A stretch of 64,000 nucleotides of DNA from positions 21,340 through 85,339 of the forward strand of contig JAFUAB010000009.1 in NCBI GenBank assembly GCA_017460885.1, written 5' to 3'. Under the pieces are notes generated by a model, which had not been told where the DNA came from, did no database searches, and saw nothing but the letters and a program-made list of their open reading frames with translations. Shown piece after piece: positions 1 through 64,000 of the stretch. The stretch comes from Lachnospiraceae bacterium. GTDB lineage: Bacteria > Bacillota > Clostridia > Lachnospirales > Lachnospiraceae. Made by a program: the position numbers and the translations under genes. Every line of letters starts with the position of its first letter. The first letter of the stretch is position 1.

Positions 1-3000
1 GCTTTATCGAAGGTCATACTGTCCTTGACGCTCTTAAACTGCACCTGGATCTTTTTCTCTCCGTTTGAGGTCAGGAAGCCTTTATTTGAATCCTCCATGG
101 CCTTGTTCGCCTTCTCTGAGTCCATGGCCTCCAGATATATCTTCCCCTCGAATTGGATGTTCATATTGATATAAGGGGTCGCGATCACCATGCTCTGACC
201 CTTCTTCAGTTTCTTCTCAGAGCCTGTGGTGATGATCGCCTTATCGCTCTCCACAGGGGTATGCAGGATGGTTCCTCCGGTACCGACGGAGATCATGGGA
301 CTCACGGATACGAAGGCATATACGATCGGGCAGCAGGCCAGCCGGATATCATAACTGAATTTAAACGATCCGGCCAATCCGAAGGCAAATTCCGCCATAT
401 ACCAGTCGTTATCTCTGGTGTCGTATTTGAGAGTAAAGACTACCGAGAAGCTTAATGAAAAGCTCATGCTGCTGCTGCTTATGCCGCCGCCCTTGGCCGT
501 ATCCTTGTAGCCCATCTTATCCCAACTGTCAAGCAGCTTGTCATAACCGCCGCCCTTTATACCGGAAATAAGCTCCGGTGTCTGACCCTTCCACTTTTTG
601 AGGGGATCAGTCACGGTAGTCGGGAAGGTCGTTGTCTTCCACTTGCCGGCATCCTCACCACCGCTTTTTTTGGTCTTGCTTGCGATCGGAACAGAGATCA
701 TGATGGTGAGCTTGTTCTTGCTCTGGGAGATGGTGGCAAAGCCCTGGAAAGCCTCCTTCATGATCCTTAAGTCGACACCGTAGTCCACATTGAACTGATC
801 CATAGGCTGTCCGCTGTCACCGGTGTTGTAGCCGCCGGGTCCCGCACCGCCGCCTGCTCCGTCGACATTGTATGCACCGTTTGCAGCTGCTGTGCGTCCG
901 GTGAGTACTGTACTTTCTATATTCAGGGACTCAAGCGTCTTAGCGTCCTTTTTAAGATCATCGGCAGTGTGCACCTGCGCCTCCACGCACAGAGCGATAT
1001 CCGTATCCACCGTGTAGGATCCCAGATATCCGTTTACACACGCTCTTGCTGCATCAGTCATGCTCGTGGTTCCGTGTTCAACATCAGGTTCAAACGGAAC
1101 GAGGGGTTTGTTCGACCCGAGCAGGCTCTTCTCGATCATGATCGGGGAGGGATTACTGTACGGATAGATGAGATTCCCGACATAATCCGGATCCCACACA
1201 TAATCAGCCTCGCCAGGCGTCTTTTCATATAAGGGACTGTGGTCTCCGCCTAATGGCACATCCACATAATTAAGTACCGTAGCCGTTTCTCCGAACATAC
1301 CTATGCCGTCGGAGGTTCTTGTGCCGTCACTTCTTACACCTGAGAGCAGATACCTGTACTGCCGCTGCTCCTCGGTAAGCTGGCTCAGCTTCGCGGGATC
1401 GGTCCTGCTGGTTATAAAGGCAGGAAGCACCTGGGCATGAGCGCTTGTATCCACGTCCTTAGGCACCACCAGATACCTGGGAGTTATATTGTAATATACC
1501 TTGGCAAAGTATTGGCCGTAGCCTCCCTTATTTAAGCTCTTCGGAGTGAAGGTCGACTCGTCGTAAGAGCCCTCTTCGAATATTTCCACGAATTCATCAT
1601 CGGAAGAGCTGTCTACAACGAAATATCCCGTATTACGGTTGTATTCGCCGGAGATCTTCCCGTCGCCGTCCCCGTCAAGATAGAGCTCCACCCTGTTGAC
1701 GAAGGCCTCCATCGTATTGGGCTTATCTAAGTACTGCGCCTTGTAATATGCAAAATTGAGCTTAGGCATGGCAAGAGTCTCTACCGAAAGCGTGATCCTG
1801 TCATTTCCCTTATATGCCTGCCCGTTAAATACGATCCGGTCATTTTTGTCGCGATTAAAATTGATATACTGAACGTTGTCATATTTGCCGAGGTTCTTTA
1901 AGGGATTCTTATCTCCGGACTTCCAGTCGCTTTTGGATATCCTGATCTCCTTTACTTTGTTCTTGTCAAAGTGAGGTGCCTTACTTGTGGTCTCGCTGAT
2001 TCCCAGAGTGATGCTGTCAGATCCGCTCTTCCAGAAATCGTTCCAGGCATCTCCTATCTTGTCGGTATCGATCTCCTGGGAAGGGGTGCCGTCACGATTG
2101 AGCTTGCGCTCCACTGAGGGGCGCAGATTAATGTCTATCTCCTGTTTTCTGGTCATGACCAGATTGATGGTGTACTCATCCTTAAGATCAGCTTCATTCA
2201 TGCCGTCCCAGACAAGAGTCACATAATAAACCCCGCTGTCATTGCCGTCTTTATCCTTGCCGCTTTCAATCTTCGCCGGTGCGATGGAGCCGTTTTTGCG
2301 AGTTACATAGACCGCCGAATTTAATGCGCTGCCGCTGTAGGGCTTGTAGCTTGCAGTATTGGCCAGTTTAACACTCACCTTGCTTCCCACATAGAGCCTG
2401 CCCGATTTATTAACACCGCCACTGCCCGATACGATGGTCACATCAGGTTTCATGCTCTTATAGACGCCGCTGTCTTCCTTTAAGGAAGCCGCTCCGGAAG
2501 GAGCAGTGGCTACATTTCCGCCTCCGCTTTCTCCGTCGTTTGAAGTGTGGATGCGCAACCGCAGATTATTATCCAGTATTCTTCTGGTGAGATAACCGGT
2601 ATTAATCTTGCTGTACACATCGTATCTGGATTTGTTAGTGCGCTTGGTGATCGACAGCTTTATGCCCTTGACATTGGATTTGATGTCCCAGCTCTTATTG
2701 ATAGTGCCTCCCGTGGTAAAGCTCAGGTGACGTTTTATGCCGAGAAATCCTGAAGTCGAGTATTGGGGATCGCTGGAAATCGAACTAAGGGGTCTGTGAG
2801 CGTCGGTTGTTGTAAGCTGCGCGCCTCCGTAGGCCCAGCCGGATTTGAGATGCCAGCCGTTGTCTAGCGCTGCGTCATAGGAGAAATTGCCGTAGAAGGC
2901 TTGATACATCTGAGGCATATAATCAAAGTTCCAGTTGGCGCTGGCGTCATCGTCGCTCTTGATCTGCCAGCCGTTGCCGGAGGCACCGCCGGTCTGCCAA

Positions 3001-4661
3001 CCGGGGGCTATGTCATTCTGCGCGTTGCCAGCTATATATGCTTTGTCCGACCAGTAGCTTCCGCCGTTATTGCCCTTAAATGAGATCTCACCGTAATTAT
3101 AGGTCTTAAGAGGCTGGATTTCTCCGTCTCCCCCATCATAATCATACACATCGCCGTCATCAAAGCCTGCGATCTCACCGTGGATTATCTCTTCCTCAGG
3201 TATGACCACCTCTTTGCCGATGACAGGTGCATCGTCCTCTACCTCTTCACTGCCCTCTTCGATGGACATGATCCCGGGGATCTCGGCTGTCATACCGGAA
3301 CCCTCAGGCTCTGTGACTTTGCCGGAGCCTGTACCTGTGATGCTCACTGTGGCGGATTCTTCCGTAAGGGTACAGAGTCCCTTATTATCGCCCTTCATCT
3401 CGCCAAGCTTCACCTCGAAGGTAAGCGCCTCTCCGTCGTCCCTGCCTGCCATCAGGGGTATCTCAATTGTGACCTCGTCCACATCCGCATAAAATACCGC
3501 TGAACCGCTCACTGCCTCATAGTCGCGGCCGGCCTTCGCCGTACCGTCCACTGTATCATAATCCACAGTGATGGCGTCCTGCCCGCCGCCGTTACGCTTT
3601 AATTTAACGATCGCGCTGCCCTCTGCACGGTCGGCATTTACCTCAGTCTCCACAAAGTCTATGCTGTAGGGGGCGCTCTCATCATTGTCAAGCACCTGAA
3701 GTGTCACAATGGAAGCATCGGTATAGACGTCTCCGCCTAAGTGATCCGCGATGGTAAATGTGCCGAAACGCATGGGCTGAGCGGAATCATTATCAGGAGC
3801 CTTGACGCGTATCTCCTTCTTCCATTCGCCCTCTGCGAAGGTCATGGAGAAGACAGTGGCATTATAGGGATTCTCCTGATCCATGGAAAGTGCAGTGAAG
3901 GTCTGATCAGGCTTTAGGTCCAGATCCTTGGGCATCTCGTCTAATTCTTCAGGCTCAGGCTTTACGTAAGTCTCGCCTTTATATGTATCAGTGCTGAAAG
4001 ACTCACCGTCCTTAGTAAAGACGCAGCGGATATCTATCTTCTCAAGAAGGTCTGCTGACACCAGAAATTCGGAGTTCGTTGCGCCCTCTGCTTCGTCCCA
4101 GCTGCCCTCATAGAAGACATACCACTGATAGGAGTCTGCAGCAGTTGATACAGACAGCAACTTATCGCCCTCTTCGGCGTCTTCACCCGTATATGCCGTC
4201 TCTTTGATCTTCACTGAGCTTCTTTCGGGCTCGGGATCCTTGCCGATGGCCTGATATGCGGCTATGGGCATGGGATCCTCTATATCTATCTCCACGTCAT
4301 CCCTGCCGGCCGCGGAGCCGTAGGATACACGATCCTCTGTAAGGTACGTCACTACCGGCGCATATACCAGATAGGCCGTGGCACGTCCGGAGGTTCCTCC
4401 CAGGCGGTATAAGGGGATCGTTATCTCCTCACCGCCCTCCGAGACAACAGCCTCGCTGTTGTCAAAAAGGAACGCGCCGTAGGGGTAGACGGTCTCCCAG
4501 TCATCCTCTACATTTACGGTACCGTTCTCACTCGTACGGATGCGCGTGGGCTGCGTCTCACCGGACGTGTCCCAATAAGCCTGTGCCGGCATCGGAATGG
4601 ATGTTACGGCTATCGTCACGCTGAGCGTTATACCAAGTATCCTGTTTGCAAGCTTTTTCAT
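1..4661 (-). CDS. Very large secreted Calx-beta domain protein, 3' end outside the window
   Basis: An open frame runs without a stop from an ATG at 4661 to the window edge, giving at least 1553 residues. The start has a good ribosome site (AAGGAG about 7 nt upstream). Residues 1-28 form a classical signal peptide: Lys-rich start, hydrophobic core, cleavage probably after AQA. A typical Calx-beta domain spans about residues 325-447 (it contains VDYDTVDGTAKAGRDYE), with weaker Calx-beta-like segments around 45-115 and 230-320. The rest is long beta-rich, Asp/Lys/Gly-rich sequence with acidic DGDGDG-type stretches and a Gly-rich linker near residue 1260. Calx-beta domains in large secreted bacterial proteins usually serve adhesion and bind calcium, so I infer a surface adhesin or matrix protein. 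No anchor can be seen because the C-terminus is missing. No enzymatic domain was recognised. Confidence 0.8.
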   Translation of the reverse strand, partial: MKKLANRILGITLSVTIAVTSIPMPAQAYWDTSGETQPTRIRTSENGTVNVEDDWETVYPYGAFLFDNSEAVVSEGGEEITIPLYRLGGTSGRATAYLVYAPVVTYLTEDRVSYGSAAGRDDVEIDIEDPMPIAAYQAIGKDPEPERSSVKIKETAYTGEDAEEGDKLLSVSTAADSYQWYVFYEGSWDEAEGATNSEFLVSADLLEKIDIRCVFTKDGESFSTDTYKGETYVKPEPEELDEMPKDLDLKPDQTFTALSMDQENPYNATVFSMTFAEGEWKKEIRVKAPDNDSAQPMRFGTFTIADHLGGDVYTDASIVTLQVLDNDESAPYSIDFVETEVNADRAEGSAIVKLKRNGGGQDAITVDYDTVDGTAKAGRDYEAVSGSAVFYADVDEVTIEIPLMAGRDDGEALTFEVKLGEMKGDNKGLCTLTEESATVSITGTGSGKVTEPEGSGMTAEIPGIMSIEEGSEEVEDDAPVIGKEVVIPEEEIIHGEIAGFDDGDVYDYDGGDGEIQPLKTYNYGEISFKGNNGGSYWSDKAYIAGNAQNDIAPGWQTGGASGNGWQIKSDDDASANWNFDYMPQMYQAFYGNFSYDAALDNGWHLKSGWAYGGAQLTTTDAHRPLSSISSDPQYSTSGFLGIKRHLSFTTGGTINKSWDIKSNVKGIKLSITKRTNKSRYDVYSKINTGYLTRRILDNNLRLRIHTSNDGESGGGNVATAPSGAASLKEDSGVYKSMKPDVTIVSGSGGVNKSGRLYVGSKVSVKLANTASYKPYSGSALNSAVYVTRKNGSIAPAKIESGKDKDGNDSGVYYVTLVWDGMNEADLKDEYTINLVMTRKQEIDINLRPSVERKLNRDGTPSQEIDTDKIGDAWNDFWKSGSDSITLGISETTSKAPHFDKNKVKEIRISKSDWKSGDKNPLKNLGKYDNVQYINFNRDKNDRIVFNGQAYKGNDRITLSVETLAMPKLNFAYYKAQYLDKPNTMEAFVNRVELYLDGDGDGKISGEYNRNTGYFVVDSSSDDEFVEIFEEGSYDESTFTPKSLNKGGYGQYFAKVYYNITPRYLVVPKDVDTSAHAQVLPAFITSRTDPAKLSQLTEEQRQYRYLLSGVRSDGTRTSDGIGMFGETATVLNYVDVPLGGDHSPLYEKTPGEADYVWDPDYVGNLIYPYSNPSPIMIEKSLLGSNKPLVPFEPDVEHGTTSMTDAARACVNGYLGSYTVDTDIALCVEAQVHTADDLKKDAKTLESLNIESTVLTGRTAAANGAYNVDGAGGGAGPGGYNTGDSGQPMDQFNVDYGVDLRIMKEAFQGFATISQSKNKLTIMISVPIASKTKKSGGEDAGKWKTTTFPTTVTDPLKKWKGQTPELISGIKGGGYDKLLDSWDKMGYKDTAKGGGISSSSMSFSLSFSVVFTLKYDTRDNDWYMAEFAFGLAGSFKFSYDIRLACCPIVYAFVSVSPMISVGTGGTILHTPVESDKAIITTGSEKKLKKGQSMVIATPYINMNIQFEGKIYLEAMDSEKANKAMEDSNKGFLTSNGEKKIQVQFKSVKDSMTFDK

Positions 4662-4732
4662 TGATGTCTCCTTCCTTTTCTGTCTGTACATATATGTCCT
4701 ACCCTTTATCTGTTACCGCAGAGATGTCCACA

Positions 4733-4759
4733 GGAAACACTGATTTGATCAGAGTTTCC
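4733..4759 (+). terminator. Inverted repeat with T-tract on the plus strand
   Basis: GGAAAC-A-CTGAT, a TTG loop, then ATCAG-A-GTTTCC, followed on the plus strand by TTTTT (4760-4764). It sits between the udp stop codon and the start of the large surface-protein gene, both on the minus strand. The T-tract therefore faces the wrong way to end the udp transcript. It could stop antisense transcription, act as a weak terminator, or be an operator for the surface-protein gene. Confidence 0.4.
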
Positions 4760-4787
4760 TTTTTCTGATACAGTATATGCCGGCGGG

Positions 4788-5570
4788 TTAACCTCCGGCT
4801 CTGTCCTGTTGTATAAGTATCTTTAATGCATCGACAGCTGTCTTATATACAATCTCCATATCGTGAGCCTGAGGATTGGGCAGACCTTTCTTTGCTCTCT
4901 CCTGATTGGCGCAGACCAAAAGCACAGCGCCGCATCTGGCTCTTAAGTAATCTCCGACGATAAAAAGTGTGGATGATTCCATCTCAGAGCACAGAGCGCC
5001 GCATTTTACCCAGGCGTCCCATTTATTGATCAGTTCGTAACCGACGGGTTTGGTCGCAGGTTCGTGCTGTCCGAAGAATGAGTCCTTGCACTGGGCAACT
5101 CCCACATGGTATTTCGCATTCTGCCTCTTAGCCGCTTCAACAAGAGCACAGGTTACATCAAAATTCGCTACCGCCGGATATTCGATCGGCGCGTATTCCT
5201 TCGAAGTGCCCTCGGCTCTTATGGCGCCGTTGGCAATGACTATATCTCCGCCAATGACATCTTCCTGCATGCCTCCCGATGTTCCCATACGGATAAACGT
5301 ATCGGCTCCGCAGTGAACCAGCTCCTCCACCCCTATCGCAGTGGAGGGTCCGCCTATACCCATGGACGAAACGGAAACCTGCACGCCGCCCAGAAACCCC
5401 GTATAGGTATTGTATTCCCGGTTATAAGCTACGAACCTGGGTTCGTCAAAGTATCCCGAAATCTCCTCGCACCTGCCCGGGTCTCCGGTGAGAAGTACGT
5501 ATCTGCCAACCTCTCCGGGACGTATATGTGTATGATATTCAAATCCCGCTCCCTCAGTATAATCAACCAT
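4788..5570 (-). CDS. udp: Uridine phosphorylase
   Basis: The 260-residue protein belongs to the NP-I nucleoside phosphorylase family. It would split uridine with phosphate to uracil and ribose-1-phosphate in pyrimidine salvage. Visible signatures are the phosphate-binding GDPGR (29-33), the MGIGGPS strand (70-76), GTSGGMQ (96-102) and the EMESS motif near residue 197 that contacts the ribose in Udp/DeoD enzymes. The pattern around APIEYPAVANF matches E. coli Udp (APLEFPAVADF), which favours uridine over purine phosphorylase. The length is normal. The start follows AGAGGAG with good spacing, 12 nt after the stop of the GH5 gene, so the two are probably cotranscribed. Exact nucleoside preference cannot be proved from sequence. 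Confidence 0.88.
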   Translation of the reverse strand: MVDYTEGAGFEYHTHIRPGEVGRYVLLTGDPGRCEEISGYFDEPRFVAYNREYNTYTGFLGGVQVSVSSMGIGGPSTAIGVEELVHCGADTFIRMGTSGGMQEDVIGGDIVIANGAIRAEGTSKEYAPIEYPAVANFDVTCALVEAAKRQNAKYHVGVAQCKDSFFGQHEPATKPVGYELINKWDAWVKCGALCSEMESSTLFIVGDYLRARCGAVLLVCANQERAKKGLPNPQAHDMEIVYKTAVDALKILIQQDRAGG

Positions 5571-5582
5571 ATCCTGCTCCTC

Positions 5583-6512
5583 TTATTTACCGGTAAGTCT
5601 CTTTTTGTACCATCTGGCCGGCTCTCTTAAGTCGCTCTCCTTATAAGGGCCGGTATAATTATCACACTCCGGTACAAACGAAGCGCTGGTCTCGTCCCGG
5701 TTGGAAATATTCCACATCATATAGCTGGTGTCATTGGCATCCATCAGATCAAGCCAGATTTCCGCCTGCTCCGCATTATGTGCGTTATTGCCGTCCGCGG
5801 CGCATGTTCCGAATTCGGTACAGAATACCGGCAGCCCCGCAGCTATGGCGTCCGTGTATATTTTCCTCAGCTCATCCCTGTGAGTATCCGCATAGAAATG
5901 AACGGAATACATCAGATTATCGTCGATCGTGACAGGATCGGCTTCTGCCTCATCCAGTCTCTGGCTCCATTTGGGAGTCCCGACAAGGATCACCGAATAT
6001 CTGTCATTCTTGCGGATGATCGGAATGATCCTCTCCGCATATTTTTTGACATCCGCCCAGGTACAGTTTTCGTTCGGTTCATTACAGATCTCATAAAAAA
6101 CATTTCCGTATGCCGCGTATCTGGATGAAACCTTTTCAAAGAAGTCCGCAGCCAGATCTTCATAGATCAGAGGATTGGAATCGGACAGGATATGCCAGTC
6201 TATGATCACGTACAGGCCAAGCTCGGTAGCGGCTTTGACTCCCCTGTCTATCACACCCAGCAGCTTCTCTCTGTTGGCGTCGTCTTCCACACAATACCCG
6301 TCCTCCTCGGCGGTATACATGGCCAGTCTTATCGCATCTACATTCCAGTCATCCTTAAGCTGCTCAAAAAAATCCCTGTTTACATACTCGGGATACCAGC
6401 TGAGTCCGTGGGTGGAATACCCATGCAGAGCAACAACCTCACCGTTTCTGTCCACAAGTCTGCCCTTGGGCCCCACATGTAAAGCCCCGTACTTATCGTA
6501 TTTCGTTTTCAT
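5583..6512 (-). CDS. Glycoside hydrolase family 5 endoglucanase, apparently intracellular
   Basis: This 309-residue protein is a single GH5 (clan GH-A) TIM barrel. The conserved H-G-Y-S-T-H-G-L segment is at 30-37, and IIDWHILSD (103-111) carries the barrel His. The acid/base Glu is in NEP (E145) and the nucleophile in TEFG (E233). Order and spacing match GH5_2-type endoglucanases acting on beta-1,4-glucans. The sequence starts MKTKYDKYG with no signal peptide and no carbohydrate-binding module, so it probably acts on imported cello-oligosaccharides in the cytoplasm, unlike most family members. The start is preceded by GAGAGGAAAAG. The gene is first in a likely operon with udp and follows the recA-recX terminator. 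Substrate assignment (cellulose, glucan, mannan) remains uncertain. Confidence 0.87.
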   Translation of the reverse strand: MKTKYDKYGALHVGPKGRLVDRNGEVVALHGYSTHGLSWYPEYVNRDFFEQLKDDWNVDAIRLAMYTAEEDGYCVEDDANREKLLGVIDRGVKAATELGLYVIIDWHILSDSNPLIYEDLAADFFEKVSSRYAAYGNVFYEICNEPNENCTWADVKKYAERIIPIIRKNDRYSVILVGTPKWSQRLDEAEADPVTIDDNLMYSVHFYADTHRDELRKIYTDAIAAGLPVFCTEFGTCAADGNNAHNAEQAEIWLDLMDANDTSYMMWNISNRDETSASFVPECDNYTGPYKESDLREPARWYKKRLTGK

Positions 6513-6627
6513 ATGCTCTCTTTTCCTCTCACATTACAATCAGGCAGCGGATATGCCTATCGCACACTGCCGATCCACCTGTCGGTATGCCGGCCCGTTT
6601 CTCCCCGGCGGCTCCTAAACAGCAACA

Positions 6628-6657
6628 AAGGGTCTGACGCAAAAACGTCTGACCCTT
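6628..6657 (-). terminator. Rho-independent terminator of recA-recX
   Basis: A long stem (AAGGGTC-x-GACG paired with CGTC-x-GACCCTT, one central mismatch) lies just after the recX stop. It is followed on the minus strand by the T-rich run TTTGTTGCTGTTT. It separates recX from the GH5 gene. Confidence 0.75.
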
Positions 6658-6668
6658 GTAGCATAGCA

Positions 6669-7304
6669 TTAATCATCTGAAAACTCAATATAACCTGCTC
6701 CGGACATTGACTTTCTGATAACATCCATACCGTATCCGCGTCCGAACAGATAGGAATATGTCTTGTGCAGTTCTTTGAGATCGGCGGTTTCCGGATCAAA
6801 ATGCCGTTTCCTCAGAAGCTGCCTGATCTGTGATACTTCATCAACAGCATCCGGGGAATCCGCAGTCTCTCTGATCACCTCATCGATGAGCTCTCGCCTG
6901 ATGCCTTTGGCACTTAAGTCACTAACGATGCGGCGTATACTCTTATCAGAACTGTGAGAATTGATATAATCTCTGGCAAAAGCCCTGTCGTCCACATATC
7001 CGAAGCTCTTGACGTATTCGATCGCATCATCCACTATATCCCCGGGATATGAGCCATCCGACAGTTTGGATCTGAGTCCCGACTCCGTGAAGCTGTGCTT
7101 CATCAGCAGATTCATGGCTCTGAGACGGGCTCTCTTAACCAGAACCTCAGCCTTTATACGGTCGCAGGTCTCCTGACTGATCTCCGACCCGGCCTCTATA
7201 TGATAAGAACTCAGCTCGCCACCGTATAAGGGACAGAACAGACTGTCATCTATATAGATCAGGAATCTTCCTTGTGATGTTTTTCTGATCTCCGTTACCG
7301 TCAC
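6669..7304 (-). CDS. recX: Regulatory protein RecX
   Basis: The 211-residue protein has the RecX arrangement of short three-helix repeats, for example SFTESGLRSKL near 71-81, then FGYVDDRAFARDYI and later KGIRRELIDEVI. RecX binds RecA filaments and limits or modulates their extension. The gene starts with GTG two nucleotides after the recA stop codon, so it is coupled to recA and shares its LexA-controlled promoter. No strong ribosome site precedes it, in keeping with translation coupled to recA. Position and motifs agree, so confidence is high. Confidence 0.92.
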   Translation of the reverse strand: MTVTEIRKTSQGRFLIYIDDSLFCPLYGGELSSYHIEAGSEISQETCDRIKAEVLVKRARLRAMNLLMKHSFTESGLRSKLSDGSYPGDIVDDAIEYVKSFGYVDDRAFARDYINSHSSDKSIRRIVSDLSAKGIRRELIDEVIRETADSPDAVDEVSQIRQLLRKRHFDPETADLKELHKTYSYLFGRGYGMDVIRKSMSGAGYIEFSDD

Positions 7305-7306
7305 TG

Positions 7307-8380
7307 TTATTTATCTTCACTCCCGGAGGGCTTGGAGGCTTTGGCGGACGCAGCAGACGCAGGTGCCGCTGCAGCCGGAGCATCATTACTTAGGCCGAAC
7401 AGATCTCTGAGCCGGCTCTCAACCTCATCACACACCGCAGGGTTATCCTTGAGATACTGCTTTGCGTTCTCGCGTCCCTGTCCGATCCTGTCACCGTTAT
7501 ATGCGTACCATGCGCCCGACTTGACTATAATATCGTTGTCGGCCGCCAGATCAAGTATATCTCCGTATTTCGATATGCCCTCACCGTACATGATATCGAA
7601 CTCGGCCTCCTTGAACGGGGGTGAGATCTTATTTTTAACGACCTTGACCCTGGTACGGTTACCGATAGCCTCACCAGCCTGTTTAAGGGTCTCGATACGT
7701 CGTACATCCAGTCTGACGGAAGAATAGAATTTGAGTGCACGTCCGCCGGTTGTGGTCTCGGGATTACCGAACATGACGCCAACCTTCTCGCGCAGCTGAT
7801 TGATGAATACCACGGTACAATTGGATTTACTGATAACAGCGGTAAGCTTCCTCAGTGCCTGTGACATAAGTCTGGCCTGAAGTCCAACATGAGAATCTCC
7901 CATGTCACCGTCTATCTCGGCCTTGGGTACAAGCGCGGCGACCGAGTCGACAACCACGATATCCATAGCCCCCGAACGGACCATGGTCTCGGTAATCTCC
8001 AAAGCCTGCTCACCGTTATCGGGCTGTGAGATATAGAGATTATCAATGTCTACGCCGATATTTCTGGCATATACGGGATCAAGTGCATGCTCGGCATCTA
8101 TGAATCCGGCAATGCCTCCCCTCTTCTGAACCTCCGAGATCATGTGCAGAGTGACCGTGGTCTTACCTGAGGATTCCGGACCGTAGATCTCGATGATCCT
8201 TCCCTTCGGGATACCTCCGAGTCCCAGAGCGATATCAAGGCTGAGCGAACCCGTGGGGATCACCTCGATATTCATCTGTGTGGCAGGATCCCCCAGTTTC
8301 ATCACGGCTCCCTTGCCGTACTGTCTCTCGATCTGGGCTAATGCTGCCTCCAATGCTTTGCGTTTTTCTTCTCTTTCCAT
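7307..8380 (-). CDS. recA: Recombinase RecA
   Basis: RecA catalyses ATP-dependent strand exchange and triggers LexA self-cleavage in the SOS response. The Walker A motif GPESSGKT is at residues 67-74, followed by the DAEHALDP segment, the [11 protein letters not shown] Walker B strand, and the [14 protein letters not shown] and [12 protein letters not shown] loops. I chose the ATG at 8380 (MEREEKRKA; 357 residues) because GGAGG lies 5 nt upstream; an in-frame ATG at 8392 overlaps that ribosome site. The C-terminus is a low-complexity Ala/Ser/Lys tail, as is common in RecA. Two LexA boxes precede it and recX follows immediately. Confidence 0.98.
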
Positions 8381-8402
8381 AAAGACCTCCATCCGACTCC
8401 GG

Positions 8403-8414
8403 GAACATTTGTTC
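8403..8414. promoter_or_regulatory. LexA box 1 of recA
   Basis: A perfect GAAC-ATTT-GTTC, the Gram-positive LexA (DinR) half-site arrangement, lies between the recA -10 box and the start codon, at or just after the expected transcription start. Confidence 0.85.
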
Positions 8415-8421
8415 TTAAAAC

Positions 8422-8450
8422 AATATAAAACATATGTTCGCCTTTGTCAA
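8422..8450 (-). promoter_or_regulatory. SigA promoter of recA-recX with LexA box 2 in the spacer
   Basis: On the minus strand TTGACA (8445-8450), a 17-nt spacer and TATATT (8422-8427) form a near-consensus SigA promoter. The spacer contains CGAACATATGTTT (8428-8440), which matches the LexA consensus except for the last half-site base. Together with the second box this gives tight SOS control of recA. Confidence 0.85.
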
Positions 8451-8546
8451 TAAAATTATTTTCTCACGGAATAAGCCGGCGAAACGCCGAACACACAAAG
8501 AACAATCTTAGTATATGAAATAATGAACATATATAAAATAACACAA

Positions 8547-8573
8547 AAAAGAGGACCAAACAAGTCCTCTTTT
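8547..8573 (-). terminator. Terminator of the cinA operon
   Basis: AAAAGAGGAC, a 7-nt loop and GTCCTCTTTT form a strong stem, with further T residues downstream on the minus strand, about 30 nt after the cinA stop codon. Confidence 0.88.
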
Positions 8574-8603
8574 ATATCATCGATTCCGGTATAAAACAGA
8601 TGT

Positions 8604-9836
8604 TCAGATGATGCATTCCCGAAGAAGCCTGAGTGCCGCCGCGACCGTACTCTCTCTGATCCGCTCCCTGTTTCCCTTGAAATGATATTCCTTAACCACG
8701 GCCTCGCCTTTGACCACGCATCCGATAAACACGGTGCCGACAGGTTTTTCTTCGGTCCCGCCGTCCGGTCCGGCTATCCCGGTCACTGCCAGAGCCACAT
8801 CGGAGCCGGCTGCCTTTGCCGCGCCGTAAGCCATCTCGAATGCGCATTCGCGGCTGACTGCTCCGTATTTCTTCAGTGTCTTCTTGCTGACGCCGAGGAT
8901 ATTTCTTTTGGCCTTGTTTGCATAAGTGATAAACCCGCTTTTATATACCCTGCTGACACCGGGCACCGATATCAGCCTTCCGGACAGAAGGCCTCCGGTA
9001 CAGGATTCGGCACAGCTGATCGTCATTTTCTTTTTTATCAGTCTCTCCACGATCGCCTGTTCGAGAGTCACATTTTCATCCGTGGTAAAGACGTAGGGCT
9101 TAAACCTTTTTACGATCTCTTTGGCTACGGGGCCGGCAGTTTTCTTTGCTTCCTTCAGATCGCTGCCGTATGCCGATACCCTGAAATGTACCTCTCCGGT
9201 CTTGGCATAGGTTGCTATCGTGGGATTGGTCTGGGCATCGATAAGATCCAGTATCATCTCCTCCGCCGCGCTCTCTCCGATGCCGGCCTCCTTGATCGTG
9301 ACCGAATAGATCGTGCCTCCCGACAGCTTTGCCAGGAATGGCTTAACATGATCGGCGAACATCGGTTTCATTTCCGTCGGTGGTCCCGGCATAAGCACTA
9401 TATGTTTATCGTCTTTAGAAAGGATCACTCCCGGTGCGGTACCGTTGGGATTCGGAAGAACAATGCCGTCCCTGGGCATCATGATCTGTTTGTAGTTGCT
9501 CTCCGCCATCGGAAGATTTCTGGCGGCAAAATAGGACTCGAGAACCTTTCTGGATTCCGCGTGTTCAACAAGCTCTGCGCCAAACAGCCCGGCCGCGGTT
9601 TCTTTGGTGAGATCATCCTCTGTAGGTCCCAGACCTCCGCTGACAAGGATCACGTCGGAACGCGACAGTGCAAGTTCAAAGGCGGCTTTAAGCCGGCCCG
9701 CATTATCGCCGACCACCTGCTGATTGTAGCATGCCAGTCCCAGACTCACACATTCCTCCGACAGAAATGCTGCATTTGTATTGATTATATTACCCATCAG
9801 TATCTCGGTACCCACCGATATGATTTCCGCGATCAT
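8604..9836 (-). CDS. cinA: CinA-family protein (competence/damage-inducible protein A)
   Basis: The N-terminal half is the MoaB/MogA-like (COG1058) domain: AEIISVGTEILMG at the start, VSGGLGPTEDD near residue 75, and PGPPTEMKPMF. The C-terminal part is the NMN-amidase-like CinA domain with SCAESCTGGLLSGRLI and AVTGIAGPDGGTEEKPVGTV. The family recycles NMN and hydrolyses ADP-ribose. I set the start at the ATG at 9836 (MIAEIISVG; 410 residues) with GGAG upstream; a longer frame to 9911 adds 25 residues unlike the family. It follows pgsA closely and is the last gene of the rpoZ-rimO-pgsA-cinA run, ending in a clear terminator. The gene lies next to recA, as in many Gram-positives. Confidence 0.93.
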   Translation of the reverse strand: MIAEIISVGTEILMGNIINTNAAFLSEECVSLGLACYNQQVVGDNAGRLKAAFELALSRSDVILVSGGLGPTEDDLTKETAAGLFGAELVEHAESRKVLESYFAARNLPMAESNYKQIMMPRDGIVLPNPNGTAPGVILSKDDKHIVLMPGPPTEMKPMFADHVKPFLAKLSGGTIYSVTIKEAGIGESAAEEMILDLIDAQTNPTIATYAKTGEVHFRVSAYGSDLKEAKKTAGPVAKEIVKRFKPYVFTTDENVTLEQAIVERLIKKKMTISCAESCTGGLLSGRLISVPGVSRVYKSGFITYANKAKRNILGVSKKTLKKYGAVSRECAFEMAYGAAKAAGSDVALAVTGIAGPDGGTEEKPVGTVFIGCVVKGEAVVKEYHFKGNRERIRESTVAAALRLLRECII

Positions 9837-9873
9837 ACGCCATCTCCTTTTCCGGAAAAACGGTTTGCCGACA

Positions 9874-10407
9874 CTACATATCCTTACCCATAACGTGCCA
9901 GTTTTTGACAAGATAATCTATCAGGCTGACTATGGTCAGTATCAATGCTATATACATTATCACCGTTGTCAGGATCTTAAGCTGCGGTATATCCGCTATC
10001 ATCAGTATGACCATGATCATCTGGAAGGTGGTCTTGAATTTACCCCAGTAGCTTGCCGCGATAACGATGCCGTTATCGGAGGCCACAAGTCTGAATCCGC
10101 TGATAACAAATTCCCTGGCAATGATCACGATAACGATCCAGGCGGGTATCCTGTCCAGCTCGATAAGAGCGATCATGGCCGAACATACCAGAAGCTTATC
10201 CGCAAGCGGATCCATGAACTTGCCGAAATTGGTGACAAGATTATACTTTCTGGCGATCTTGCCGTCCGCAAGGTCTGTCAGTGACGCCGCTGCAAATATG
10301 GCAAGCGCGATCCACTTATCATACGGTGTGATATCGATCATCAGAAACACCAGAAAGACCGGTATCAGTAATACTCTGAGTACAGTCAGTTTATTCGGCA
10401 GATTCAT
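9874..10407 (-). CDS. pgsA: CDP-diacylglycerol-glycerol-3-phosphate 3-phosphatidyltransferase
   Basis: The 177-residue integral membrane enzyme makes phosphatidylglycerol phosphate, the first committed step to phosphatidylglycerol and cardiolipin. It carries the full CDP-alcohol phosphotransferase motif: D45, D48-G49, A52-R53, G62, D66 and D70 in the segment beginning DLADGKIAR. Hydrophobic helices flank this motif, and the N-terminal NLPNKLTVLR is the usual amphipathic start of PgsA. It overlaps the 3' end of rimO by 17 nt, indicating translational coupling. The length is normal. Confidence 0.95.
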   Translation of the reverse strand: MNLPNKLTVLRVLLIPVFLVFLMIDITPYDKWIALAIFAAASLTDLADGKIARKYNLVTNFGKFMDPLADKLLVCSAMIALIELDRIPAWIVIVIIAREFVISGFRLVASDNGIVIAASYWGKFKTTFQMIMVILMIADIPQLKILTTVIMYIALILTIVSLIDYLVKNWHVMGKDM

Positions 10408-11734
10408 CTGTTATCTCTCCTGTAAGGTCATAATCACGTACGCCGGTGATGCGTACTTTTACATAATCTCCGCTCATCCTCTCCCGGTCTATCGGTATAA
10501 AGACATATCCGTCCACATCGGGAGCGTCGCGGTAGGTCCTGGCTACATATACATCCTCTTCGGGTATGCTGCCCTCGATCACCGCTTCCATCACGGTTCC
10601 CGGCAGCTGTTCCGACATATCCGCAACCACGGCCTGCTGAAGCTCCATAAGCTCGTCTCGTCTGGCCTTTGCAGTCTCCTCATCGATCTGATCCGGAAAA
10701 TCCGCTGCGGGAGTATCCTCCTCACGCGAATAGGTAAAAACCCCGAGCCTGTCAAATTCCATCTCATTAACAAACCTGTAGGTCTCCTCAAAATCCTCCC
10801 CGGTTTCACCGGGGAACCCGCTGATAAGGGTTGTTCTGACGGCAATATCCGGGATCTTATCCCGCAGATGCCTTATGATGGTAGCCAGCTCCTCCTGAGT
10901 TGTCCGTCTGCCCATCCTTGAAAGGATCCTGTCGGAAGCGTGCTGAATGGGTACGTCCAGATAATGACATACCTTGGGAAGCTCTGCGATGGTATCTATA
11001 AGCTCGTCGTCTATTTCTTCGGGATAGCAGTACAATATGCGTATCCAGTGGAGCTCCTCTATATCGGACAGTCTGCGCAGAAGCTCTGGAAGGCTTTTTC
11101 TTCCGTACAGATCAACGCCGTATAGCGTGGTCTCCTGAGCCACAAGGATAAGCTCGCTTACGCCATCGCAGGCAAGTCTCCGGGCCTCATCGATCAGCTT
11201 CTCCATGGGAACGGATCTGTATGGTCCGCGCAGGTTGGGTATGATACAGTAGGTGCATCTCTTATCACAACCCTCGGCGATCTTGAGATAACCGTAATGG
11301 AGTCCAGAGGTATTCCGTCTGAAGCCCGATGTATACGGAGGCGTATCGGTAGGCAAAAAGAAATTCTCAGGGTGTCCCTCAAAAACACTGTCCATACACG
11401 CCGTTATCTCACTGACCGACGCCGTACCGAGTACAGCATCAACCTCAGGGATCTCGGCAATGACCTCATCCCTGTACCTTTCGGCAAGGCAGCCTGTCAC
11501 GATGAGACAACGCGCGTCTCCGTCAGTCTTATACCGGGCCGCATCAAGTATTGTATTGATACTCTCCTCCTTGGCGTCACCGATAAAGCAGCAGGTATTG
11601 ACGACTATCGCATCCGCTTCGGTTATATCGTCGGTAAACAGATACCCCGCCGCTGAGAGATCTCCGATCATCACCTCCGAATCGGTCAGATTCTTATCGC
11701 ATCCAAGGGAGATAAAAAATACTCTGTGATCCAT
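10391..11734 (-). CDS. rimO: Ribosomal protein uS12 methylthiotransferase RimO
   Basis: RimO adds a methylthio group to an Asp of ribosomal protein S12 using two iron-sulfur clusters. The 447-residue protein has the N-terminal UPF0004 domain with cluster cysteines C12, C48 and C82. The radical-SAM motif is C156, C160 and C163 in GCDKRCTYC, followed by IIPNLRGPYRS. A C-terminal TRAM domain ends in DYVKVRITGVRDYDLTGEI. GCDKNLTDSE at the N-terminus favours RimO over MiaB. A hairpin separates it from rpoZ upstream, and it overlaps pgsA downstream. Confidence 0.95.
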   Translation of the reverse strand: MDHRVFFISLGCDKNLTDSEVMIGDLSAAGYLFTDDITEADAIVVNTCCFIGDAKEESINTILDAARYKTDGDARCLIVTGCLAERYRDEVIAEIPEVDAVLGTASVSEITACMDSVFEGHPENFFLPTDTPPYTSGFRRNTSGLHYGYLKIAEGCDKRCTYCIIPNLRGPYRSVPMEKLIDEARRLACDGVSELILVAQETTLYGVDLYGRKSLPELLRRLSDIEELHWIRILYCYPEEIDDELIDTIAELPKVCHYLDVPIQHASDRILSRMGRRTTQEELATIIRHLRDKIPDIAVRTTLISGFPGETGEDFEETYRFVNEMEFDRLGVFTYSREEDTPAADFPDQIDEETAKARRDELMELQQAVVADMSEQLPGTVMEAVIEGSIPEEDVYVARTYRDAPDVDGYVFIPIDRERMSGDYVKVRITGVRDYDLTGEITDESAE

Positions 11735-11745
11735 AATACAACAAA

Positions 11746-11769
11746 CCCGGGATGCTTAAACATCCCAGG
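11746..11769 (-). terminator. Hairpin between rpoZ and rimO
   Basis: CCTGGGATG and CATCCCGGG pair (one G-U) around a 6-nt loop, followed on the minus strand by TTTGTTGTATT. It lies 11 nt before the rimO start, so it probably ends part of the gmk-rpoZ transcription and lets some continue. Confidence 0.7.
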
Positions 11770-11776
11770 TCATTAT

Positions 11777-12016
11777 TTACGACTGCTCTTCGTCGTTTAA
11801 AATCTTGATCTTTCCTTCGTTCAACTCTTCAACAGCCACCGAAAGAGCTTTCTTTCCTTCGGCGTCAACATAAGGTTCATCGCCGTTATTGATCTGTCTG
11901 GCTCTTTTGGATGTGGCCATTACGATCGAATACCTGCTGGTTACCACAGGCTCCTCTCCGGGCTCAACCTCGCTGTTTACAACCTTCATCAGGTCTGAAT
12001 ATGATGGATGCAGCAT
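11777..12016 (-). CDS. rpoZ: DNA-directed RNA polymerase subunit omega
   Basis: The 79-residue protein begins MLHPSYSDLMKVV and contains SRYSIVMATSKRARQI (28-43), the conserved omega helix pair that latches onto the beta-prime C-terminus. The acidic C-terminal tail is typical for Clostridia. It follows gmk by 28 nt, a neighbourhood (yicC-gmk-rpoZ) conserved across Firmicutes and proteobacteria. Confidence 0.95.
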   Translation of the reverse strand: MLHPSYSDLMKVVNSEVEPGEEPVVTSRYSIVMATSKRARQINNGDEPYVDAEGKKALSVAVEELNEGKIKILNDEEQS

Positions 12017-12044
12017 TTTTCTTCCTCCTCAAATCTATATTTAT

Positions 12045-12674
12045 TCAGGCATATATCTGTAACTGCTCATTTATCTTTTTCAACAGACCGGCACTGCAGC
12101 CGGGAACATGATGCGATGCCTCTATGAGCATATGCAGCTCCTCGACACATCTGTCAAGATCATCATTGATGAGCAGATAATCATATCTGTCCACAAAGGC
12201 CGATTCCTCAAACGCCCGATGCATACGCTTATTGACGGTGGCTTCGTCCTCAGTTCCGCGCGACATCAGACGCCTTTTCAGCTCCTCCGCATCCGGGGGC
12301 GTAACAAAGATGAGTACCGCATCGGGAAATCTGGTCTTGACCTGTATGGCTCCCTGCATTTCTATCTCCAGGATAACATCACGTCCCTGTGATATCATCC
12401 GATCCACGTAAGCCCTGGGAGTACCGTAGTAATTGCCGACATAATTGGCATATTCCACAAGCTCACCGTTACTGATGGCCTCCTCGAACCTTTCCTTGGA
12501 GACGAAGAAATAGGATTTGCCCTCAACCTCGCCCTCTCTCGGTTCCCTGGTGGTCATGGAGATTGAAAGAGCGTAGTTGGAATTCTCTTCGACTATCCTT
12601 TTTACTATGGTACCTTTTCCTGCACCGGAAAACCCGGAAACAACGATCAGAACGCCCTTTTCCGCCATATTCAC
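12045..12674 (-). CDS. gmk: Guanylate kinase
   Basis: Guanylate kinase phosphorylates GMP to GDP. The P-loop GFSGAGKG is at residues 14-21. The GMP-binding segment SMTTREPREGEVEGKSYFF follows, then EYANYVGNYYGTP and DVILEIEMQGA. The length of 209 residues is standard. The first two codons allow either MNM- or MAEKG- as the start. It is placed between yicC and rpoZ in the usual order. Confidence 0.96.
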   Translation of the reverse strand: MNMAEKGVLIVVSGFSGAGKGTIVKRIVEENSNYALSISMTTREPREGEVEGKSYFFVSKERFEEAISNGELVEYANYVGNYYGTPRAYVDRMISQGRDVILEIEMQGAIQVKTRFPDAVLIFVTPPDAEELKRRLMSRGTEDEATVNKRMHRAFEESAFVDRYDYLLINDDLDRCVEELHMLIEASHHVPGCSAGLLKKINEQLQIYA

Positions 12675-12688
12675 CTCTAAAGAAATGT

Positions 12689-13567
12689 CTATTCTATGTT
12701 CTGTATCTGTTCTCTGACCTTCTCTATATCGGTCTTGAGTTCGATCGCATGATCGGAAACCTCCAGATCATTGGTCTTGGAAAGTATCGTGTTGGCTTCA
12801 CGGTTCATCTCCTGTGCGATAAAGTCAAGCTTACGGCCAACGGCGCCGCCTGCCCTCAGAGTATCACGGACCGTTTCGATATGACTGCGCAATCTGACAA
12901 GTTCCTCATCTATGCAGATCTTATCCGCATACAGAGTCACCTCCATCAGGATACGCGATTCCTCAAGAGACGTATCTCCCAGAAGATCACGGACCTTGGC
13001 CTCCAGCCCCTTCTTATATTCGGCAACGATCACGGGACTTCTCTCCGTTATAAAATCAACATTTTTGAGCATACCCGCCAGTTTGTCCTCAAGGTCGCTC
13101 TGCAGATTCGCACCCTCGCTCACGCGAGCGTCCACAAACTTGCCGGCAGCCCTGTCGATGGCCTCGCACAACAGATGCCAGATCGCCTCTTCATCCTGCT
13201 CGGTCTCACCCAGAGATATAACATCGGGACATCTGGACAGGGTCGAGATCCTGATATCGTCATCCAGACCGAAATCCTCTCCGATCCGTCGCATCGCCTT
13301 CAGATATTCAGCGGCCAGATCATGATCATATCTGACAAGCCCGGCAGTGTTAGAATGATCCTCCCAGGAAATATAGACATCAACCTTACCGCGCTCGATA
13401 AACTTCTTCAGTTCCGCTCTGATCGCAGATTCAAACTGACTCAGATTCTTGGGCATCTTGATACTCAGATCCAGATACCTGTGGTTTACGGATTTAAGCT
13501 CTACGCTTATCTTCCGGTCGCCATCCGTTAATTCATACCGGCCAAAACCGGTCATACTTTTAACCAT
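12689..13567 (-). CDS. yicC: YicC-family endoribonuclease
   Basis: The protein has the family's N-terminal signature VKSMTGFGR and the E-L-K-S-V-N-H-R-Y-L-D segment. Its C-terminal half contains RLDFIAQEMNRE-like sequence (KLDFIAQEMNREANT), characteristic of YicC/YloC. The family was recently recognised as an endoribonuclease. I placed the start at ATG 13567 (292 residues) because family members begin at this motif; a TTG-started extension to 13603 adds 12 atypical residues. Its position just upstream of gmk is conserved. No strong ribosome site is visible. Confidence 0.92.
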   Translation of the reverse strand: MVKSMTGFGRYELTDGDRKISVELKSVNHRYLDLSIKMPKNLSQFESAIRAELKKFIERGKVDVYISWEDHSNTAGLVRYDHDLAAEYLKAMRRIGEDFGLDDDIRISTLSRCPDVISLGETEQDEEAIWHLLCEAIDRAAGKFVDARVSEGANLQSDLEDKLAGMLKNVDFITERSPVIVAEYKKGLEAKVRDLLGDTSLEESRILMEVTLYADKICIDEELVRLRSHIETVRDTLRAGGAVGRKLDFIAQEMNREANTILSKTNDLEVSDHAIELKTDIEKVREQIQNIE

Positions 13568-13663
13568 ATAATTACCGTAACCCCGTTGATTCCAATATAT
13601 CAAACACAGAAATCTATTATAAAATACGCCAAAAACATAGTCAAGCTTGCTGTCATGAACTGT

Positions 13664-15328
13664 TTATCTTGCTTTAAATCCGTCCCTGACAGTATACCCG
13701 ATAGGTTCACATCTTTCAAGCATCCACAGATAACAGGTCGACGGCGGATCGTAATAGCTGTTGATCTCATCATCCGTCAGCGGATAGGAAACCGTGATCC
13801 CGGAATCTCCAAGTTCAACATGACCCGTTTCCGGATCATCAAACGGCTTCTGGGTTATGTAATACGGTTCAGCAAGATTATGTTTGACAAAGACCAGATC
13901 ATCCATAATATAATGATCGATCCTGCTGCAATAGCATATGCCGATCAGAGCAATGATCACTATCCTCCCGATCCCGAAGCTGCCCTTCAGATCCATCAGT
14001 CCCGCTGCGGCAAGCATAGGAACGGTGAGCAGAAAAATAAGCCCGTATCTCACGAAAGGAGCCGTAAAAAACCACACGGCGAGATTGGCTGCTATCATCA
14101 TGAACATAACCAGAACATAAGGCCTGATCCTTCTGCGGATGACCGCGGTGAGAATAATCGACGCGAATCCGATCAGAACCGCATATATAAGCATCTGATC
14201 ATAATGCTCCTGTGCTTCCCACCATACCGGAAACCATCTGTTTACCGGCCAGTCCAGCTTGTCCACATCAAACAGGCACCGGCCCCAGACCTTTATCTGT
14301 GAGGAATCCAGAAGCGAATACTCCCTGGGAAGCTTCCACTCAACATCAAAGAGGTCCAATGACTCAAATGGATAAAAAAGCCATCCCGAAAGGATCACGT
14401 TCCGTATGGGATAAAACGCAAAACAGGCCAGTCCCAAACCTGTAAATCCCGCTATCTTTTTGAAAGCCTTTTTACGGATATAATTGACAAGCGGCAGAAT
14501 GACTACCGTCACGCACATCGCAGCGGACAGTTTCATGGTAGTCAGGAACAGACCGTATACGCTGAGTATGCCGTATACGTCGTCATCGGTCCCCTCCCCG
14601 GAGAGCCCGGCCCATTCGGAGATAAAATACCCCGTCATAAGGTTGACCGCATAATCCGTAGCCGGTGAGATGCATCCGGTATAGTTCATCATCATATACA
14701 TGATCATCGCTGCTTTGACCGCATCCGCATAATGATTGACATGAGTCTTAAACCTGCTCAGGTATACCAGTGCATCTATCAGAAAGAGCATCATCAGAAA
14801 CCCTGTGGTGGTATGCAGAGCATTCGGAAGAACAAAACCCAGCGTAAAAAGTGATGCAAAACCCAGATAGGACGAATTATAAGCATAATGAGGCTGCAGG
14901 TTCGCCGCACCCCGTATGATCCCGTATTCCTCATACTGTCTGATTGCGGCGGCGTGATATATACCGGTATCGGTATGGAAAGCACCTCTGGATGCGGCAT
15001 ACGCAATGATAAGCACCACGCATCCGATCGCCGCTGCTTCCGGAAGCTTGAGTCTGACAGACTTAAATATCTCTGCAAGTTCTCTCCGGCTGTAATATGC
15101 CGACATAACGGCAAGAACGATCACTGCCATATGTACCGCGGCACCTATCCTGACAAAGATGCTCAGCCAGCCGACTGCAACAGTCAGGGCGATGATGCCT
15201 GTTACGATCAGTCTTGTAATGTTTGCGGCAGGAAAACTGATATATCGCGAAAGCGCCTTTCTGAGTCCGCTGCCGATCGTCAGACAGATAACGGAAATAT
15301 ATAAAAAAGAGATCACTGTTTCAACCAT
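13664..15328 (-). CDS. Polytopic membrane protein, LIC_10190/GT-C-like
   Basis: From the ATG at 15328 this is a 554-residue protein with about a dozen hydrophobic segments. The segment DTGIYHAAAIRQYEEYG followed by NLQPHYAYNSS is the conserved outer-loop motif I associate with the LIC_10190 family of membrane proteins, which resembles GT-C glycosyltransferases. A role in assembling a surface glycan is plausible, since a flippase and a GT4 enzyme lie nearby. An upstream extension in the same frame lacks membrane character and overlaps the divergent MATE promoter, so I rejected it. The start lies 6 nt after a TATACT box with no ribosome site, suggesting a leaderless mRNA. Confidence 0.7.
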   Translation of the reverse strand: MVETVISFLYISVICLTIGSGLRKALSRYISFPAANITRLIVTGIIALTVAVGWLSIFVRIGAAVHMAVIVLAVMSAYYSRRELAEIFKSVRLKLPEAAAIGCVVLIIAYAASRGAFHTDTGIYHAAAIRQYEEYGIIRGAANLQPHYAYNSSYLGFASLFTLGFVLPNALHTTTGFLMMLFLIDALVYLSRFKTHVNHYADAVKAAMIMYMMMNYTGCISPATDYAVNLMTGYFISEWAGLSGEGTDDDVYGILSVYGLFLTTMKLSAAMCVTVVILPLVNYIRKKAFKKIAGFTGLGLACFAFYPIRNVILSGWLFYPFESLDLFDVEWKLPREYSLLDSSQIKVWGRCLFDVDKLDWPVNRWFPVWWEAQEHYDQMLIYAVLIGFASIILTAVIRRRIRPYVLVMFMMIAANLAVWFFTAPFVRYGLIFLLTVPMLAAAGLMDLKGSFGIGRIVIIALIGICYCSRIDHYIMDDLVFVKHNLAEPYYITQKPFDDPETGHVELGDSGITVSYPLTDDEINSYYDPPSTCYLWMLERCEPIGYTVRDGFKAR

Positions 15329-15334
15329 AATACT

Positions 15335-15376
15335 AGTATAATACACCTTGACACTTAATGTTATAAAGACTAAAAT
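15335..15376. promoter_or_regulatory. Divergent promoters for the membrane protein and the MATE gene
   Basis: Plus strand: TTGACA (15348-15353), 17-nt spacer, TAAAAT (15371-15376), then 9 nt to the MATE start at 15386. Minus strand: TATACT (15335-15340), then 6 nt to the start at 15328; no good -35 is seen for this one. Neither start has a Shine-Dalgarno sequence. Confidence 0.7.
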
Positions 15377-15385
15377 TCTATCACT

Positions 15386-16762
15386 ATGCGCAAATACATC
15401 GGAGACAGACAATTCTATAAAATAGCTCTCGGTATAGCCGTTCCCATCATGATCCAGAACGGTATATCCAATTTTGTGAGCCTTCTTGACAACCTGATGA
15501 TAGGTCGCGTCGGTACCAATGCCCTCTCCGGGGTAGCCATAACGGGCCAGCTGATCTTCGTATATTATCTGCTGGTATTCGGAGCTGCCGCCGGTATAGG
15601 AATTTTTACCGCACAATATCACGGTCAGCAGAACACCGAGGGTATAAGGTACACCTTCCGGGCGAAGCTGATGGTAAATATGGTCATTACGATCATATCC
15701 GTATCCGTCTTTTATATATTCGGCAGTTATTTCATCTCATTGTTTCTGCAGGGGGAAGGCGCTCGGGCCGATATAGAGAACACTCTCGCCATCGGACATT
15801 CCTATATGAACCTGATGCTGACAGGTCTTTTCCCCGTAGCCATAACCCAGGCTTATGCCGGTACCCTGAGGGAGACCGGAGAGACCAGAGTGCCGATGTA
15901 CGCTTCATTTGCGGCGGTATTTGTCAATCTGATCGGGAATTACATTCTGATATACGGACATCTCGGACTCCCTGCCCTGGGAGCGGACGGTGCGGCTATA
16001 GCCACCGATATCTCCAGAGTGATCGAGCTTATCATCCTGGTGGTATATACGCATACCCATTCAAAAAAGCACCCGTTCATAGTAGGTGCTCTGTCAAGTC
16101 TGAAGGTTCCCGGCAACCTGATGTTAAAATTTCTGTATAAATCGATGCCGCTGATGCTGAACGAGGGACTGTGGTCTCTCGGAACCACGGTATTGAACCA
16201 GTGCTACTCCTACCGTTCATTAAGTGCGGTCGCCGCCATCAACATAGAAACCACAATCTGGAATCTGCTGGGAGTTGCCTTTCTTGCCATGGGCGATGCC
16301 GTAGGCATCCTGGTCGGTCAGGTACTCGGTACCGGCGACATGGAAAAGGCCAGAGACTACGCCCGCAAGCTTACGGCATTTACGGTATTCTGCGGCACGG
16401 TTTTTGCAATAGGAATGGCTGTCATCAGCCCCTTCTTTCCAATGCTGTACAATACAACTCCGGAGATCAGGAATCTGGCGACCCGGCTGATACTTCTGAA
16501 CGCTATCTTTATGCCGGTATCGTCATACCTGCATGCGACATATTTCATAATAAGATCCGGTGGAAGGACAGGCATCACCATGATCTTCGATTCCTGTTTC
16601 ATGCTGTTTATATCGGTTCCGATCGCATATTATATCAGCCGGTATACCAGACTTGATCTGCTGACGATGATGACCATAATCCTGTCGGTGGATATCATCA
16701 AATGCATCGTGGGCGGAGCCATGGTACATGCGGGAATCTGGGCAAGAAATATCGTATCTTAA
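15386..16762 (+). CDS. MATE family cation-driven efflux transporter
   Basis: The 458-residue protein has twelve expected transmembrane helices. It shows the MATE pattern: an N-terminal stretch ending PIMIQNGISNFVSLLDNLMIGRVG, and the repeated half beginning PLMLNEGLWSLG near residue 256. These proteins exchange sodium or protons for drugs or metabolites. It is a lone plus-strand gene transcribed from a near-consensus promoter only 9 nt upstream. The substrate cannot be predicted. Confidence 0.9.
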   Translation: MRKYIGDRQFYKIALGIAVPIMIQNGISNFVSLLDNLMIGRVGTNALSGVAITGQLIFVYYLLVFGAAAGIGIFTAQYHGQQNTEGIRYTFRAKLMVNMVITIISVSVFYIFGSYFISLFLQGEGARADIENTLAIGHSYMNLMLTGLFPVAITQAYAGTLRETGETRVPMYASFAAVFVNLIGNYILIYGHLGLPALGADGAAIATDISRVIELIILVVYTHTHSKKHPFIVGALSSLKVPGNLMLKFLYKSMPLMLNEGLWSLGTTVLNQCYSYRSLSAVAAINIETTIWNLLGVAFLAMGDAVGILVGQVLGTGDMEKARDYARKLTAFTVFCGTVFAIGMAVISPFFPMLYNTTPEIRNLATRLILLNAIFMPVSSYLHATYFIIRSGGRTGITMIFDSCFMLFISVPIAYYISRYTRLDLLTMMTIILSVDIIKCIVGGAMVHAGIWARNIVS

Positions 16763-16812
16763 ATATATTTGATTTTCACGTTTCCAAAGAAAAGCACAAA
16801 ACCTCAGCAAGC

Positions 16813-18546
16813 TTAAACCGGTCTCAGCTCAGAGATCCCCGGCTCTACCGTCATTGAATAATTTGTATAGTAGATCACATATCCGGGCTTGGCTCCGGCC
16901 GGTTTTTTGACCTCCTTACGCTGCACATAGTCTATCTCAACCTTGGGCTGGGCCGCCCCCTTGCTGTAATACCCTGCGGCAGAGGCTGCGATCTCGAAAA
17001 CATGATCCGGAACTTCCCTGCCCTCGGTCTTTAATATGACATGTGAGCCCGGGATCTTTTTGGCATGAAACCACCAGTCTCCTCCGTTTGCCACCTTAAA
17101 CGTAAGCTCATCATTCTGTATGTTGTTCTTGCCGACATAGATATGAAAATCTCCATCGGTCACAAAATGAAGCGGCCGGCTGACCAGCTTAACCTTTCCT
17201 GACGTGTTCTTACGACGTATCAGACCGCTTTCCATCAGTTCCTCCCGGATCTGGTTAAGATCATCCTCATCCGCAGCTATTTCCAGAGCGGTCAGCACGC
17301 TCTCCAGATGCTCTATCTCCATCGAGACCTCCACGGTCAGCTTCGACAGTGCCTCGTAGGTTCTCTTGAGTTTATTGTATTTTTCATAATACTTCTGTGC
17401 ATTCTGCTGTGCACTCAGATTTTCGTCCAGGGGGATCTTCTCATCCTGCCCTGTGTAATAATTCAGGATCGTGATCTCCCTGTCTCCGGGTCTGGCGCTG
17501 TATCCGTAGGAATTTAACAATTCTCCCCAGATCCTGTACTTCTCCTTTTTTTCGGTATCCTTCATCTGTCTGACCTGCAGGTCGTACTTCTTGACATCTC
17601 TTTCGAGCGCGGTCGTTACTATCCTTCTTAAGTCCGCGCTTCTCTGATGCATATTGACATGCGCATTCTTTTCGGCATAGTAGTTCTCCAGCAGTCTGCT
17701 TATGGAATCAAATCCGACAGTATGGCTGCCCTCATATGATCCGAGATGAAACGCACAGTATTCCACAGGCACATTGCCCTCGTAGATGATCTCCGGCGAA
17801 TACTCACCGTTTCGGATCTTATCAGACATCCCCACGATGCTGTTATACAGACCGGTCACCTCCGGCCCGCTCAGGGTATTTGATCCCCTGTCTCCGTCCA
17901 GATCCGCATCATAACAGAGCTCATGAGCATACATCGGAGATATGCCCGTATATGTCATATACAGAGTCTTAAAAACCGGCCCGGACTGTGAGGACAGAGC
18001 CGATCCAAGTTCGTCTGCATCGATGCTTAAAGGATCCCTTTTGGACTGTGTGTCGGGAAGAAAATACTCCCGCCCGGGCAAAACCTCTCTGACAGAGCTT
18101 ACCGCCCCGGAAATATGCTTGATACTGTCAAGGATCACCCCGTCCGAACGAACAAAGATGATATTGCTGTGTTTGCCCATGATCTCCACAATGAGCTTAT
18201 ACTCCGCCATATCTCCCATTTCATCCCTGTGTTCCATATTGATATGCAGAACCCTCTCCAATCCGGGCTGGGTAACTGACAGTATGCGTGCGCCTGTCAG
18301 ATATTTGCGAAGCAGCATACAAAAAGCCGGTGCTGTAGCCGGCGAAGTCTTATTGCTGTCTGTCAGATATATAAGCGGCAGAGATGCGGATGCGCTGATA
18401 AGCAGACGTTTCTGCCCTGTGCCGGTTTTGACGGTAAGCATCAGCTCATCCTGCTCCGGCTGAGCGATCTTGGACACCCGTCCGTCGCTGAGTATTTCAT
18501 TCAGTTCAAACTTAAGCGCACTTACCGTAATTCCGTCAAATGCCAT
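16813..18546 (-). CDS. rqcH: Ribosome-associated quality control protein RqcH (NFACT family)
   Basis: RqcH binds stalled 50S subunits and adds C-terminal alanine tails to the trapped peptide. The 577-residue protein starts MAFDGITVSALKFEL, typical of the NFACT-N domain, and FCMLLRKYLTGA (about 84-95) is the conserved catalytic segment. A central coiled coil follows (about 290-430). The C-terminal NFACT-R domain is seen in HIYVGKNNIQNDELTFK and GDWWFHAKKIPGSHVIL. It was formerly called a fibronectin-binding protein. It starts one base before the stop of the flippase gene, so both are in one operon. Confidence 0.94.
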   Translation of the reverse strand: MAFDGITVSALKFELNEILSDGRVSKIAQPEQDELMLTVKTGTGQKRLLISASASLPLIYLTDSNKTSPATAPAFCMLLRKYLTGARILSVTQPGLERVLHINMEHRDEMGDMAEYKLIVEIMGKHSNIIFVRSDGVILDSIKHISGAVSSVREVLPGREYFLPDTQSKRDPLSIDADELGSALSSQSGPVFKTLYMTYTGISPMYAHELCYDADLDGDRGSNTLSGPEVTGLYNSIVGMSDKIRNGEYSPEIIYEGNVPVEYCAFHLGSYEGSHTVGFDSISRLLENYYAEKNAHVNMHQRSADLRRIVTTALERDVKKYDLQVRQMKDTEKKEKYRIWGELLNSYGYSARPGDREITILNYYTGQDEKIPLDENLSAQQNAQKYYEKYNKLKRTYEALSKLTVEVSMEIEHLESVLTALEIAADEDDLNQIREELMESGLIRRKNTSGKVKLVSRPLHFVTDGDFHIYVGKNNIQNDELTFKVANGGDWWFHAKKIPGSHVILKTEGREVPDHVFEIAASAAGYYSKGAAQPKVEIDYVQRKEVKKPAGAKPGYVIYYTNYSMTVEPGISELRPV

Positions 18547-18547
18547 T

Positions 18548-20245
18548 TCAGTCCTCCTCGCGGTTTGATACCGATCTTCTTCTCCTTGCCTCCTCCAATC
18601 TGGAATTATCGGAAAGAAGCCTGAACTTTTTCATATAATGGATGATCAGATGTCCTTTTGGGTATGCCTTTAGTTCTTCTTCGCTGATCGCTCTGGTCTG
18701 TACAAGCATGATCAGGTAGATCAGAAATCCGATCAAACCCGCAACCAGGACACTGATAAAGTTGATCCCGGTGAAATGATGGATAAGCATATAGAGAAGC
18801 CGCATGATCACACCCATTATCAATGCACAGAATACCGGAAGCGCAAAGGTTGCATATGTCTCCTGATGATATCCCATGGCGCGGTTCAAAGAAATACTGT
18901 TGAGTACACATACTATAACCGAAAAAAGGATATCCGCTATAACGATCGCATAGATCCCCAAACCGGTAAACCTGAGCAGTAGCCACAGTACAAATGACTG
19001 TATCACCAGGGCGGCCGCAGCATGCGTCACAGGCTTATTTACCCTTCCTATACTCTGCAGGACACCGTTGGTGATCGTAGACAGGCAGAAGGTGATAACT
19101 GTGACCGACAGACACATGACCAGTCTTGAAGCCAGATCCAATGATGACTTCTGCGGAAAGAGGATCTGTACTACCGGTTTGGCCAGGAAAAGAAATGCGG
19201 AAACACAGGGGATCGCAACGCTCATGGTTACCTTCACCGCACGTCCCACCTTTTTTCTGGTCTCCCGCTTTTCGTCGGTCACCCAGGAAGAGGCAATGGT
19301 CGGTATTATGGCTGATGACATTGCGGATGCAAGCGCCACCGGCACATTTCTGAGCACTACAGCCTTGCCCGAGTATATACCGTAAAGTGTGGAAACCTCA
19401 GATGCGGAGATCATATGTCTGTACAACAGGACTTTGGCAAAAATAGTCTGATTGACCGCAGTCGAGCAGTTATAGATATATGTACTGAGGATAAACGGCG
19501 TCACTATCAGGAAAATATCACGGATGATACGCGGATATGACTCTGTTTTGCCGCTGTTGTCAGCTGCGACTCTGCCGATTATCCTTTTGCGGTTATATAA
19601 ATAAATCCCTCCTACAAACAGAAGTGCAACCAGCACTCCGATACCCGTTCCAAGGGCGGACCCCGATGCGCCTTTGACGGCACGGGTGGTATCGTCCGCA
19701 GTCTCCCCGACACTGCTTATAAACAGATATGCCGCACCTATACTGACCGCCGCATTGGCTATCTGTTCAATGATCTGCGAGATCGAGGTCGGGATCATAG
19801 ATCTGTGTGACTGGAAAAAACCTCTGAAAACTCCGAGAAAACCGGACAGCAATATCGTAGGTGCAAATATCCTGAGTACCGGTATTGCATTATCCACAAC
19901 AAGTGCACCGGCCAGGAAATAGGCAAAGGAAGCCGCCAGAGTCCCGACTGCGGCGACATACACCAGCGCACATTTGAAGATCCTGTGTGCGTTTTTGTAC
20001 TCTTTGAGCGCAAGTCTCTGTGACATGATCTTGGAAATTGCCGATGGGATACTGTAAGAGCTGATCAGCAGGATATTGGCGTATATATTGTAAGCAAAGG
20101 AATAATACCCGTTTCCCTCATCTCCGATTATCGCCGTAAGCGGCGCCCTGTAAAGCAGACCTATGATGCGAACTACAATCCCGGCTATGGCAAGAATGCC
20201 TGCCTGCATTATGAAATTACTGCTGGTTTCCTTTCGTTCCTTCAT
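18548..20245 (-). CDS. SpoVB/MurJ-like polysaccharide flippase
   Basis: This 565-residue polytopic protein (about fourteen helices) belongs to the MVF/PST flippase superfamily that flips lipid-linked sugars. Typical elements are GIVVRIIGLLYRAPLTAIIGDEGNGYY near residues 19-45 and FRGFFQSHRSMIPTSISQIIEQ near 140-161, the pattern seen in SpoVB and YtgP proteins of Firmicutes. The C-terminus is a charged, Arg-rich cytosolic tail. It could move lipid II, or the lipid-linked precursor made by the neighbouring GT4 enzyme. An extended -10 lies 11 nt before the start, so the leader is very short. Confidence 0.85.
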   Translation of the reverse strand: MKERKETSSNFIMQAGILAIAGIVVRIIGLLYRAPLTAIIGDEGNGYYSFAYNIYANILLISSYSIPSAISKIMSQRLALKEYKNAHRIFKCALVYVAAVGTLAASFAYFLAGALVVDNAIPVLRIFAPTILLSGFLGVFRGFFQSHRSMIPTSISQIIEQIANAAVSIGAAYLFISSVGETADDTTRAVKGASGSALGTGIGVLVALLFVGGIYLYNRKRIIGRVAADNSGKTESYPRIIRDIFLIVTPFILSTYIYNCSTAVNQTIFAKVLLYRHMISASEVSTLYGIYSGKAVVLRNVPVALASAMSSAIIPTIASSWVTDEKRETRKKVGRAVKVTMSVAIPCVSAFLFLAKPVVQILFPQKSSLDLASRLVMCLSVTVITFCLSTITNGVLQSIGRVNKPVTHAAAALVIQSFVLWLLLRFTGLGIYAIVIADILFSVIVCVLNSISLNRAMGYHQETYATFALPVFCALIMGVIMRLLYMLIHHFTGINFISVLVAGLIGFLIYLIMLVQTRAISEEELKAYPKGHLIIHYMKKFRLLSDNSRLEEARRRRSVSNREED

Positions 20246-20255
20246 CGCAAGTCTT

Positions 20256-20289
20256 TATTATATCAGAATTAGAATGAATATGATATTAT
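20256..20289. promoter_or_regulatory. Divergent promoter region between flippase and GT4 genes
   Basis: On the minus strand TGATATAAT (an extended -10) ends 11 nt before the flippase start. On the plus strand TATTAT (20284-20289) ends 6 nt before the GT4 start. Neither gene shows a Shine-Dalgarno, and -35 boxes are poor for both. Confidence 0.5.
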
Positions 20290-20295
20290 TAAATC

Positions 20296-21369
20296 ATGAA
20301 AGTCCTGATGATCGGACCGGACAGAAGTGTCCACGGCGGTATCTCCGCCATGGTGAACAACTACTATCTCGCCGGTCTTGATAAAAGAATCGAATTAAAA
20401 TACATAGGAACCATGAAGGAGGGCAGCAAGCTAAAGAAGCTGATAACTGCCGCCTGTGCGTATGTGGACTATATTATTAGTTTACATAACTACGAAATAG
20501 TTCATATCCATGTTGCGTCGGATAACAGCTTTCGGCGGAAATCCTGGTTTATCAGAGCCGCACACCGCCATCACAAAAGGATCATAATCCATCAGCACGG
20601 CGGTGATTTCAAAAACTACCATGATAAACTCGTCAGCCCCGGGACTCGAAACAGGATGGATGCGATCCTGAATATGGCTGATGAGCTTCTGGTACTTACG
20701 CCGTCCTGGAAGGATTACTTCTCACACATAGTCACATCCGACAGGATAACGGTCCTTCCCAACGGAGTGATACCGCCTGCACAGACCGTATCCTCTCCCG
20801 CCGCAGACGACAAGCGGCACCGAAACATATTGTTTTTGGGACGCATCTGCGTGGCTAAGGGGGTAAATGAACTTCTCGATGCCGTGATCGCACTCCACGA
20901 TGAATACCCGGATATCAATCTGTATCTGGGAGGAATATTCGAATCCAGAACCGAGGGTGATATCGCCCTGAGATCACGTATCGAAAACGCTCCGGATTAT
21001 GTTCATTATCTGGGATGGATCCAGGACGGAGACAAGAATGAGTATCTGAGAAAATGCGGAATACTGGCACTTCCCTCTCACTTCGAGGGTTTTGGGCTGG
21101 TGCTGATCGAAGGGATGAGTTACGGAAACGTAGTGATAGGTTCTGATGTCGGAGGGATACCGGAAACAATAGACGACGGCATCAACGGCCTTCTGTTCGT
21201 TCCGGGAAACATAAAAGACCTTACGGACAAGCTCCGGACAGTGATGACCGACCGGGATCTGACGGAGCGGATCATACAAAACGCCTTAAAAACAGTTAAT
21301 GATAAATACTCCATGGATGTGATCGTCACCCAGCTCCTTAATATCTACCAAAATACAACACGGGCCTGA
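20296..21369 (+). CDS. Glycosyltransferase family 4
   Basis: The 357-residue protein has the two Rossmann-like halves of GT-B enzymes. The N-terminal glycine loop is seen in DRSVHGGISAMVNNYY. The donor-site strand is ILFLGRICVAKGVNELL (about 174-190). The E-x7-E signature is in HFEGFGLVLIEGMSYG, followed by GSDVGGIPETI. Such retaining enzymes transfer a sugar from a nucleotide donor to lipid-linked or capsular glycans. It is divergent from the flippase gene, suggesting a shared pathway. Donor and acceptor are unknown. The ATG directly follows a -10-like TATTAT with no ribosome site. Confidence 0.88.
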   Translation: MKVLMIGPDRSVHGGISAMVNNYYLAGLDKRIELKYIGTMKEGSKLKKLITAACAYVDYIISLHNYEIVHIHVASDNSFRRKSWFIRAAHRHHKRIIIHQHGGDFKNYHDKLVSPGTRNRMDAILNMADELLVLTPSWKDYFSHIVTSDRITVLPNGVIPPAQTVSSPAADDKRHRNILFLGRICVAKGVNELLDAVIALHDEYPDINLYLGGIFESRTEGDIALRSRIENAPDYVHYLGWIQDGDKNEYLRKCGILALPSHFEGFGLVLIEGMSYGNVVIGSDVGGIPETIDDGINGLLFVPGNIKDLTDKLRTVMTDRDLTERIIQNALKTVNDKYSMDVIVTQLLNIYQNTTRA

Positions 21370-21383
21370 ATCAGGCCCGTGTT
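21357..21383. terminator. Bidirectional terminator between GT4 and rsgI
   Basis: AACACGGGCCTGA and its perfect complement form a 13-bp stem with a single unpaired base between the arms (effective loop larger). It overlaps the GT4 stop codon and lies 10 nt beyond the rsgI stop, serving two convergent genes. Flanks are moderately T-rich both ways. Confidence 0.85.
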
Positions 21384-21392
21384 ATCTATCCG

Positions 21393-22814
21393 TTATTCGT
21401 TTATCGGATCTTCATCATTTAATACAGCTTCCACGGCAATATCGTTACTTGTCGTACTGTCGGAACTCCCCGCGCTGTCACTGATCTCAACCCCGTTGTT
21501 ATCGGAAGGAGTTTCCTCAGTCGGAGAATCTGCAGATTCTCCGTTTCCGGGATCATTCGTTTCTTCTCCGCCCGGATTATCCGGCTGCGCCGGAGTATCG
21601 TCTACAAATTCCGGTGGCTGCTCTTCCTGATCCACTCCGTCACTCTCGCTGCTGTCGCCGCCGGCAGAAACACTGCCTCCTCCGCCTTTACCGCCGCCGG
21701 AACTGCCTCCCGAAGAACCGCCGGAGGATGATCCTTCCGAACCTGATCCGGAGGATTCGGAGCCGCTGCCGGATGTGCTGCTGTCGCTAACGGTTGATGC
21801 CGGTGAAACCGGAACGGAATCATTACTGCTCTCGGACGAGCTGGTATCTACTATCTCAGCCTTTTTCTTTACCGAAGTACCCGGTGAAGCACTGACCGAA
21901 TCGGTTGCCGTGCTTACCGAAGTATCGCTTACCGTGCCTGTCTGCTGGCTCTGACTGCCCGTTGACTGAGTCGTAACCGCAGTAGAAGCTGAAGAACCGG
22001 CCGTATTCTGAGTAGTGACAGGAGCTGTTGAAGCTGCAGTCTTTTTGGTGGTATTAACCGTAGTATCGGTTGTCCCGGTGCTGTCGGTATCAGCTGCGGT
22101 CGATTTTTCATTCGACGCCGAAACCATCTCTCTGACGCTCTTGCTCCTGTAAGTATTGACACTGTCCTCATCGGCATCGACACCGCTGGCCTTGAGTTCA
22201 TCAACCATCATGGCATATCTGCCGGTACTCATATTATTGTTTACAGCCTCCTCATGATCGCTCAGTGATGAGGAAATAACATGATAATCATCATCCTGAT
22301 TGGAATCGGCTATTTCATTGATCGTTTCTATAATCTTATTGCTCCGGTCCTCATTATCGCTGACAACATCAAACAGAAGGAAGTTTTCATTATCGCTGCT
22401 CAGATAATTGTTCGCATTAAGTGCATCCAGCGTGTTGTTAATGGCAACTCCGAGATCCGCCTTACCCGATGTGACTTCATTGACCGAATTGACGATAGGC
22501 TCCGCATCGGAATTCAATGCTTCTATCGAGATAACCTTGTCTGCACTGTTCAGCGTATATTCGATGGATGGGTTGACATCCAGCGTCACATAGGAAACAG
22601 CCTTCATAGTCTGATAATTGTATCCGAAGAGTCCGCTCACAAAAAGAACTATCGCTGCGGCAGCCATGCTCGCATATTTCGTTATCACAGCCTGCCTCGA
22701 GGATACCCTTACAGTCTCACCGACCTTGTATTCCCTGTTGATGTTTTTAATTGTTCCGTCCTTCAGCAGCACGGCCGATTTACCGTCGCGCACTGACAAT
22801 ACTACCGCGTTCAT
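21393..22814 (-). CDS. rsgI: Anti-sigma-I factor RsgI-like membrane protein
   Basis: The N-terminal 45 residues match the RsgI anti-sigma domain (MNAVVLSVRDGKSAVLLKDG, then GETVRV). One transmembrane helix spans about 47-66, and LDVNPSIEYTLNS (79-91) is the conserved juxtamembrane motif. Known RsgI proteins cleave themselves at the Asn-Pro bond of this motif (here N81-P82), which feeds regulated proteolysis. The outer half (about 220-473) is Ser/Thr, then Gly, then acidic low complexity. No carbohydrate-binding or catalytic module is visible, unlike the cellulosomal RsgI proteins. It overlaps sigI by 4 nt (ATGA), the standard pairing. Confidence 0.9.
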   Translation of the reverse strand: MNAVVLSVRDGKSAVLLKDGTIKNINREYKVGETVRVSSRQAVITKYASMAAAAIVLFVSGLFGYNYQTMKAVSYVTLDVNPSIEYTLNSADKVISIEALNSDAEPIVNSVNEVTSGKADLGVAINNTLDALNANNYLSSDNENFLLFDVVSDNEDRSNKIIETINEIADSNQDDDYHVISSSLSDHEEAVNNNMSTGRYAMMVDELKASGVDADEDSVNTYRSKSVREMVSASNEKSTAADTDSTGTTDTTVNTTKKTAASTAPVTTQNTAGSSASTAVTTQSTGSQSQQTGTVSDTSVSTATDSVSASPGTSVKKKAEIVDTSSSESSNDSVPVSPASTVSDSSTSGSGSESSGSGSEGSSSGGSSGGSSGGGKGGGGSVSAGGDSSESDGVDQEEQPPEFVDDTPAQPDNPGGEETNDPGNGESADSPTEETPSDNNGVEISDSAGSSDSTTSNDIAVEAVLNDEDPINE

Positions 22815-23542
22815 GTTTTTAAATCCTTCTTAATATAACTCATGTACTCCGCCAGCAACGGATACTCTCCGTTCAATATTTCCGCTGCCGCTATGATATA
22901 CCTTCTGTGACGTTCAAGCAGCTTTACCTTCACTCCTGCATTGGCCGAGATCTCTTTGACAGGCAAAGAGCATTTGTTCCTCATAGACTTAAACAGTTCT
23001 TTGTCTTCCAGCAGACATCTCACGGCTTTGGCACATTCCCGCTTGGTCTTAAAAGATACGGGCGATGATTTCTCCAGATCGAAGAAATCAAAATCATATC
23101 TTTCCAGAAGCTGTCTGACTGCCTCGATCTCATCGGCTATCGGATTGGATGAAGAAGAATCCTCACTCAGCTCCGCGGTCTTCGCTACGACCGCGTACTC
23201 GGCGGGTGTGATATCCTCATCGCTTATGTCTCCGTCCAGAATTGCCGGTTCGAAACTGGTCTCATTATAGTAACGGGATTCCTTCCTGATATAATCCACG
23301 AGTCTCCGCTTTATTACCAGCGAAGCAAAGGAAGAAAAATTCCCTTTGGATTCATCAAAAGATTCCACCGCTTCCGAAAATGCGATCAGTGCGATCGAAT
23401 ACTCGTCGTCAGATTCGGTAATATACCTGTTTAAAGCCTGATTCGCACTGAAAATAACAAATCCGGTATTAGCACCTATAAAACTATTGAGAGCTTCAGG
23501 ACTTTTTTTTGCCTCCAGAGCTTCTTGTGTCAAGGTATCCAT
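22811..23542 (-). CDS. sigI: RNA polymerase sigma factor SigI
   Basis: The 243-residue protein has the SigI layout: region 2 with DDEYSIALIAFSEAVESFD and GNFSSFASLVIKRRLVDYIRKE (about 45-90), a variable acidic linker, and the SigI-C domain ending LLERHRRYIIAAAEILN. SigI factors control heat-shock, cell-wall and polysaccharide-degradation genes and are held by RsgI. The ATG at 23542 follows GGGGGA with good spacing; a GTG start 12 nt earlier overlaps that ribosome site. Two candidate promoters lie upstream, one SigA-like and one possibly SigI-like. Confidence 0.93.
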   Translation of the reverse strand: MDTLTQEALEAKKSPEALNSFIGANTGFVIFSANQALNRYITESDDEYSIALIAFSEAVESFDESKGNFSSFASLVIKRRLVDYIRKESRYYNETSFEPAILDGDISDEDITPAEYAVVAKTAELSEDSSSSNPIADEIEAVRQLLERYDFDFFDLEKSSPVSFKTKRECAKAVRCLLEDKELFKSMRNKCSLPVKEISANAGVKVKLLERHRRYIIAAAEILNGEYPLLAEYMSYIKKDLKT

Positions 23543-23569
23543 CTGTTCCCCCACATCATTGATTGTTTA

Positions 23570-23598
23570 ATTATATCAATGATGCGGAGGATATTCAA
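23570..23598 (-). promoter_or_regulatory. SigA-type promoter of sigI-rsgI
   Basis: On the minus strand TTGAAT (23593-23598), exactly 17 nt, then a perfect TATAAT (23570-23575), about 28 nt before the sigI start. Confidence 0.8.
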
Positions 23599-23616
23599 AT
23601 TATTCTATTATATAGT

Positions 23617-23646
23617 TTCGAAGGATTCCCCGAAAAAAATGGGGTA
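23617..23646 (-). promoter_or_regulatory. Possible SigI-type autoregulatory promoter
   Basis: On the minus strand TACCCCAT (23639-23646) is followed 16 nt later by TTCGAA (23617-23622). SigI promoters are reported with a C-rich -35 (near ACCCCC) and a CGAA/CGTA -10, so this could be the autoregulatory site. The same C-run also pairs with CGGGG downstream, so a simple hairpin (23628-23644) is an alternative reading. Confidence 0.4.
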
Positions 23647-23691
23647 TGAAATAAAAATATAACAAAAAAATCGATATTTAATCCCGGAACA

Positions 23692-25137
23692 TTATCCTAT
23701 CAACCAATCGTACATCTCCTGATACTTGTTTGCGGATGCCTGCCATGAAAAATCGGCTGCCATTCCGCGGTCTATGATTTTGTTCCATTCACGCTTATTA
23801 TCATAGTAGACATGCTCTGCATATCGGATCGTATTAAGCATCTCATGGGCATTGTAATTCACAAACGAGAAGCCTGTGCCCTTGTTCTCATATTCATTAT
23901 AAGGCTCAACGGTATCCTTAAGTCCGCCGGTCTCCCTGACGATCGGCACGGTTCCGTATCTGAGAGCCATAAGCTGTGACAGACCGCAGGGTTCAAACAG
24001 TGAAGGCATAAGGAACGCATCGCAGCTGCCGTATATCTTATGCGAAAGCTCATCGGAATAATAGATATTGGCAGATACCTTGTTGCTGTACTTCCAGTCA
24101 AAGTGACGGAACATATTCTCATACTGCTCCTCACCGGTACCGAGAACAACTATCTGAACCTCATCCTGGCAAAGTTCGTCCATGATGTAGGCGATCAGGT
24201 CAAATCCCTTCTGGTCGGTAAGTCTTGAAACAAGGCCGATCATCATCGTCTTTTCGTTTACCTCCAGTCCGAGCTCTTCCTGAAGGGCTTTTTTGTTCTT
24301 TGCCTTCTCCTTGCGGAAATTGATCGCATTATAAGGGAATTTAAGATACTTATCGGTTTCGGGATTGAAATCATCGGTATCTATTCCGTTCACGATACCT
24401 CTGAGGTCACCGGCACGCGCATTGAGCAGTCCGTCGAGACCTTCGCCGTAGAAGGATGTCCTGATCTCCTGAGCATAGGTAGCCGATACCGTAGTGATCG
24501 CATCCGCATATACAAGACCGCCCTTAAGGAGATTGGCGTCCTTATATGCTTCAAGCTTGTCGGAAGTAAAATAATACCCCGGAAGTCCGGTAATATCCAT
24601 AACCTCCTTAACACTCCATTTACCCTGGAATTTGAGATTATGTATGGTCATCACCGTCTTGATGCCGCGATAGAACTCTCCTCCCGCGAATCTTTCCTTA
24701 AGATAGACAGGGATAAGTCCCGTCTGCCAGTCATGGCAGTGGATCAGATCGGGTCTGAAATCTATGACCGGAAGGATCGAAAGAGCTGCCTTACAGAAGT
24801 AAGCATATCTCTCTATCTCATAAAGAGCATCGTTTCCGTATACCGACGGACCTCCGAAATACATCTCGTCATCGATAAAATAATACTTAACCCCGTCAAC
24901 TTCGGCTTTCATGATACCTACATACTCGTTTTTCCAATGAAAATCCATGTAGAAATGAGTAACGTATTCCATTTTGGCCTTAAGTTCGGGTTTGATGCAG
25001 GCATATTTGGGTAATATAACCCTGACATCAAAGTATCTCTTATCGATACACTTAGGCAGCGAACCCACAACATCCGCCAACCCCCCGGTCTTGACAAAGG
25101 GCACGCCCTCTGAAGCTACGAACAAAATGTTCTTCAT
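23692..25137 (-). CDS. glgA: Glycogen synthase (ADP-glucose, GT5)
   Basis: GlgA extends alpha-1,4-glucan chains from ADP-glucose. The 481-residue protein starts MKNILFVASEGVPFVKTGGLADV, with the nucleotide-sugar-binding KTGGL at 16-20. It contains IHCHDWQTGLIPVYL near 140 and VSRLTDQKGFDLI near 305. The C-terminal FEPCGLSQLMALRYGTVPIVRETGGL carries the retaining-transferase Glu. The length is normal. It stands without other glg genes here, just upstream of sigI and 18 nt after the deaminase gene. It indicates glycogen storage. Confidence 0.95.
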   Translation of the reverse strand: MKNILFVASEGVPFVKTGGLADVVGSLPKCIDKRYFDVRVILPKYACIKPELKAKMEYVTHFYMDFHWKNEYVGIMKAEVDGVKYYFIDDEMYFGGPSVYGNDALYEIERYAYFCKAALSILPVIDFRPDLIHCHDWQTGLIPVYLKERFAGGEFYRGIKTVMTIHNLKFQGKWSVKEVMDITGLPGYYFTSDKLEAYKDANLLKGGLVYADAITTVSATYAQEIRTSFYGEGLDGLLNARAGDLRGIVNGIDTDDFNPETDKYLKFPYNAINFRKEKAKNKKALQEELGLEVNEKTMMIGLVSRLTDQKGFDLIAYIMDELCQDEVQIVVLGTGEEQYENMFRHFDWKYSNKVSANIYYSDELSHKIYGSCDAFLMPSLFEPCGLSQLMALRYGTVPIVRETGGLKDTVEPYNEYENKGTGFSFVNYNAHEMLNTIRYAEHVYYDNKREWNKIIDRGMAADFSWQASANKYQEMYDWLIG

Positions 25138-25155
25138 GATTTAAATAACCTCCGT

Positions 25156-25644
25156 TTAGTAACCTGTTACACCTTCGACTGATTCGTCATTATCTATCCA
25201 GTCCTGAACATCTATCTTGCGATAAGATGTCTCATCATCTCTGACATATACCGTAACAATACCCGCATTGATCACCATCCGCTTGCACATGGAGCAGCAG
25301 TTGGAATTCTCGACATATTCTCCGGTACGCGCATCTCTGCCTGCCAGAAATAATGCCGATCCGATCATCTCATGCCTGGGAGCCGAAATTATGGCATTGG
25401 CCTCTGCATGAACACTTCTGCAAAGCTCATATCTCTCGCCTCTGGGGATCATGAGTTTCTCTCTGACGCAGACACCCAGATCCGAACAATTCTGTCTCCC
25501 TCTGGGAGCACCGACATAGCCCGATGAGATCACTTCGTCATTCTTGACTATCACTGCTCCATAATTGCGTCTCAGGCAGGTACCGCGCTGCGAAACGACC
25601 TCCGCGAGGTCCAGATAATAGTTTATCTTATCTCTTCGTTCCAT
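25156..25644 (-). CDS. dCMP deaminase family protein
   Basis: The 162-residue protein has the zinc-dependent cytidine/deoxycytidylate deaminase fold. The zinc and proton-shuttle residues are in HAE (H79, E81), and C117-x-x-C120 gives the two zinc cysteines. SCLRR-type sequence (GTCLRRNYGAVIVKND, 21-36) and SSGYVGAPRGRQNCSDLGVC match ComEB/dCMP deaminases, which supply dUMP for thymidylate synthesis. The enzyme may alternatively act on other nucleotides. It precedes glgA in a minus-strand run after recJ. Confidence 0.85.
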   Translation of the reverse strand: MERRDKINYYLDLAEVVSQRGTCLRRNYGAVIVKNDEVISSGYVGAPRGRQNCSDLGVCVREKLMIPRGERYELCRSVHAEANAIISAPRHEMIGSALFLAGRDARTGEYVENSNCCSMCKRMVINAGIVTVYVRDDETSYRKIDVQDWIDNDESVEGVTGY

Positions 25645-25686
25645 AAGGATAATTATATTCTTAATTTTCCTCTTTGAAAAGGGATA

Positions 25687-27471
25687 TCACCTAAATCGGT
25701 ATTCCCTGACAGTAAATTCCAATGATCTTTCACCCATATATTCATTTATGCCCGGATTGTAGATCACGTCGATCCTGACACCCACTGCGCTGCCGTCACA
25801 CAGATCACCTGCCGTGCCGCGGCCGTAAAACGCATCGGCTTCGTTAAGGAATCTGCCTTCATTATCAAAAAGCTTAAGCTTATACCTGCTGTTGTCGTTC
25901 TGATAAACATCGAGAAAATAGACATTTCTGTTCTTTCCCCTGATGGTCACTTTTTTTACAGTCAGATCTCCCGCCGCAAAGACCGGTGAGGGATTACCCA
26001 TTCCGCAGGGCTCCAGCTTCGCCAGCTCCTCGACCGAGGATTCACTGACATAATTAAACGGCAATACGATATCAATATTCACACGTCTGGTCAGCTCCGC
26101 ATCGGTAAGAGTGCAGTTATCGTTAAGTCCGGTCCTGAGTACATCGAGGCTGTCAGCATTCATTGAGATCCCGGCTGCCATCCTGTGTCCGCCGAATTTG
26201 GTAAACAGATGTTTGAACCTGCACAGTTCCTCATACATATTATAACTGTCGATGGATCTGCCGGATCCCTTGATCCCCTCCTCGGCATCGGTAAAAACTA
26301 TGGATGGCTTCTCGTATCTCTCACGTATACGACCCGCTATAAGGCCCGCCACGCTCTCATGGATACCGGGAATATAAATAACGAGTACACGGTCATTTCC
26401 AAGCGGGGAATTATCGATATCCTCGATCGCCCTTTCAACGCCCTGCTCGGTCATACTCTTTCGGGTATCATTGTAAGCCACCAGCTCCGAAGCGATGACC
26501 GCTGCCTCACTTCCGTCCCTGCTGCAGAGAAGTTCAAGGGATCTGGAAGCCGAATCAAGCCGGCCCGCTGCATTTAAGGCAGGTCCAATAACAAACCCGA
26601 AATGATATGAAGTGATCCTCTTGCCATTCAGACCTGATGCATTGATGAGAGCACGTATGCCGGTAATCGGGGATATATTGACAAGTTTAAGCCCCTCCCT
26701 GACGATAATGCGGTTTTCGTCCCTAAGCTCCATAACATCGCATACCGTAGCCAGGGCTGCTGCCTGCAGAAGCTCTGATCGGAGCGTATCCGGCGTCGAA
26801 GGATCTGCGCCGCACATATTAAAAAGTATTCCGGCAAGCTTATATGCCACGACCGCACCGCATATCCCCTTAAAAGGATATTCGTCATCCTCCCTGTGGG
26901 GATCCACGACAGCCTCGGCCGGCGGAAGAAGCTCAAGTCTCTCACCGGTCTCCTCATCCTCGTCGTAGGGCACCTCGTGATGATCGGTCACGATAACATG
27001 CATGCCGAGATCACACGCATGCCTGATCTGATCCGCAGCGGCAATACCGTTGTCGCACGTGATCAGAACCTCCACACCGTCATCGTGTGCGGCATCTATC
27101 AGATGCTCGTTAATACCGTATCCGTCATGTATCCTGTGGGGGATCGCATAATCCACACCGGCCCCGCAGGCCTCCAGAGACCTGACGAGAATATACGTCG
27201 AACATATACCGTCAACATCATAATCGCCTATGATGCGAAACCTCTTTTTATCGGAAATATACTGCTGAATCAAAGAGCAGGCTTTGATCATATCCGTCAT
27301 TTCCGACGGATCATGAAGATTGTCCAGAGTCCCGTTCAAAAAAAGATCGATCTCCTCATCGGTGATGATCTCACGATTGCGGATGAGTCTGGCCAGCATG
27401 ATACTGATACCGTATCTTGAAGTTATGGAATTATAATCTGCACCCTTGCGCAGTTCAACCCATTCAGACAT
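25687..27471 (-). CDS. recJ: Single-stranded-DNA-specific exonuclease RecJ
   Basis: RecJ degrades single-stranded DNA 5' to 3' in mismatch and recombination repair. From ATG 27471 the protein has 594 residues. The DHH-family motifs are GDYDVDG (D83, D85, D87), TCDNGIA, and TDHHE (D163-H165). The DHHA1 motif FGGHRMAAG lies further on, and an OB-fold region forms the C-terminus. An AAGGAG lies 13 nt upstream, a long spacing; the in-frame extension to 27519 has no family similarity. The gene follows secDF, separated by a terminator hairpin. Confidence 0.94.
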   Translation of the reverse strand: MSEWVELRKGADYNSITSRYGISIMLARLIRNREIITDEEIDLFLNGTLDNLHDPSEMTDMIKACSLIQQYISDKKRFRIIGDYDVDGICSTYILVRSLEACGAGVDYAIPHRIHDGYGINEHLIDAAHDDGVEVLITCDNGIAAADQIRHACDLGMHVIVTDHHEVPYDEDEETGERLELLPPAEAVVDPHREDDEYPFKGICGAVVAYKLAGILFNMCGADPSTPDTLRSELLQAAALATVCDVMELRDENRIIVREGLKLVNISPITGIRALINASGLNGKRITSYHFGFVIGPALNAAGRLDSASRSLELLCSRDGSEAAVIASELVAYNDTRKSMTEQGVERAIEDIDNSPLGNDRVLVIYIPGIHESVAGLIAGRIRERYEKPSIVFTDAEEGIKGSGRSIDSYNMYEELCRFKHLFTKFGGHRMAAGISMNADSLDVLRTGLNDNCTLTDAELTRRVNIDIVLPFNYVSESSVEELAKLEPCGMGNPSPVFAAGDLTVKKVTIRGKNRNVYFLDVYQNDNSRYKLKLFDNEGRFLNEADAFYGRGTAGDLCDGSAVGVRIDVIYNPGINEYMGERSLEFTVREYRFR

Positions 27472-27495
27472 TATATCTGAACTACTCCTTAGCAA

Positions 27496-27523
27496 AGAGG
27501 TGCAGGATCTCTCCCGCACCTCT
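27496..27523 (-). terminator. Hairpin between secDF and recJ
   Basis: AGAGGTGC and GCACCTCT pair, with a partly paired 12-nt loop. It lies 26 nt after the secDF stop, followed on the minus strand by a short T-run (TTT). It probably weakens read-through into recJ. Confidence 0.65.
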
Positions 27524-27548
27524 GTAAATCGTTGTTATCCGAACCTGA

Positions 27549-29717
27549 TCATGCTTTTTTCTTCCTGGCTATGGCAGTTCTGAACACATACCACATGGCA
27601 CCTGCCAGGCAGATGGATGAATACGTACCGCAAAGGATACCGACCATAAGAGGAAGTGCAAATTCCTTGATACTGCTTACGCCCAGAATATACAGGCAGA
27701 ATACCATAACAAACGTAGTCAGTGAAGTGAATATACTTCTCGAGAGCGTGGTGGTCACGGAATCGTTTACTATACTCTTAAGCTCCGCAGGATCCGAACT
27801 GTTGCGCGCACTCCTGAGATTTTCTCTGATACGGTCAAAGATAACGATCGTGGCATTGACCGAATAACCTACTATCGTAAGCATGCAGGCAATGAATGTA
27901 TTACCGACGGTAACCCTTGCGATAGCATAGAACGCAAGTACGACAAGCACATCATGTACCAACGCAAGCACAGAGCTGGCTGCAAATCTGACATCGCTGA
28001 AACGGATCCAGATATAGATGAGCATGCAGATCGCTGCAACTATTATCGCTATGACCGCATCCTTACGCATCTCGTTGGAGATGGTGGAGCTGATGCTCTC
28101 AGCCGTTATGGATGACTCTTCGACTTCAAAGTTGTCAACCATGACCTGGGTAAACTCTTCTCTCTCGGAAACATCAAGGGTACGTGTCTTAAATACGACC
28201 TGATTTGAACCGGCCACCTTGGTGGACTGTACATTACCGTCTCCGGTAATATCTTCTATATAAGGAACGATGGTGTTGTCGATCTCCTCAAGGGTATACT
28301 CCTTGGGGAACTCAACCGTGGTCGATGTACCTCCCACAAACTCAAGGCTGTAATTGAGAGCCTTTTTGTCCGACCGGGAATTAACCGCCATAACTACTAT
28401 TCCGGCAACTATGATCAGACCGGATACGGCGAAGAATATATTCTTTTTGGAAAGAAAATCGATCGCTTTTCTCTCCTTTGCCTGACCATAGTACTTAACA
28501 TCCTCGAATCCGAGTGAATAGAAGATCCTGATGATAAGTCTTGTAATGAACAGAGCCGTGAACATCGACAGGAAAATACCGAGTGCCAGAGTCTGTGCGA
28601 AGCCCTTGATGGTACCGGATCCCATAAGTCCGAGAACCAGTGCGGCGATAAGTGTGGTGATGTTGCCGTCTATGATCGCCGAAAGAGCTTTCTTAAATCC
28701 GGTCTGGATCGCATCAGATACCGTACTGCCCGCAGAGATTTCCTCACGCATCCTCGCGAATATGATAACGTTGGCATCGACGGCCATACCTATCGAAAGT
28801 ATGATACCCGCGATACCGGGAAGGGTAAGCGTGATCTCAAACGCATCCAGAAGAATAACATCAAGTATCGTATAAAGTATCAATGCAAGGCTCGATGCAA
28901 GACCCGGAAGTCTGTAAACAGCGATCATAAAGATGATGACCAGAGCAAGACCGATGGCACCTGCAATAAGCGATGTACGTATCGCCGATGTACCGAGCTG
29001 GGCACCGACAACGTTGGAACGCAGCTCTTCAAGTTCTACCTTGAGTCCACCGATACGGATCGTTGATGCAAGGCTCTCTGCCTGCTCATAGCTGCCCATA
29101 CCTGTGATAACGGCGCTTCCGTCGGTGATCTGTGACTGTACAGAGGGATTAGATACCGTCCTTCCGTCATATATGATAGCTATCGGATCATGATTGACCA
29201 CGGCAGCGGCCGTAGCATCCGAGAACTTCTGTGTTCCTTCGGGAGTGAGCGTCAGCTGTACAACAAATTCCTGATTACCCATGGAATTGGTCTGTGTACC
29301 TGCCTGTGCAGTCTCAACATCCGTACCTGTCAGTACCTCGTTGCCGTCCTTATCCTGGAACACCAGAGAACCGGGCTTACCGAGTTCCTCAAGGATGGCA
29401 TTGGCATCACTGACGCCGGGGATCTCGATATTGATCCTGTCCGTACCCTCCTGATAAACCTGCGACTCGGTAGAATAAGTATCTACTCTCTGTTGCAGCT
29501 TGTATATAGTATCATCCATATCCGTTGCGGACGGAGTACCGTCTCCGATCGCCTGATATGTGATACTGACGCCGCCTGCCAGATCCAGGCCAAGATCAAT
29601 ACTGGAAGCGGCTCCGCTCTTGTCTTCTCCTACTCCGAATACTGCCATCAGGCCTAAACCGACCATACATATCAAGAGTATGATCAGATAAATGACAGCA
29701 TTTCTCTTCTTCATCAT
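27549..29717 (-). CDS. secDF: Fused protein translocase subunits SecD-SecF
   Basis: The 722-residue protein joins SecD (about 1-410) and SecF (about 425-720), each with six membrane helices and an external domain. It uses the proton gradient to help SecYEG release exported proteins. SecD motifs are LDLGLDLAGGVSITYQ (41-56) and, later, LPGIAGIILSIGMAVDANVIIFARMREE. The SecF part repeats the pattern with VGYSVNATIVIFDRIRENLR. Its start overlaps the scfB stop, a common placing of SCIFF genes beside secDF in Clostridia. Fusion is normal in this group. Confidence 0.95.
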   Translation of the reverse strand: MMKKRNAVIYLIILLICMVGLGLMAVFGVGEDKSGAASSIDLGLDLAGGVSITYQAIGDGTPSATDMDDTIYKLQQRVDTYSTESQVYQEGTDRINIEIPGVSDANAILEELGKPGSLVFQDKDGNEVLTGTDVETAQAGTQTNSMGNQEFVVQLTLTPEGTQKFSDATAAAVVNHDPIAIIYDGRTVSNPSVQSQITDGSAVITGMGSYEQAESLASTIRIGGLKVELEELRSNVVGAQLGTSAIRTSLIAGAIGLALVIIFMIAVYRLPGLASSLALILYTILDVILLDAFEITLTLPGIAGIILSIGMAVDANVIIFARMREEISAGSTVSDAIQTGFKKALSAIIDGNITTLIAALVLGLMGSGTIKGFAQTLALGIFLSMFTALFITRLIIRIFYSLGFEDVKYYGQAKERKAIDFLSKKNIFFAVSGLIIVAGIVVMAVNSRSDKKALNYSLEFVGGTSTTVEFPKEYTLEEIDNTIVPYIEDITGDGNVQSTKVAGSNQVVFKTRTLDVSEREEFTQVMVDNFEVEESSITAESISSTISNEMRKDAVIAIIVAAICMLIYIWIRFSDVRFAASSVLALVHDVLVVLAFYAIARVTVGNTFIACMLTIVGYSVNATIVIFDRIRENLRSARNSSDPAELKSIVNDSVTTTLSRSIFTSLTTFVMVFCLYILGVSSIKEFALPLMVGILCGTYSSICLAGAMWYVFRTAIARKKKA

Positions 29718-31159
29718 TTTTCCATTTCTCCTTCTTCATCTTCGGCTAATGCAGCCTTTATCATGATCGCGCATTCAATACGCTTGCGCTGCAGTGTGCA
29801 GCCTGCTTCGTATACGTCAAGTATGCTCCCGTGGAAATTGTAAGCATTTGCAGCACATCCGCCGCTGCAATAGAACCTTGCAAAACAATCCCTGCAGGAT
29901 TCCCTGGCATATACGTTACATACTTTAAACTCGGAAACAATGTCCGTACGCTTAACGCCGTCATACACGTTTCCGAGACAAAAGTCATCGTTACCGACAA
30001 ACTGATGGCAGGGATAAAGATCCCCCCATGGCGTCACGGCCAGATACTCCGTACCGGATCCACAGCCGGACAATCTCTTGTACACGCAAGGGCCACCTTC
30101 TAAATCTATCATAAAATGGAAAAAATTAAAAGGCTTTCCTGCTTTTCTGTATTCAAGATAAAGACGCGCCAGTTTATCGTATTCTTCGCAGAGCCGGTCA
30201 AGGTCTTCATCCCTGATAGCATAATCATCCTCCGGAGATGCCACCACCGGTTCCACGGAGATCTGTTTAAACCCAAGATCCGCCAGATGTCTGACATCCT
30301 CCGCAAAATCCAGGTTGTTTCGGGTGAAAGTACCTCTGACATAGTACTTCTCCTGATTCCTGCTCTCTGCGATCTTCTTAAAAACAGGAACGATCTCATC
30401 ATAGCTGCCCTGTCCGCCCCGGTGCGGACGCATCAGGTCATTGATCTGCTTACGGCCGTCTATGCTCAGGACGATATTGTCCATCTCCCGGTTGATGAAA
30501 TCGAGGTATTCATCCTTCATCAGCGTACCGTTGGTCGTCAGGGTAAAGCGGAACTTCTTGTCATATTTCTCTTCCAGGCTTCTGCCGTAGTTTACGGTTT
30601 CAACCACGGTATCCCAGTTCATCAAAGGTTCTCCGCCGAAAAAATCCACCTCAAGATTACGACGGCTGCCGGAATTCTTCACGAGAAAATCAAGCGATGC
30701 TTTGGCCACCTCGGGGCTCATCAGCCCGCGATCGCCGTGATATTCCCCTTCCTGCGCAAAACAGTACCTGCAGGACAGGTTACAGTCATGCGAAACATGC
30801 AGGCAGAGTGCCTTTACCACGGTCTGTCTCTTGCGGTAGTCAACAAGCATATCCTTGTATTCGTCTTCGGTATACAGCTGTCCCGAAGAAATAAGCTCTG
30901 CGATCTCCTCGGCAGATTCTGCGATCTCCGTCTGACCGTATTTGGAATACTTTTCCGAGCCCTCCTCAGTCTGACAGGCAAGACTCACACTCCCCAGGAT
31001 GTCCATCACCGAAAACTGTCCGAATCCTGAATAAAGATCGTCGGTGATATCCAGAAGATCACATACGCAGTCGTCCACTATATGTACGGAACCGCTGCAT
31101 ACATCCAGTACTATGTTGTATCCGTTGTTTTTATACTTGTGTATCATATGTATATACAT
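29714..31159 (-). CDS. scfB: SCIFF peptide radical SAM maturase
   Basis: This 481-residue radical-SAM/SPASM enzyme forms thioether bonds in the SCIFF peptide encoded just upstream. An N-terminal peptide-recognition (RRE-like) region is followed by the C126-x3-C130-x2-C133 motif in CNLSCRYCFAQ, and DFFGGEPLMNW follows. The C-terminal SPASM segment has many cysteines (GDLYPCHQF, then CRDCFARFYCSGGCAANAY). The start may be ATG 31159 or ATG 31147; neither has a good ribosome site. A hairpin lies immediately before the start. It overlaps secDF by 4 nt. Confidence 0.95.
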   Translation of the reverse strand: MYIHMIHKYKNNGYNIVLDVCSGSVHIVDDCVCDLLDITDDLYSGFGQFSVMDILGSVSLACQTEEGSEKYSKYGQTEIAESAEEIAELISSGQLYTEDEYKDMLVDYRKRQTVVKALCLHVSHDCNLSCRYCFAQEGEYHGDRGLMSPEVAKASLDFLVKNSGSRRNLEVDFFGGEPLMNWDTVVETVNYGRSLEEKYDKKFRFTLTTNGTLMKDEYLDFINREMDNIVLSIDGRKQINDLMRPHRGGQGSYDEIVPVFKKIAESRNQEKYYVRGTFTRNNLDFAEDVRHLADLGFKQISVEPVVASPEDDYAIRDEDLDRLCEEYDKLARLYLEYRKAGKPFNFFHFMIDLEGGPCVYKRLSGCGSGTEYLAVTPWGDLYPCHQFVGNDDFCLGNVYDGVKRTDIVSEFKVCNVYARESCRDCFARFYCSGGCAANAYNFHGSILDVYEAGCTLQRKRIECAIMIKAALAEDEEGEMEK

Positions 31160-31164
31160 AGGTA

Positions 31165-31187
31165 AAGCAGCGAATTAATCGCTGCTT
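31165..31187 (-). terminator. Hairpin between scfA and scfB
   Basis: AAGCAGCGA and TCGCTGCTT pair around a 5-nt loop, 33 nt after the scfA stop and right before the scfB start. The T-tail is short (TTTACC). It probably stabilises scfA mRNA or limits scfB expression, giving more peptide than enzyme. Confidence 0.65.
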
Positions 31188-31220
31188 ACCCGTCATCTGT
31201 GTCTGTTGATGATTTATTTC

Positions 31221-31367
31221 TTATTTCATTTTCTCGCAGGTCTGATTTCCTACAGTACAGGAAGTCTTGCATGCAGACTGACAGGATGTCTGGCACTCGC
31301 CGCATCCGCCCTTTACAGCTGATTTCTTTAAGTCTCTTGTATTCAAAGTCTTGATATGCTTTTTCAT
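31221..31367 (-). CDS. scfA: SCIFF ribosomal natural product precursor
   Basis: The 48-residue peptide starts MKKHIKTLNTRDLKKSA, the near-invariant SCIFF leader. Its core holds six cysteines: C22, C25, C29, C33, C37 and C44 (GGCGECQTSCQSACKTSC). The name stands for six cysteines in forty-five residues, and the maturase installs thioether crosslinks on the core. An AAGGAG precedes the ATG at good distance. The longer frame to 31442 overlaps recO and was rejected. Biological function of the mature peptide is unknown in the family. Confidence 0.96.
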   Translation of the reverse strand: MKKHIKTLNTRDLKKSAVKGGCGECQTSCQSACKTSCTVGNQTCEKMK

Positions 31368-31413
31368 CGGGTATCTCCTTATCTGTCTTTGATAACAGTA
31401 CAACATCCTACAT

Positions 31414-31442
31414 ACTATATCATATTCGATGGTCATATGCAA
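31414..31442 (-). promoter_or_regulatory. SigA promoter of scfA
   Basis: On the minus strand TTGCAT (31437-31442), 17 nt, TATAGT (31414-31419). It overlaps the last codons of recO, so scfA has its own promoter in addition to any read-through. Confidence 0.75.
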
Positions 31443-32077
31443 ATCAATTTTTGTGATCTGAACTCATGTCCCACGATATGCTTCATAAGAAAAGAACTGA
31501 CTTCTTCGATCTCCTTAAGGACCTCTTCGGATACCCTGAAACTGTACAGCTCGTGCAACGGCGACTCTACGATACGGTTGATACCGTAAGCGGCCGGATC
31601 CGAGAGCCTGATCGAATCGGGAACACCGGGATACTCTCCCGCTATCACCAGACTGCGTATCTCGTATGCGGATCTCACAAGACGCCCGTCGAATCTGCCC
31701 GAGATCAGGGCCGCCAATGAAGCATAGATCAGATTGATCTCCTCATAGGCCTCCATGTTTTCTCTGGTATAATAATCCGCTATTTCCAGGAAATATGATC
31801 CGTATGCATAAGCATCATAATCGGATCTGAGCTCTTCAAAAAACCTGCTTATATCCGTCTCCGTCAGAGTATATGCGTCCTTGCCGGGGAAAAGCTTAAA
31901 GCTTCCGAAGCAGAACGGCTCGGTAGTGCCCATCAGCTTTCCGCCCATTCTGCGGGCTCCTCTCGCAAATGCGGTTATCTTGCCTGCTTCACCGGTGAGG
32001 ATCACAAGTCTCTTGTCATATTCCCGAACAGGCATGGTCTTGATGATCATCCCCGTCAACTCTACCAGTTCACTCAT
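31433..32077 (-). CDS. recO: DNA repair protein RecO
   Basis: RecO anneals DNA strands and loads RecA with RecR. The 214-residue protein has the N-terminal OB-fold (VELTGMIIKTMPVREYDKRLVILT, then GKITAFARGARR) and the helical C-terminal region. It is shorter than most RecO proteins (about 240-250) and I see no zinc-binding CxxC pairs. Such a lack is known in some Firmicutes. It overlaps the end of era by 4 nt, the usual era-recO order. Confidence 0.92.
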   Translation of the reverse strand: MSELVELTGMIIKTMPVREYDKRLVILTGEAGKITAFARGARRMGGKLMGTTEPFCFGSFKLFPGKDAYTLTETDISRFFEELRSDYDAYAYGSYFLEIADYYTRENMEAYEEINLIYASLAALISGRFDGRLVRSAYEIRSLVIAGEYPGVPDSIRLSDPAAYGINRIVESPLHELYSFRVSEEVLKEIEEVSSFLMKHIVGHEFRSQKLICI

Positions 32078-32976
32078 AGATCTGTCAGGTTTTTATCATA
32101 TCCGAAGTTCTTAAGGTATAGCTCGGAATCACGCCAGTCCTTCCGGACCTTGACCCAGAGCTTCAGATTCACCTGTCTCTCCACCAGCTCCTCTATCTCA
32201 TATCTTGCGGCAGAGCCTATCTTTTTGAGCATCTGCCCCTGCTTACCGATGATAATGCCCTTGTGGGAATCTCTCTCGCACACGATCGTCGCATCTATGT
32301 CGACAATGGTCTTTTTGTACTCCATGCGTTCAATAGTGACCGCAATACCGTGGGGTATCTCATCGCTTAAGCATTTCAGAGCCTTTTCGCGTATGATCTC
32401 TGCCGTTATCTGACGGATCGGCTGGTCCGTAACTGTATCCTCATCGTAAAACGGTTCTCCCTCGGGCAGATACTTAAAGATCGTTTCTATCAGATCTTCG
32501 CACCCCCTGCCCTTTACAGCCGAGACCGGGATCACCTCGGAATACTCAAAATCCTCAGAAAAAGCGGCTATCACGGGAAGGATATCCTCATGTGATATCG
32601 TATCGATCTTATTGATACACAAAATGACCGGTGTATCTGCAGAACGAAGACTCTCCATGATATGTCTGTCCCCGGTGCCCACCTTTGCATCGGGTTCAAC
32701 CAGCCAGATTATCACATCGGCGTCATTTAATGTATGCTTCGCAACATTCACCATATAATCCCCAAGCTTATTGCGGGATTTATGTATGCCCGGGGTATCC
32801 AGGAAGACGATCTGCCCCCTGTCATCGGTAAATACCGTCCTTATTCTGTTTCTTGTCGTCTGTGGCTTGTGACTTGTGATGGCGATCTTCTGTCCGATAA
32901 GTCTGTTCATCAGTGTGGATTTGCCCACATTGGGCCGCCCGATCAGAGCTACAAAGCCCGATTTCTTATTGTTCAT
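32074..32976 (-). CDS. era: GTPase Era
   Basis: Era is an essential GTPase for 16S rRNA maturation and 30S assembly. The 300-residue protein has the G1 motif GRPNVGKST starting at residue 13, the switch segment TRNRIRTVF, DTPGIH (G3) and NKID (G4). A C-terminal KH domain follows with HKGIIIGKQGQMLKKIG. It overlaps recO downstream by 4 nt and the DUF4349 gene upstream by 11 nt, giving strong translational coupling along the operon. Confidence 0.97.
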   Translation of the reverse strand: MNNKKSGFVALIGRPNVGKSTLMNRLIGQKIAITSHKPQTTRNRIRTVFTDDRGQIVFLDTPGIHKSRNKLGDYMVNVAKHTLNDADVIIWLVEPDAKVGTGDRHIMESLRSADTPVILCINKIDTISHEDILPVIAAFSEDFEYSEVIPVSAVKGRGCEDLIETIFKYLPEGEPFYDEDTVTDQPIRQITAEIIREKALKCLSDEIPHGIAVTIERMEYKKTIVDIDATIVCERDSHKGIIIGKQGQMLKKIGSAARYEIEELVERQVNLKLWVKVRKDWRDSELYLKNFGYDKNLTDL

Positions 32977-34141
32977 GCCCTGTGTCCTGTGTATTGTCAG
33001 CCGCCGGCGCTCCGTCAGTTACGTTTGCACCCGGATCGGACTCCTGCGTCTGCCGGATCTTAGTCTGCATAAATCCTGTTTGCGGCTGTACGCCCCGGTT
33101 CATATTGTTCTGTACCTGTGTATAGGACTGTCCGTAGGGCTGACCCGGATGCATCTGCTGCATTCTCTGCTGTTTCTTTTTGGAGGGGCCGATCTTTTTG
33201 ACGATCCTTCTGATCAGCCAGATTATGGCCACTACTGCAAGTATCAGCAGGGCGATCAGGATCAGGTAAGGCAGGGATACCGCAATCAGAACGATCAGAT
33301 CCTGGAGGAACTGTATTATATTTTCAAATGCGTTCTTCCAGCCTCTTGTGATACGGGCACCAACGGAATTATCAACCGGTTCGGGCTCCGTATACTTCTG
33401 AACCTCTCTCACATACAGGTATACAGTTGTATAGTCAACCTTGTTGTCATAGCTTCTAAGCTGGGACTCTATGGATTCGATCTGATATCTGACCTCACTC
33501 ATACGGCTCTCGATATAGATCAGCTCCTCAACATCCTTTGCATCCTTCAACAGCTCCTCGAGCCTGGAATACTCTACCTGAAGGGATTCCTTGCGGCTGT
33601 TGATATCGACATACTGGAGCGTCACATCCTCCATATTCTCCGACTGATGCGTGATATTTGAATCGGATCCGATCGAAGCTATAAAGCTGTCTGCCGATGC
33701 AGCCGGTATCCTCAGCGTATAATCGGCGCTCCTGTCGGATGAAGAAGTATTTCCGTCAACAGAGCTTGACTCAACATATCCGCCGAGAGCGGTCACACGG
33801 CTCGCTATTCTGGAGGTGATCCCCTCAAAATCATAGGTTTCGATATTAAGATTAACGGTACGTATAAGCTTCCGGTTCGTCTGTACTCCCTCGGTAACCT
33901 CTACATTCTCTCCCTCTCCGCCGGTCCTTTCCGCAAGTCCCTCCTCCGGGTAGTCACCGGCTTCATATGCCTCCCCAGCATAGTCATAGTCTGAATAGCC
34001 GCCGTCATACGCCGATTCGGACATGACAGTGGTATCGGCATACGAAGGCGACGAACCCTTTGTCGAAGACGAACCTCCGCAGGCACTCAGTATTACCGTA
34101 AGCGACATGATCATTGCGATACAGAACGCTTTTCTTTGCAT
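32966..34141 (-). CDS. DUF4349 domain lipoprotein
   Basis: The 391-residue protein starts with a lipoprotein signal ending LSAC (lipidated C21), then an acidic, Tyr-rich linker. The DUF4349 core covers about 80-300: RKLIRTVNLNIETYDFEGI, a coiled coil around 170-225 with EELLKDAKDVEELIYIESRMSEVRYQIESI, then VDYTTVYLYV. One transmembrane helix (about 275-297) and a basic, Gln/Pro-rich cytoplasmic tail end it. The family is widespread in Firmicutes and of unknown function. It overlaps era by 11 nt and lies after the M16 peptidase gene. Confidence 0.85.
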   Translation of the reverse strand: MQRKAFCIAMIMSLTVILSACGGSSSTKGSSPSYADTTVMSESAYDGGYSDYDYAGEAYEAGDYPEEGLAERTGGEGENVEVTEGVQTNRKLIRTVNLNIETYDFEGITSRIASRVTALGGYVESSSVDGNTSSSDRSADYTLRIPAASADSFIASIGSDSNITHQSENMEDVTLQYVDINSRKESLQVEYSRLEELLKDAKDVEELIYIESRMSEVRYQIESIESQLRSYDNKVDYTTVYLYVREVQKYTEPEPVDNSVGARITRGWKNAFENIIQFLQDLIVLIAVSLPYLILIALLILAVVAIIWLIRRIVKKIGPSKKKQQRMQQMHPGQPYGQSYTQVQNNMNRGVQPQTGFMQTKIRQTQESDPGANVTDGAPAADNTQDTGHEQ

Positions 34142-34159
34142 TTTATTTCCTCCCCGGGG

Positions 34160-37111
34160 TCAACAATTTCCAAACAGCGGGACAACCAAGTCAAAGCTGT
34201 CGTAGCACTCCTTCACCTTGTCCTCACCCCCCACAACGCAATACGCTTTGGTATCCATTATAGCATCAATATGTGCAGCCAGCGAACGGATCGTTTCAGG
34301 TTCGGTGGCCAGCAGTTCGTCTCTCTCCTGCTGTATGGTTTCCTGTCTGATCCCGCTCATATATGCGGCTCTTCCATAGCCTCCCTTTGCACGGGGAGTC
34401 CTGGGAACATCCAGATCCGCGATCGCTCCTATGATATACTGTGTTATGGTGCGCTCATCCGCTTCGAAGTTTCTGACATAGTCCGCAGCCTGCTCAAAAA
34501 CCTCAACGGTCCTGGCCAGGTTGGGATCCCGGTATGATACAAAGCTTCCCTTGCCGCTTCTGGAAAAGGCACACATACATCCGTAGGCACCTCCCCTTAC
34601 ACGAACCTGGGTCCACAGATAATCATAACCCATTATTACTTTAAGCACCTTGAGCGCTCCGGTGTACTCAAGTCCCGCCTTTCTGAAATCTCCGCACCGG
34701 GCCACAAACTGTACCTGGGAGGCTCCGGTATATCCGACGGTCTTTCCGGTAGGAGAAACATAGGCTCCCTTCACATCAATATCTCCGGTATTAAGTGCCG
34801 AGGCAAAGTCACTGATATGTCCCCTGATGCTTTCAAGGGAATCCCTCGAGCCCGTATAATCCACAAGGAAATTTTCCGGACGGAATATCAGCCCGGCCGT
34901 CTCCTTAAGCTTCTCCACCGTTTCCGGATACATCTCGTCATATGAAGCCGACGTTTTTTCCAGCATCCTCAGGAAAGGAACGCCGTTAATGGAATTGACA
35001 GTGGAATCCAGCATCGAGAACTCTCCTCCGGCGGTATTGCTTGCCAGTGCGTGTCCAGCCGATGTCATGGCAGCCTTCAGACCGGAAAGGGTCTCGTCTA
35101 TTATCTCCTTCAGCCTGGTCTTATCCTCCAGATGAGTGGTATGTGCGATCTCCTTTATCAGATCGATCGCACAGTTAAGCTTATCGTACAGAGCCTTGGC
35201 TTCGAAATCAAACGTAAGTGTAAAATCATCCGGATCATATGCATTGACATAGATATCCGTTATCGGCGTGATACCTCCGGTATTCAGGCTGATCTGGGTG
35301 TATAGATCCGAATAGCTGTGTGAATCCGTGTCCATCATACCCAGAACGTTTTTAAGCAGACCGACATATACCCAGTTTTCCTCCGGTATGTTCTTTAATC
35401 TGAAAGAAAACCTGAGATATCCGATACCGTTGGTGAAAATATCATGGTATACGGTCTCTATCCCATCCGAATCGGTGCGCTCATATACAAAAGGCTCGGA
35501 AGTCTTACGCATATCCTCCCGTCTGAGCATGGGGATCGTAGCGAGAGCCTCCGGAGTATCCTCAGACTCCTGATACCCGGCCAGCGCATGTGTCTCATCT
35601 ATTATCGCTTTTAGCTCTTCGTTGCTTAGGGACTGCTTATATTCCTCCAGCCGTTCGGCAAGCTCCTTGTCCCTGATGCCTGTGAGACCCGGTTTGGGTA
35701 TAACCGCAACCACGGCCTTATGCCTGTTATCGATGAGTCGATCCCGGATCAGCTTTTCAAAATATCCGGTGTCGACCTTCTCCTTGAGCCGAGAATAAAC
35801 CTCATTGGAGATAACGTGTACAAACGGCTTTTCCTCATCATAAAGCCAGCTGTCCAGCGCCTTTAAGCCTATCATCAGTCCCTTGGGATATGAACCGAAA
35901 TCGGCCTCCCTGTATTTGAATTCAAAGAGATTGATCGCGGCAAGAAGCGTCGTATGATCAAGTGCTCCGTCGGCAAGCTCACCCAAAACCGAATCAATGA
36001 CAGAGATAAACTCATCCTGCCTGTCAAAGTCGGTATCCTTGGCTATAACCGAAAAATAGGGCTGTTTGGTGCCGTTTGAATATTCACTGTACACATCTCT
36101 GCCTATGCCGGCTGTAACAAGCGCGGTTTTGAGAGGCGATCCGGGGGTACCGGCAATGGCATAATCCAGCACCTCAAACGCTATATACTCCTCCGGATCC
36201 AGGTTATTGTCGGAAACAACGGCAGACCAGGTAAGATACGCCTGTCCATGACCGTCGTCGGTCTCGGCCACCGGATAGTCTTTTGTTTTGTATATCACCT
36301 CGTCAAATGACTGTTGAACATTTATCGAGGAATCAATATCCAGCTCATCGAAGCCCGACAGATAATCCCGGTCTATCTCATCCAGCTTGCGCGCCATATC
36401 ACAGTCTCCGTAAAGGTAGATATAGCTGTTTGAGGGATGATAATAGCGGGAATGGAAATCAAGAAAGTTTTCGTAGGTCAGATCCGGGATGTTATCGGGG
36501 TCTCCTCCGGATTCCACTCCATACGGAGTATCCGGAAACAGAGTATTCATGATCTCCCTTTCCACCACGTCATCAGGAGATGAGAAAGCACCTCTCATCT
36601 CATTATATACAACACCGTTTATCTTAAGCTCGGAGTTCTCATCCTCCAGCTCATAGTGCCAGCCCTCCTGCTCGAATATCTTCCTTTCCTTATAGATGTT
36701 CGGATGGAAAACCGCATCGAGATAAACATCCGTCAGATTGTCAAAATCCTTGTCATTACAGCTTGCTACCGGATAGACGGTCTTATCGGGGAATGTCATG
36801 GCATTCAGAAAGGTGTTGAGACTTCCCTTGGCAAGTTCGATAAAGGGATCCTTGACAGGATACTTATCCGAACCGCAGAGAACCGTGTGCTCGATGATAT
36901 GCGCCACCCCTGTGGAATCTGTGGGAGGGGTACGGAACCCGATATAAAAGACCTTATTATCGTCATCGTTTATCAAAAGTGCCACTCTCGCACCGGTTTT
37001 TACATGCTTAAGCAGTACTCCGATCGAGTTCAGGTCATCGATCCGGCGATGTTCCAAAACCGTATATGCCTTAAGCTCCTTTACCGACTCCAAACGTTGT
37101 TCTTTAGTCAT
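34160..37111 (-). CDS. Insulinase-family (M16C, PreP-like) zinc metallopeptidase
   Basis: The 983-residue length and four-lobed build fit the M16C group (PreP/falcilysin-like), which digest free peptides inside a closed chamber. The inverted zinc motif HIIEH is at residues 71-75, in HIIEHTVLCGSDKYPVKDPF, and the distal Glu lies near the NEMRGAFSSPDD segment. The C-terminal half has the M16C R-x-x-Y-like element in RVRGGAYGCMCAFS. No signal peptide is seen, so it is probably cytoplasmic. It sits between the small 151-residue gene and the DUF4349 gene. Confidence 0.93.
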   Translation of the reverse strand: MTKEQRLESVKELKAYTVLEHRRIDDLNSIGVLLKHVKTGARVALLINDDDNKVFYIGFRTPPTDSTGVAHIIEHTVLCGSDKYPVKDPFIELAKGSLNTFLNAMTFPDKTVYPVASCNDKDFDNLTDVYLDAVFHPNIYKERKIFEQEGWHYELEDENSELKINGVVYNEMRGAFSSPDDVVEREIMNTLFPDTPYGVESGGDPDNIPDLTYENFLDFHSRYYHPSNSYIYLYGDCDMARKLDEIDRDYLSGFDELDIDSSINVQQSFDEVIYKTKDYPVAETDDGHGQAYLTWSAVVSDNNLDPEEYIAFEVLDYAIAGTPGSPLKTALVTAGIGRDVYSEYSNGTKQPYFSVIAKDTDFDRQDEFISVIDSVLGELADGALDHTTLLAAINLFEFKYREADFGSYPKGLMIGLKALDSWLYDEEKPFVHVISNEVYSRLKEKVDTGYFEKLIRDRLIDNRHKAVVAVIPKPGLTGIRDKELAERLEEYKQSLSNEELKAIIDETHALAGYQESEDTPEALATIPMLRREDMRKTSEPFVYERTDSDGIETVYHDIFTNGIGYLRFSFRLKNIPEENWVYVGLLKNVLGMMDTDSHSYSDLYTQISLNTGGITPITDIYVNAYDPDDFTLTFDFEAKALYDKLNCAIDLIKEIAHTTHLEDKTRLKEIIDETLSGLKAAMTSAGHALASNTAGGEFSMLDSTVNSINGVPFLRMLEKTSASYDEMYPETVEKLKETAGLIFRPENFLVDYTGSRDSLESIRGHISDFASALNTGDIDVKGAYVSPTGKTVGYTGASQVQFVARCGDFRKAGLEYTGALKVLKVIMGYDYLWTQVRVRGGAYGCMCAFSRSGKGSFVSYRDPNLARTVEVFEQAADYVRNFEADERTITQYIIGAIADLDVPRTPRAKGGYGRAAYMSGIRQETIQQERDELLATEPETIRSLAAHIDAIMDTKAYCVVGGEDKVKECYDSFDLVVPLFGNC

Positions 37112-37136
37112 TTTGTATCCGTCCTTTCATATGTAT

Positions 37137-37592
37137 CTATACCGAAAAGCTCATCAGGGCAAGTTTGGGAATGATCAGCTCGCCGATCTTGAGATTCCGC
37201 TCACCCTTCTCTTCGGGACTTAATCCCATAAGCTCCTTAAGCGGGATGACCTGCTCGCGGTTTGACGGCTTCGGGCTGCCAAACAATCCCCTTTTCCCCT
37301 CGGTGATCATCCAGACTCTGACTCTGGCCTTAAGCTCCGTATATGTACGTGCGGCAAAGCTGTCGGCGGTCATGTAGTACAGATGACTTTCAAGAGTGGT
37401 ATCCTTCGCTATATCATCCTTCAGGATATAATGCTCGATGACAGCCTTGAACTTAAAAGGAACGTTGTCATCAGACATACATTCCTCATACGAAAATGCA
37501 GCTCCGAAAGCATAGCTGCCGGAGTCCTGCATGACATATTTATAATCCTCATAGCCGGATTTTTGATTTATGGATTCTTCTAAAATCGACAT
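37137..37592 (-). CDS. Unrecognised 151-residue protein
   Basis: The start codon overlaps the stop of the sigma-like gene (TGATG), so the two are translationally coupled. The protein is mixed alpha/beta in appearance, soluble, with no signal peptide or membrane helix. It contains an aromatic N-terminal half (SYAFGAAFSYEEC) and a charged segment KARVRVWMITEGKRGLF. I do not recognise the family. Tight linkage to the sigma-like and rhomboid-like genes suggests a shared function. Confidence 0.7.
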   Translation of the reverse strand: MSILEESINQKSGYEDYKYVMQDSGSYAFGAAFSYEECMSDDNVPFKFKAVIEHYILKDDIAKDTTLESHLYYMTADSFAARTYTELKARVRVWMITEGKRGLFGSPKPSNREQVIPLKELMGLSPEEKGERNLKIGELIIPKLALMSFSV

Positions 37593-38332
37593 CACACCTG
37601 ATCCGAAACGATGTATTCGATCCCTCCGCTTAACCTTATCGCATCTTCGATGGATTTGCGGCTTAACGACGCAGCAGACACAAGCTCGTCAACCGTGACC
37701 TTGCGTCTGTACTCTTCGGAAAGCTCCCTTGCCCTGTCCGCAACCCTGTTGACGGTCTTTAAGATCTTCTCATCAACCTCGGATTCCGAATTAGTCATCC
37801 GGATATGCTCCTCCATTCCGTCCATGATACGTCTTGTCAGCATACCGGGCACCTCCGATGCGGATTCAAGTACCCCGAGCATCGTAACCGCTATGCTCAG
37901 CGCGACGTTGCCCTCACCTATCAGATCCTCCAGAAATACTCCCTGACCGGTATACAGTTTGGCAATGTCCACAACCTCCGGCAGATGCATCCGTATCAGT
38001 CTGCTCTGTGCTTCGGGATCGCCTGCCATTGCTGACATCGCAGCGGCCTCCTTTTCTCCATCTGTAAAAGTCGGCAGCATCGATAACTCATCCATGTACA
38101 TCTGCAGAAAATCCAGCTCTTCCGACTCCAGATAATCGCTGTCCTTAAGAGGTTCTCCCACACCCACATGATGTTTGCGCAGATAATCATATACCATCTG
38201 CAGCTGCTCTTCGGTCAGCTCCAGATCCGAATACGTTTCTCTGACCTCGGCTTCGGTAAGAAAATGATCCTGAGCCACGCCCCTTTCCAGAAGTTCATTC
38301 AGTTTCCCGGTAAATTCGGTTTCCTTATTCAT
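37592..38332 (-). CDS. Sigma-70-like protein lacking visible promoter-recognition regions
   Basis: From ATG 38332 (246 residues) the N-terminal 60 residues resemble sigma region 1.1 (LTEAEVRETYSDLELTEEQL). Residues 75-115 match region 1.2 (MYMDELSMLPTFTDGEKEA). Residues 111-145 match regions 2.1-2.2, the core-binding helix, as RLIRMHLPEVVDIAKLYTGQ then FLEDLIGEGNVALSIAV. The aromatic 2.3-2.4 helix is not recognisable, the end (190-235) resembles region 3, and region 4 is absent. It may bind core polymerase without classical promoter recognition. It overlaps both neighbours by ATGA-type junctions. I chose this start because of that coupling. Confidence 0.75.
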   Translation of the reverse strand: MNKETEFTGKLNELLERGVAQDHFLTEAEVRETYSDLELTEEQLQMVYDYLRKHHVGVGEPLKDSDYLESEELDFLQMYMDELSMLPTFTDGEKEAAAMSAMAGDPEAQSRLIRMHLPEVVDIAKLYTGQGVFLEDLIGEGNVALSIAVTMLGVLESASEVPGMLTRRIMDGMEEHIRMTNSESEVDEKILKTVNRVADRARELSEEYRRKVTVDELVSAASLSRKSIEDAIRLSGGIEYIVSDQV

Positions 38333-39237
38333 CAGCTCATCCTGACATGTGTATGCGTATACAAATGCTCCTCGCAATACTCGTAATTGCCCTCGCACTT
38401 GGAGCAGAATCTGAACTGCATGTCCGGAGCATCCTGTTCGGTACGTCCGCAAACCGCACATTTATGTCTGGTAACGATCCCGGAGGAACGTGAAAGATCT
38501 CTTGTGGGTCTGACCTCTCCCGTCGACGATCTGCTCCTGAACACATTGCCTCCGCTCCGTGACCGGTTGAAGCTCTGCATCCTGATCGGCCGTACACCAA
38601 GTCCCCGCCGGTTGGTCAGGTAAAAGATCAGAAAGTTGATAAGCGACGTACCGAGTGCAACCCTGATAAAGAGATTACCCGTAACAAACTGAACCGCAAG
38701 CAGTACAGCGTATACCACGGCCATCCACTTTGCCTTGATCGGAATGAAAAACATAAACAGAAACATGGCATCCGGGAATGTTGCCGCAAAGGCAAGCAAA
38801 ATGGACATGTTGATATAATAAGTACTGAAATATGCCGCAACATACTGACTGTACATTGCCGCAACAAGATACCCTCCCGCGATATACGCGATGCCCATTA
38901 TCGCAAAAGCTCCGACCAGCATAAACCCGATACCCGAAAGGATATAAACATTAAACTTGTATGTTCCCCATGTACGCTCCAGGCTGACGCCGATCGAATA
39001 ATAACAGAAAAGCATTACGAGAACCCAGATAATATTGTTATCGTTGGGCGGCACGAGCAGCCAGGTTATTATCCTCCAGATCTGGCCGTGTATCACCTCA
39101 TAGGGATTCAGATTCAGATACATCAGAAAACCGGGATTGATATATCTGATCAGGTATCCGACTCCGTAACACAGGATCATTATGAGAGGCAGATTCCTTA
39201 TGGCGTATCTGCCGAATTTACGCTCGAATTCACTCAT
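38332..39237 (-). CDS. Rhomboid-fold membrane protein with C-terminal zinc ribbon, apparently non-catalytic
   Basis: The 301-residue protein has about six membrane helices. HGQIWRIITWLL (50-61) is the rhomboid loop-1 W-R motif, followed by GVSLERTWGTYKFNVYIL as in rhomboid TM2-TM3. The helix that should carry the Gly-x-Ser-Gly nucleophile instead reads YINMSILLAFAATFPDAMF, and no GHxxG histidine is seen in the last helix. It therefore looks like a derlin- or iRhom-type pseudoprotease. The cytosolic C-terminus has an Arg/Ser-rich linker and a four-cysteine ribbon (CAVCG ... FCSKC) ending in a His/Cys-rich tail. It is first in the operon with the sigma-like gene. Confidence 0.75.
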   Translation of the reverse strand: MSEFERKFGRYAIRNLPLIMILCYGVGYLIRYINPGFLMYLNLNPYEVIHGQIWRIITWLLVPPNDNNIIWVLVMLFCYYSIGVSLERTWGTYKFNVYILSGIGFMLVGAFAIMGIAYIAGGYLVAAMYSQYVAAYFSTYYINMSILLAFAATFPDAMFLFMFFIPIKAKWMAVVYAVLLAVQFVTGNLFIRVALGTSLINFLIFYLTNRRGLGVRPIRMQSFNRSRSGGNVFRSRSSTGEVRPTRDLSRSSGIVTRHKCAVCGRTEQDAPDMQFRFCSKCEGNYEYCEEHLYTHTHVRMS

Positions 39238-39289
39238 TTCAATCTCCGAAAAGCATTCGTTTAATGTAAGTCATGGAAACACTGACCAC

Positions 39290-39318
39290 AGTTTATCAAA
39301 TAAAACCGGATACCACAA
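39290..39318 (-). promoter_or_regulatory. Candidate promoter of the rhomboid-sigma-M16-era operon
   Basis: On the minus strand TTGTGG (39313-39318), a 17-nt spacer and TAAACT (39290-39295) lie about 50 nt before the rhomboid-like gene. The match is moderate, but no better one is seen in this gap. Confidence 0.45.
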
Positions 39319-39336
39319 CTAAAGTTATTATAAACT

Positions 39337-39354
39337 CCGGCATGTCGCTGCCGG
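39337..39354 (-). terminator. Short hairpin after the beta-mannosidase gene
   Basis: CCGGCA and TGCCGG pair around 6 nt, just after the stop codon. AGTTTATAATAACTTT follows on the minus strand. The stem is short, so termination may be partial. Confidence 0.5.
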
Positions 39355-39357
39355 TGT

Positions 39358-41886
39358 TCATCTTATATCAAAAACACTGACCGCATGTAATCCCCTGACA
39401 GATCCCGATAGGATCCTGACCGACCTGCTCCCCGGCTCCATGTCAAAAAAGTTATCAGAAAGCTTAAGATCCCCGGCACTGTTGTCAAGCATGATCTTCT
39501 GGGCATAGGCGCCGGATGTAACAGTGATCACATCGTCTTCCGTCTCCGTCACAAGCTCGGGGTCGGCAAAGTGATAGTGCTTCGGAGCGGTGAATATGCA
39601 GCTGCCCTCGGAAACGGTCTGTCCCTCCGAAACGAATTCGAACCAGAGATAGGTGCTTAACTCATCCATATCGGACACATCGGTCTTATCAAACCATACC
39701 GAGGAAAGAGCGGGTACATCGGCGATAAAGCTTCCGGATCTCAATTCCCTGCCGTAGGGATCGCAAAGCCTCCATCTGACCACTCCCGATACAGCCTCCG
39801 TGCTCTCATTAGAGATATTCAGTCTGAAGTTCTTATCTATCGGATGAGGTTCGGCGATGCAATCCGGTCTCAGATTGATCTCTCCGTTTTCCTCGGCGGA
39901 GATAAGAACGGGGGCAAACATCCTTCGTTCGCCGTAATGCAGAGCCTTCCAACGGCCATAATAATCTATGCTTGCCCAGCTTGCCACCGGCCAGATATCG
40001 TTAAGCTGCCATACCACGGTTCCCATGCATCTGCCACGGTGACGCCTGAAGTGTTCCACTCCGTATCTGATAGCGTCAAGCTGCAGCAGCTGGGATGCAT
40101 ACAGCAGCATTTCAAAGCTCGAAGGATACAGATATGTCGCACTTAAGTATTTGATGATCTTGCCGTTGGCGGCACGGTTTCTCTGATGCATCTCCATTAC
40201 CCGCGAAAAGACATTCATATCCCCGGGTTCGGCAAAGCTTTTTATAGTCTGTATGCACGGGAAAGACTGGAATCCGAATTCCGACAGGTATCTGAAATAA
40301 TACCTGCGGTAATCCGTAAACGGCTTTTCTCCGTGCCAGACGTCCCAATAGTGCGCATCACCGATGTTTTCGTTCCATGGATCATCGTAATTACCGCCTG
40401 CCGATGGTGACGACGGCCAGTAAAAGGTCTGGGGATCTTCCTTTTTGACTATATTAGGTATGATATATTCAAAAAGCTTTATATAGTCGGATTTCTGTTT
40501 GGGCGTGGTCTGCCATACCCCGTCCAGAACCTGGGTCTCCATTTCATTGTTTCCGCACCACACTCCAAGGCTGGCATGATGTCTGAGCCTTCTGACATTC
40601 TCAACCGTCTCTATGGTAACATTTCGTTCAAAATCATCATCCAGCTCATAGGAAGCACAGGCATACATAAAGTCCTGCCAGACTATCAGTCCGAGTTCAT
40701 CACAGGCATCGTAAAAGAAATCATCGGGATAGTATCCACCTCCCCACACCCTGATAACATTGTGATGAGCATCCGCCGCATCCTCAAGCAGTTTTCTGGT
40801 ACGTTCGGGGGTTACACGCGAAAGGATGTTGTCCTCAGGTATGTAGTCGGCTCCCATCGCAAATATCTTGAGTCCGTTCACTTCATGGGCAAACATATTG
40901 CCCCATCTGTCCGGTTCGGTGTTCATCGTAACGGTGCGCAGACCGTATCTCACATGCCACTCATCCAATCCGGCGCCTGTCTCGTCAAAAATCCGTACGC
41001 TTATATCATACAGCGGCTGATCGCCATATCCGTTAGGCCACCATAGCTTCGCATCCCCGATCCTTACATCATATCCCTGCAGATCGGCATTATCGATGGT
41101 CCAGCTGCGGCCTCCCGGCTCGGATACCGTGATCGACACTCTGGTAACCGTTGAAGGATCATATATACCCTGAAAGATATCAAAAGTCAGTGTTACATCC
41201 GCTCTGTCCGTACAGCTCTGCTCAATGGTATCGCCGTCGTATCCGACGGAACTTATCCGGCGAAGCTTCTTTACTTCGTGTCTCTGGGTGATATGTACAT
41301 GATCTATCCTGGCCTTGTCCCCCACCATGAGATATACCGGTCTCCAAATACCGGCATCGGGAAGTCTCGGTCCCCAGTCCCAGCCGAACATACAGTGAGC
41401 CTTACGTATATGCGGGAAACCGGTCATGCACTCTCCCGAACCGCCCGTAAAGCATTTTTCGTTTTCTTCACGGATATATTTCACCGGGCTGTGTATTATG
41501 ACACGGATCGTATTGGTACCGACACGTCCGGTTGTATGTATATCGAATTCCCAGATACGGTGCATATTAAATGCATTACCTATCAGGACATCATTCAGAT
41601 AGATATCCGCTATCGTATCGATCCCTTCAAATCTGAGAGAACAGCAATCCGATGCCAGCTGCTCCCATGTCAGTTCAAACGAGGATGAAAATTCAAAATC
41701 GTTGCCCATGAGCTTAAGCGCAGTCAGCTCATTATCCCTGTAGTAGGGATCCGGCATCCTGCCGGCATCAAGAAGGGCACTGTAAACACTTCCCGGGATT
41801 GAAACGGGCAGAGTCTCCGTAACCCCGTATACATTTTCTCCTATGATCCTTACAGTCCAGTCTTTGTCAATACTTATCCGATCCAT
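39358..41886 (-). CDS. Glycoside hydrolase family 2 beta-mannosidase
   Basis: The 842-residue protein has the GH2 order: sugar-binding jelly roll (1-190, with FEGIDTIADIYLND), Ig-like domain, and TIM barrel. The barrel holds HNVIRVWGGGYYPDDFFYD and the acid/base Glu in WCGNNEME (near 446). The nucleophile is in LSEFGFQSFP (near 535). W-G-G-G-Y and SEFGFQSFP are typical of beta-mannosidases rather than beta-galactosidases. No signal peptide is present, so it probably trims mannosides from imported manno-oligosaccharides in the cytoplasm. The start follows GAGAGGAAG. It is flanked by terminators, so probably monocistronic. Confidence 0.9.
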   Translation of the reverse strand: MDRISIDKDWTVRIIGENVYGVTETLPVSIPGSVYSALLDAGRMPDPYYRDNELTALKLMGNDFEFSSSFELTWEQLASDCCSLRFEGIDTIADIYLNDVLIGNAFNMHRIWEFDIHTTGRVGTNTIRVIIHSPVKYIREENEKCFTGGSGECMTGFPHIRKAHCMFGWDWGPRLPDAGIWRPVYLMVGDKARIDHVHITQRHEVKKLRRISSVGYDGDTIEQSCTDRADVTLTFDIFQGIYDPSTVTRVSITVSEPGGRSWTIDNADLQGYDVRIGDAKLWWPNGYGDQPLYDISVRIFDETGAGLDEWHVRYGLRTVTMNTEPDRWGNMFAHEVNGLKIFAMGADYIPEDNILSRVTPERTRKLLEDAADAHHNVIRVWGGGYYPDDFFYDACDELGLIVWQDFMYACASYELDDDFERNVTIETVENVRRLRHHASLGVWCGNNEMETQVLDGVWQTTPKQKSDYIKLFEYIIPNIVKKEDPQTFYWPSSPSAGGNYDDPWNENIGDAHYWDVWHGEKPFTDYRRYYFRYLSEFGFQSFPCIQTIKSFAEPGDMNVFSRVMEMHQRNRAANGKIIKYLSATYLYPSSFEMLLYASQLLQLDAIRYGVEHFRRHRGRCMGTVVWQLNDIWPVASWASIDYYGRWKALHYGERRMFAPVLISAEENGEINLRPDCIAEPHPIDKNFRLNISNESTEAVSGVVRWRLCDPYGRELRSGSFIADVPALSSVWFDKTDVSDMDELSTYLWFEFVSEGQTVSEGSCIFTAPKHYHFADPELVTETEDDVITVTSGAYAQKIMLDNSAGDLKLSDNFFDMEPGSRSVRILSGSVRGLHAVSVFDIR

Positions 41887-41921
41887 ATGCTTCCTCTCGT
41901 TGGCTCTGCGATACCAAAAAA

Positions 41922-41947
41922 ATAGACCTGCAAAAATGCAGGCCTAT
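41922..41947 (-). terminator. Strong terminator after the 244-residue coiled-coil gene
   Basis: ATAGGCCTGCA and TGCAGGTCTAT (one G-U) pair around TTTT, with seven T residues following on the minus strand. It is the most canonical terminator in the window. Confidence 0.92.
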
Positions 41948-41957
41948 CAGTCTGTGA

Positions 41958-42692
41958 TCAGTTCACACTATTATCCGCAAAAATATCCTTGACCAGATCC
42001 ACGCGTCCGTTTTCGCCTGCCGTAGCATATGCCTCGGTCATAAGCGCATCATTTGAAGCCTCGGCATTTAATGCACCAAGCTCCTCGGCGGTCTCGGAAA
42101 GATTATCCTGAACCTCCTGCTTTCTTCCGTTATCCTCGGGAGCATTCATCTCGTCAAGCCGTTCTCTTCTGTCCATTTCGGCATTGTAAGCACGGCTGTC
42201 GATCTTGCCCTGTCTGTACAAGGTGTCGATCATGTCATCGGAATATCCGGTAAGTGATGCCGATCTTGCGGCATCCGCTGCCTCCTCCGCCTTCTGCTCA
42301 TCCTTTTTTTCCTGTTCCTTCTTCAGCTGTTCGATGACTTTGGACGATTCCGATGGTTCGGAAAGAGCTTTGATACGCTCCTTAGCCTTTTCATCGTCTT
42401 CAGTCTGCTGCTCCTGTCCCTTCAGAAGAACATAACCGTCATCGAGTGCCTGCAGTGCCTCCGGTCTGGCAGTCATGGTATCTCCGTCCTCGGAAATATC
42501 CAGAACATCTCCGTAAACGCCCTTGGCCGCGGTATCCTCGGTCTTTAATGCGGCAGCCTGGGAAGATACTTCCTCCGCAGCTTTTGTCTGCTGCCTGTCT
42601 GTATTCAAGGATGCTTCCCTGATACTCTGTGCCCTGACTGCAGACTCTGCCTGCATGGAATTTCTGATATTACTGATATTTACAGGTTCCAT
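41958..42692 (-). CDS. Unrecognised highly charged, helix-rich protein
   Basis: The ATG at 42692 (MEPVNISNIRN; 244 residues) is 7 nt after a perfect AGGAGG, whereas an ATG two codons earlier is too close. The protein is rich in Glu, Ala, Gln and Lys. A coiled-coil segment covers about 85-135 (KVIEQLKKEQEKKDEQKAEE), and a central EDGDTMTARPEALQALDDG segment precedes it. There is no membrane helix, signal peptide or cysteine-rich motif. I do not recognise the family. It is monocistronic, with its own terminator, and divergent from the receiver-domain gene. Confidence 0.75.
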   Translation of the reverse strand: MEPVNISNIRNSMQAESAVRAQSIREASLNTDRQQTKAAEEVSSQAAALKTEDTAAKGVYGDVLDISEDGDTMTARPEALQALDDGYVLLKGQEQQTEDDEKAKERIKALSEPSESSKVIEQLKKEQEKKDEQKAEEAADAARSASLTGYSDDMIDTLYRQGKIDSRAYNAEMDRRERLDEMNAPEDNGRKQEVQDNLSETAEELGALNAEASNDALMTEAYATAGENGRVDLVKDIFADNSVN

Positions 42693-42838
42693 AGACATAC
42701 CTCCTGTAAAAAAAACAACATCAATCAATGCCGAAATTCAAATTCGAACATACACTTATATGATATCACATCGGCTTTCATAAGTCAGCTAAGATAAAAA
42801 TATTTTTAAAAAGGATAGGAATATATCACAAATTTATA

Positions 42839-42844
42839 TATAAT
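42839..42844 (+). promoter_or_regulatory. -10 box placing the receiver gene on a leaderless mRNA
   Basis: A perfect TATAAT ends 6 nt before the ATG at 42851. The -35 position (TAGGAA with 17-nt spacing) is weak, and there is no Shine-Dalgarno. Confidence 0.55.
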
Positions 42845-42850
42845 GGGCAT

Positions 42851-43681
42851 ATGGTTAAAAGCATTTTATTTATTCAGGAAAACTCCAGTTTTTTGATCAA
42901 CGCGATCATCTCTTCGCTCAAGAAGAACGCGTTTCTTTGCGATGCGATAACCTTTGATATCGATGAGATCTCGAAGCTGGCCGAATATTACGAATGTATC
43001 TTTCTCAATGTAGAAAAGGATACTGCCTTCAGGCACTCCAAGGAACTCATTTTCCTCAAGGATCAGGGCAGCTTTAACGATAAGAAATTCATGATCATGG
43101 GTACGCCCAATGATATCAGTGAGTGTATCGAGCTGATGACCGACAACTCACTGGTTGCGGCTTTTGAACGGCCGATCAACACCAGAGATGTGGTGGACAG
43201 GGTTCTTGAGATTTTTGAGACCGTAATGGACAGCCGTGGCAAAAAGACGATACTTGTCGTCGATGATTCCGGAACCTTTCTGCACGCCATCAAAAGCTGG
43301 CTTGATAAGGATTACAAGGTGATCATGGTCAGTTCCGCCACAAACGCCATCTCCTATCTGGCAACAAACAATCCGGATCTGATCCTGCTGGATTATGAAA
43401 TGCCGGTTTGTTCCGGTCCCGATCTGCTGGAGATGATACGTGCCGATAAATCAAATGCCGACATCCCGGTCATGTTCCTGACAGGTAAGGGCGATCGCGA
43501 AAGTGTCGAAAAGGTGCTCTCGCTCCATCCTCAGGGATATATGCTCAAGTCCATTTCCCGTCCCGATATGCTGAAGACTCTGTCGGATTTCTTTGCAAAA
43601 CAGGAGGCGGCGGAAACCAGGGAGGAGGATGCGACTCTCGATTCGTTCTCGATCCTGAATGATTATCTCAAAAACAATTAA
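42851..43681 (+). CDS. Two-receiver response regulator with a degenerate first receiver
   Basis: The 276-residue protein is two receiver-like units with no output domain. The second (about 131-250) is complete: acidic pair D138-D139, phospho-acceptor D181 in LLDYEMP, T211, and K233. The first (1-125) keeps the fold rhythm (VKSILFIQE, IFLNVEKD, IMGTPND, VAAFERPIN) but has Asn at the acceptor position and no acidic pair, so it cannot take phosphate. Stand-alone receivers often act in chemotaxis or as phosphate relays, and the window also holds CheV and a chemoreceptor. It is a lone plus-strand gene. Confidence 0.85.
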   Translation: MVKSILFIQENSSFLINAIISSLKKNAFLCDAITFDIDEISKLAEYYECIFLNVEKDTAFRHSKELIFLKDQGSFNDKKFMIMGTPNDISECIELMTDNSLVAAFERPINTRDVVDRVLEIFETVMDSRGKKTILVVDDSGTFLHAIKSWLDKDYKVIMVSSATNAISYLATNNPDLILLDYEMPVCSGPDLLEMIRADKSNADIPVMFLTGKGDRESVEKVLSLHPQGYMLKSISRPDMLKTLSDFFAKQEAAETREEDATLDSFSILNDYLKNN

Positions 43682-43706
43682 GAAAACGCCGTATTGACGT
43701 TTCCTT
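43680..43706. terminator. Terminator between convergent receiver and membrane-protein genes
   Basis: On the minus strand AAGGAAACG and CGTTTTCTT pair (one G-U) around 9 nt, followed by TAATTGTTTTTG. It overlaps the stop codon of the receiver gene and lies 30 nt past the stop of the 118-residue membrane gene. The plus-strand stem has one mismatch. Confidence 0.65.
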
Positions 43707-43735
43707 AAATATTTGATACAACTTTCTGTCCGGAT

Positions 43736-44092
43736 CTATTTCATAAATCTCTTCTGAGCCTTTGCAACTATTACCCCATACACGATCAGCAAAATAAAAA
43801 ATACGGAATTAACAATGATCTCGACCAGCACATAAGTTTGCGGATTTTCCTCCGAATGTGCGGAATACACCAGATTGAATATTCCCGACACGGCGCACAG
43901 GATCCCTATGCAAAGAAGCTTTGGCCAGATAAACCGGATAAAACCCTCTTTGTCCTTGAGCATACTCTCATCCAGATTACGGCTCATCACAACGCCCGAG
44001 TTTATCCGTCCTTTAGTCTTCATCATCACTGCACAATAAGCCATATACAGCCCGCACACGATAACCAACAGATCAAAAAAATTAAACTGCAT
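43736..44092 (-). CDS. Small three-helix membrane protein, unrecognised
   Basis: The 118-residue protein has three hydrophobic helices, at about 5-24, 53-75 and 86-109. A charged cytosolic loop lies between helices 1 and 2 (RNLDESMLKDKEGF) and a basic end (AKAQKRFMK). It starts one base after the thrC stop codon and so is likely cotranscribed with it. I do not recognise the family, and the link to threonine synthesis may be positional only. Confidence 0.7.
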   Translation of the reverse strand: MQFNFFDLLVIVCGLYMAYCAVMMKTKGRINSGVVMSRNLDESMLKDKEGFIRFIWPKLLCIGILCAVSGIFNLVYSAHSEENPQTYVLVEIIVNSVFFILLIVYGVIVAKAQKRFMK

Positions 44093-44093
44093 A

Positions 44094-45578
44094 TTATGCC
44101 TCCAGGAAATTCTTTACCACACTCTCCATCTCATCGATCTCGCAGACGGTCTTGTGACGTATCTCGGCATTTCTGATATCCTTAACGGCGGACGGGATCG
44201 GAACCTTACTGATCTCGCTCAGTCTGTCGGCTTTGTCAAAATCATCATCAGACCGATAATCGGGATCTATGGCGGCGAGTACGCTGCCCGTGAATTTGTA
44301 AGGACTCGCGGTCGAAGCGATAACCGTGGGGGTATCGTCTCCCGAACCGGCTCTGTAATCTGCGTAGACACCCGCGGCCACTGCCGTATGGGTATCGATC
44401 AGATAGCCGTATGAACCGTATATATCTTCTATGGTCCGAAGGGTCTTTTTCTCATCGCAGAAACCTCCCTCAAACATATCAAGACGCTCCCTCATTTCGT
44501 CTGTGATCTCATATCTGCCCGATGCGGCGAGCTGCTCCATCAGACTCCTGCATTTGTCCGCATCATCTCCGCAGATATGATATATAAGCCTCTCCAGATT
44601 ACTGGAGATCAGTATGTCCATCGAAGGTGAGGATGTAAGGATGAATTCGCGGTTTCTGTCATACGTACCCGTTTTAAAGAAATCAAACAGTACTTTATTC
44701 TCATTTGAAGCACAGATCAGCTTTGCAACAGGAAGTCCCATCCGGCGTGCATAATACGCAGCCAGGATATTGCCGAAATTACCGGTGGGGACCACGATAT
44801 TGATCAGGTCGCCGCTTTTGATGCGTTCCTCCTTAAGAAGTCTGGTGTATGCATATACATAGTAAACTATCTGGGGAACAAGCCTGCCGATATTGATCGA
44901 GTTGGCCGAAGAGAACTGAAGTCCGTGCTCTCCCATCCATTCTCCCAGTTCCTTATCCGCAAAAAGCTTCTTGACTCCGGTCTGGGCATTATCAAAGTTA
45001 CCGTTTATGCCGACCACGAAAGTGTTATTTCCGGTCTGGGTCACCATCTGCTGCTTCTGTATCGGACTGACTCCGTCCTTGGGATAAAAGACTATGATGC
45101 GCGTCCCGGGTACATCCGCAAATCCGGCAAGGGCAGCCTTACCGGTATCGCCGCTGGTCGCGGTCAGGATCACGATCTCATTGTGTATCTTATTCTTGCG
45201 TGCTGCCGTGGTCATCAGATGCGGGAGTATTGACAGAGCCATATCCTTAAATGCAATGGTGGCTCCATGATAAAGCTCCAGAAAATAAGCATCCGCAGCC
45301 TCTGCCATCGGAGCTATCTCCCCGGTATCGAATTTATCATCATATGCGGCATCGATGCATGATCGAAGCTCCTCCTCCGTATAATCGGTGAGCAGAAGCT
45401 TCATGACCTCATATGCAACGCTTCGGTAATCCATCCCGGCCAGTTCCTCAAGAGATCTGTCAAGCCCGGGAACATGATCCGGAACAAAAAGACCTCCGTC
45501 CGGTGCCAGTCCCTGCAGGATCGCCTCGGACGCGGTATATTTATGTTTATCACCTCTGGTAGAGCTGTATGTCACCAT
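44094..45578 (-). CDS. thrC: Threonine synthase
   Basis: ThrC converts O-phosphohomoserine to threonine with PLP. The 494-residue protein begins VTYSSTRGD, the standard start of the long ThrC class. The PLP lysine is K111 in IAFKDMALS. The phosphate-binding ATSGDTGKAAL and VPTGNFGNILAAYYA segments follow. The ATG at 45578 follows GGAGG with good spacing; the frame could extend five codons upstream over the ribosome site. A near-palindrome overlaps its -35 region. Confidence 0.95.
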   Translation of the reverse strand: MVTYSSTRGDKHKYTASEAILQGLAPDGGLFVPDHVPGLDRSLEELAGMDYRSVAYEVMKLLLTDYTEEELRSCIDAAYDDKFDTGEIAPMAEAADAYFLELYHGATIAFKDMALSILPHLMTTAARKNKIHNEIVILTATSGDTGKAALAGFADVPGTRIIVFYPKDGVSPIQKQQMVTQTGNNTFVVGINGNFDNAQTGVKKLFADKELGEWMGEHGLQFSSANSINIGRLVPQIVYYVYAYTRLLKEERIKSGDLINIVVPTGNFGNILAAYYARRMGLPVAKLICASNENKVLFDFFKTGTYDRNREFILTSSPSMDILISSNLERLIYHICGDDADKCRSLMEQLAASGRYEITDEMRERLDMFEGGFCDEKKTLRTIEDIYGSYGYLIDTHTAVAAGVYADYRAGSGDDTPTVIASTASPYKFTGSVLAAIDPDYRSDDDFDKADRLSEISKVPIPSAVKDIRNAEIRHKTVCEIDEMESVVKNFLEA

Positions 45579-45597
45579 CAGAAATTCCTCCAAAAAC

Positions 45598-45625
45598 AGA
45601 ATAATATATTAGGATGCACATCCAA
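45598..45625 (-). promoter_or_regulatory. Candidate thrC promoter overlapped by a palindrome
   Basis: On the minus strand TTGGAT (45620-45625), 16 nt, TATTCT (45598-45603). TTGGATGTGCATCCTAA (45609-45625) is a near-perfect palindrome covering the -35, and it could be a repressor site for thrC or for the divergent gene. Confidence 0.45.
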
Positions 45626-45652
45626 TCCCAAGTATACCATCTCCGACATCCA

Positions 45653-45661
45653 TGATACAAT
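45653..45661 (+). promoter_or_regulatory. Extended -10 of the AP2-type gene
   Basis: TGATACAAT is an extended -10 (TG-n-TACAAT) ending 6 nt before the ATG at 45668. This predicts a leaderless transcript. An in-frame ATG at 45662 abuts the -10 and would lie upstream of transcription. Confidence 0.5.
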
Positions 45662-45667
45662 ATGTTT

Positions 45668-46465
45668 ATGAATGATAACCTTCCCGGCGTTTATACCGCA
45701 CGCCGCAAAGACAATTCAATATACTACAGAGCCTCCCTCACCTGCCGGAACAAACATATTTCCCTGGGAAGCTTCAATGACCGGGCAAAAGCCCATCAGG
45801 CATATCTGGAAGCATCAGGGCTGCTGTCCGATCCTTCAGCCGGCATAGACAGTTATACGGACGAGGCGTCACTCCCCTTCGAAAAATGGGTGGTTCTGTG
45901 CAACTTCAGGGATAACGAGGTATACATTCCAAATCCCATATATGTGAGACCGAAACTGTTTTATTACTTTTTTGCTCCGGAGGATTTTTATATATTCTCG
46001 AGGGAGGATCTCTTCTACTATTCCGCTCATAAGATCCAGCGCAGAGGAAGTCACTGCTTTGTATCAGACTACGGCTCACAGATCAATATACTGTCCAGAT
46101 ATGGCATACATGCACATTCGGTACCGGGGCGCGATTACAGATTTCTGAACGGAAATACCCAGGATATGCAATACTCTAATATTGAAGTCCTGAACCCCTA
46201 TCACGGCGTTATCGGAGGGGATGCCGCAGGATATACCGCCAGGATCCATATCAACGGATATGTTACCGTGGGAAGCTACGAAAACGCGATCATAGCGGCA
46301 ATAGCATACAACAAGGCCGCGGATATCTGCAGGGAAGCCGGGATGAACAGACAGTATCCGATGAACTATATAGACGGACTGTCAGCCAAATCCTATGCGG
46401 ATATCTATACCTCTCTCACGATATCCGAAACTGTCAGGTTAAAAGCCGTGAACCACAAGGCTTAA
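45668..46465 (+). CDS. AP2-like/HNH-remnant DNA-binding protein
   Basis: The 265-residue protein has two AP2-type three-strand/helix units. One is at about 6-52 (GVYTARRKDNSIYYRAS then ISLGSFNDRAKAHQAYLEA). The other is at about 188-235 (YTARIHINGYVTVGSYENA then AAIAYNKAADICREAG). Between them DYRFLNGNTQDMQYSNIEVL (about 155-174) matches the Asn-rich core of HNH homing endonucleases, but the catalytic His of DH is Tyr. AP2-HNH proteins are usually mobile homing enzymes; this one looks like a domesticated DNA-binding protein. It is alone and divergent from thrC. I am moderately sure of the domain calls. Confidence 0.65.
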   Translation: MNDNLPGVYTARRKDNSIYYRASLTCRNKHISLGSFNDRAKAHQAYLEASGLLSDPSAGIDSYTDEASLPFEKWVVLCNFRDNEVYIPNPIYVRPKLFYYFFAPEDFYIFSREDLFYYSAHKIQRRGSHCFVSDYGSQINILSRYGIHAHSVPGRDYRFLNGNTQDMQYSNIEVLNPYHGVIGGDAAGYTARIHINGYVTVGSYENAIIAAIAYNKAADICREAGMNRQYPMNYIDGLSAKSYADIYTSLTISETVRLKAVNHKA

Positions 46466-46496
46466 TTCCGTGCTGTTACCGTAATCAAATTAAGAA

Positions 46497-48092
46497 TCAC
46501 CTGACTGAATAATCTATAAAGCTCAGATCAACTCCGTACTCTCCCGTAAGACTTTTTAAAAGAGTATTGCCCGTATTATATTTCCACATATTCATCAGAT
46601 ACGGATAATCGGGCAGATTTCCTTCATTATTGACCCAAATCTCCGTATCGGTCACTGCCGCAAGATTTATCTTAGTCAGCAGGAACTCCTTATTCGCACT
46701 GATAAGACTGTTATATCCACCCTTTTCAACTGCGCCGCAAAAGGCTTCGAGTATCTGGGTTCTGGTCGAATTATTCAGACTATCGATCCTCGATGCCGCA
46801 TTGGGGATCTGGTGCATTTCTATCGCTACGGGATATGTCACCCTGAATCTGCCGCTGTTTACCGTTGTAGTACCGGTAGTCTGTGCGGTGTTCTGCGTAC
46901 CGGCAGCGGTATTTTGCGTACCCGATGTGTTATTCTGGCTGTTAGCCGTGTTATTCCCGTTATTGATATTTATCGTATCAACCGTCTGATTCCCGTATTC
47001 GTCGGTTTTCACGGTAGTCACGTTTCCATAGGGATCCGTATTAACGGTTGTTTTGGAAATAACGTTTCCGTTTGAATCTGTCACGGTAGTTGTCGTGTTG
47101 CCCTTATCATCTATCTCGAGAACAGTCGTGTTGCCATTTGCATCCTTTGTGGTAGTTGTCGTATTGAATCGGGACGGGTCTATCCCCGTACCGGCATTTA
47201 CCCCCGGCACCGTATTATTTGTCCCTGAGGTCTGGGAATCCGTCTGTGTGGGTATAACGGCTCCAGGATTCTCCACCGACATCTGCGCATAAGCCAGCTG
47301 GGTCATCACATATGTGGCCTCTTCTATGGCTTCGGCCTCCGATATTGCCTGAGAAGAAAAGTATACCCCAAACGGCATACCGGCTCCTACCGCTCCCTTA
47401 ACATTATCTATGAATTTGGTATCAGCGATGATCTTGCCCGAATCATAGCCTCTTGCTCCGGCTCTGATCATGACAAAATCGGCTTCGGTCCTGAGTCTGG
47501 TCCAGTCTATTGCGGTGGTATACTGTGAGATATCCGCACCGGTTTTGGATATCTGTTTGCCGTTTGAATAATACCCTACCAGTCCGTTCTTGCTCTGAAA
47601 CGAGGTGTTCTCATAGTTATTGAGCTGAAGAGACGAATTGATGGTAAGCCACTCGGTCGTACCGTCAATATGCTTCACGAGGGTATGCTTTCCGTCTGCG
47701 GCAGGATCGGCATTTTCATCCTCTTCCGCAGCCGACGCATCCGTTGCGTCCAGTTCCGCCTGACGCATATCCGCTTCTCTCTCTTCGAGTTCACTTTTGC
47801 GATTGGCATTCTCATTCATCGTCTGATCGAGAATGGTGTCATCCTCTTCTCTCTGGTACATATCCCAGAAATTCAGATCATCGGCAGTCAGGGTATCCTT
47901 TTGCTGTACCTCGGTTTCCTCCTCCTCAACAGGCCGGGCCGCGATATCGGTATGGACGGTATTTCTCTTCCCGGATCCGTTTACCAGCAATACGATCGCA
48001 AGCACAACAAATATAGCCGCCGAGGCAGCCAGTATAACAGTAGGCATTCTGAGACTTGCCCTGCCGTAATCATCATCATCCCGCATCTTCAT
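46497..48092 (-). CDS. Membrane-anchored GH25-like protein with a repeat insertion
   Basis: The 531-residue protein has an acidic N-terminus, one membrane helix (about 17-40), an acidic coiled stretch (75-130), and a GH25 (lysozyme-type) domain from about 185. GADISQYTTAIDWTRLR and DFVMIRAGARGYDSG are classic GH25. After TYVMTQLAYAQMS the barrel is broken by about 140 residues of Asn/Thr-rich sequence with five D-x-x-G-N-x-T units. The barrel then resumes at YPVAIEMHQIP, where the usual catalytic D-x-E is replaced by E-x-H. A cell-wall-binding rather than cleaving role is likely. The start has GGGAG upstream. Confidence 0.75.
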   Translation of the reverse strand: MKMRDDDDYGRASLRMPTVILAASAAIFVVLAIVLLVNGSGKRNTVHTDIAARPVEEEETEVQQKDTLTADDLNFWDMYQREEDDTILDQTMNENANRKSELEEREADMRQAELDATDASAAEEDENADPAADGKHTLVKHIDGTTEWLTINSSLQLNNYENTSFQSKNGLVGYYSNGKQISKTGADISQYTTAIDWTRLRTEADFVMIRAGARGYDSGKIIADTKFIDNVKGAVGAGMPFGVYFSSQAISEAEAIEEATYVMTQLAYAQMSVENPGAVIPTQTDSQTSGTNNTVPGVNAGTGIDPSRFNTTTTTKDANGNTTVLEIDDKGNTTTTVTDSNGNVISKTTVNTDPYGNVTTVKTDEYGNQTVDTININNGNNTANSQNNTSGTQNTAAGTQNTAQTTGTTTVNSGRFRVTYPVAIEMHQIPNAASRIDSLNNSTRTQILEAFCGAVEKGGYNSLISANKEFLLTKINLAAVTDTEIWVNNEGNLPDYPYLMNMWKYNTGNTLLKSLTGEYGVDLSFIDYSVR

Positions 48093-48127
48093 CTTAGTGC
48101 ATCTCCCGCCTTATCCCTGCGTAGCCA

Positions 48128-48151
48128 AAAATGCTGAATTGACCAGCATTT
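48128..48151. repeat. Inverted repeat between GH25-like gene and apbE
   Basis: AAATGCTG and CAGCATTT form a perfect 8-bp inverted repeat with an 8-nt centre. On the minus strand TTGG follows, so it could be a leader terminator for the GH25-like gene or a shared operator upstream of apbE. Confidence 0.45.
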
Positions 48152-48178
48152 CGTAATCATGTCAGGGGAAAATACCTT

Positions 48179-48206
48179 TTGACCCTGACATCATATTGAT
48201 TATAAT
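48179..48206 (+). promoter_or_regulatory. SigA promoter of apbE
   Basis: TTGACC (48179-48184), 16 nt, perfect TATAAT (48201-48206), then only 7 nt to the ATG at 48214. The transcript should start at or next to the start codon. Confidence 0.75.
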
Positions 48207-48213
48207 AAAAGAT

Positions 48214-49245
48214 ATGAAAACCGTCAAAAAAAAGACCGGGATCAGATTATCGGCTCTGATCGCAGCAATCGCATTACTGCTGTCAACGGCGTCATGCGCC
48301 TCTGCAGCCAGGACACCCGCCGTATGGAGCGATCTGTTCTTTGATACGATGATAAGCATTACTCTGTATGACTACCCGGGTTCCTCCTCGGAAATCTTCG
48401 ATCTGTGCAAGGAGGAATGCACGCTGTACGAATCTCTGCTCTCTCCCGCGATCAGCACATCCGACATATGGAAGATCGCACACGCGGATTCCTATCCCGT
48501 CCAAATCAGCAGACGGACAGCAGATATCATTAATTACGCTCTGGACTTCTGTGAGATGTCCGACGGCCTGTTGGACATCTCTGCAGGTGCGCTGATCAAC
48601 CTTTGGGATATTAAGGCCAACTCCCTATCCGATGATCCGGTCATTCCCTCCGATGAAGAGATATCCAAAGCTCTTGCCACGGCAGACTATACAGGCATAT
48701 CCATACAGGACGGACCGGCCGAAGACACTGCACTTATCAGTCTGAACGATCCGGACTGCGTTATCGATCTCGGATGTATAGCAAAGGGCTATATTGCCGA
48801 CAGGATAGATGAGCTTCTGCGTAATGAAGGAGTCACAAGCTCGATCATCAACCTGGGCGGCAATGTCAGGGTAATAGGATCAAAGCCCGACGGATCGCCG
48901 TTCAGGATAGGTATACAATATCCTTTTGCCGACAGGGGAGAGCCCATCGTCACCGTGTCTCTGACAGACGAAACGCTCGTAACCTCCGGGATCTATGAGA
49001 GATATTTTGAAAAGGGCGGTCACATTTATCATCATATCCTTGACCCCCGCACTGGATATCCGTCGGAATCAAAGATATTAAGCGCAAGCGTACGTGCCCC
49101 GTCCTCCGCCGATGCCGATGCCCTGTCTACGATATGCCTTCTGTCAGGTACCGAAAAGGGGCTTGAGCTGATAGAAAAAATACCCGGAGCCGAGGTACTC
49201 TTCATAACCGATGATTATGAAACAGTATCCAGCTCCGGGTGGTAG
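48214..49245 (+). CDS. apbE: FAD:protein FMN transferase (ApbE-like lipoprotein)
   Basis: ApbE links FMN covalently to Ser/Thr of target flavoproteins such as Rnf or NQR subunits. The 343-residue protein starts with a signal ending LLLSTASC, probably a lipobox, so it would be anchored outside the membrane. FFDTMISITLYD, DLGCIAKGYIADRI and SSIINLGGNVRVIG are the family segments, and HIYHHILDPRTGYPS holds the conserved His and Asp. The length is normal. No partner flavoprotein is in the window. A TTG-led extension of six codons upstream overlaps the -10 box and was rejected. Confidence 0.9.
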   Translation: MKTVKKKTGIRLSALIAAIALLLSTASCASAARTPAVWSDLFFDTMISITLYDYPGSSSEIFDLCKEECTLYESLLSPAISTSDIWKIAHADSYPVQISRRTADIINYALDFCEMSDGLLDISAGALINLWDIKANSLSDDPVIPSDEEISKALATADYTGISIQDGPAEDTALISLNDPDCVIDLGCIAKGYIADRIDELLRNEGVTSSIINLGGNVRVIGSKPDGSPFRIGIQYPFADRGEPIVTVSLTDETLVTSGIYERYFEKGGHIYHHILDPRTGYPSESKILSASVRAPSSADADALSTICLLSGTEKGLELIEKIPGAEVLFITDDYETVSSSGW

Positions 49246-49267
49246 ATCAATGCTTCCTTTCAGCAGT

Positions 49268-50167
49268 TCATTCCTCGCCAAAATACCCTTTAAGGATATA
49301 TGCCGCCGATCCCTTCTGTAAAGAGCCGTTATATATCAGGCTTATCTTTCTTTCGGGAAGCCCGTCTTCGAGCTTCAGCTCATAAACCTGCTTACTGTCT
49401 ATAGACTCACGGGCGGAATCGGGATGAATAAAGCCAATTCCCATATTGCTCTCAACAAATGAAAGAACCTGGGCTGCCGTGGCAGTCTCTACAGCCGGAT
49501 AAAATTTATATCCATGTTCCGCAAAGAACGAGCTGTACAGATCATATGTCTCGGTCTCATGCCAGAGACTGACGATCGGATACCCGGTAAGTTCCTCCAG
49601 AGTCAGGGGTTTGGAGATAAGCTTACGGTATGCTTTGCCGGCTATGACTGTATCCCTGAAGGAATACAGGATGTGTTCCTTAACATCCCTGGAGTGTTCC
49701 TCCGTCGTAGTCACCACAGCCAGATCGAGAACTCCGTCTGCCACATCCTGAACAAGCTGCGGACTCGAGTTGTTAAATATCTGCAGATGCAGATCGGGAT
49801 AGTCTTCATGGAAGCTCCGGAGGGCAGGCAAAACCTGATCATTGATCATCTGATCGGTTATACCTATCGAAAACCCGATCGTAACACTTCCGGTCTTAAG
49901 CTCCCTGATGCTTTCGATCGCATCCTCGGCAATCTCAAAATGTCTGTGAGCCGCCTGAACATGCTTATACAGAACCTCTCCCTCGGGAGTAAGCGTAACT
50001 CCGGTATGCTGTCTGTCGAAGAGCTTAACCCCGAGTAAGGATTCCAGATTATTAATGGTTCTTGTGATATTCGGCTGGCTGTTCATCAGCGCATTTGCAG
50101 CCTTATTAAAACTACGATACTTTGCTGCGTAATAAAAAATTTTGTAATACTCGTAGGAAACTGACAT
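49268..50167 (-). CDS. LysR-family transcriptional regulator
   Basis: The 299-residue protein has the N-terminal winged helix (about 1-60; FYYAAKYRSFNKAANALMNSQ, ITRTINNLESLLGVKLFDR) and a periplasmic-binding-type effector domain (about 90-295). Such regulators bind a small molecule and control nearby or divergent genes. Here the next gene upstream is the chemoreceptor in the same direction, and apbE converges on it, so no target is obvious. No ribosome site is strong. Confidence 0.9.
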   Translation of the reverse strand: MSVSYEYYKIFYYAAKYRSFNKAANALMNSQPNITRTINNLESLLGVKLFDRQHTGVTLTPEGEVLYKHVQAAHRHFEIAEDAIESIRELKTGSVTIGFSIGITDQMINDQVLPALRSFHEDYPDLHLQIFNNSSPQLVQDVADGVLDLAVVTTTEEHSRDVKEHILYSFRDTVIAGKAYRKLISKPLTLEELTGYPIVSLWHETETYDLYSSFFAEHGYKFYPAVETATAAQVLSFVESNMGIGFIHPDSARESIDSKQVYELKLEDGLPERKISLIYNGSLQKGSAAYILKGYFGEE

Positions 50168-50208
50168 TTTTTCTCCGGCTGAAAATATAAATGCAATTAA
50201 TCAGTTGA

Positions 50209-51963
<1,755 letters not shown>

Positions 51964-52029
51964 ATTATCAGATACGGTTATTCCAAATCGATATATAGTT
52001 ATATCAGGTATGCCCTTGTGGTATTTCCC

Positions 52030-52041
52030 GAACATACGTAC
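52030..52041. promoter_or_regulatory. Imperfect LexA box upstream of the HAD gene
   Basis: GAAC-ATAC-GTAC, preceded by C, matches the CGAAC-N4-GTTC LexA consensus with one mismatch. It lies 24 nt before the perfect box at 52065. Confidence 0.45.
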
Positions 52042-52053
52042 TACATCTAGCGG

Positions 52054-52082
52054 TTGATTTTTTCGAACAGCCGTTCTATTAT
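52054..52082 (+). promoter_or_regulatory. Promoter of the HAD gene with a LexA box in the spacer
   Basis: TTGATT (52054-52059), 17 nt, TATTAT (52077-52082); an overlapping TATAAT at 52080 is an alternative -10. The spacer contains the perfect LexA box GAAC-AGCC-GTTC (52065-52076), abutting the -10. This is the same arrangement as in recA. Confidence 0.7.
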
Positions 52083-52129
52083 AATCTTACAAACATCAGT
52101 TCGACAGTATTATGATACGGAGGTTCAGT

Positions 52130-52462
52130 ATGGATTATCAGATAATGGCAGTTGATTTTGACGGTACGCTCTGTTACAGCTCATGGCCCGATGTCGGGGA
52201 GCCTAACAGACCTCTGATAGAATACCTCAAAAACTGGAAACGCATGGGCAACAAGCTCATACTCTGGACCTGTCGCGCCGGCAGCGCCCTGGATCTTGCC
52301 GTATCCTGGTGTTCGGAGCATCAGCTCGAGTTCGATGCGATCAACGACAATCTACCTGAGATCGTCGAACAATACGGCAGCAATTCACGCAAGATCACCT
52401 GTGATTATTATATTGATGACAGAGCACGTCTTCCGGAGATGATGTACACCCGTAACTACTGA
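52130..52462 (+). CDS. Small HAD-superfamily phosphatase, likely SOS-controlled
   Basis: The 110-residue protein has all HAD motifs without a cap: D9 and D11 in DFDGTL, T47 in LWTCR, K88, and D96-D97 in YYIDDRA. The compact form with INDN following resembles the short phosphatases often found in phages and mobile regions. The substrate is unknown; a nucleotide or DNA-end phosphate is possible. The ATG at 52130 follows GGAGG at 6 nt; an upstream in-frame start at 52112 overlaps the ribosome site. The LexA box in its promoter points to induction by DNA damage. It converges on the 116-residue gene. Confidence 0.82.
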   Translation: MDYQIMAVDFDGTLCYSSWPDVGEPNRPLIEYLKNWKRMGNKLILWTCRAGSALDLAVSWCSEHQLEFDAINDNLPEIVEQYGSNSRKITCDYYIDDRARLPEMMYTRNY

Positions 52463-52476
52463 GAACCCTTATAATA

Positions 52477-52827
52477 TTACATGAAATCCATCAATGAAAG
52501 CTGCTCGTAATCTCTTGCTCCGCCCACAGTCCCGGTTTCAGGAGTATCCGCCGAACTTTCTGATTCGGATTTTTCTGATGCGGATGCGACCACGGGCACG
52601 GATAGCGGTGTTGATATATTCGATACCGGTTTATGGTTTTTATCTGATTTGGAATAGCCCCGTACGCCCCAGGATCCGTTATACTCAAGTGCCACAGCTT
52701 TGGCTCGTATATCCTTTTCCATCTCCTCTACGGTTTTATCCGCCTTAAACATCACTACTCCGGTATCATAGTAGGATGTGTATCCATATTTTGTTGTAAG
52801 TTCCTTTTCAAACTCGGCTGTTGTCAT
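52477..52827 (-). CDS. Small protein ending in a sliding-clamp-binding-like peptide
   Basis: The 116-residue protein has a folded N-terminal part (1-65; TKYGYTSYYDTGVVMFKAD, then WGVRGYSKS), a Ser/Pro/Glu-rich linker, and the C-terminal end YEQLSLMDFM. QLSL followed by an aromatic resembles the beta-clamp-binding consensus (QL[S/D]LF). I do not recognise the domain. It could associate with the replication clamp. It lies beside the SOS-type HAD gene, facing it, and upstream of lysA lies its own start with GAGG. Confidence 0.65.
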   Translation of the reverse strand: MTTAEFEKELTTKYGYTSYYDTGVVMFKADKTVEEMEKDIRAKAVALEYNGSWGVRGYSKSDKNHKPVSNISTPLSVPVVASASEKSESESSADTPETGTVGGARDYEQLSLMDFM

Positions 52828-52885
52828 CTCATCCTCTGTTTATAATGATCTGTTGCTGTCCGTGACAGTGTGTTTGTCCCGTCTC

Positions 52886-54169
52886 TTATCTCACCCTCTG
52901 TTTCAGCTTGTCATATATTTCGAAACAATCAAGGGTAGCAAAATAATCCCCGGGTGTCTCTGCACGTCGTATCAACTGTACTCTGCCGTCTTCCTTAAGC
53001 AGCAGTTCGGCACATTTAAGCTTTCCGTTATAGTTATATCCCATAGAATATCCGTGTGCTCCGGCATCATGTATCACAAGCAGGTCCCCCATTTCGATCC
53101 CGGGGAGCTGCCTGTCAATGGCGAATTTATCGTTGTTTTCGCACAGCGAACCCGTAATGTCATATATATGGTCTGCCGGTGCGTCTTCCTTGCCGAGCAC
53201 CGTAATGTGATGATAGGCTCCGTACATGGCAGGACGCATCAGATTGACGGCACATGCATCCACACCGATATATTCCTTATACGTATGCTTCTCGTGTATT
53301 GCCCTGGTAACTACAACTCCGTAAGGAGCCATCATAAACCTGCCCATTTCGGTATAGATCGCCACATCGCCCATTCCCGCCGGAACAAGCTTTTCGTTAT
53401 ATACCTTCTCTACTCCCGCTCCTATAGCCGCTATATCATTCGGTGTCTCATCGGGACGGTAGGCTACGCCCACTCCACCCGAAAGATTTATAAACCGGAT
53501 GTCAGCGCCCGTTTCGTTCTTAAGTTCAATTGCCAGATCAAAGAGCCGGCCCGCAAGCTGGGAATAATAATCATTTGTAATCGTATTGCTGGCAAGAAAC
53601 GCGTGTATTCCGAAATACTTTACACCCTTCGATTTAAGTATAGTGAAGGCTTCCCTGATCTGTTCGGCGGTCATGCCGTACTTGGCATCTCCGGGATTAT
53701 CCATGATACCGTTGCTTAATGTAAAACGGCCACCCGGATTGAATCTGCAGCTCATTGTCTCCGGAAGCTTACCGCCGCAGGCTTTCTCACAAAAATCGAT
53801 ATGTGTGATATCGTCCAGATTGATTATCGCGCCGAGTCTGTTCGCGTATGTGTATTCTTCGGCAGGGGTATCATTGCTCGAGAACATTATCCCGCTGCCA
53901 GTGATACCTGCGGCTTCGGCAAGCATAAGCTCCGTGTACGAAGAGCAATCCGCACCGATGTCGTATTCTTTTAATATCTGCATCAAAAAGGGATTGGGAG
54001 TGGCCTTAACCGCAAAATACTCCCTGAATCCGGGATTCCATGCAAAAGCATCCTTGACAGCCTTTGCATTTGCTCTGATGCCCGCTTCATCATAGAGATA
54101 AAACGGTGTGAGATATTCCGCCGCTATCTCTTCGGCTTTTTCACGTGTTACAAACACTGATTTTTTCAT
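52886..54169 (-). CDS. lysA: Diaminopimelate decarboxylase
   Basis: LysA makes L-lysine from meso-diaminopimelate. The 427-residue fold III PLP enzyme has the PLP lysine K55 in YFAVKATPNP, the glycine-rich phosphate site in NLSGGVGVAY, and the dimer-site C-E of GSLCENND. The protein lacks the usual H-I-G-S string, having FGIHAFLASNT instead, as in one LysA branch, so action on another amino acid is possible. The length fits. It stands between the small clamp-motif gene and helD. Confidence 0.88.
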   Translation of the reverse strand: MKKSVFVTREKAEEIAAEYLTPFYLYDEAGIRANAKAVKDAFAWNPGFREYFAVKATPNPFLMQILKEYDIGADCSSYTELMLAEAAGITGSGIMFSSNDTPAEEYTYANRLGAIINLDDITHIDFCEKACGGKLPETMSCRFNPGGRFTLSNGIMDNPGDAKYGMTAEQIREAFTILKSKGVKYFGIHAFLASNTITNDYYSQLAGRLFDLAIELKNETGADIRFINLSGGVGVAYRPDETPNDIAAIGAGVEKVYNEKLVPAGMGDVAIYTEMGRFMMAPYGVVVTRAIHEKHTYKEYIGVDACAVNLMRPAMYGAYHHITVLGKEDAPADHIYDITGSLCENNDKFAIDRQLPGIEMGDLLVIHDAGAHGYSMGYNYNGKLKCAELLLKEDGRVQLIRRAETPGDYFATLDCFEIYDKLKQRVR

Positions 54170-54248
54170 ATACTTCTCCTCCTGATATATTTCTAACTCC
54201 TGTTTTGTGATTGAGGATCAAAACGGATTTTTTACTATTGTCCTGTTA

Positions 54249-56384
54249 TCATTGCTTATAGACAAATAAACGATGAAGAGCTCTGGTCGCCTCAACATAC
54301 AGTGCCTGCCGGTACAGTTCTTCCGGTTCAAACCTGTCATCGACCACAAATACCGCATCGAATTCAAGCCCCTTAGAAAGGTAAAAGGGAGCAACACTGA
54401 TACCTTTTTTAAACGAAGTCGAATCAACGGTCAATAAGGAAAGCTCTGAATCCGGGTTAAGTTTATTCAGATGATCGAATACTTCCTTTGCACGGGTGGA
54501 ATTCTTGCAAAGGACAGCCATAGTTTCACACGAATCCTTCACCGCATCTATATCTTCGATCAGGGATCTCATCCTGTGTTCTTCGCTGTCGGATAACGTT
54601 TCCTTTACAGGTTCTCCGTGACGGTCTATGGAGCTTACCCTGTCCAGTCCGATAATACCTGCCGCATATTCAGTGATCTCGATGGTTGAACGATAGCTTT
54701 TGTCCAGCTCGACGCTGTACATATCCCTGCCGAAAACAGACGGAAGGAATTCCAGTACATCCCTGGATTTTGAATCCAGCGTCTGGTCTTTATCTCCGAG
54801 TATCGTCATCGCGCATTTAAATACCTTATCGATCAGACGATACTGCAGATACGAATAATCCTGCATTTCATCTATGATCAGATGTTTGACCGGACGACCG
54901 TATTCCTCATCAAAGAGAGAATACTTAAGATATAATATCGGATAAACATCCTCATAGGGGATGGTATCAACTCTCAGGAATCCTTTGTCTTTGCGTACAT
55001 AAACGGGCTGTTCCTCAGCTTCTTCGTTCGCATCGTCCGGTTCCGCGGTCAATACTTCCTCTTCCGTTCCGGTAATATATGCCTTCAGAGGCTCTCTGCC
55101 GGTCGACTCCAAAAACATGTTATACAATCCTATGATGTCCCTTGTCACATACATAGAATCCAGGCTGTCCCTGATATATTGCTTTTCTTCCGAAGAAAGA
55201 TCCTTTCCCCGGAGAGTCTCTTCCTCATCGATCACAAATTCCGCGATCCGGCCCATACGTTCCATAAGCGGAACATCCCAGAGCTTTTCATAAAAAAGTG
55301 AGCTGATATGATCGGCACCGTATACCCTGCCGCGGTATCTGAACTTACGTATATCTATCCCCGTGCTCTCAAGTTCCAGCACAAACCCGTCCAGTTCCTC
55401 GGTCATTTCACGGCTTTGCTTGTAGTCAGCCTCATCCGTGGACAGGCCCTTATGTTCCGAAGGATCGATGAGTTCCTCCATGCGGTCATATTTGTCCTGC
55501 GCATCTCCGTATTTTCTGAGCTTTCTGTATGCCCAGATATCCAGACTGGTCTCACTGATATTTTCCTCCCCCAGCTCGGGAAGTATCCTGGATATGTAAT
55601 CAGCAAACAGTCCGTTCGGGCTTAAAATGAGTACTTGTGAAGCCTTAAATGTATTTCTGTTGTGATACAGAAGATACGCGATCCTGTGTAAAGCGATACT
55701 GGTCTTTCCACTGCCGGCACAGCCCTGTACGGCGAGTATTCTGTGTGACGTATCGCGGATTATGGCATTCTGCTCCCTCTGGATCGTTGTAACAATGGCC
55801 CTGAGTTTGGCGGAAGCATTCTTACCAAGTTCACATTTCAGGATATCGTCATCAATGCTGATGTCGCTCTCAAGCATGTAAACTATTCGCCCCGAAGATA
55901 TCTTGTACTGATACTTATGGGTTATGTCTCCGGTTATCTCTCCCATAGGAGCGCTGTACATGGCCCTTCCGGCATCGTAATCATAAAAAAGAGATGACAC
56001 GGGAGCTCTCCAGTCAAAAACAACGGGAATATCTCCCTCATCGCGCGAAAGATTTGATATCCCGATATACAGATGCTGGGCCTCTGTTTCATCGTCAAAC
56101 ACAAAATCGACCCTGCCGAAATACGGGGAATCCTTCATACGTCCGTAAGTGTATTTCTCACGTATGTAATCCCCTTTTTGAACGATCTTCTGACGAATGG
56201 CATTGGTATTGTCATATAACTCGTAGCCGTATTCATCAAACTCGGTATAGCTGTTCCAGAAATACTCATGGAAATCTGCCATATCCTTATCCGTGATATC
56301 TACAAGCTTATCAAGTTCTGCGATCTTTGCGTCTATTAAATTAAGAACCTCTGTGAGGTATTTCTCTTCTTCTGCGATATTCAT
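54249..56384 (-). CDS. helD: RNA polymerase recycling motor ATPase HelD
   Basis: HelD is a UvrD-like superfamily 1 ATPase that pulls stalled RNA polymerase off DNA. The 711-residue protein starts with a charged coiled coil (MNIAEEEKYLTEVLNLIDAK) that enters the polymerase channel. The FDWRAPVSSLFYDY element follows, and Walker A GCAGSGKT is near 218. LIIDEMQDYSYLQY is the motif II and LDKSYRSTIEITEYA is motif IV. An ATGA junction with ung sets the start; a 27-codon extension inside ung is not family-like. Confidence 0.92.
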   Translation of the reverse strand: MNIAEEEKYLTEVLNLIDAKIAELDKLVDITDKDMADFHEYFWNSYTEFDEYGYELYDNTNAIRQKIVQKGDYIREKYTYGRMKDSPYFGRVDFVFDDETEAQHLYIGISNLSRDEGDIPVVFDWRAPVSSLFYDYDAGRAMYSAPMGEITGDITHKYQYKISSGRIVYMLESDISIDDDILKCELGKNASAKLRAIVTTIQREQNAIIRDTSHRILAVQGCAGSGKTSIALHRIAYLLYHNRNTFKASQVLILSPNGLFADYISRILPELGEENISETSLDIWAYRKLRKYGDAQDKYDRMEELIDPSEHKGLSTDEADYKQSREMTEELDGFVLELESTGIDIRKFRYRGRVYGADHISSLFYEKLWDVPLMERMGRIAEFVIDEEETLRGKDLSSEEKQYIRDSLDSMYVTRDIIGLYNMFLESTGREPLKAYITGTEEEVLTAEPDDANEEAEEQPVYVRKDKGFLRVDTIPYEDVYPILYLKYSLFDEEYGRPVKHLIIDEMQDYSYLQYRLIDKVFKCAMTILGDKDQTLDSKSRDVLEFLPSVFGRDMYSVELDKSYRSTIEITEYAAGIIGLDRVSSIDRHGEPVKETLSDSEEHRMRSLIEDIDAVKDSCETMAVLCKNSTRAKEVFDHLNKLNPDSELSLLTVDSTSFKKGISVAPFYLSKGLEFDAVFVVDDRFEPEELYRQALYVEATRALHRLFVYKQ

Positions 56385-57067
56385 CTGATATTCTCGATCT
56401 GCCAGTCGATGGGTTTCTCCCCATGTGACATAAGAAATTCGTTGCATTTGCTGAAATGTCTGCATCCAAAAAAGCCTCTGTGCGCGCTCAGCGGACTCGG
56501 ATGGGGAGCTTCCAGATACAGGTGCTCAGGATTATCCAGCATTTCTTTTTTCCTTCTGGCGGGATTCCCCCACAGCATAAACACTATTGGCCGTTGCTGT
56601 GCGTTTACAGCCCTGATTATGGCATCCGTAAACTGTTCCCAGCCTTTATTCTGGTGTGATGCCGCTTCGTGTGCTCTGACGGTAAGCACCGTATTCAAAA
56701 GCAGAACCCCCTGCCTGGCCCATTTTTCCAGATATCCGTTATCCGGGATATAACAGCCACAGTCATTATGGAGCTCCTGATATATATTTTTGAGTGAAGG
56801 GGGAATATCACGCGGCTCAACATCCGGCAGGACCGAAAAGCTCAGTCCGTGTGCCTGATGGTCGTTATGATAGGGATCCTGTCCAAGTATCACTACTCTG
56901 ACTTCGGCAAGCGGAGTCAGATGAAGTGCATTAAAAATATCGTCCGCGGGCGGAAAAATCTTTCTGTGAGTATATTCATCCTTGAGAAAAAGATACAGAT
57001 CTTTGTAATACGGTTTGGAAAACTCTTCGCCGACTGCATTGGCCCAGTCGTTTGTCAACATTGCCAT
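56381..57067 (-). CDS. ung: Uracil-DNA glycosylase
   Basis: Ung removes uracil from DNA. The 228-residue family 1 enzyme has GQDPYH (62-67) with the water-activating D64. It also has LLLNTVLTVRAHEA, VFMLWGNPAR, and the HPSPLSAHRGFFGC loop with the catalytic His. It starts 13 nt after the hisF stop with no clear ribosome site; two ATGs (57067, 57061) are close. Its stop overlaps the helD start (ATGA). Confidence 0.96.
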   Translation of the reverse strand: MAMLTNDWANAVGEEFSKPYYKDLYLFLKDEYTHRKIFPPADDIFNALHLTPLAEVRVVILGQDPYHNDHQAHGLSFSVLPDVEPRDIPPSLKNIYQELHNDCGCYIPDNGYLEKWARQGVLLLNTVLTVRAHEAASHQNKGWEQFTDAIIRAVNAQQRPIVFMLWGNPARRKKEMLDNPEHLYLEAPHPSPLSAHRGFFGCRHFSKCNEFLMSHGEKPIDWQIENIR

Positions 57068-57080
57068 AGCTTATACCAGT

Positions 57081-57842
57081 TCAGATACGCACGGAAATAC
57101 CCTGATCTCTCAGATAAGACTTCAGATCGGATATCTCCATTTCTCTATAGTGAAAAAGCGAAGCCGCAAGTGCCGCCTCGGCATGCCCCTCCTTAAATAC
57201 CTCCGCAAAATGCTCCATGGTGCCCGCACCTCCTGAAGCTATTACCGGCACATCCACGCTGTCGGCTATCCTGCGGGTCAGCTCAATATCATATCCTGCC
57301 TTGGTACCGTCACAGTCCATACTGGTCAGAAGTATTTCGCCGGCGCCGAGCGAAACAGCCTTAACTGCCCATTCCTCAGCGTCTATGCCCATATCGACAC
57401 GACCGCCGTTTTTGTAAATATTCCAGCCGCTTCCGTCGGGTCGTCTCTTCGCATCTATAGCCACAACCACACATTGACTGCCGAATTTATCGGCAGCCTC
57501 ACTGATCAGATTCGGATTCATTATCGCTGCGGAATTGACCGATACCTTGTCCGCACCCTCTCTGAGGATTGCCTTAAAATCATCAACCGTACGGATACCG
57601 CCGCCCACCGTAAAGGGTATAAAAACCCTCTCGGCTACACTGCGTACCATATCCACGGCAGTATGTCTCTCATCCGACGAAGCCGTAATATCGAGAAAGA
57701 CAAGTTCATCCGCTCCGGATCTGCTGTAAATCTCACCGACCTCTGCCGGATCTCCGACATCTTTGATATTAACAAAATTAACTCCCTTGACTACTCTGCC
57801 GTCTCTGACATCCAGACAGGGAATGATCCTCTTGGTATGCAT
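57081..57842 (-). CDS. hisF: Imidazole glycerol phosphate synthase subunit HisF
   Basis: HisF is the cyclase half of the fifth step of histidine biosynthesis. The 253-residue barrel has D11 in [14 protein letters not shown] and D130 in VVVAIDAKR, the two catalytic acids, plus FTVGGGIRT and VIASGGAGT phosphate loops. It follows hisH with one base between and precedes ung. Confidence 0.97.
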
Positions 57843-57843
57843 A

Positions 57844-58446
57844 TTATATCTCCAAAAAATTCTTCAGGATCGCAAGGCCGGTATCCGAACTCTTTTCGGG
57901 ATGAAACTGTGTCGCAAACAGATTCCCTCTCTCAACCGAGGCCTGGATCAGTGCGGCATATTCCGTTGTCGCGGTTACAACAGATGCATCCTCGGCTTCC
58001 AGATAGTAGGAATGAACGAAATACACATATGACCCTTCCGGAACGTCCTTAAAAAGCCTGCCCGGATTGGGATATTTAAGAGAATTCCAACCTATATGGG
58101 GAACCTTAAGTCCTTTATCGGGGATCCTCCTTATCCTGCCGGGTATAAGGCCAAGCCCTTCAACACCGGGGCTCTCTTCACTCTCATCAAAAAGCAGCTG
58201 CAATCCCAGACATATCCCCAAAAAAGGTATATCTTTGTCGACCGCTTCGGAAATAACTCCCACAAGATCATAATCGTTAAGGCGTTTCATCGCGTCCCCG
58301 AAGGCTCCGACTCCCGGAAGTATAACATGATCGGCATTCAGGATATCAAGCCTGTTTCGAGTCAGAACAGCATCTTTTCCAAGGTACTCGGTCGCTTTTT
58401 CTACACTTTTTACATTTCCCGCATCATAATCAATGATCGCTACCAC
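57844..58446 (-). CDS. hisH: Imidazole glycerol phosphate synthase subunit HisH
   Basis: HisH is the class I glutaminase that feeds ammonia to HisF. I chose the GTG at 58446 (200 residues) because GGAG lies 6 nt upstream and the protein then starts [11 protein letters not shown] like its family. An ATG at 58515 would add 23 atypical residues with no ribosome site. The catalytic triad is C79 (GICLGLQ), H182 and E184 (QFHPEKS). The oxyanion motif HIGWNSL is also present. hisH and hisF are the only his genes in the window. Confidence 0.93.
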
Positions 58447-58556
58447 TGTCTTCTCCAAATCCTCCGAACCCGTCCGGCACATACTCTCATCGAATCCCCG
58501 ATCAGGCATATTCATCGCGAAATGCCCTAAAAGTCCATCCCGATCAAAGTATTACT

Positions 58557-61500
58557 CTATTGAGAGTATAGCTGAAAGATCAACGCATCATCCGTATATC
58601 CGTTATCCGGAGTACCACCCCCGGGAATAACATTGCCGAAGGAATCAACCGTCTCCTGTAATATCGGTTCTCCCTGAGGTTCCGATCCCGTACCGGGCAT
58701 AACGGGTGTATCTCCGGATCCGCCATACAAACCGTCTCCGGCATCCTGATCTCCGGCTGTTCCTCCGATATCGGAGGTCTGAGCCGGGATATCGGACTTG
58801 ATCTTTCCGGCCAGGATATCATCTATATATCTGGTATAGTCGTAATCGGTGGGAGAATCTATTATCTTTCTCGCCAGTTCAGCATTTACACCGTATTTGG
58901 ACGCAAGGATGCCAATGATATTATTATAGCTTGCATCCACATCAGATCTCACGTATGTGGTATCGAAATTAGTGATCACATAATCATAACTCTGTACACC
59001 GCGGATCAGGGCATCAAGTGCTTCTCTCGGCATATCGAGACGAGTATAGTTTTCATACGCTCTCTCGAATCTGCGAACCTGAAGCACGCATTTGGCGTTG
59101 TTGAACATCACAAGATCATCGCCGCCGAGCTCCATACCATACAGATTGATATATGCTGTATCATAATCGCCATCCGCATACGCCCTTCTGGCTTCACGTT
59201 TCTGATTATCGGCAGGTACCAGCAGGCCTATCACCAAAAGAGCCGCCATGATCGGCATAAAGGTCACAAAGATCATTATGACCTTTTTCTTCGGAAGCCT
59301 CTTGATCGGGCCGAGTGCTGCTTCCTTTTCGGCTTTCTTGGCAGCCTTGGCTTCTTTGGCCGCCTTTTTGGCTGCTGCTTTTGCCGCCTTGGCCTTGGCC
59401 GCCTCTTCCTTTTTCTGTTTAGCGGCTTCTTCCTTGGCCTTGGCCTTGGGATCGTCCTTCTTGTCCTTCTTTTCCTTCTTTTTCTTTTTCTTCTTGCCTC
59501 CCTCTGCCGCTTCGGCATCAAGTTCGCCAAGAATAGCCATATTTTCTTCACCCGCAGCCTTCTCAGGAATGTTTTCGGGTGCTTCGGGATCATCAGCCTC
59601 CTCCGTGAGCGCCTCAATGATCCTCTTTATCAGGTTTTTGAATCCACCGGCCTTAGCCTCACCCTCTGCTTCCGTCTCATCAGGCTCAAGCTCATCACCG
59701 GATTTCTTTTTCTTCTTTTTGGGTTTCTTAGCTTTCTTAGCCTTTTTCGGCTTCTCTTCACCCTCTTCGGCTTCCTCTGCTTCTCCCTCTTCGGAATCCT
59801 TCGAACGGGCAGAATCGGAAAGAAGCTGGTCTATATCAAGTTCATCAACGGCAAGTTCACCCTCTCCGCGGTCTTCGGCAAATATATCGAAGGGAGTATT
59901 GTCGCCGTTGTCCACCATCTCATGATTGTCCGACATCGACAGGAGATCTTCTATTTCGGACAGATTCTCATCCTTCTCAGGAACAAAGCCTTCATCAAGA
60001 CTGGGGCCGTCAGCCGAAAGAGCGCCATTAAGGAGTGCCTCGATATCACTCTCATTCATTGTATCACTGCCTTCAGCGGAATCATCAGCCGCAATATCTT
60101 CTCCGGACTGGTCAAAGCCGGCCAAAAGCGCCGCAATATCATCCTCGGACATCTGATCGTTTGAATCACCCGAAGTCTCGGCCGTGAGCGCTGAATCCGG
60201 CTCAAGAACAGGTTCCTCCGACGCAGACTCATCTGCCGCCCCGGTATCATCCGCAGTTTCAGAATCTTCCGCATAGTCAGAATTGTTTTCGGGGGCATTT
60301 GCCTGCGCAAACAGGGCTGCTATATCATCAGCTGACAGCTTCGCATTCGGATCATCCGATACCGGTGTTATCTCAGGTATCGGAGCAGGTTCAGGCTCTG
60401 CCGTGGGGGCAGGTTCCTCTGCGGGAGCGAGTTCCTCTGCCGGTGCTGCCTCCTCTGCAGGTGCGGGTTCTTCTGCAGGTGCTGGCTGTTCTGCGGGGCC
60501 GTTCGCCTGTGCAAACAGGGCTGCTATATCATCAGGCGACAACTTCGCATTCGGATCATCCGATACCGGTGTTATCTCAGGTATCGGGGCAGGTTCGGGC
60601 TCTGCCACGGTTGCAGGTTCTTCTACCGGTGCTGGTTCCTCTGCAAGGGGCGATTCCTCTACGGGTATAGGCTCCTCTGCGGGAGTCGGATCTTCTGCAG
60701 GTGCTGGCTGTTCTGCAGAGCCGCTTGCCTGTGCAAACAGGGCTGCTATATCATCAGCCGACAGTTTTGCATTCGGATCATCCGATACCGGAGTTATCTC
60801 AGGTATCGGAGCAGGTTCAGGCTCTGCCGCGGGGGCAGGTTCCTCTGCGGGAGCGGGTTCCTCTGCCGGTGCTGCCTCCTCTGCAGGTGCGGGTTCTTCT
60901 GCAGGTGCTGGCTGTTCTGCGGGGCCGTTCGCCTGTGCAAACAGGGCTGCTATATCGTCGGCCGACAGCTTCGCATTCGGATCATCTGATACCGGTGTTA
61001 TCTCAGGTATCGGAGCAGGTTCGGGCTCTGCCACGGGTGCAGGTTCTTCTGCGGGGCCGCTTGCCTGTGCAAACAGAGCTGCTATGTCGTCGGCTGACAG
61101 CTTTGCATTCGGATCATCTGATACCGGTGTGATCTCAGGTATCGGTGCAGGTTCGGGCTCTGCCGCGGGGGCAGGCTCCTCTGCGGGAGCGGGTTCCTCT
61201 GTCGGTGCTGCCTCTGCCGGAGCGGGTTCCTCTGCCGGTACTGCTTCCTCTGCAGGTACGGGTTCTTCTGCCGGTGCTGGCTGTTCTGCAGGGCCGTTTG
61301 CCTGTGCAAACAGAGCTGCTATATCGTCAGGCGACAGCTTCGCATTCGGATCATCCGATACCGGTGTGATCTCGGGTATCGGGGCAGGTTCAGGCTCAAA
61401 TGCCGGTTCAACTATCGGGGCAGGTTCTGTAATTGCTTCAACTACCGGTTCGGGCTCTGATACAGCCTCAGTCACTACCTCCGGTTCTGGAGCAGGTTCT

Positions 61501-62501
61501 GCTACAGGCTGATCAAGCTGTGCGAACATCGCTGTTATATCATCAGGCGACAGCTTCGCATTAGGATCATCCGATACCGGCATGATCTCAGGTACCGGTG
61601 TCGGTTCGGGCTCAAATGCCGGTTCAACTACCGATTCAGGTTCGGGCTCCGGTACTGCCTCAATAATCGGTTCGGGCTCTGATACAGACTCAGTCACTAC
61701 CTCCGGTTCTGGAGCAGGTTCTGCTACAGGCTGATCAAGCTGTGCGAACATCGCTGTTATATCATCAGGCGACAGCTTCGCATTAGGATCATCCGATACC
61801 GGCATGATTTCAGGTACCGGTGTCGGTTCGGGCTCAAATGCCGGTTCAACTACCGATTCAGGTTCGGGCTCCGGTACAACCTCAACTATCGGTTCAGGTT
61901 CAGAGACAGTCTCGACTATAGGTTCAGTTTCATTAGTTGCTTCAACTACTGGCTCGGGCTCCGACACAACCTCAATAATCGATTCAGGTTCTGATACAGT
62001 TTCAGACACAACCTCCGGTTTTGGAGTCGGTTCTGCTGAAGGCTGATCAAGCTGTGCGAACATTGCGGCTAGATCATCAGCTGACATTTTCGCACTCGGA
62101 TCATCTGATACCGGTATGATCTCGGGGATCGATGCAGACTCAGGTCCGGGTGACGGTTCAACAATTGGTTCCGGTTCGGGCACAGCCTCAACTACTGGCT
62201 CCGGTTCAGGCACAGCCTCAACTACTGGCTCCGGTTCGGGTACAACCTCAACTACAGGCCCCGGATCAGGAGTCGGCACTGCTTCCGGCTCTGATTCAGG
62301 TATAGTTTCAATTACAGGTTCAGGCTCTGATATAGGTGCATCCGAAAAGATACTCCTGCTGGCAGAATTGCCAAATATACCCATGCTCCTCAACCTGTCT
62401 GCGGCAGTCAGAGGAGGCTCAGGTAAATCACCTGCGCCACTCCCATTTCGCTCTCCGGCGTTCTTTAATAGGTTGTCGAGATAATTCTCATCTACAGCCA
62501 T
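58557..62501 (-). CDS. Membrane-anchored repeat protein with tandem FliM-N-like motifs
   Basis: The 1314-residue protein begins MAVDENYLDNLLKNAGE. Residues about 50-830 are Pro/Glu/Ala-rich and hold nine copies of the unit SDDPNAKLS-x-DDI-x-A-x-FAQ. Four more divergent motifs lie up to about residue 895 (MSEDDIAALLAG, MNESDIEALLNG, LSEIEDLLS, ELDIDQLLS). Acidic and Lys/Ala-rich stretches (about 900-1068) lead to one membrane helix (about 1072-1095), and an external TPR-like domain with a Gly/Asp-rich end follows. The motif resembles the CheY-binding N-terminus of FliM (LSQAEIDALLNG). The positive-inside charge places the motifs in the cytoplasm. AGGAG precedes the ATG, directly after the cheV terminator. 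I know of no named family. Confidence 0.8.
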   Translation of the reverse strand: MAVDENYLDNLLKNAGERNGSGAGDLPEPPLTAADRLRSMGIFGNSASRSIFSDAPISEPEPVIETIPESEPEAVPTPDPGPVVEVVPEPEPVVEAVPEPEPVVEAVPEPEPIVEPSPGPESASIPEIIPVSDDPSAKMSADDLAAMFAQLDQPSAEPTPKPEVVSETVSEPESIIEVVSEPEPVVEATNETEPIVETVSEPEPIVEVVPEPEPESVVEPAFEPEPTPVPEIMPVSDDPNAKLSPDDITAMFAQLDQPVAEPAPEPEVVTESVSEPEPIIEAVPEPEPESVVEPAFEPEPTPVPEIMPVSDDPNAKLSPDDITAMFAQLDQPVAEPAPEPEVVTEAVSEPEPVVEAITEPAPIVEPAFEPEPAPIPEITPVSDDPNAKLSPDDIAALFAQANGPAEQPAPAEEPVPAEEAVPAEEPAPAEAAPTEEPAPAEEPAPAAEPEPAPIPEITPVSDDPNAKLSADDIAALFAQASGPAEEPAPVAEPEPAPIPEITPVSDDPNAKLSADDIAALFAQANGPAEQPAPAEEPAPAEEAAPAEEPAPAEEPAPAAEPEPAPIPEITPVSDDPNAKLSADDIAALFAQASGSAEQPAPAEDPTPAEEPIPVEESPLAEEPAPVEEPATVAEPEPAPIPEITPVSDDPNAKLSPDDIAALFAQANGPAEQPAPAEEPAPAEEAAPAEELAPAEEPAPTAEPEPAPIPEITPVSDDPNAKLSADDIAALFAQANAPENNSDYAEDSETADDTGAADESASEEPVLEPDSALTAETSGDSNDQMSEDDIAALLAGFDQSGEDIAADDSAEGSDTMNESDIEALLNGALSADGPSLDEGFVPEKDENLSEIEDLLSMSDNHEMVDNGDNTPFDIFAEDRGEGELAVDELDIDQLLSDSARSKDSEEGEAEEAEEGEEKPKKAKKAKKPKKKKKKSGDELEPDETEAEGEAKAGGFKNLIKRIIEALTEEADDPEAPENIPEKAAGEENMAILGELDAEAAEGGKKKKKKKEKKDKKDDPKAKAKEEAAKQKKEEAAKAKAAKAAAKKAAKEAKAAKKAEKEAALGPIKRLPKKKVIMIFVTFMPIMAALLVIGLLVPADNQKREARRAYADGDYDTAYINLYGMELGGDDLVMFNNAKCVLQVRRFERAYENYTRLDMPREALDALIRGVQSYDYVITNFDTTYVRSDVDASYNNIIGILASKYGVNAELARKIIDSPTDYDYTRYIDDILAGKIKSDIPAQTSDIGGTAGDQDAGDGLYGGSGDTPVMPGTGSEPQGEPILQETVDSFGNVIPGGGTPDNGYTDDALIFQLYSQ
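59810..62112 (-). repeat. Array of about thirteen FliM-N-like motif codings
   Basis: Motif copies, in N- to C-terminal order, lie near 62042-62112, 61731-61800, 61510-61578, 61300-61362, 61060-61123, 60928-60993, 60724-60789, 60501-60567, 60298-60363, 60108-60171, 60020-60065, 59930-59975 and 59810-59855. The first nine are close copies ending FAQ; the last four are degenerate. Spacing varies from about 130 to 310 nt in the repeat block. Confidence 0.8.
61459..61902 (-). repeat. Near-identical 222-bp direct duplication
   Basis: Two adjacent units (61459-61680 and 61681-61902) differ by only a few bases until their last part. The period of 222 bp is 74 codons and keeps the frame, so it is a recent in-frame duplication. 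A further close copy, about 210 bp at an offset of 426 bp, begins at 60376 and again at 60802. Confidence 0.85.
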
Positions 62502-62514
62502 AGCTGCAACTCCT

Positions 62515-62546
62515 AAAAAATAGCCGGGAGCAATGAACCCCCGGCT
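62515..62546 (-). terminator. Terminator of cheV abutting the repeat-gene ribosome site
   Basis: AGCCGGG and CCCGGCT pair (62522-62546) with an 11-nt loop, followed on the minus strand by ATTTTTT. The T-run leads straight into AGGAG, the ribosome site of the 1314-residue gene. Expression of that gene therefore seems to need read-through. Confidence 0.85.
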
Positions 62547-62575
62547 CGATTAACAAATGATAATCCCGAACAAAA

Positions 62576-63478
62576 TTACTCTTTTCCTAATACCAGTTTA
62601 TCAACAGTCTTTACCAGATTACCAATCTCAGGCTTGGAAAGTTGTGCATCCGCACCAAGAGCCTCACCCTTGCGCTTCATTTCAGCATTTACAAGTGATG
62701 AGAAAATAACTACAGGAATATCCTTAGTCCTCTCATCATCCTTTATCAGCTTAGTAAGGCGATGCCCATCCATCAAAGGCATCTCGATATCAGTAATCAC
62801 ACATTTAACCTTATCAAGTACATTGCCGGCTTCCTTATACTCGCAAATGATATCATATGCATCCTGTCCGTTTTCGGTATGCATAAGATTCTCATAACCG
62901 GCCTGCTTAAGAGAATCAACGATAAGATGATTAAGAAGAGGCGAATCTTCCGCAATAAGTATCGGTATATTATTGCGTGTACGCTCACCAAGCTCCGAAA
63001 GATCAGCCATCTTAAGACCTGTTTCAGGATTGATATCCGATACGATCTTCTCAAAGTCAAGGATAATGATCAATCTTCCGTCGATCTTGATAATACCGGT
63101 TGAAACTCCGTCTTCCGCGGTAGATACCGTCGTACCGGGCTTAATGATCTCAGTCCAGGAGACTCTGTGGATACCTACTACCGAATCCACATGAAAAGCT
63201 ATATCCAGCTTATTGAAATTTGTAACTATAAAAAGACCACCCGGAACAGAAGCTCCACGCTGAAGGCAATTCTTCAAGTCGATCGCCGTGATCATTGTAT
63301 CTCTCGGCATAAAAATACCTTCAATACTGGGATGCGCATTAGGAACCAGTGTAACCTCCTGATAATTGATGATTTCTTTGATCTTGGCTACGTTGATACC
63401 GTACGCATTGCCATCTAGCATAAATTCCAGGACTTCCAGCTCATTAGTACCGTTTTCCAGTAAGATGTTTGTATCCAT
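62576..63478 (-). CDS. cheV: Chemotaxis coupling protein CheV
   Basis: CheV joins a CheW coupling domain (about 12-150; EVLEFMLDGNAYGINVAKIKEII and GVIKIDGRLIIILD-like) to a receiver domain (about 172-298). The receiver has E177-D178, phospho-acceptor D230 in TDIEMPLMDG, and K282. It links receptors to CheA and adapts or dampens signalling when phosphorylated. The 300-residue length is normal. AAGGGG precedes the ATG and a SigA promoter lies 63 nt upstream. The next gene downstream encodes the FliM-motif repeat protein. Confidence 0.95.
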   Translation of the reverse strand: MDTNILLENGTNELEVLEFMLDGNAYGINVAKIKEIINYQEVTLVPNAHPSIEGIFMPRDTMITAIDLKNCLQRGASVPGGLFIVTNFNKLDIAFHVDSVVGIHRVSWTEIIKPGTTVSTAEDGVSTGIIKIDGRLIIILDFEKIVSDINPETGLKMADLSELGERTRNNIPILIAEDSPLLNHLIVDSLKQAGYENLMHTENGQDAYDIICEYKEAGNVLDKVKCVITDIEMPLMDGHRLTKLIKDDERTKDIPVVIFSSLVNAEMKRKGEALGADAQLSKPEIGNLVKTVDKLVLGKE

Positions 63479-63540
63479 TTAATGTACCCCTTCATTAAAA
63501 TTATACATAATAACAGATAAAACTCTGCTTATCGATAGTA

Positions 63541-63568
63541 ATTATAACATAAATACACAAATATGCAA
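63541..63568 (-). promoter_or_regulatory. SigA promoter of cheV
   Basis: On the minus strand TTGCAT (63563-63568), 16 nt, TATAAT (63541-63546) with TG one base before the -10 (extended -10). From 63569 to about 63680 I see nothing else. Confidence 0.8.
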
Positions 63569-63744
63569 AACATTTTGTATAAAACGATATATTCTGAGAT
63601 CACAGCTTAAAACGTCATTTCACGCGTTTGCGGTTTCACGCTACATATCAAGAGGATGAGTTTACTGATTGAAGCGATAGCAACCCCCCATCTGAGATGG
63701 GGGAACCGGCAAAGCCGTGGCGTTGCGTAGAGTATAAAAGAAAA

Positions 63745-63798
63745 ACCTCCAGTGATAGAATAATGTGGGTTTCGCGATCCACAACTATCAAAGGAGGT
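63745..63798 (+). promoter_or_regulatory. Ribosome-site-sequestering hairpin of tnpA
   Basis: Three nested stems pair: ACCTCC with GGAGGT (the ribosome site), GATAG with CTATC, and TGTGG with CCACA. The whole leader thus folds with the Shine-Dalgarno buried, as known for IS200 mRNA. Confidence 0.8.
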
Positions 63799-63805
63799 AT
63801 CCAAA

Positions 63806-64000
63806 GTGGATGATAAAAGTATACAGCATACACGCTGGAATTGCACGTATCATATCGTGTTTATCCCAAAATACAGGAAGAAAATACTCTACGGAAGTAA
63901 TAAACGAGATCTTACAGAGATCATTCCAAAGCTTTGTGAGATGAAGGGTGTAAATATCATAGAAGGAAAGGTATGTGTAGATCATGTACACATGTATGTG
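63806..64000 (+). CDS. tnpA: IS200/IS605 family transposase TnpA (5' part)
   Basis: From GTG 63806, 65 residues are visible. TYHIVFIPKYRKKILYG (14-30) is the TnpA start motif and DHVHM (59-63) is the HUH metal site of the single-strand transposase. The catalytic Tyr lies beyond the window. The GTG follows GGAGGT at 7 nt, buried in a hairpin. The frame is intact so far. Confidence 0.92.
   Translation, partial: MDDKSIQHTRWNCTYHIVFIPKYRKKILYGSNKRDLTEIIPKLCEMKGVNIIEGKVCVDHVHMYV

Follow-up and report, generated by a model that had tools for sequence, protein, structure and literature searches.

Directly downstream of cheV in the stretch of Lachnospiraceae DNA analysed here (64,000 nucleotides; the window), we found a gene for a membrane protein, hereafter protein X, which carries a series of motifs resembling the N-terminal peptide of the flagellar switch proteins FliM and FliY. 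We regard it as quite possible, at slightly less than an even chance, that protein X serves flagellated Lachnospiraceae as a multivalent docking hub, anchored in the membrane, in the CheV branch of chemotaxis.

Anatomy of protein X

Protein X is the translation of a listed ORF of 1314 amino acids on the reverse strand (58557..62501), as are all features given below. Residues 1-898 form an arm rich in proline and glutamate (18.2% P, 16.6% E, 16.3% A and 8.4% D), as the sequence-only reading had described. The motifs of this arm take the form L-S-x-D-D-I-x-x-[LM]-[LF]. The motif scan located one motif at the N terminus, VDENYLDNLLKN (aa 3-14; 62460..62495), and an array of nine copies (60303..62087), the 12-residue windows of which start at aa 139, 243, 317, 389, 468, 512, 580, 654 and 722 and of which PNAKLSxDDIAALFAQ is typical. 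Towards the membrane follow MSEDDIAALLAG (aa 784-795; 60117..60152), which had the highest score within protein X on a FliM-N matrix (18.2), MNESDIEALLNG (aa 815-826; 60024..60059; score 16.7) and two looser motifs, ENLSEIEDLLSM (aa 845-856; 59934..59969; score 7.2) and VDELDIDQLLSD (aa 885-896; 59814..59849; score 6.9). Taken literally, the pattern S-x-D-D-I-x-A-[LM]-[FL] matched nine times, and a relaxed pattern added SADDLAAMF (aa 140) and NESDIEALL (aa 816) to give eleven matches. The repeated motifs reported earlier, including the two looser ones, were thus recovered, and the N-terminal one, which had been overlooked, brings the total to 14. The copies are spaced by 39 to 108 residues, and the DNA of the arm contains tandem repeats with periods of 204 and 222.

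The arm is followed by a charged, Lys-rich stretch, which was recognised by composition and is family-wide (aa 899-1066; 59304..59807), and by a single membrane helix (aa 1077-1095; 59217..59273). The mean hydropathy of the helix was 2.72 and that of the next peak 0.68, making it the sole hydrophobic segment, in agreement with the one helix claimed before. K and R account for 40% of the 70 residues preceding the helix. From the Lys-rich stretch and the positive-inside rule, the arm would lie in the cytoplasm; the charge likewise suggests that the part after the helix lies outside the cell membrane. This part includes the family-conserved C-terminal domain (about aa 1096-1240; 58782..59216), delimited in an alignment of 54 sequences. 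By eye, the domain has a putative TPR-like fold; comparison with PDB sequences gave chance-level matches only (best E 0.36), and no Pfam match stood above cut-off. Among 81 homologues, the second hydropathy peak was at most 1.31, and the arm had a median of 31% D+E and 7% K+R.

Neither protein X nor ten diverse homologues matched any Pfam or NCBIfam family over the curated cut-off, and LysM and the FimV core gave no match in protein X at E<=1 or in the ten homologues at E<=0.01. SPOA and the FliM middle domain (PF02154) gave no match in protein X at E<=1. Matches to Pfam TAD2 and BcsR were rejected, being sub-cut-off and sitting on motif copies, as was a sub-cut-off match to NCBIfam TolA on the Lys-rich stretch. 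Among the papers listed, which for several queries were a fraction of the matches (20 of 480 in one case), none dealt with protein X or described FliM-N motifs in tandem anywhere but in the switch.

Linkage and co-occurrence with CheV

The cheV gene (62576..63478) encodes a CheW domain and a receiver domain (Pfam CheW, 2.1e-30; Response_reg, 9.6e-18) and lies 74 bases upstream of the gene for protein X on the same strand, as had been seen in the window. A pattern scan detected a terminator-like hairpin in the gap (62522..62546), with 10 pairs followed by a T-run, which may render the expression of protein X partly independent of cheV. In 68 of the 82 loci examined, the gene for protein X lay no more than 5 kb downstream of cheV. 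Eight of the other 14 loci hit a contig edge; each of the six loci with room but no adjacent cheV belonged to a genome with CheV elsewhere. The CheV proteins of two of these six, G092 and G101, were just 53% and 43% identical to the window CheV.

Strong homologues occurred in 84 of 200 Lachnospiraceae genomes (87 at E 1e-3), and the idea that protein X is restricted to the window genus was therefore rejected. Within a search of 246 genomes of the order, strong homologues were limited to Lachnospiraceae, and just weak partial matches appeared outside the family (5 genomes, E 7e-6 to 7e-4). Full FliM was present in 81 of the 84 genomes with protein X and CheV (E 1e-60) in 78. Among 89 flagellates of the same FliM type, 76 had both protein X and CheV, five had protein X only, one had CheV only and seven had neither (Fisher's test, 8.7e-7, with genomes treated as independent). 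These counts support the proposed link to cheV and chemotaxis. All eight flagellates of this type without protein X possessed CheY, and CheV was not found in seven of them; five of these seven assemblies are less than 90% complete. The joint absence of protein X and cheV could be one single deletion. CheV without protein X was seen in 15 of 93 CheV genomes. Homologues with arrays in genomes lacking both cheY and cheV were not seen; the nearest cases were G174 (76% complete), with protein X without arrays and with cheV, where neither FliM nor CheY was found at E 1e-30, and G147, where FliM, CheY and CheV were not found, flhA is intact and protein X is truncated by the contig end.

The roles played by CheV and by its phosphorylation are termed uncertain in a recent work (PMC12691637). 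The aromatic switch position of the CheV receiver was Gln in 67 of 68 loci, and its acid pocket was intact in 67 or 68 of 68 sequences. We had considered dismissing this receiver as a ligand for its Gln switch residue, and dropped that step because the acid pocket is intact. Gene linkage favours the CheV receiver as a ligand, as had been suggested, and the missing aromatic residue speaks against it. A comparison of CheV columns between the clade with arrays (24 sequences) and the rest (44) gave none pointing to the motif face. The organism's own CheY resembles T. maritima CheY across alpha4-beta5-alpha5.

Motif copies and their likeness to FliM and FliY

The N-terminal peptide of FliM and FliY binds CheY-phosphate. 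The core of its EIDAL motif, L-S-x-x-[DE]-I-x-x-L-[LF], is present in protein X too, and most homologues, which occur in the same genomes as FliM and FliY, bear one loose motif at the N terminus (62 of 81; contig ends cut some of the other 19). Protein X differs from these proteins in being membrane-anchored and in having 14 motifs, which lack the Gln following Ser (found in 56 FliM/FliY N termini and in no window copy). Array copies have A or T at the position of D in EIDAL. Set against LSQxEIDxLL, protein X has the core pattern, Gln is missing, and Asp is missing from the array copies. We also note that the motif is that of an ordinary capped amphipathic helix.

On the FliM-N matrix, which was built from 30 of 110 genomes with a FliM-family match, the two best copies (18.2 and 16.7) exceeded the maximum of 1000 shuffles (14.3). 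Scores of at least 16 were reached 13 times in 10 of 81 arms (38,985 residues) and four times in neighbouring proteins (277,643 residues), every one of the four in the split protein X of L047. Residues 1-898 were shuffled 10000 times without producing a single match to the pattern, and the eleven copies are not eleven independent events, since most of them duplicate one another. In the organism's own genome, a profile made from the native N termini of FliM and FliY (28 sequences) recovered, with E allowed up to 10, FliM, FliY and a XerC/D-like recombinase and no copy from protein X. The recombinase match, which is better than those in protein X, is presumably due to chance. Protein X was likewise missing from the best 30 matches of a further FliM-N profile search. 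The likeness claimed by the sequence-only reading thus stands above shuffles and neighbouring proteins, but does not extend to recovery by a FliM-N profile.

A loose pattern, [DEQSN][ILMVFY]xx[LM][LFMI], was enriched throughout the family, with 176 matches observed vs 24.2 after shuffling in the clade with arrays, 83 vs 17.8 in the 17 array-less members of that clade, and 96 vs 30.7 in the other 53 homologues. Strict copies ranged from 0 to 13 per homologue, with none in 67 of 81 and at least two in 11 of 81; the protein of L047 is split into two frames, and its strict count includes four copies of the other frame. L038 (same contig as L004), L112 (blastp found no homologue) and G131 (homologue not fetched) were left out, and the arm counts and the tree omit L003 (arm mostly beyond the contig). 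Pooled over nine loci, pN/pS was 0.08 in the motif; in the flanks, where pS was similar, it was 0.45 and 0.41. The motif copies had been chosen by pattern, which biases pN downward. In L004 the motif value (0.49) was above both flanks, and in the window gene (0.20) it equalled the upstream flank (0.19). The genera carry differently homogenised copies of one motif pattern.

Candidate functions of protein X

By analogy, the best reading of protein X is a multivalent hub in the membrane, similar to HubP. HubP combines a single membrane helix with a large cytosolic part that is acidic and carries D/E-rich repeats; its periplasmic domain positions it, it is tied to ParC/ParP and FlhG, and CheV4 is enriched in HubP+ minicells (PMC8789113). 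Protein X shares with HubP/FimV the one helix, the long acidic repeat-bearing arm (on what is probably the cytoplasmic side), a domain beyond the membrane and ties to CheV and to the control of flagella. It differs in that its arm is N-terminal, in having no LysM or FimV-core match, and in the confinement of strong homologues to Lachnospiraceae in the order search.

As a docking hub, protein X would be anchored in the envelope by the helix and the C-terminal domain, and its long, acidic and probably disordered cytoplasmic arm would display many short amphipathic motifs. These would dock onto a CheY-fold receiver at its alpha4-beta5-alpha5 face, in the fashion of FliM/FliY-N. We rate CheY~P, suggested by the motif likeness, and the CheV receiver, suggested by the gene linkage, as about equally probable ligands. 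Many weak sites per chain could gather phosphorylated receivers at a single place on the membrane near CheV-containing arrays, by which the signal would be buffered or pre-concentrated, or the array tethered. The scaffold for receivers proposed earlier draws support from the cheV link and motif conservation; the Asp missing after Ile in the array copies counts against it. A more specific idea, which we hold less likely, is that protein X is an undescribed CheV partner, a membrane-bound rope of peptides of the switch type, which either competes with the motor for CheY~P or traps the receiver of CheV~P, the array copy number setting gain or adaptation. If true, protein X would be a chemotaxis component without counterpart in model systems. 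As a conserved membrane partner whose presence follows that of CheV in one large bacterial family, protein X offers a handle on the question of the role of CheV. If the motifs bind receivers, they would give the cell a further binding site for the chemotaxis signal, independent of the motor, with a valency tuned in evolution via repeat number.

Alternatively, protein X might mark the cell pole or the array as a landmark of the HubP/FimV type. Its acidic arm would then bind other partners from chemotaxis or the cell pole, and the likeness of its motifs to FliM-N would be no more than a convergence of capped amphipathic helices. The similar plan (helix, acidic repeat arm, domain across the membrane) and the better, presumably chance, match in the recombinase agree with such a landmark, but motif density and quality exceed those of neighbouring proteins and the motif is better conserved than the sequence on either side of it, and we consider such a landmark rather unlikely. 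The pooled pN/pS values also weigh against an arm that is a low-complexity spacer growing by slippage, its motifs having no specific ligand: the motif is kept while the spacing varies, and the same pattern is differently homogenised among genera. The DNA repeats, the variable number of strict copies and the somewhat constrained flanks fit a spacer, which we nevertheless regard as very improbable.

The motifs might instead mimic FliY/FliM-N to bind the MinD-like ATPase FlhG, with protein X as a hub for flagellar placement or number that localises FlhG or keeps it off C-ring assembly, the adjacency of cheV being incidental. In Bacillota, the N terminus of FliY is a binding site of FlhG (PMC12327844), the organism has its own FlhG homologue (L169:11775-12662; PDB FleN, E 1e-56; 4rz2, E 7e-50), and HubP, a similar acidic membrane hub, affects flagellum assembly through FlhG (PMC8789113). 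Nevertheless, protein X tracks CheV rather than flagella alone, as in the flagellates without it, and it is encoded beside cheV while flhF/flhG are on a different contig. We therefore find this alternative improbable, somewhat more so than the landmark and less so than the spacer.

Two other known systems come close to protein X. The Cle proteins of Caulobacter likewise exert control via the FliM-N interface outside classic CheY, and an ID-to-WA change in FliM abolishes CleA binding and CleA/CleD localisation (PMC5677366), a finding that counts against docking by the array copies without Asp; Cle proteins, however, are receivers that bind FliM, whereas protein X bears the FliM-like side. CheV4/MotV of Vibrio cholerae is similar in pairing a CheV without the aromatic switch residue with a membrane protein, the residue being Ala or Thr in V. 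cholerae and Gln in the CheV of Lachnospiraceae.

Architecture and distribution of the X family

Protein X, which carries motifs resembling FliM-N (the CheY~P-binding N-terminal peptide of FliM/FliY) in its N-terminal arm, is encoded by a frame open for 1314 codons (58557-62501, minus strand). Residues 1-898 are rich in Pro, Glu, Ala and Asp, and the repeated motifs that the sequence-only reading had reported there were confirmed: we counted nine exact matches to S-x-D-D-I-x-A-[LM]-[FL], along with two near and two looser ones. An extra motif, VDENYLDNLLKN, lies at the extreme N terminus. The remainder of the protein consists of a Lys-rich stretch, one hydrophobic helix (residues 1077-1095) and a conserved C-terminal domain, an arrangement that, by the positive-inside rule, would place the arm in the cytoplasm. 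The gene cheV, encoding a CheW domain and a receiver domain, lies 74 bases upstream. A strong terminator-like hairpin with a T-run, detected between the two genes by a pattern scan (62522-62546, minus strand), stops just short of the likely ribosome site of X.

Searching 200 genomes of the window's family with the C-terminal part of X as the query, we found homologues in 81; a profile built from 54 of these homologues detected X in 87 genomes, 84 of them strongly (E below 1e-20). Strong matches were confined to Lachnospiraceae among 246 genomes of the order, and no Pfam or NCBIfam model scored above cut-off for X or ten diverse homologues. The 81 homologues share a common plan, namely a loose N-terminal motif of YLDxLL type (present in 62), an acidic arm 170-1092 residues long (truncated at a contig end in some), a basic stretch, one helix and the C-terminal domain. 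In fourteen of them, L064, L068 and L106 included, the protein begins with a CxxC pair that looks zinc-ribbon-like; the two homologues checked reached Pfam Zn_Ribbon_1 only below cut-off.

Co-occurrence with FliM and CheV

The proposed link between X and chemotaxis was strengthened well beyond the window. FliM was present in 81 of the 84 X genomes (79 from the first count, with G103 and G168 added by a profile search) and CheV, counted at E 1e-60 or better, in 78. Among the three X genomes without a detected FliM, G042 possesses FlhA and CheY, while G147, in which X runs off the contig end, possesses FlhA with neither FliM nor CheY found. The 76% complete G174 (locus L078) keeps X and cheV with flhA only as a broken 109-codon piece, and FliM and CheY were not found in it; flagellar loss and missing contigs are both possible. 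Across the 200 genomes, a full FliM occurred in 108, of which 89 were of a strong-scoring type (E below 1e-45), and the 19 genomes carrying the other type all lacked a strong X.

In four of the six X genomes without a counted CheV, the contig ends close to X on the side where cheV would lie; the contig of G147 ends within X, and G110 has a partial cheV. cheV is followed by X on the same strand, at most 5 kb apart, in 68 of 82 loci; the other 14 either end at a contig edge (8) or belong to genomes with CheV elsewhere (6). Of eight flagellates with the strong FliM type and no X, all kept CheY and seven had no CheV seen, although five of these seven genomes are less than 90% complete and, because the genes are neighbours, a single deletion could account for each case in which both are missing. 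Subject to these caveats, X tracks CheV more closely than CheY.

Conservation of the motif and its likeness to FliM-N

Within single X genes, the copies have diverged at silent sites while their residues have changed little (pN/pS 0.00-0.27 across 14 codons; nine loci). Pooled over these loci, pN/pS was 0.08 for the ten motif codons, in copies picked by pattern and hence biased toward low pN, against 0.45 and 0.41 for the upstream and downstream flanks, with pS of 0.43, 0.51 and 0.52, respectively. Most of the nine loci showed this contrast clearly. L004 did not (0.49 in the motif against 0.26 and 0.41 in the flanks), and the window's own X showed it on the downstream side only (motif 0.20, upstream 0.19, downstream 0.59). 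Selection on the motif is thus likely, but it does not point to a particular partner. The 14 homologues, out of 81, that have strict motifs all fall within one supported clade (28 rows, support 96/94), where members bearing arrays of 2 to 13 copies are interspersed with array-free ones. A looser pattern was enriched over shuffles 7.3-fold in the 28-member clade, 4.7-fold in its 17 array-free members and 3.1-fold in the 53 homologues outside.

On a matrix of 30 FliM and 26 FliY N termini, the eleven X copies scored 7.4-18.2, only two exceeding the maximum of 14.3 from 1000 shuffles of the first 1040 X residues; the C-terminal domain contains a chance stretch that scored 9.6. In the 81 X arms, 13 scores of at least 16 were spread over 10 arms; the neighbouring proteins, 277,643 residues in total, yielded four, every one of them in the X of L047, which is split. 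When the organism's whole genome was searched with a profile of 28 native FliM/FliY N termini, FliM, FliY and a XerC/D-like recombinase were matched and no X copy was recovered. This recombinase, identified by eye (L168:988-1872, minus strand), carries SQDEIDSLLSQ, a FliM-N look-alike that makes a useful decoy for motif searches.

Candidate partners and genomic surroundings

The array copies read IAAL, ITAM or LAAM where FliM has IDxL, and a passage in PMC5677366 reports that an ID-to-WA change in Caulobacter FliM abolished CleA binding and the localisation of CleA and CleD. The X motif could be any capped amphipathic helix. FlhG is one candidate partner, since the N-terminal 36 residues of FliY bind it in Bacillota, according to a part of PMC12327844. 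We regard docking of a receiver domain as the best single reading, a proposed mechanism to which we give slightly less than an even chance, the ligand being CheY~P or the receiver of CheV with roughly equal probability. The organism's CheY is close to that of T. maritima across alpha4-beta5-alpha5. CheV receivers keep the acid pocket, carry Gln at the aromatic switch position of CheY in 67 of 68 loci and conserve, in alignment columns, a basic helix 4 that could suit the acidic motifs. According to PMC8789113, CheV4 of V. cholerae lacks the aromatic switch, has a genetic link to MotV, a membrane protein, and was enriched together with HubP, a hub protein. X resembles such a hub in anatomy, but by the tests made it is not a member of the HubP family.

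Upstream of cheV, an IS200-type transposase frame runs off the window end (63806-64000, plus strand; PF01797, E 2e-15). A close relative, unlike the window, encodes an EAL-domain protein in the interval separating cheV from X (L004:3361-5373). Locus comparison revealed a conserved CxxC-pair protein in 30 loci (L067:5267-5884 among them), which in most cases sits between cheV and X and otherwise close to them; its median length is 272 aa stop to stop, by eye it appears SIR2-like, and Pfam gave no match for the one member searched. X is followed by two genes that resemble hisH and hisF by eye (57081-58515, minus strand); each family occurs in 76 of the compared loci, a stable setting, if an unusual one for a chemotaxis gene.
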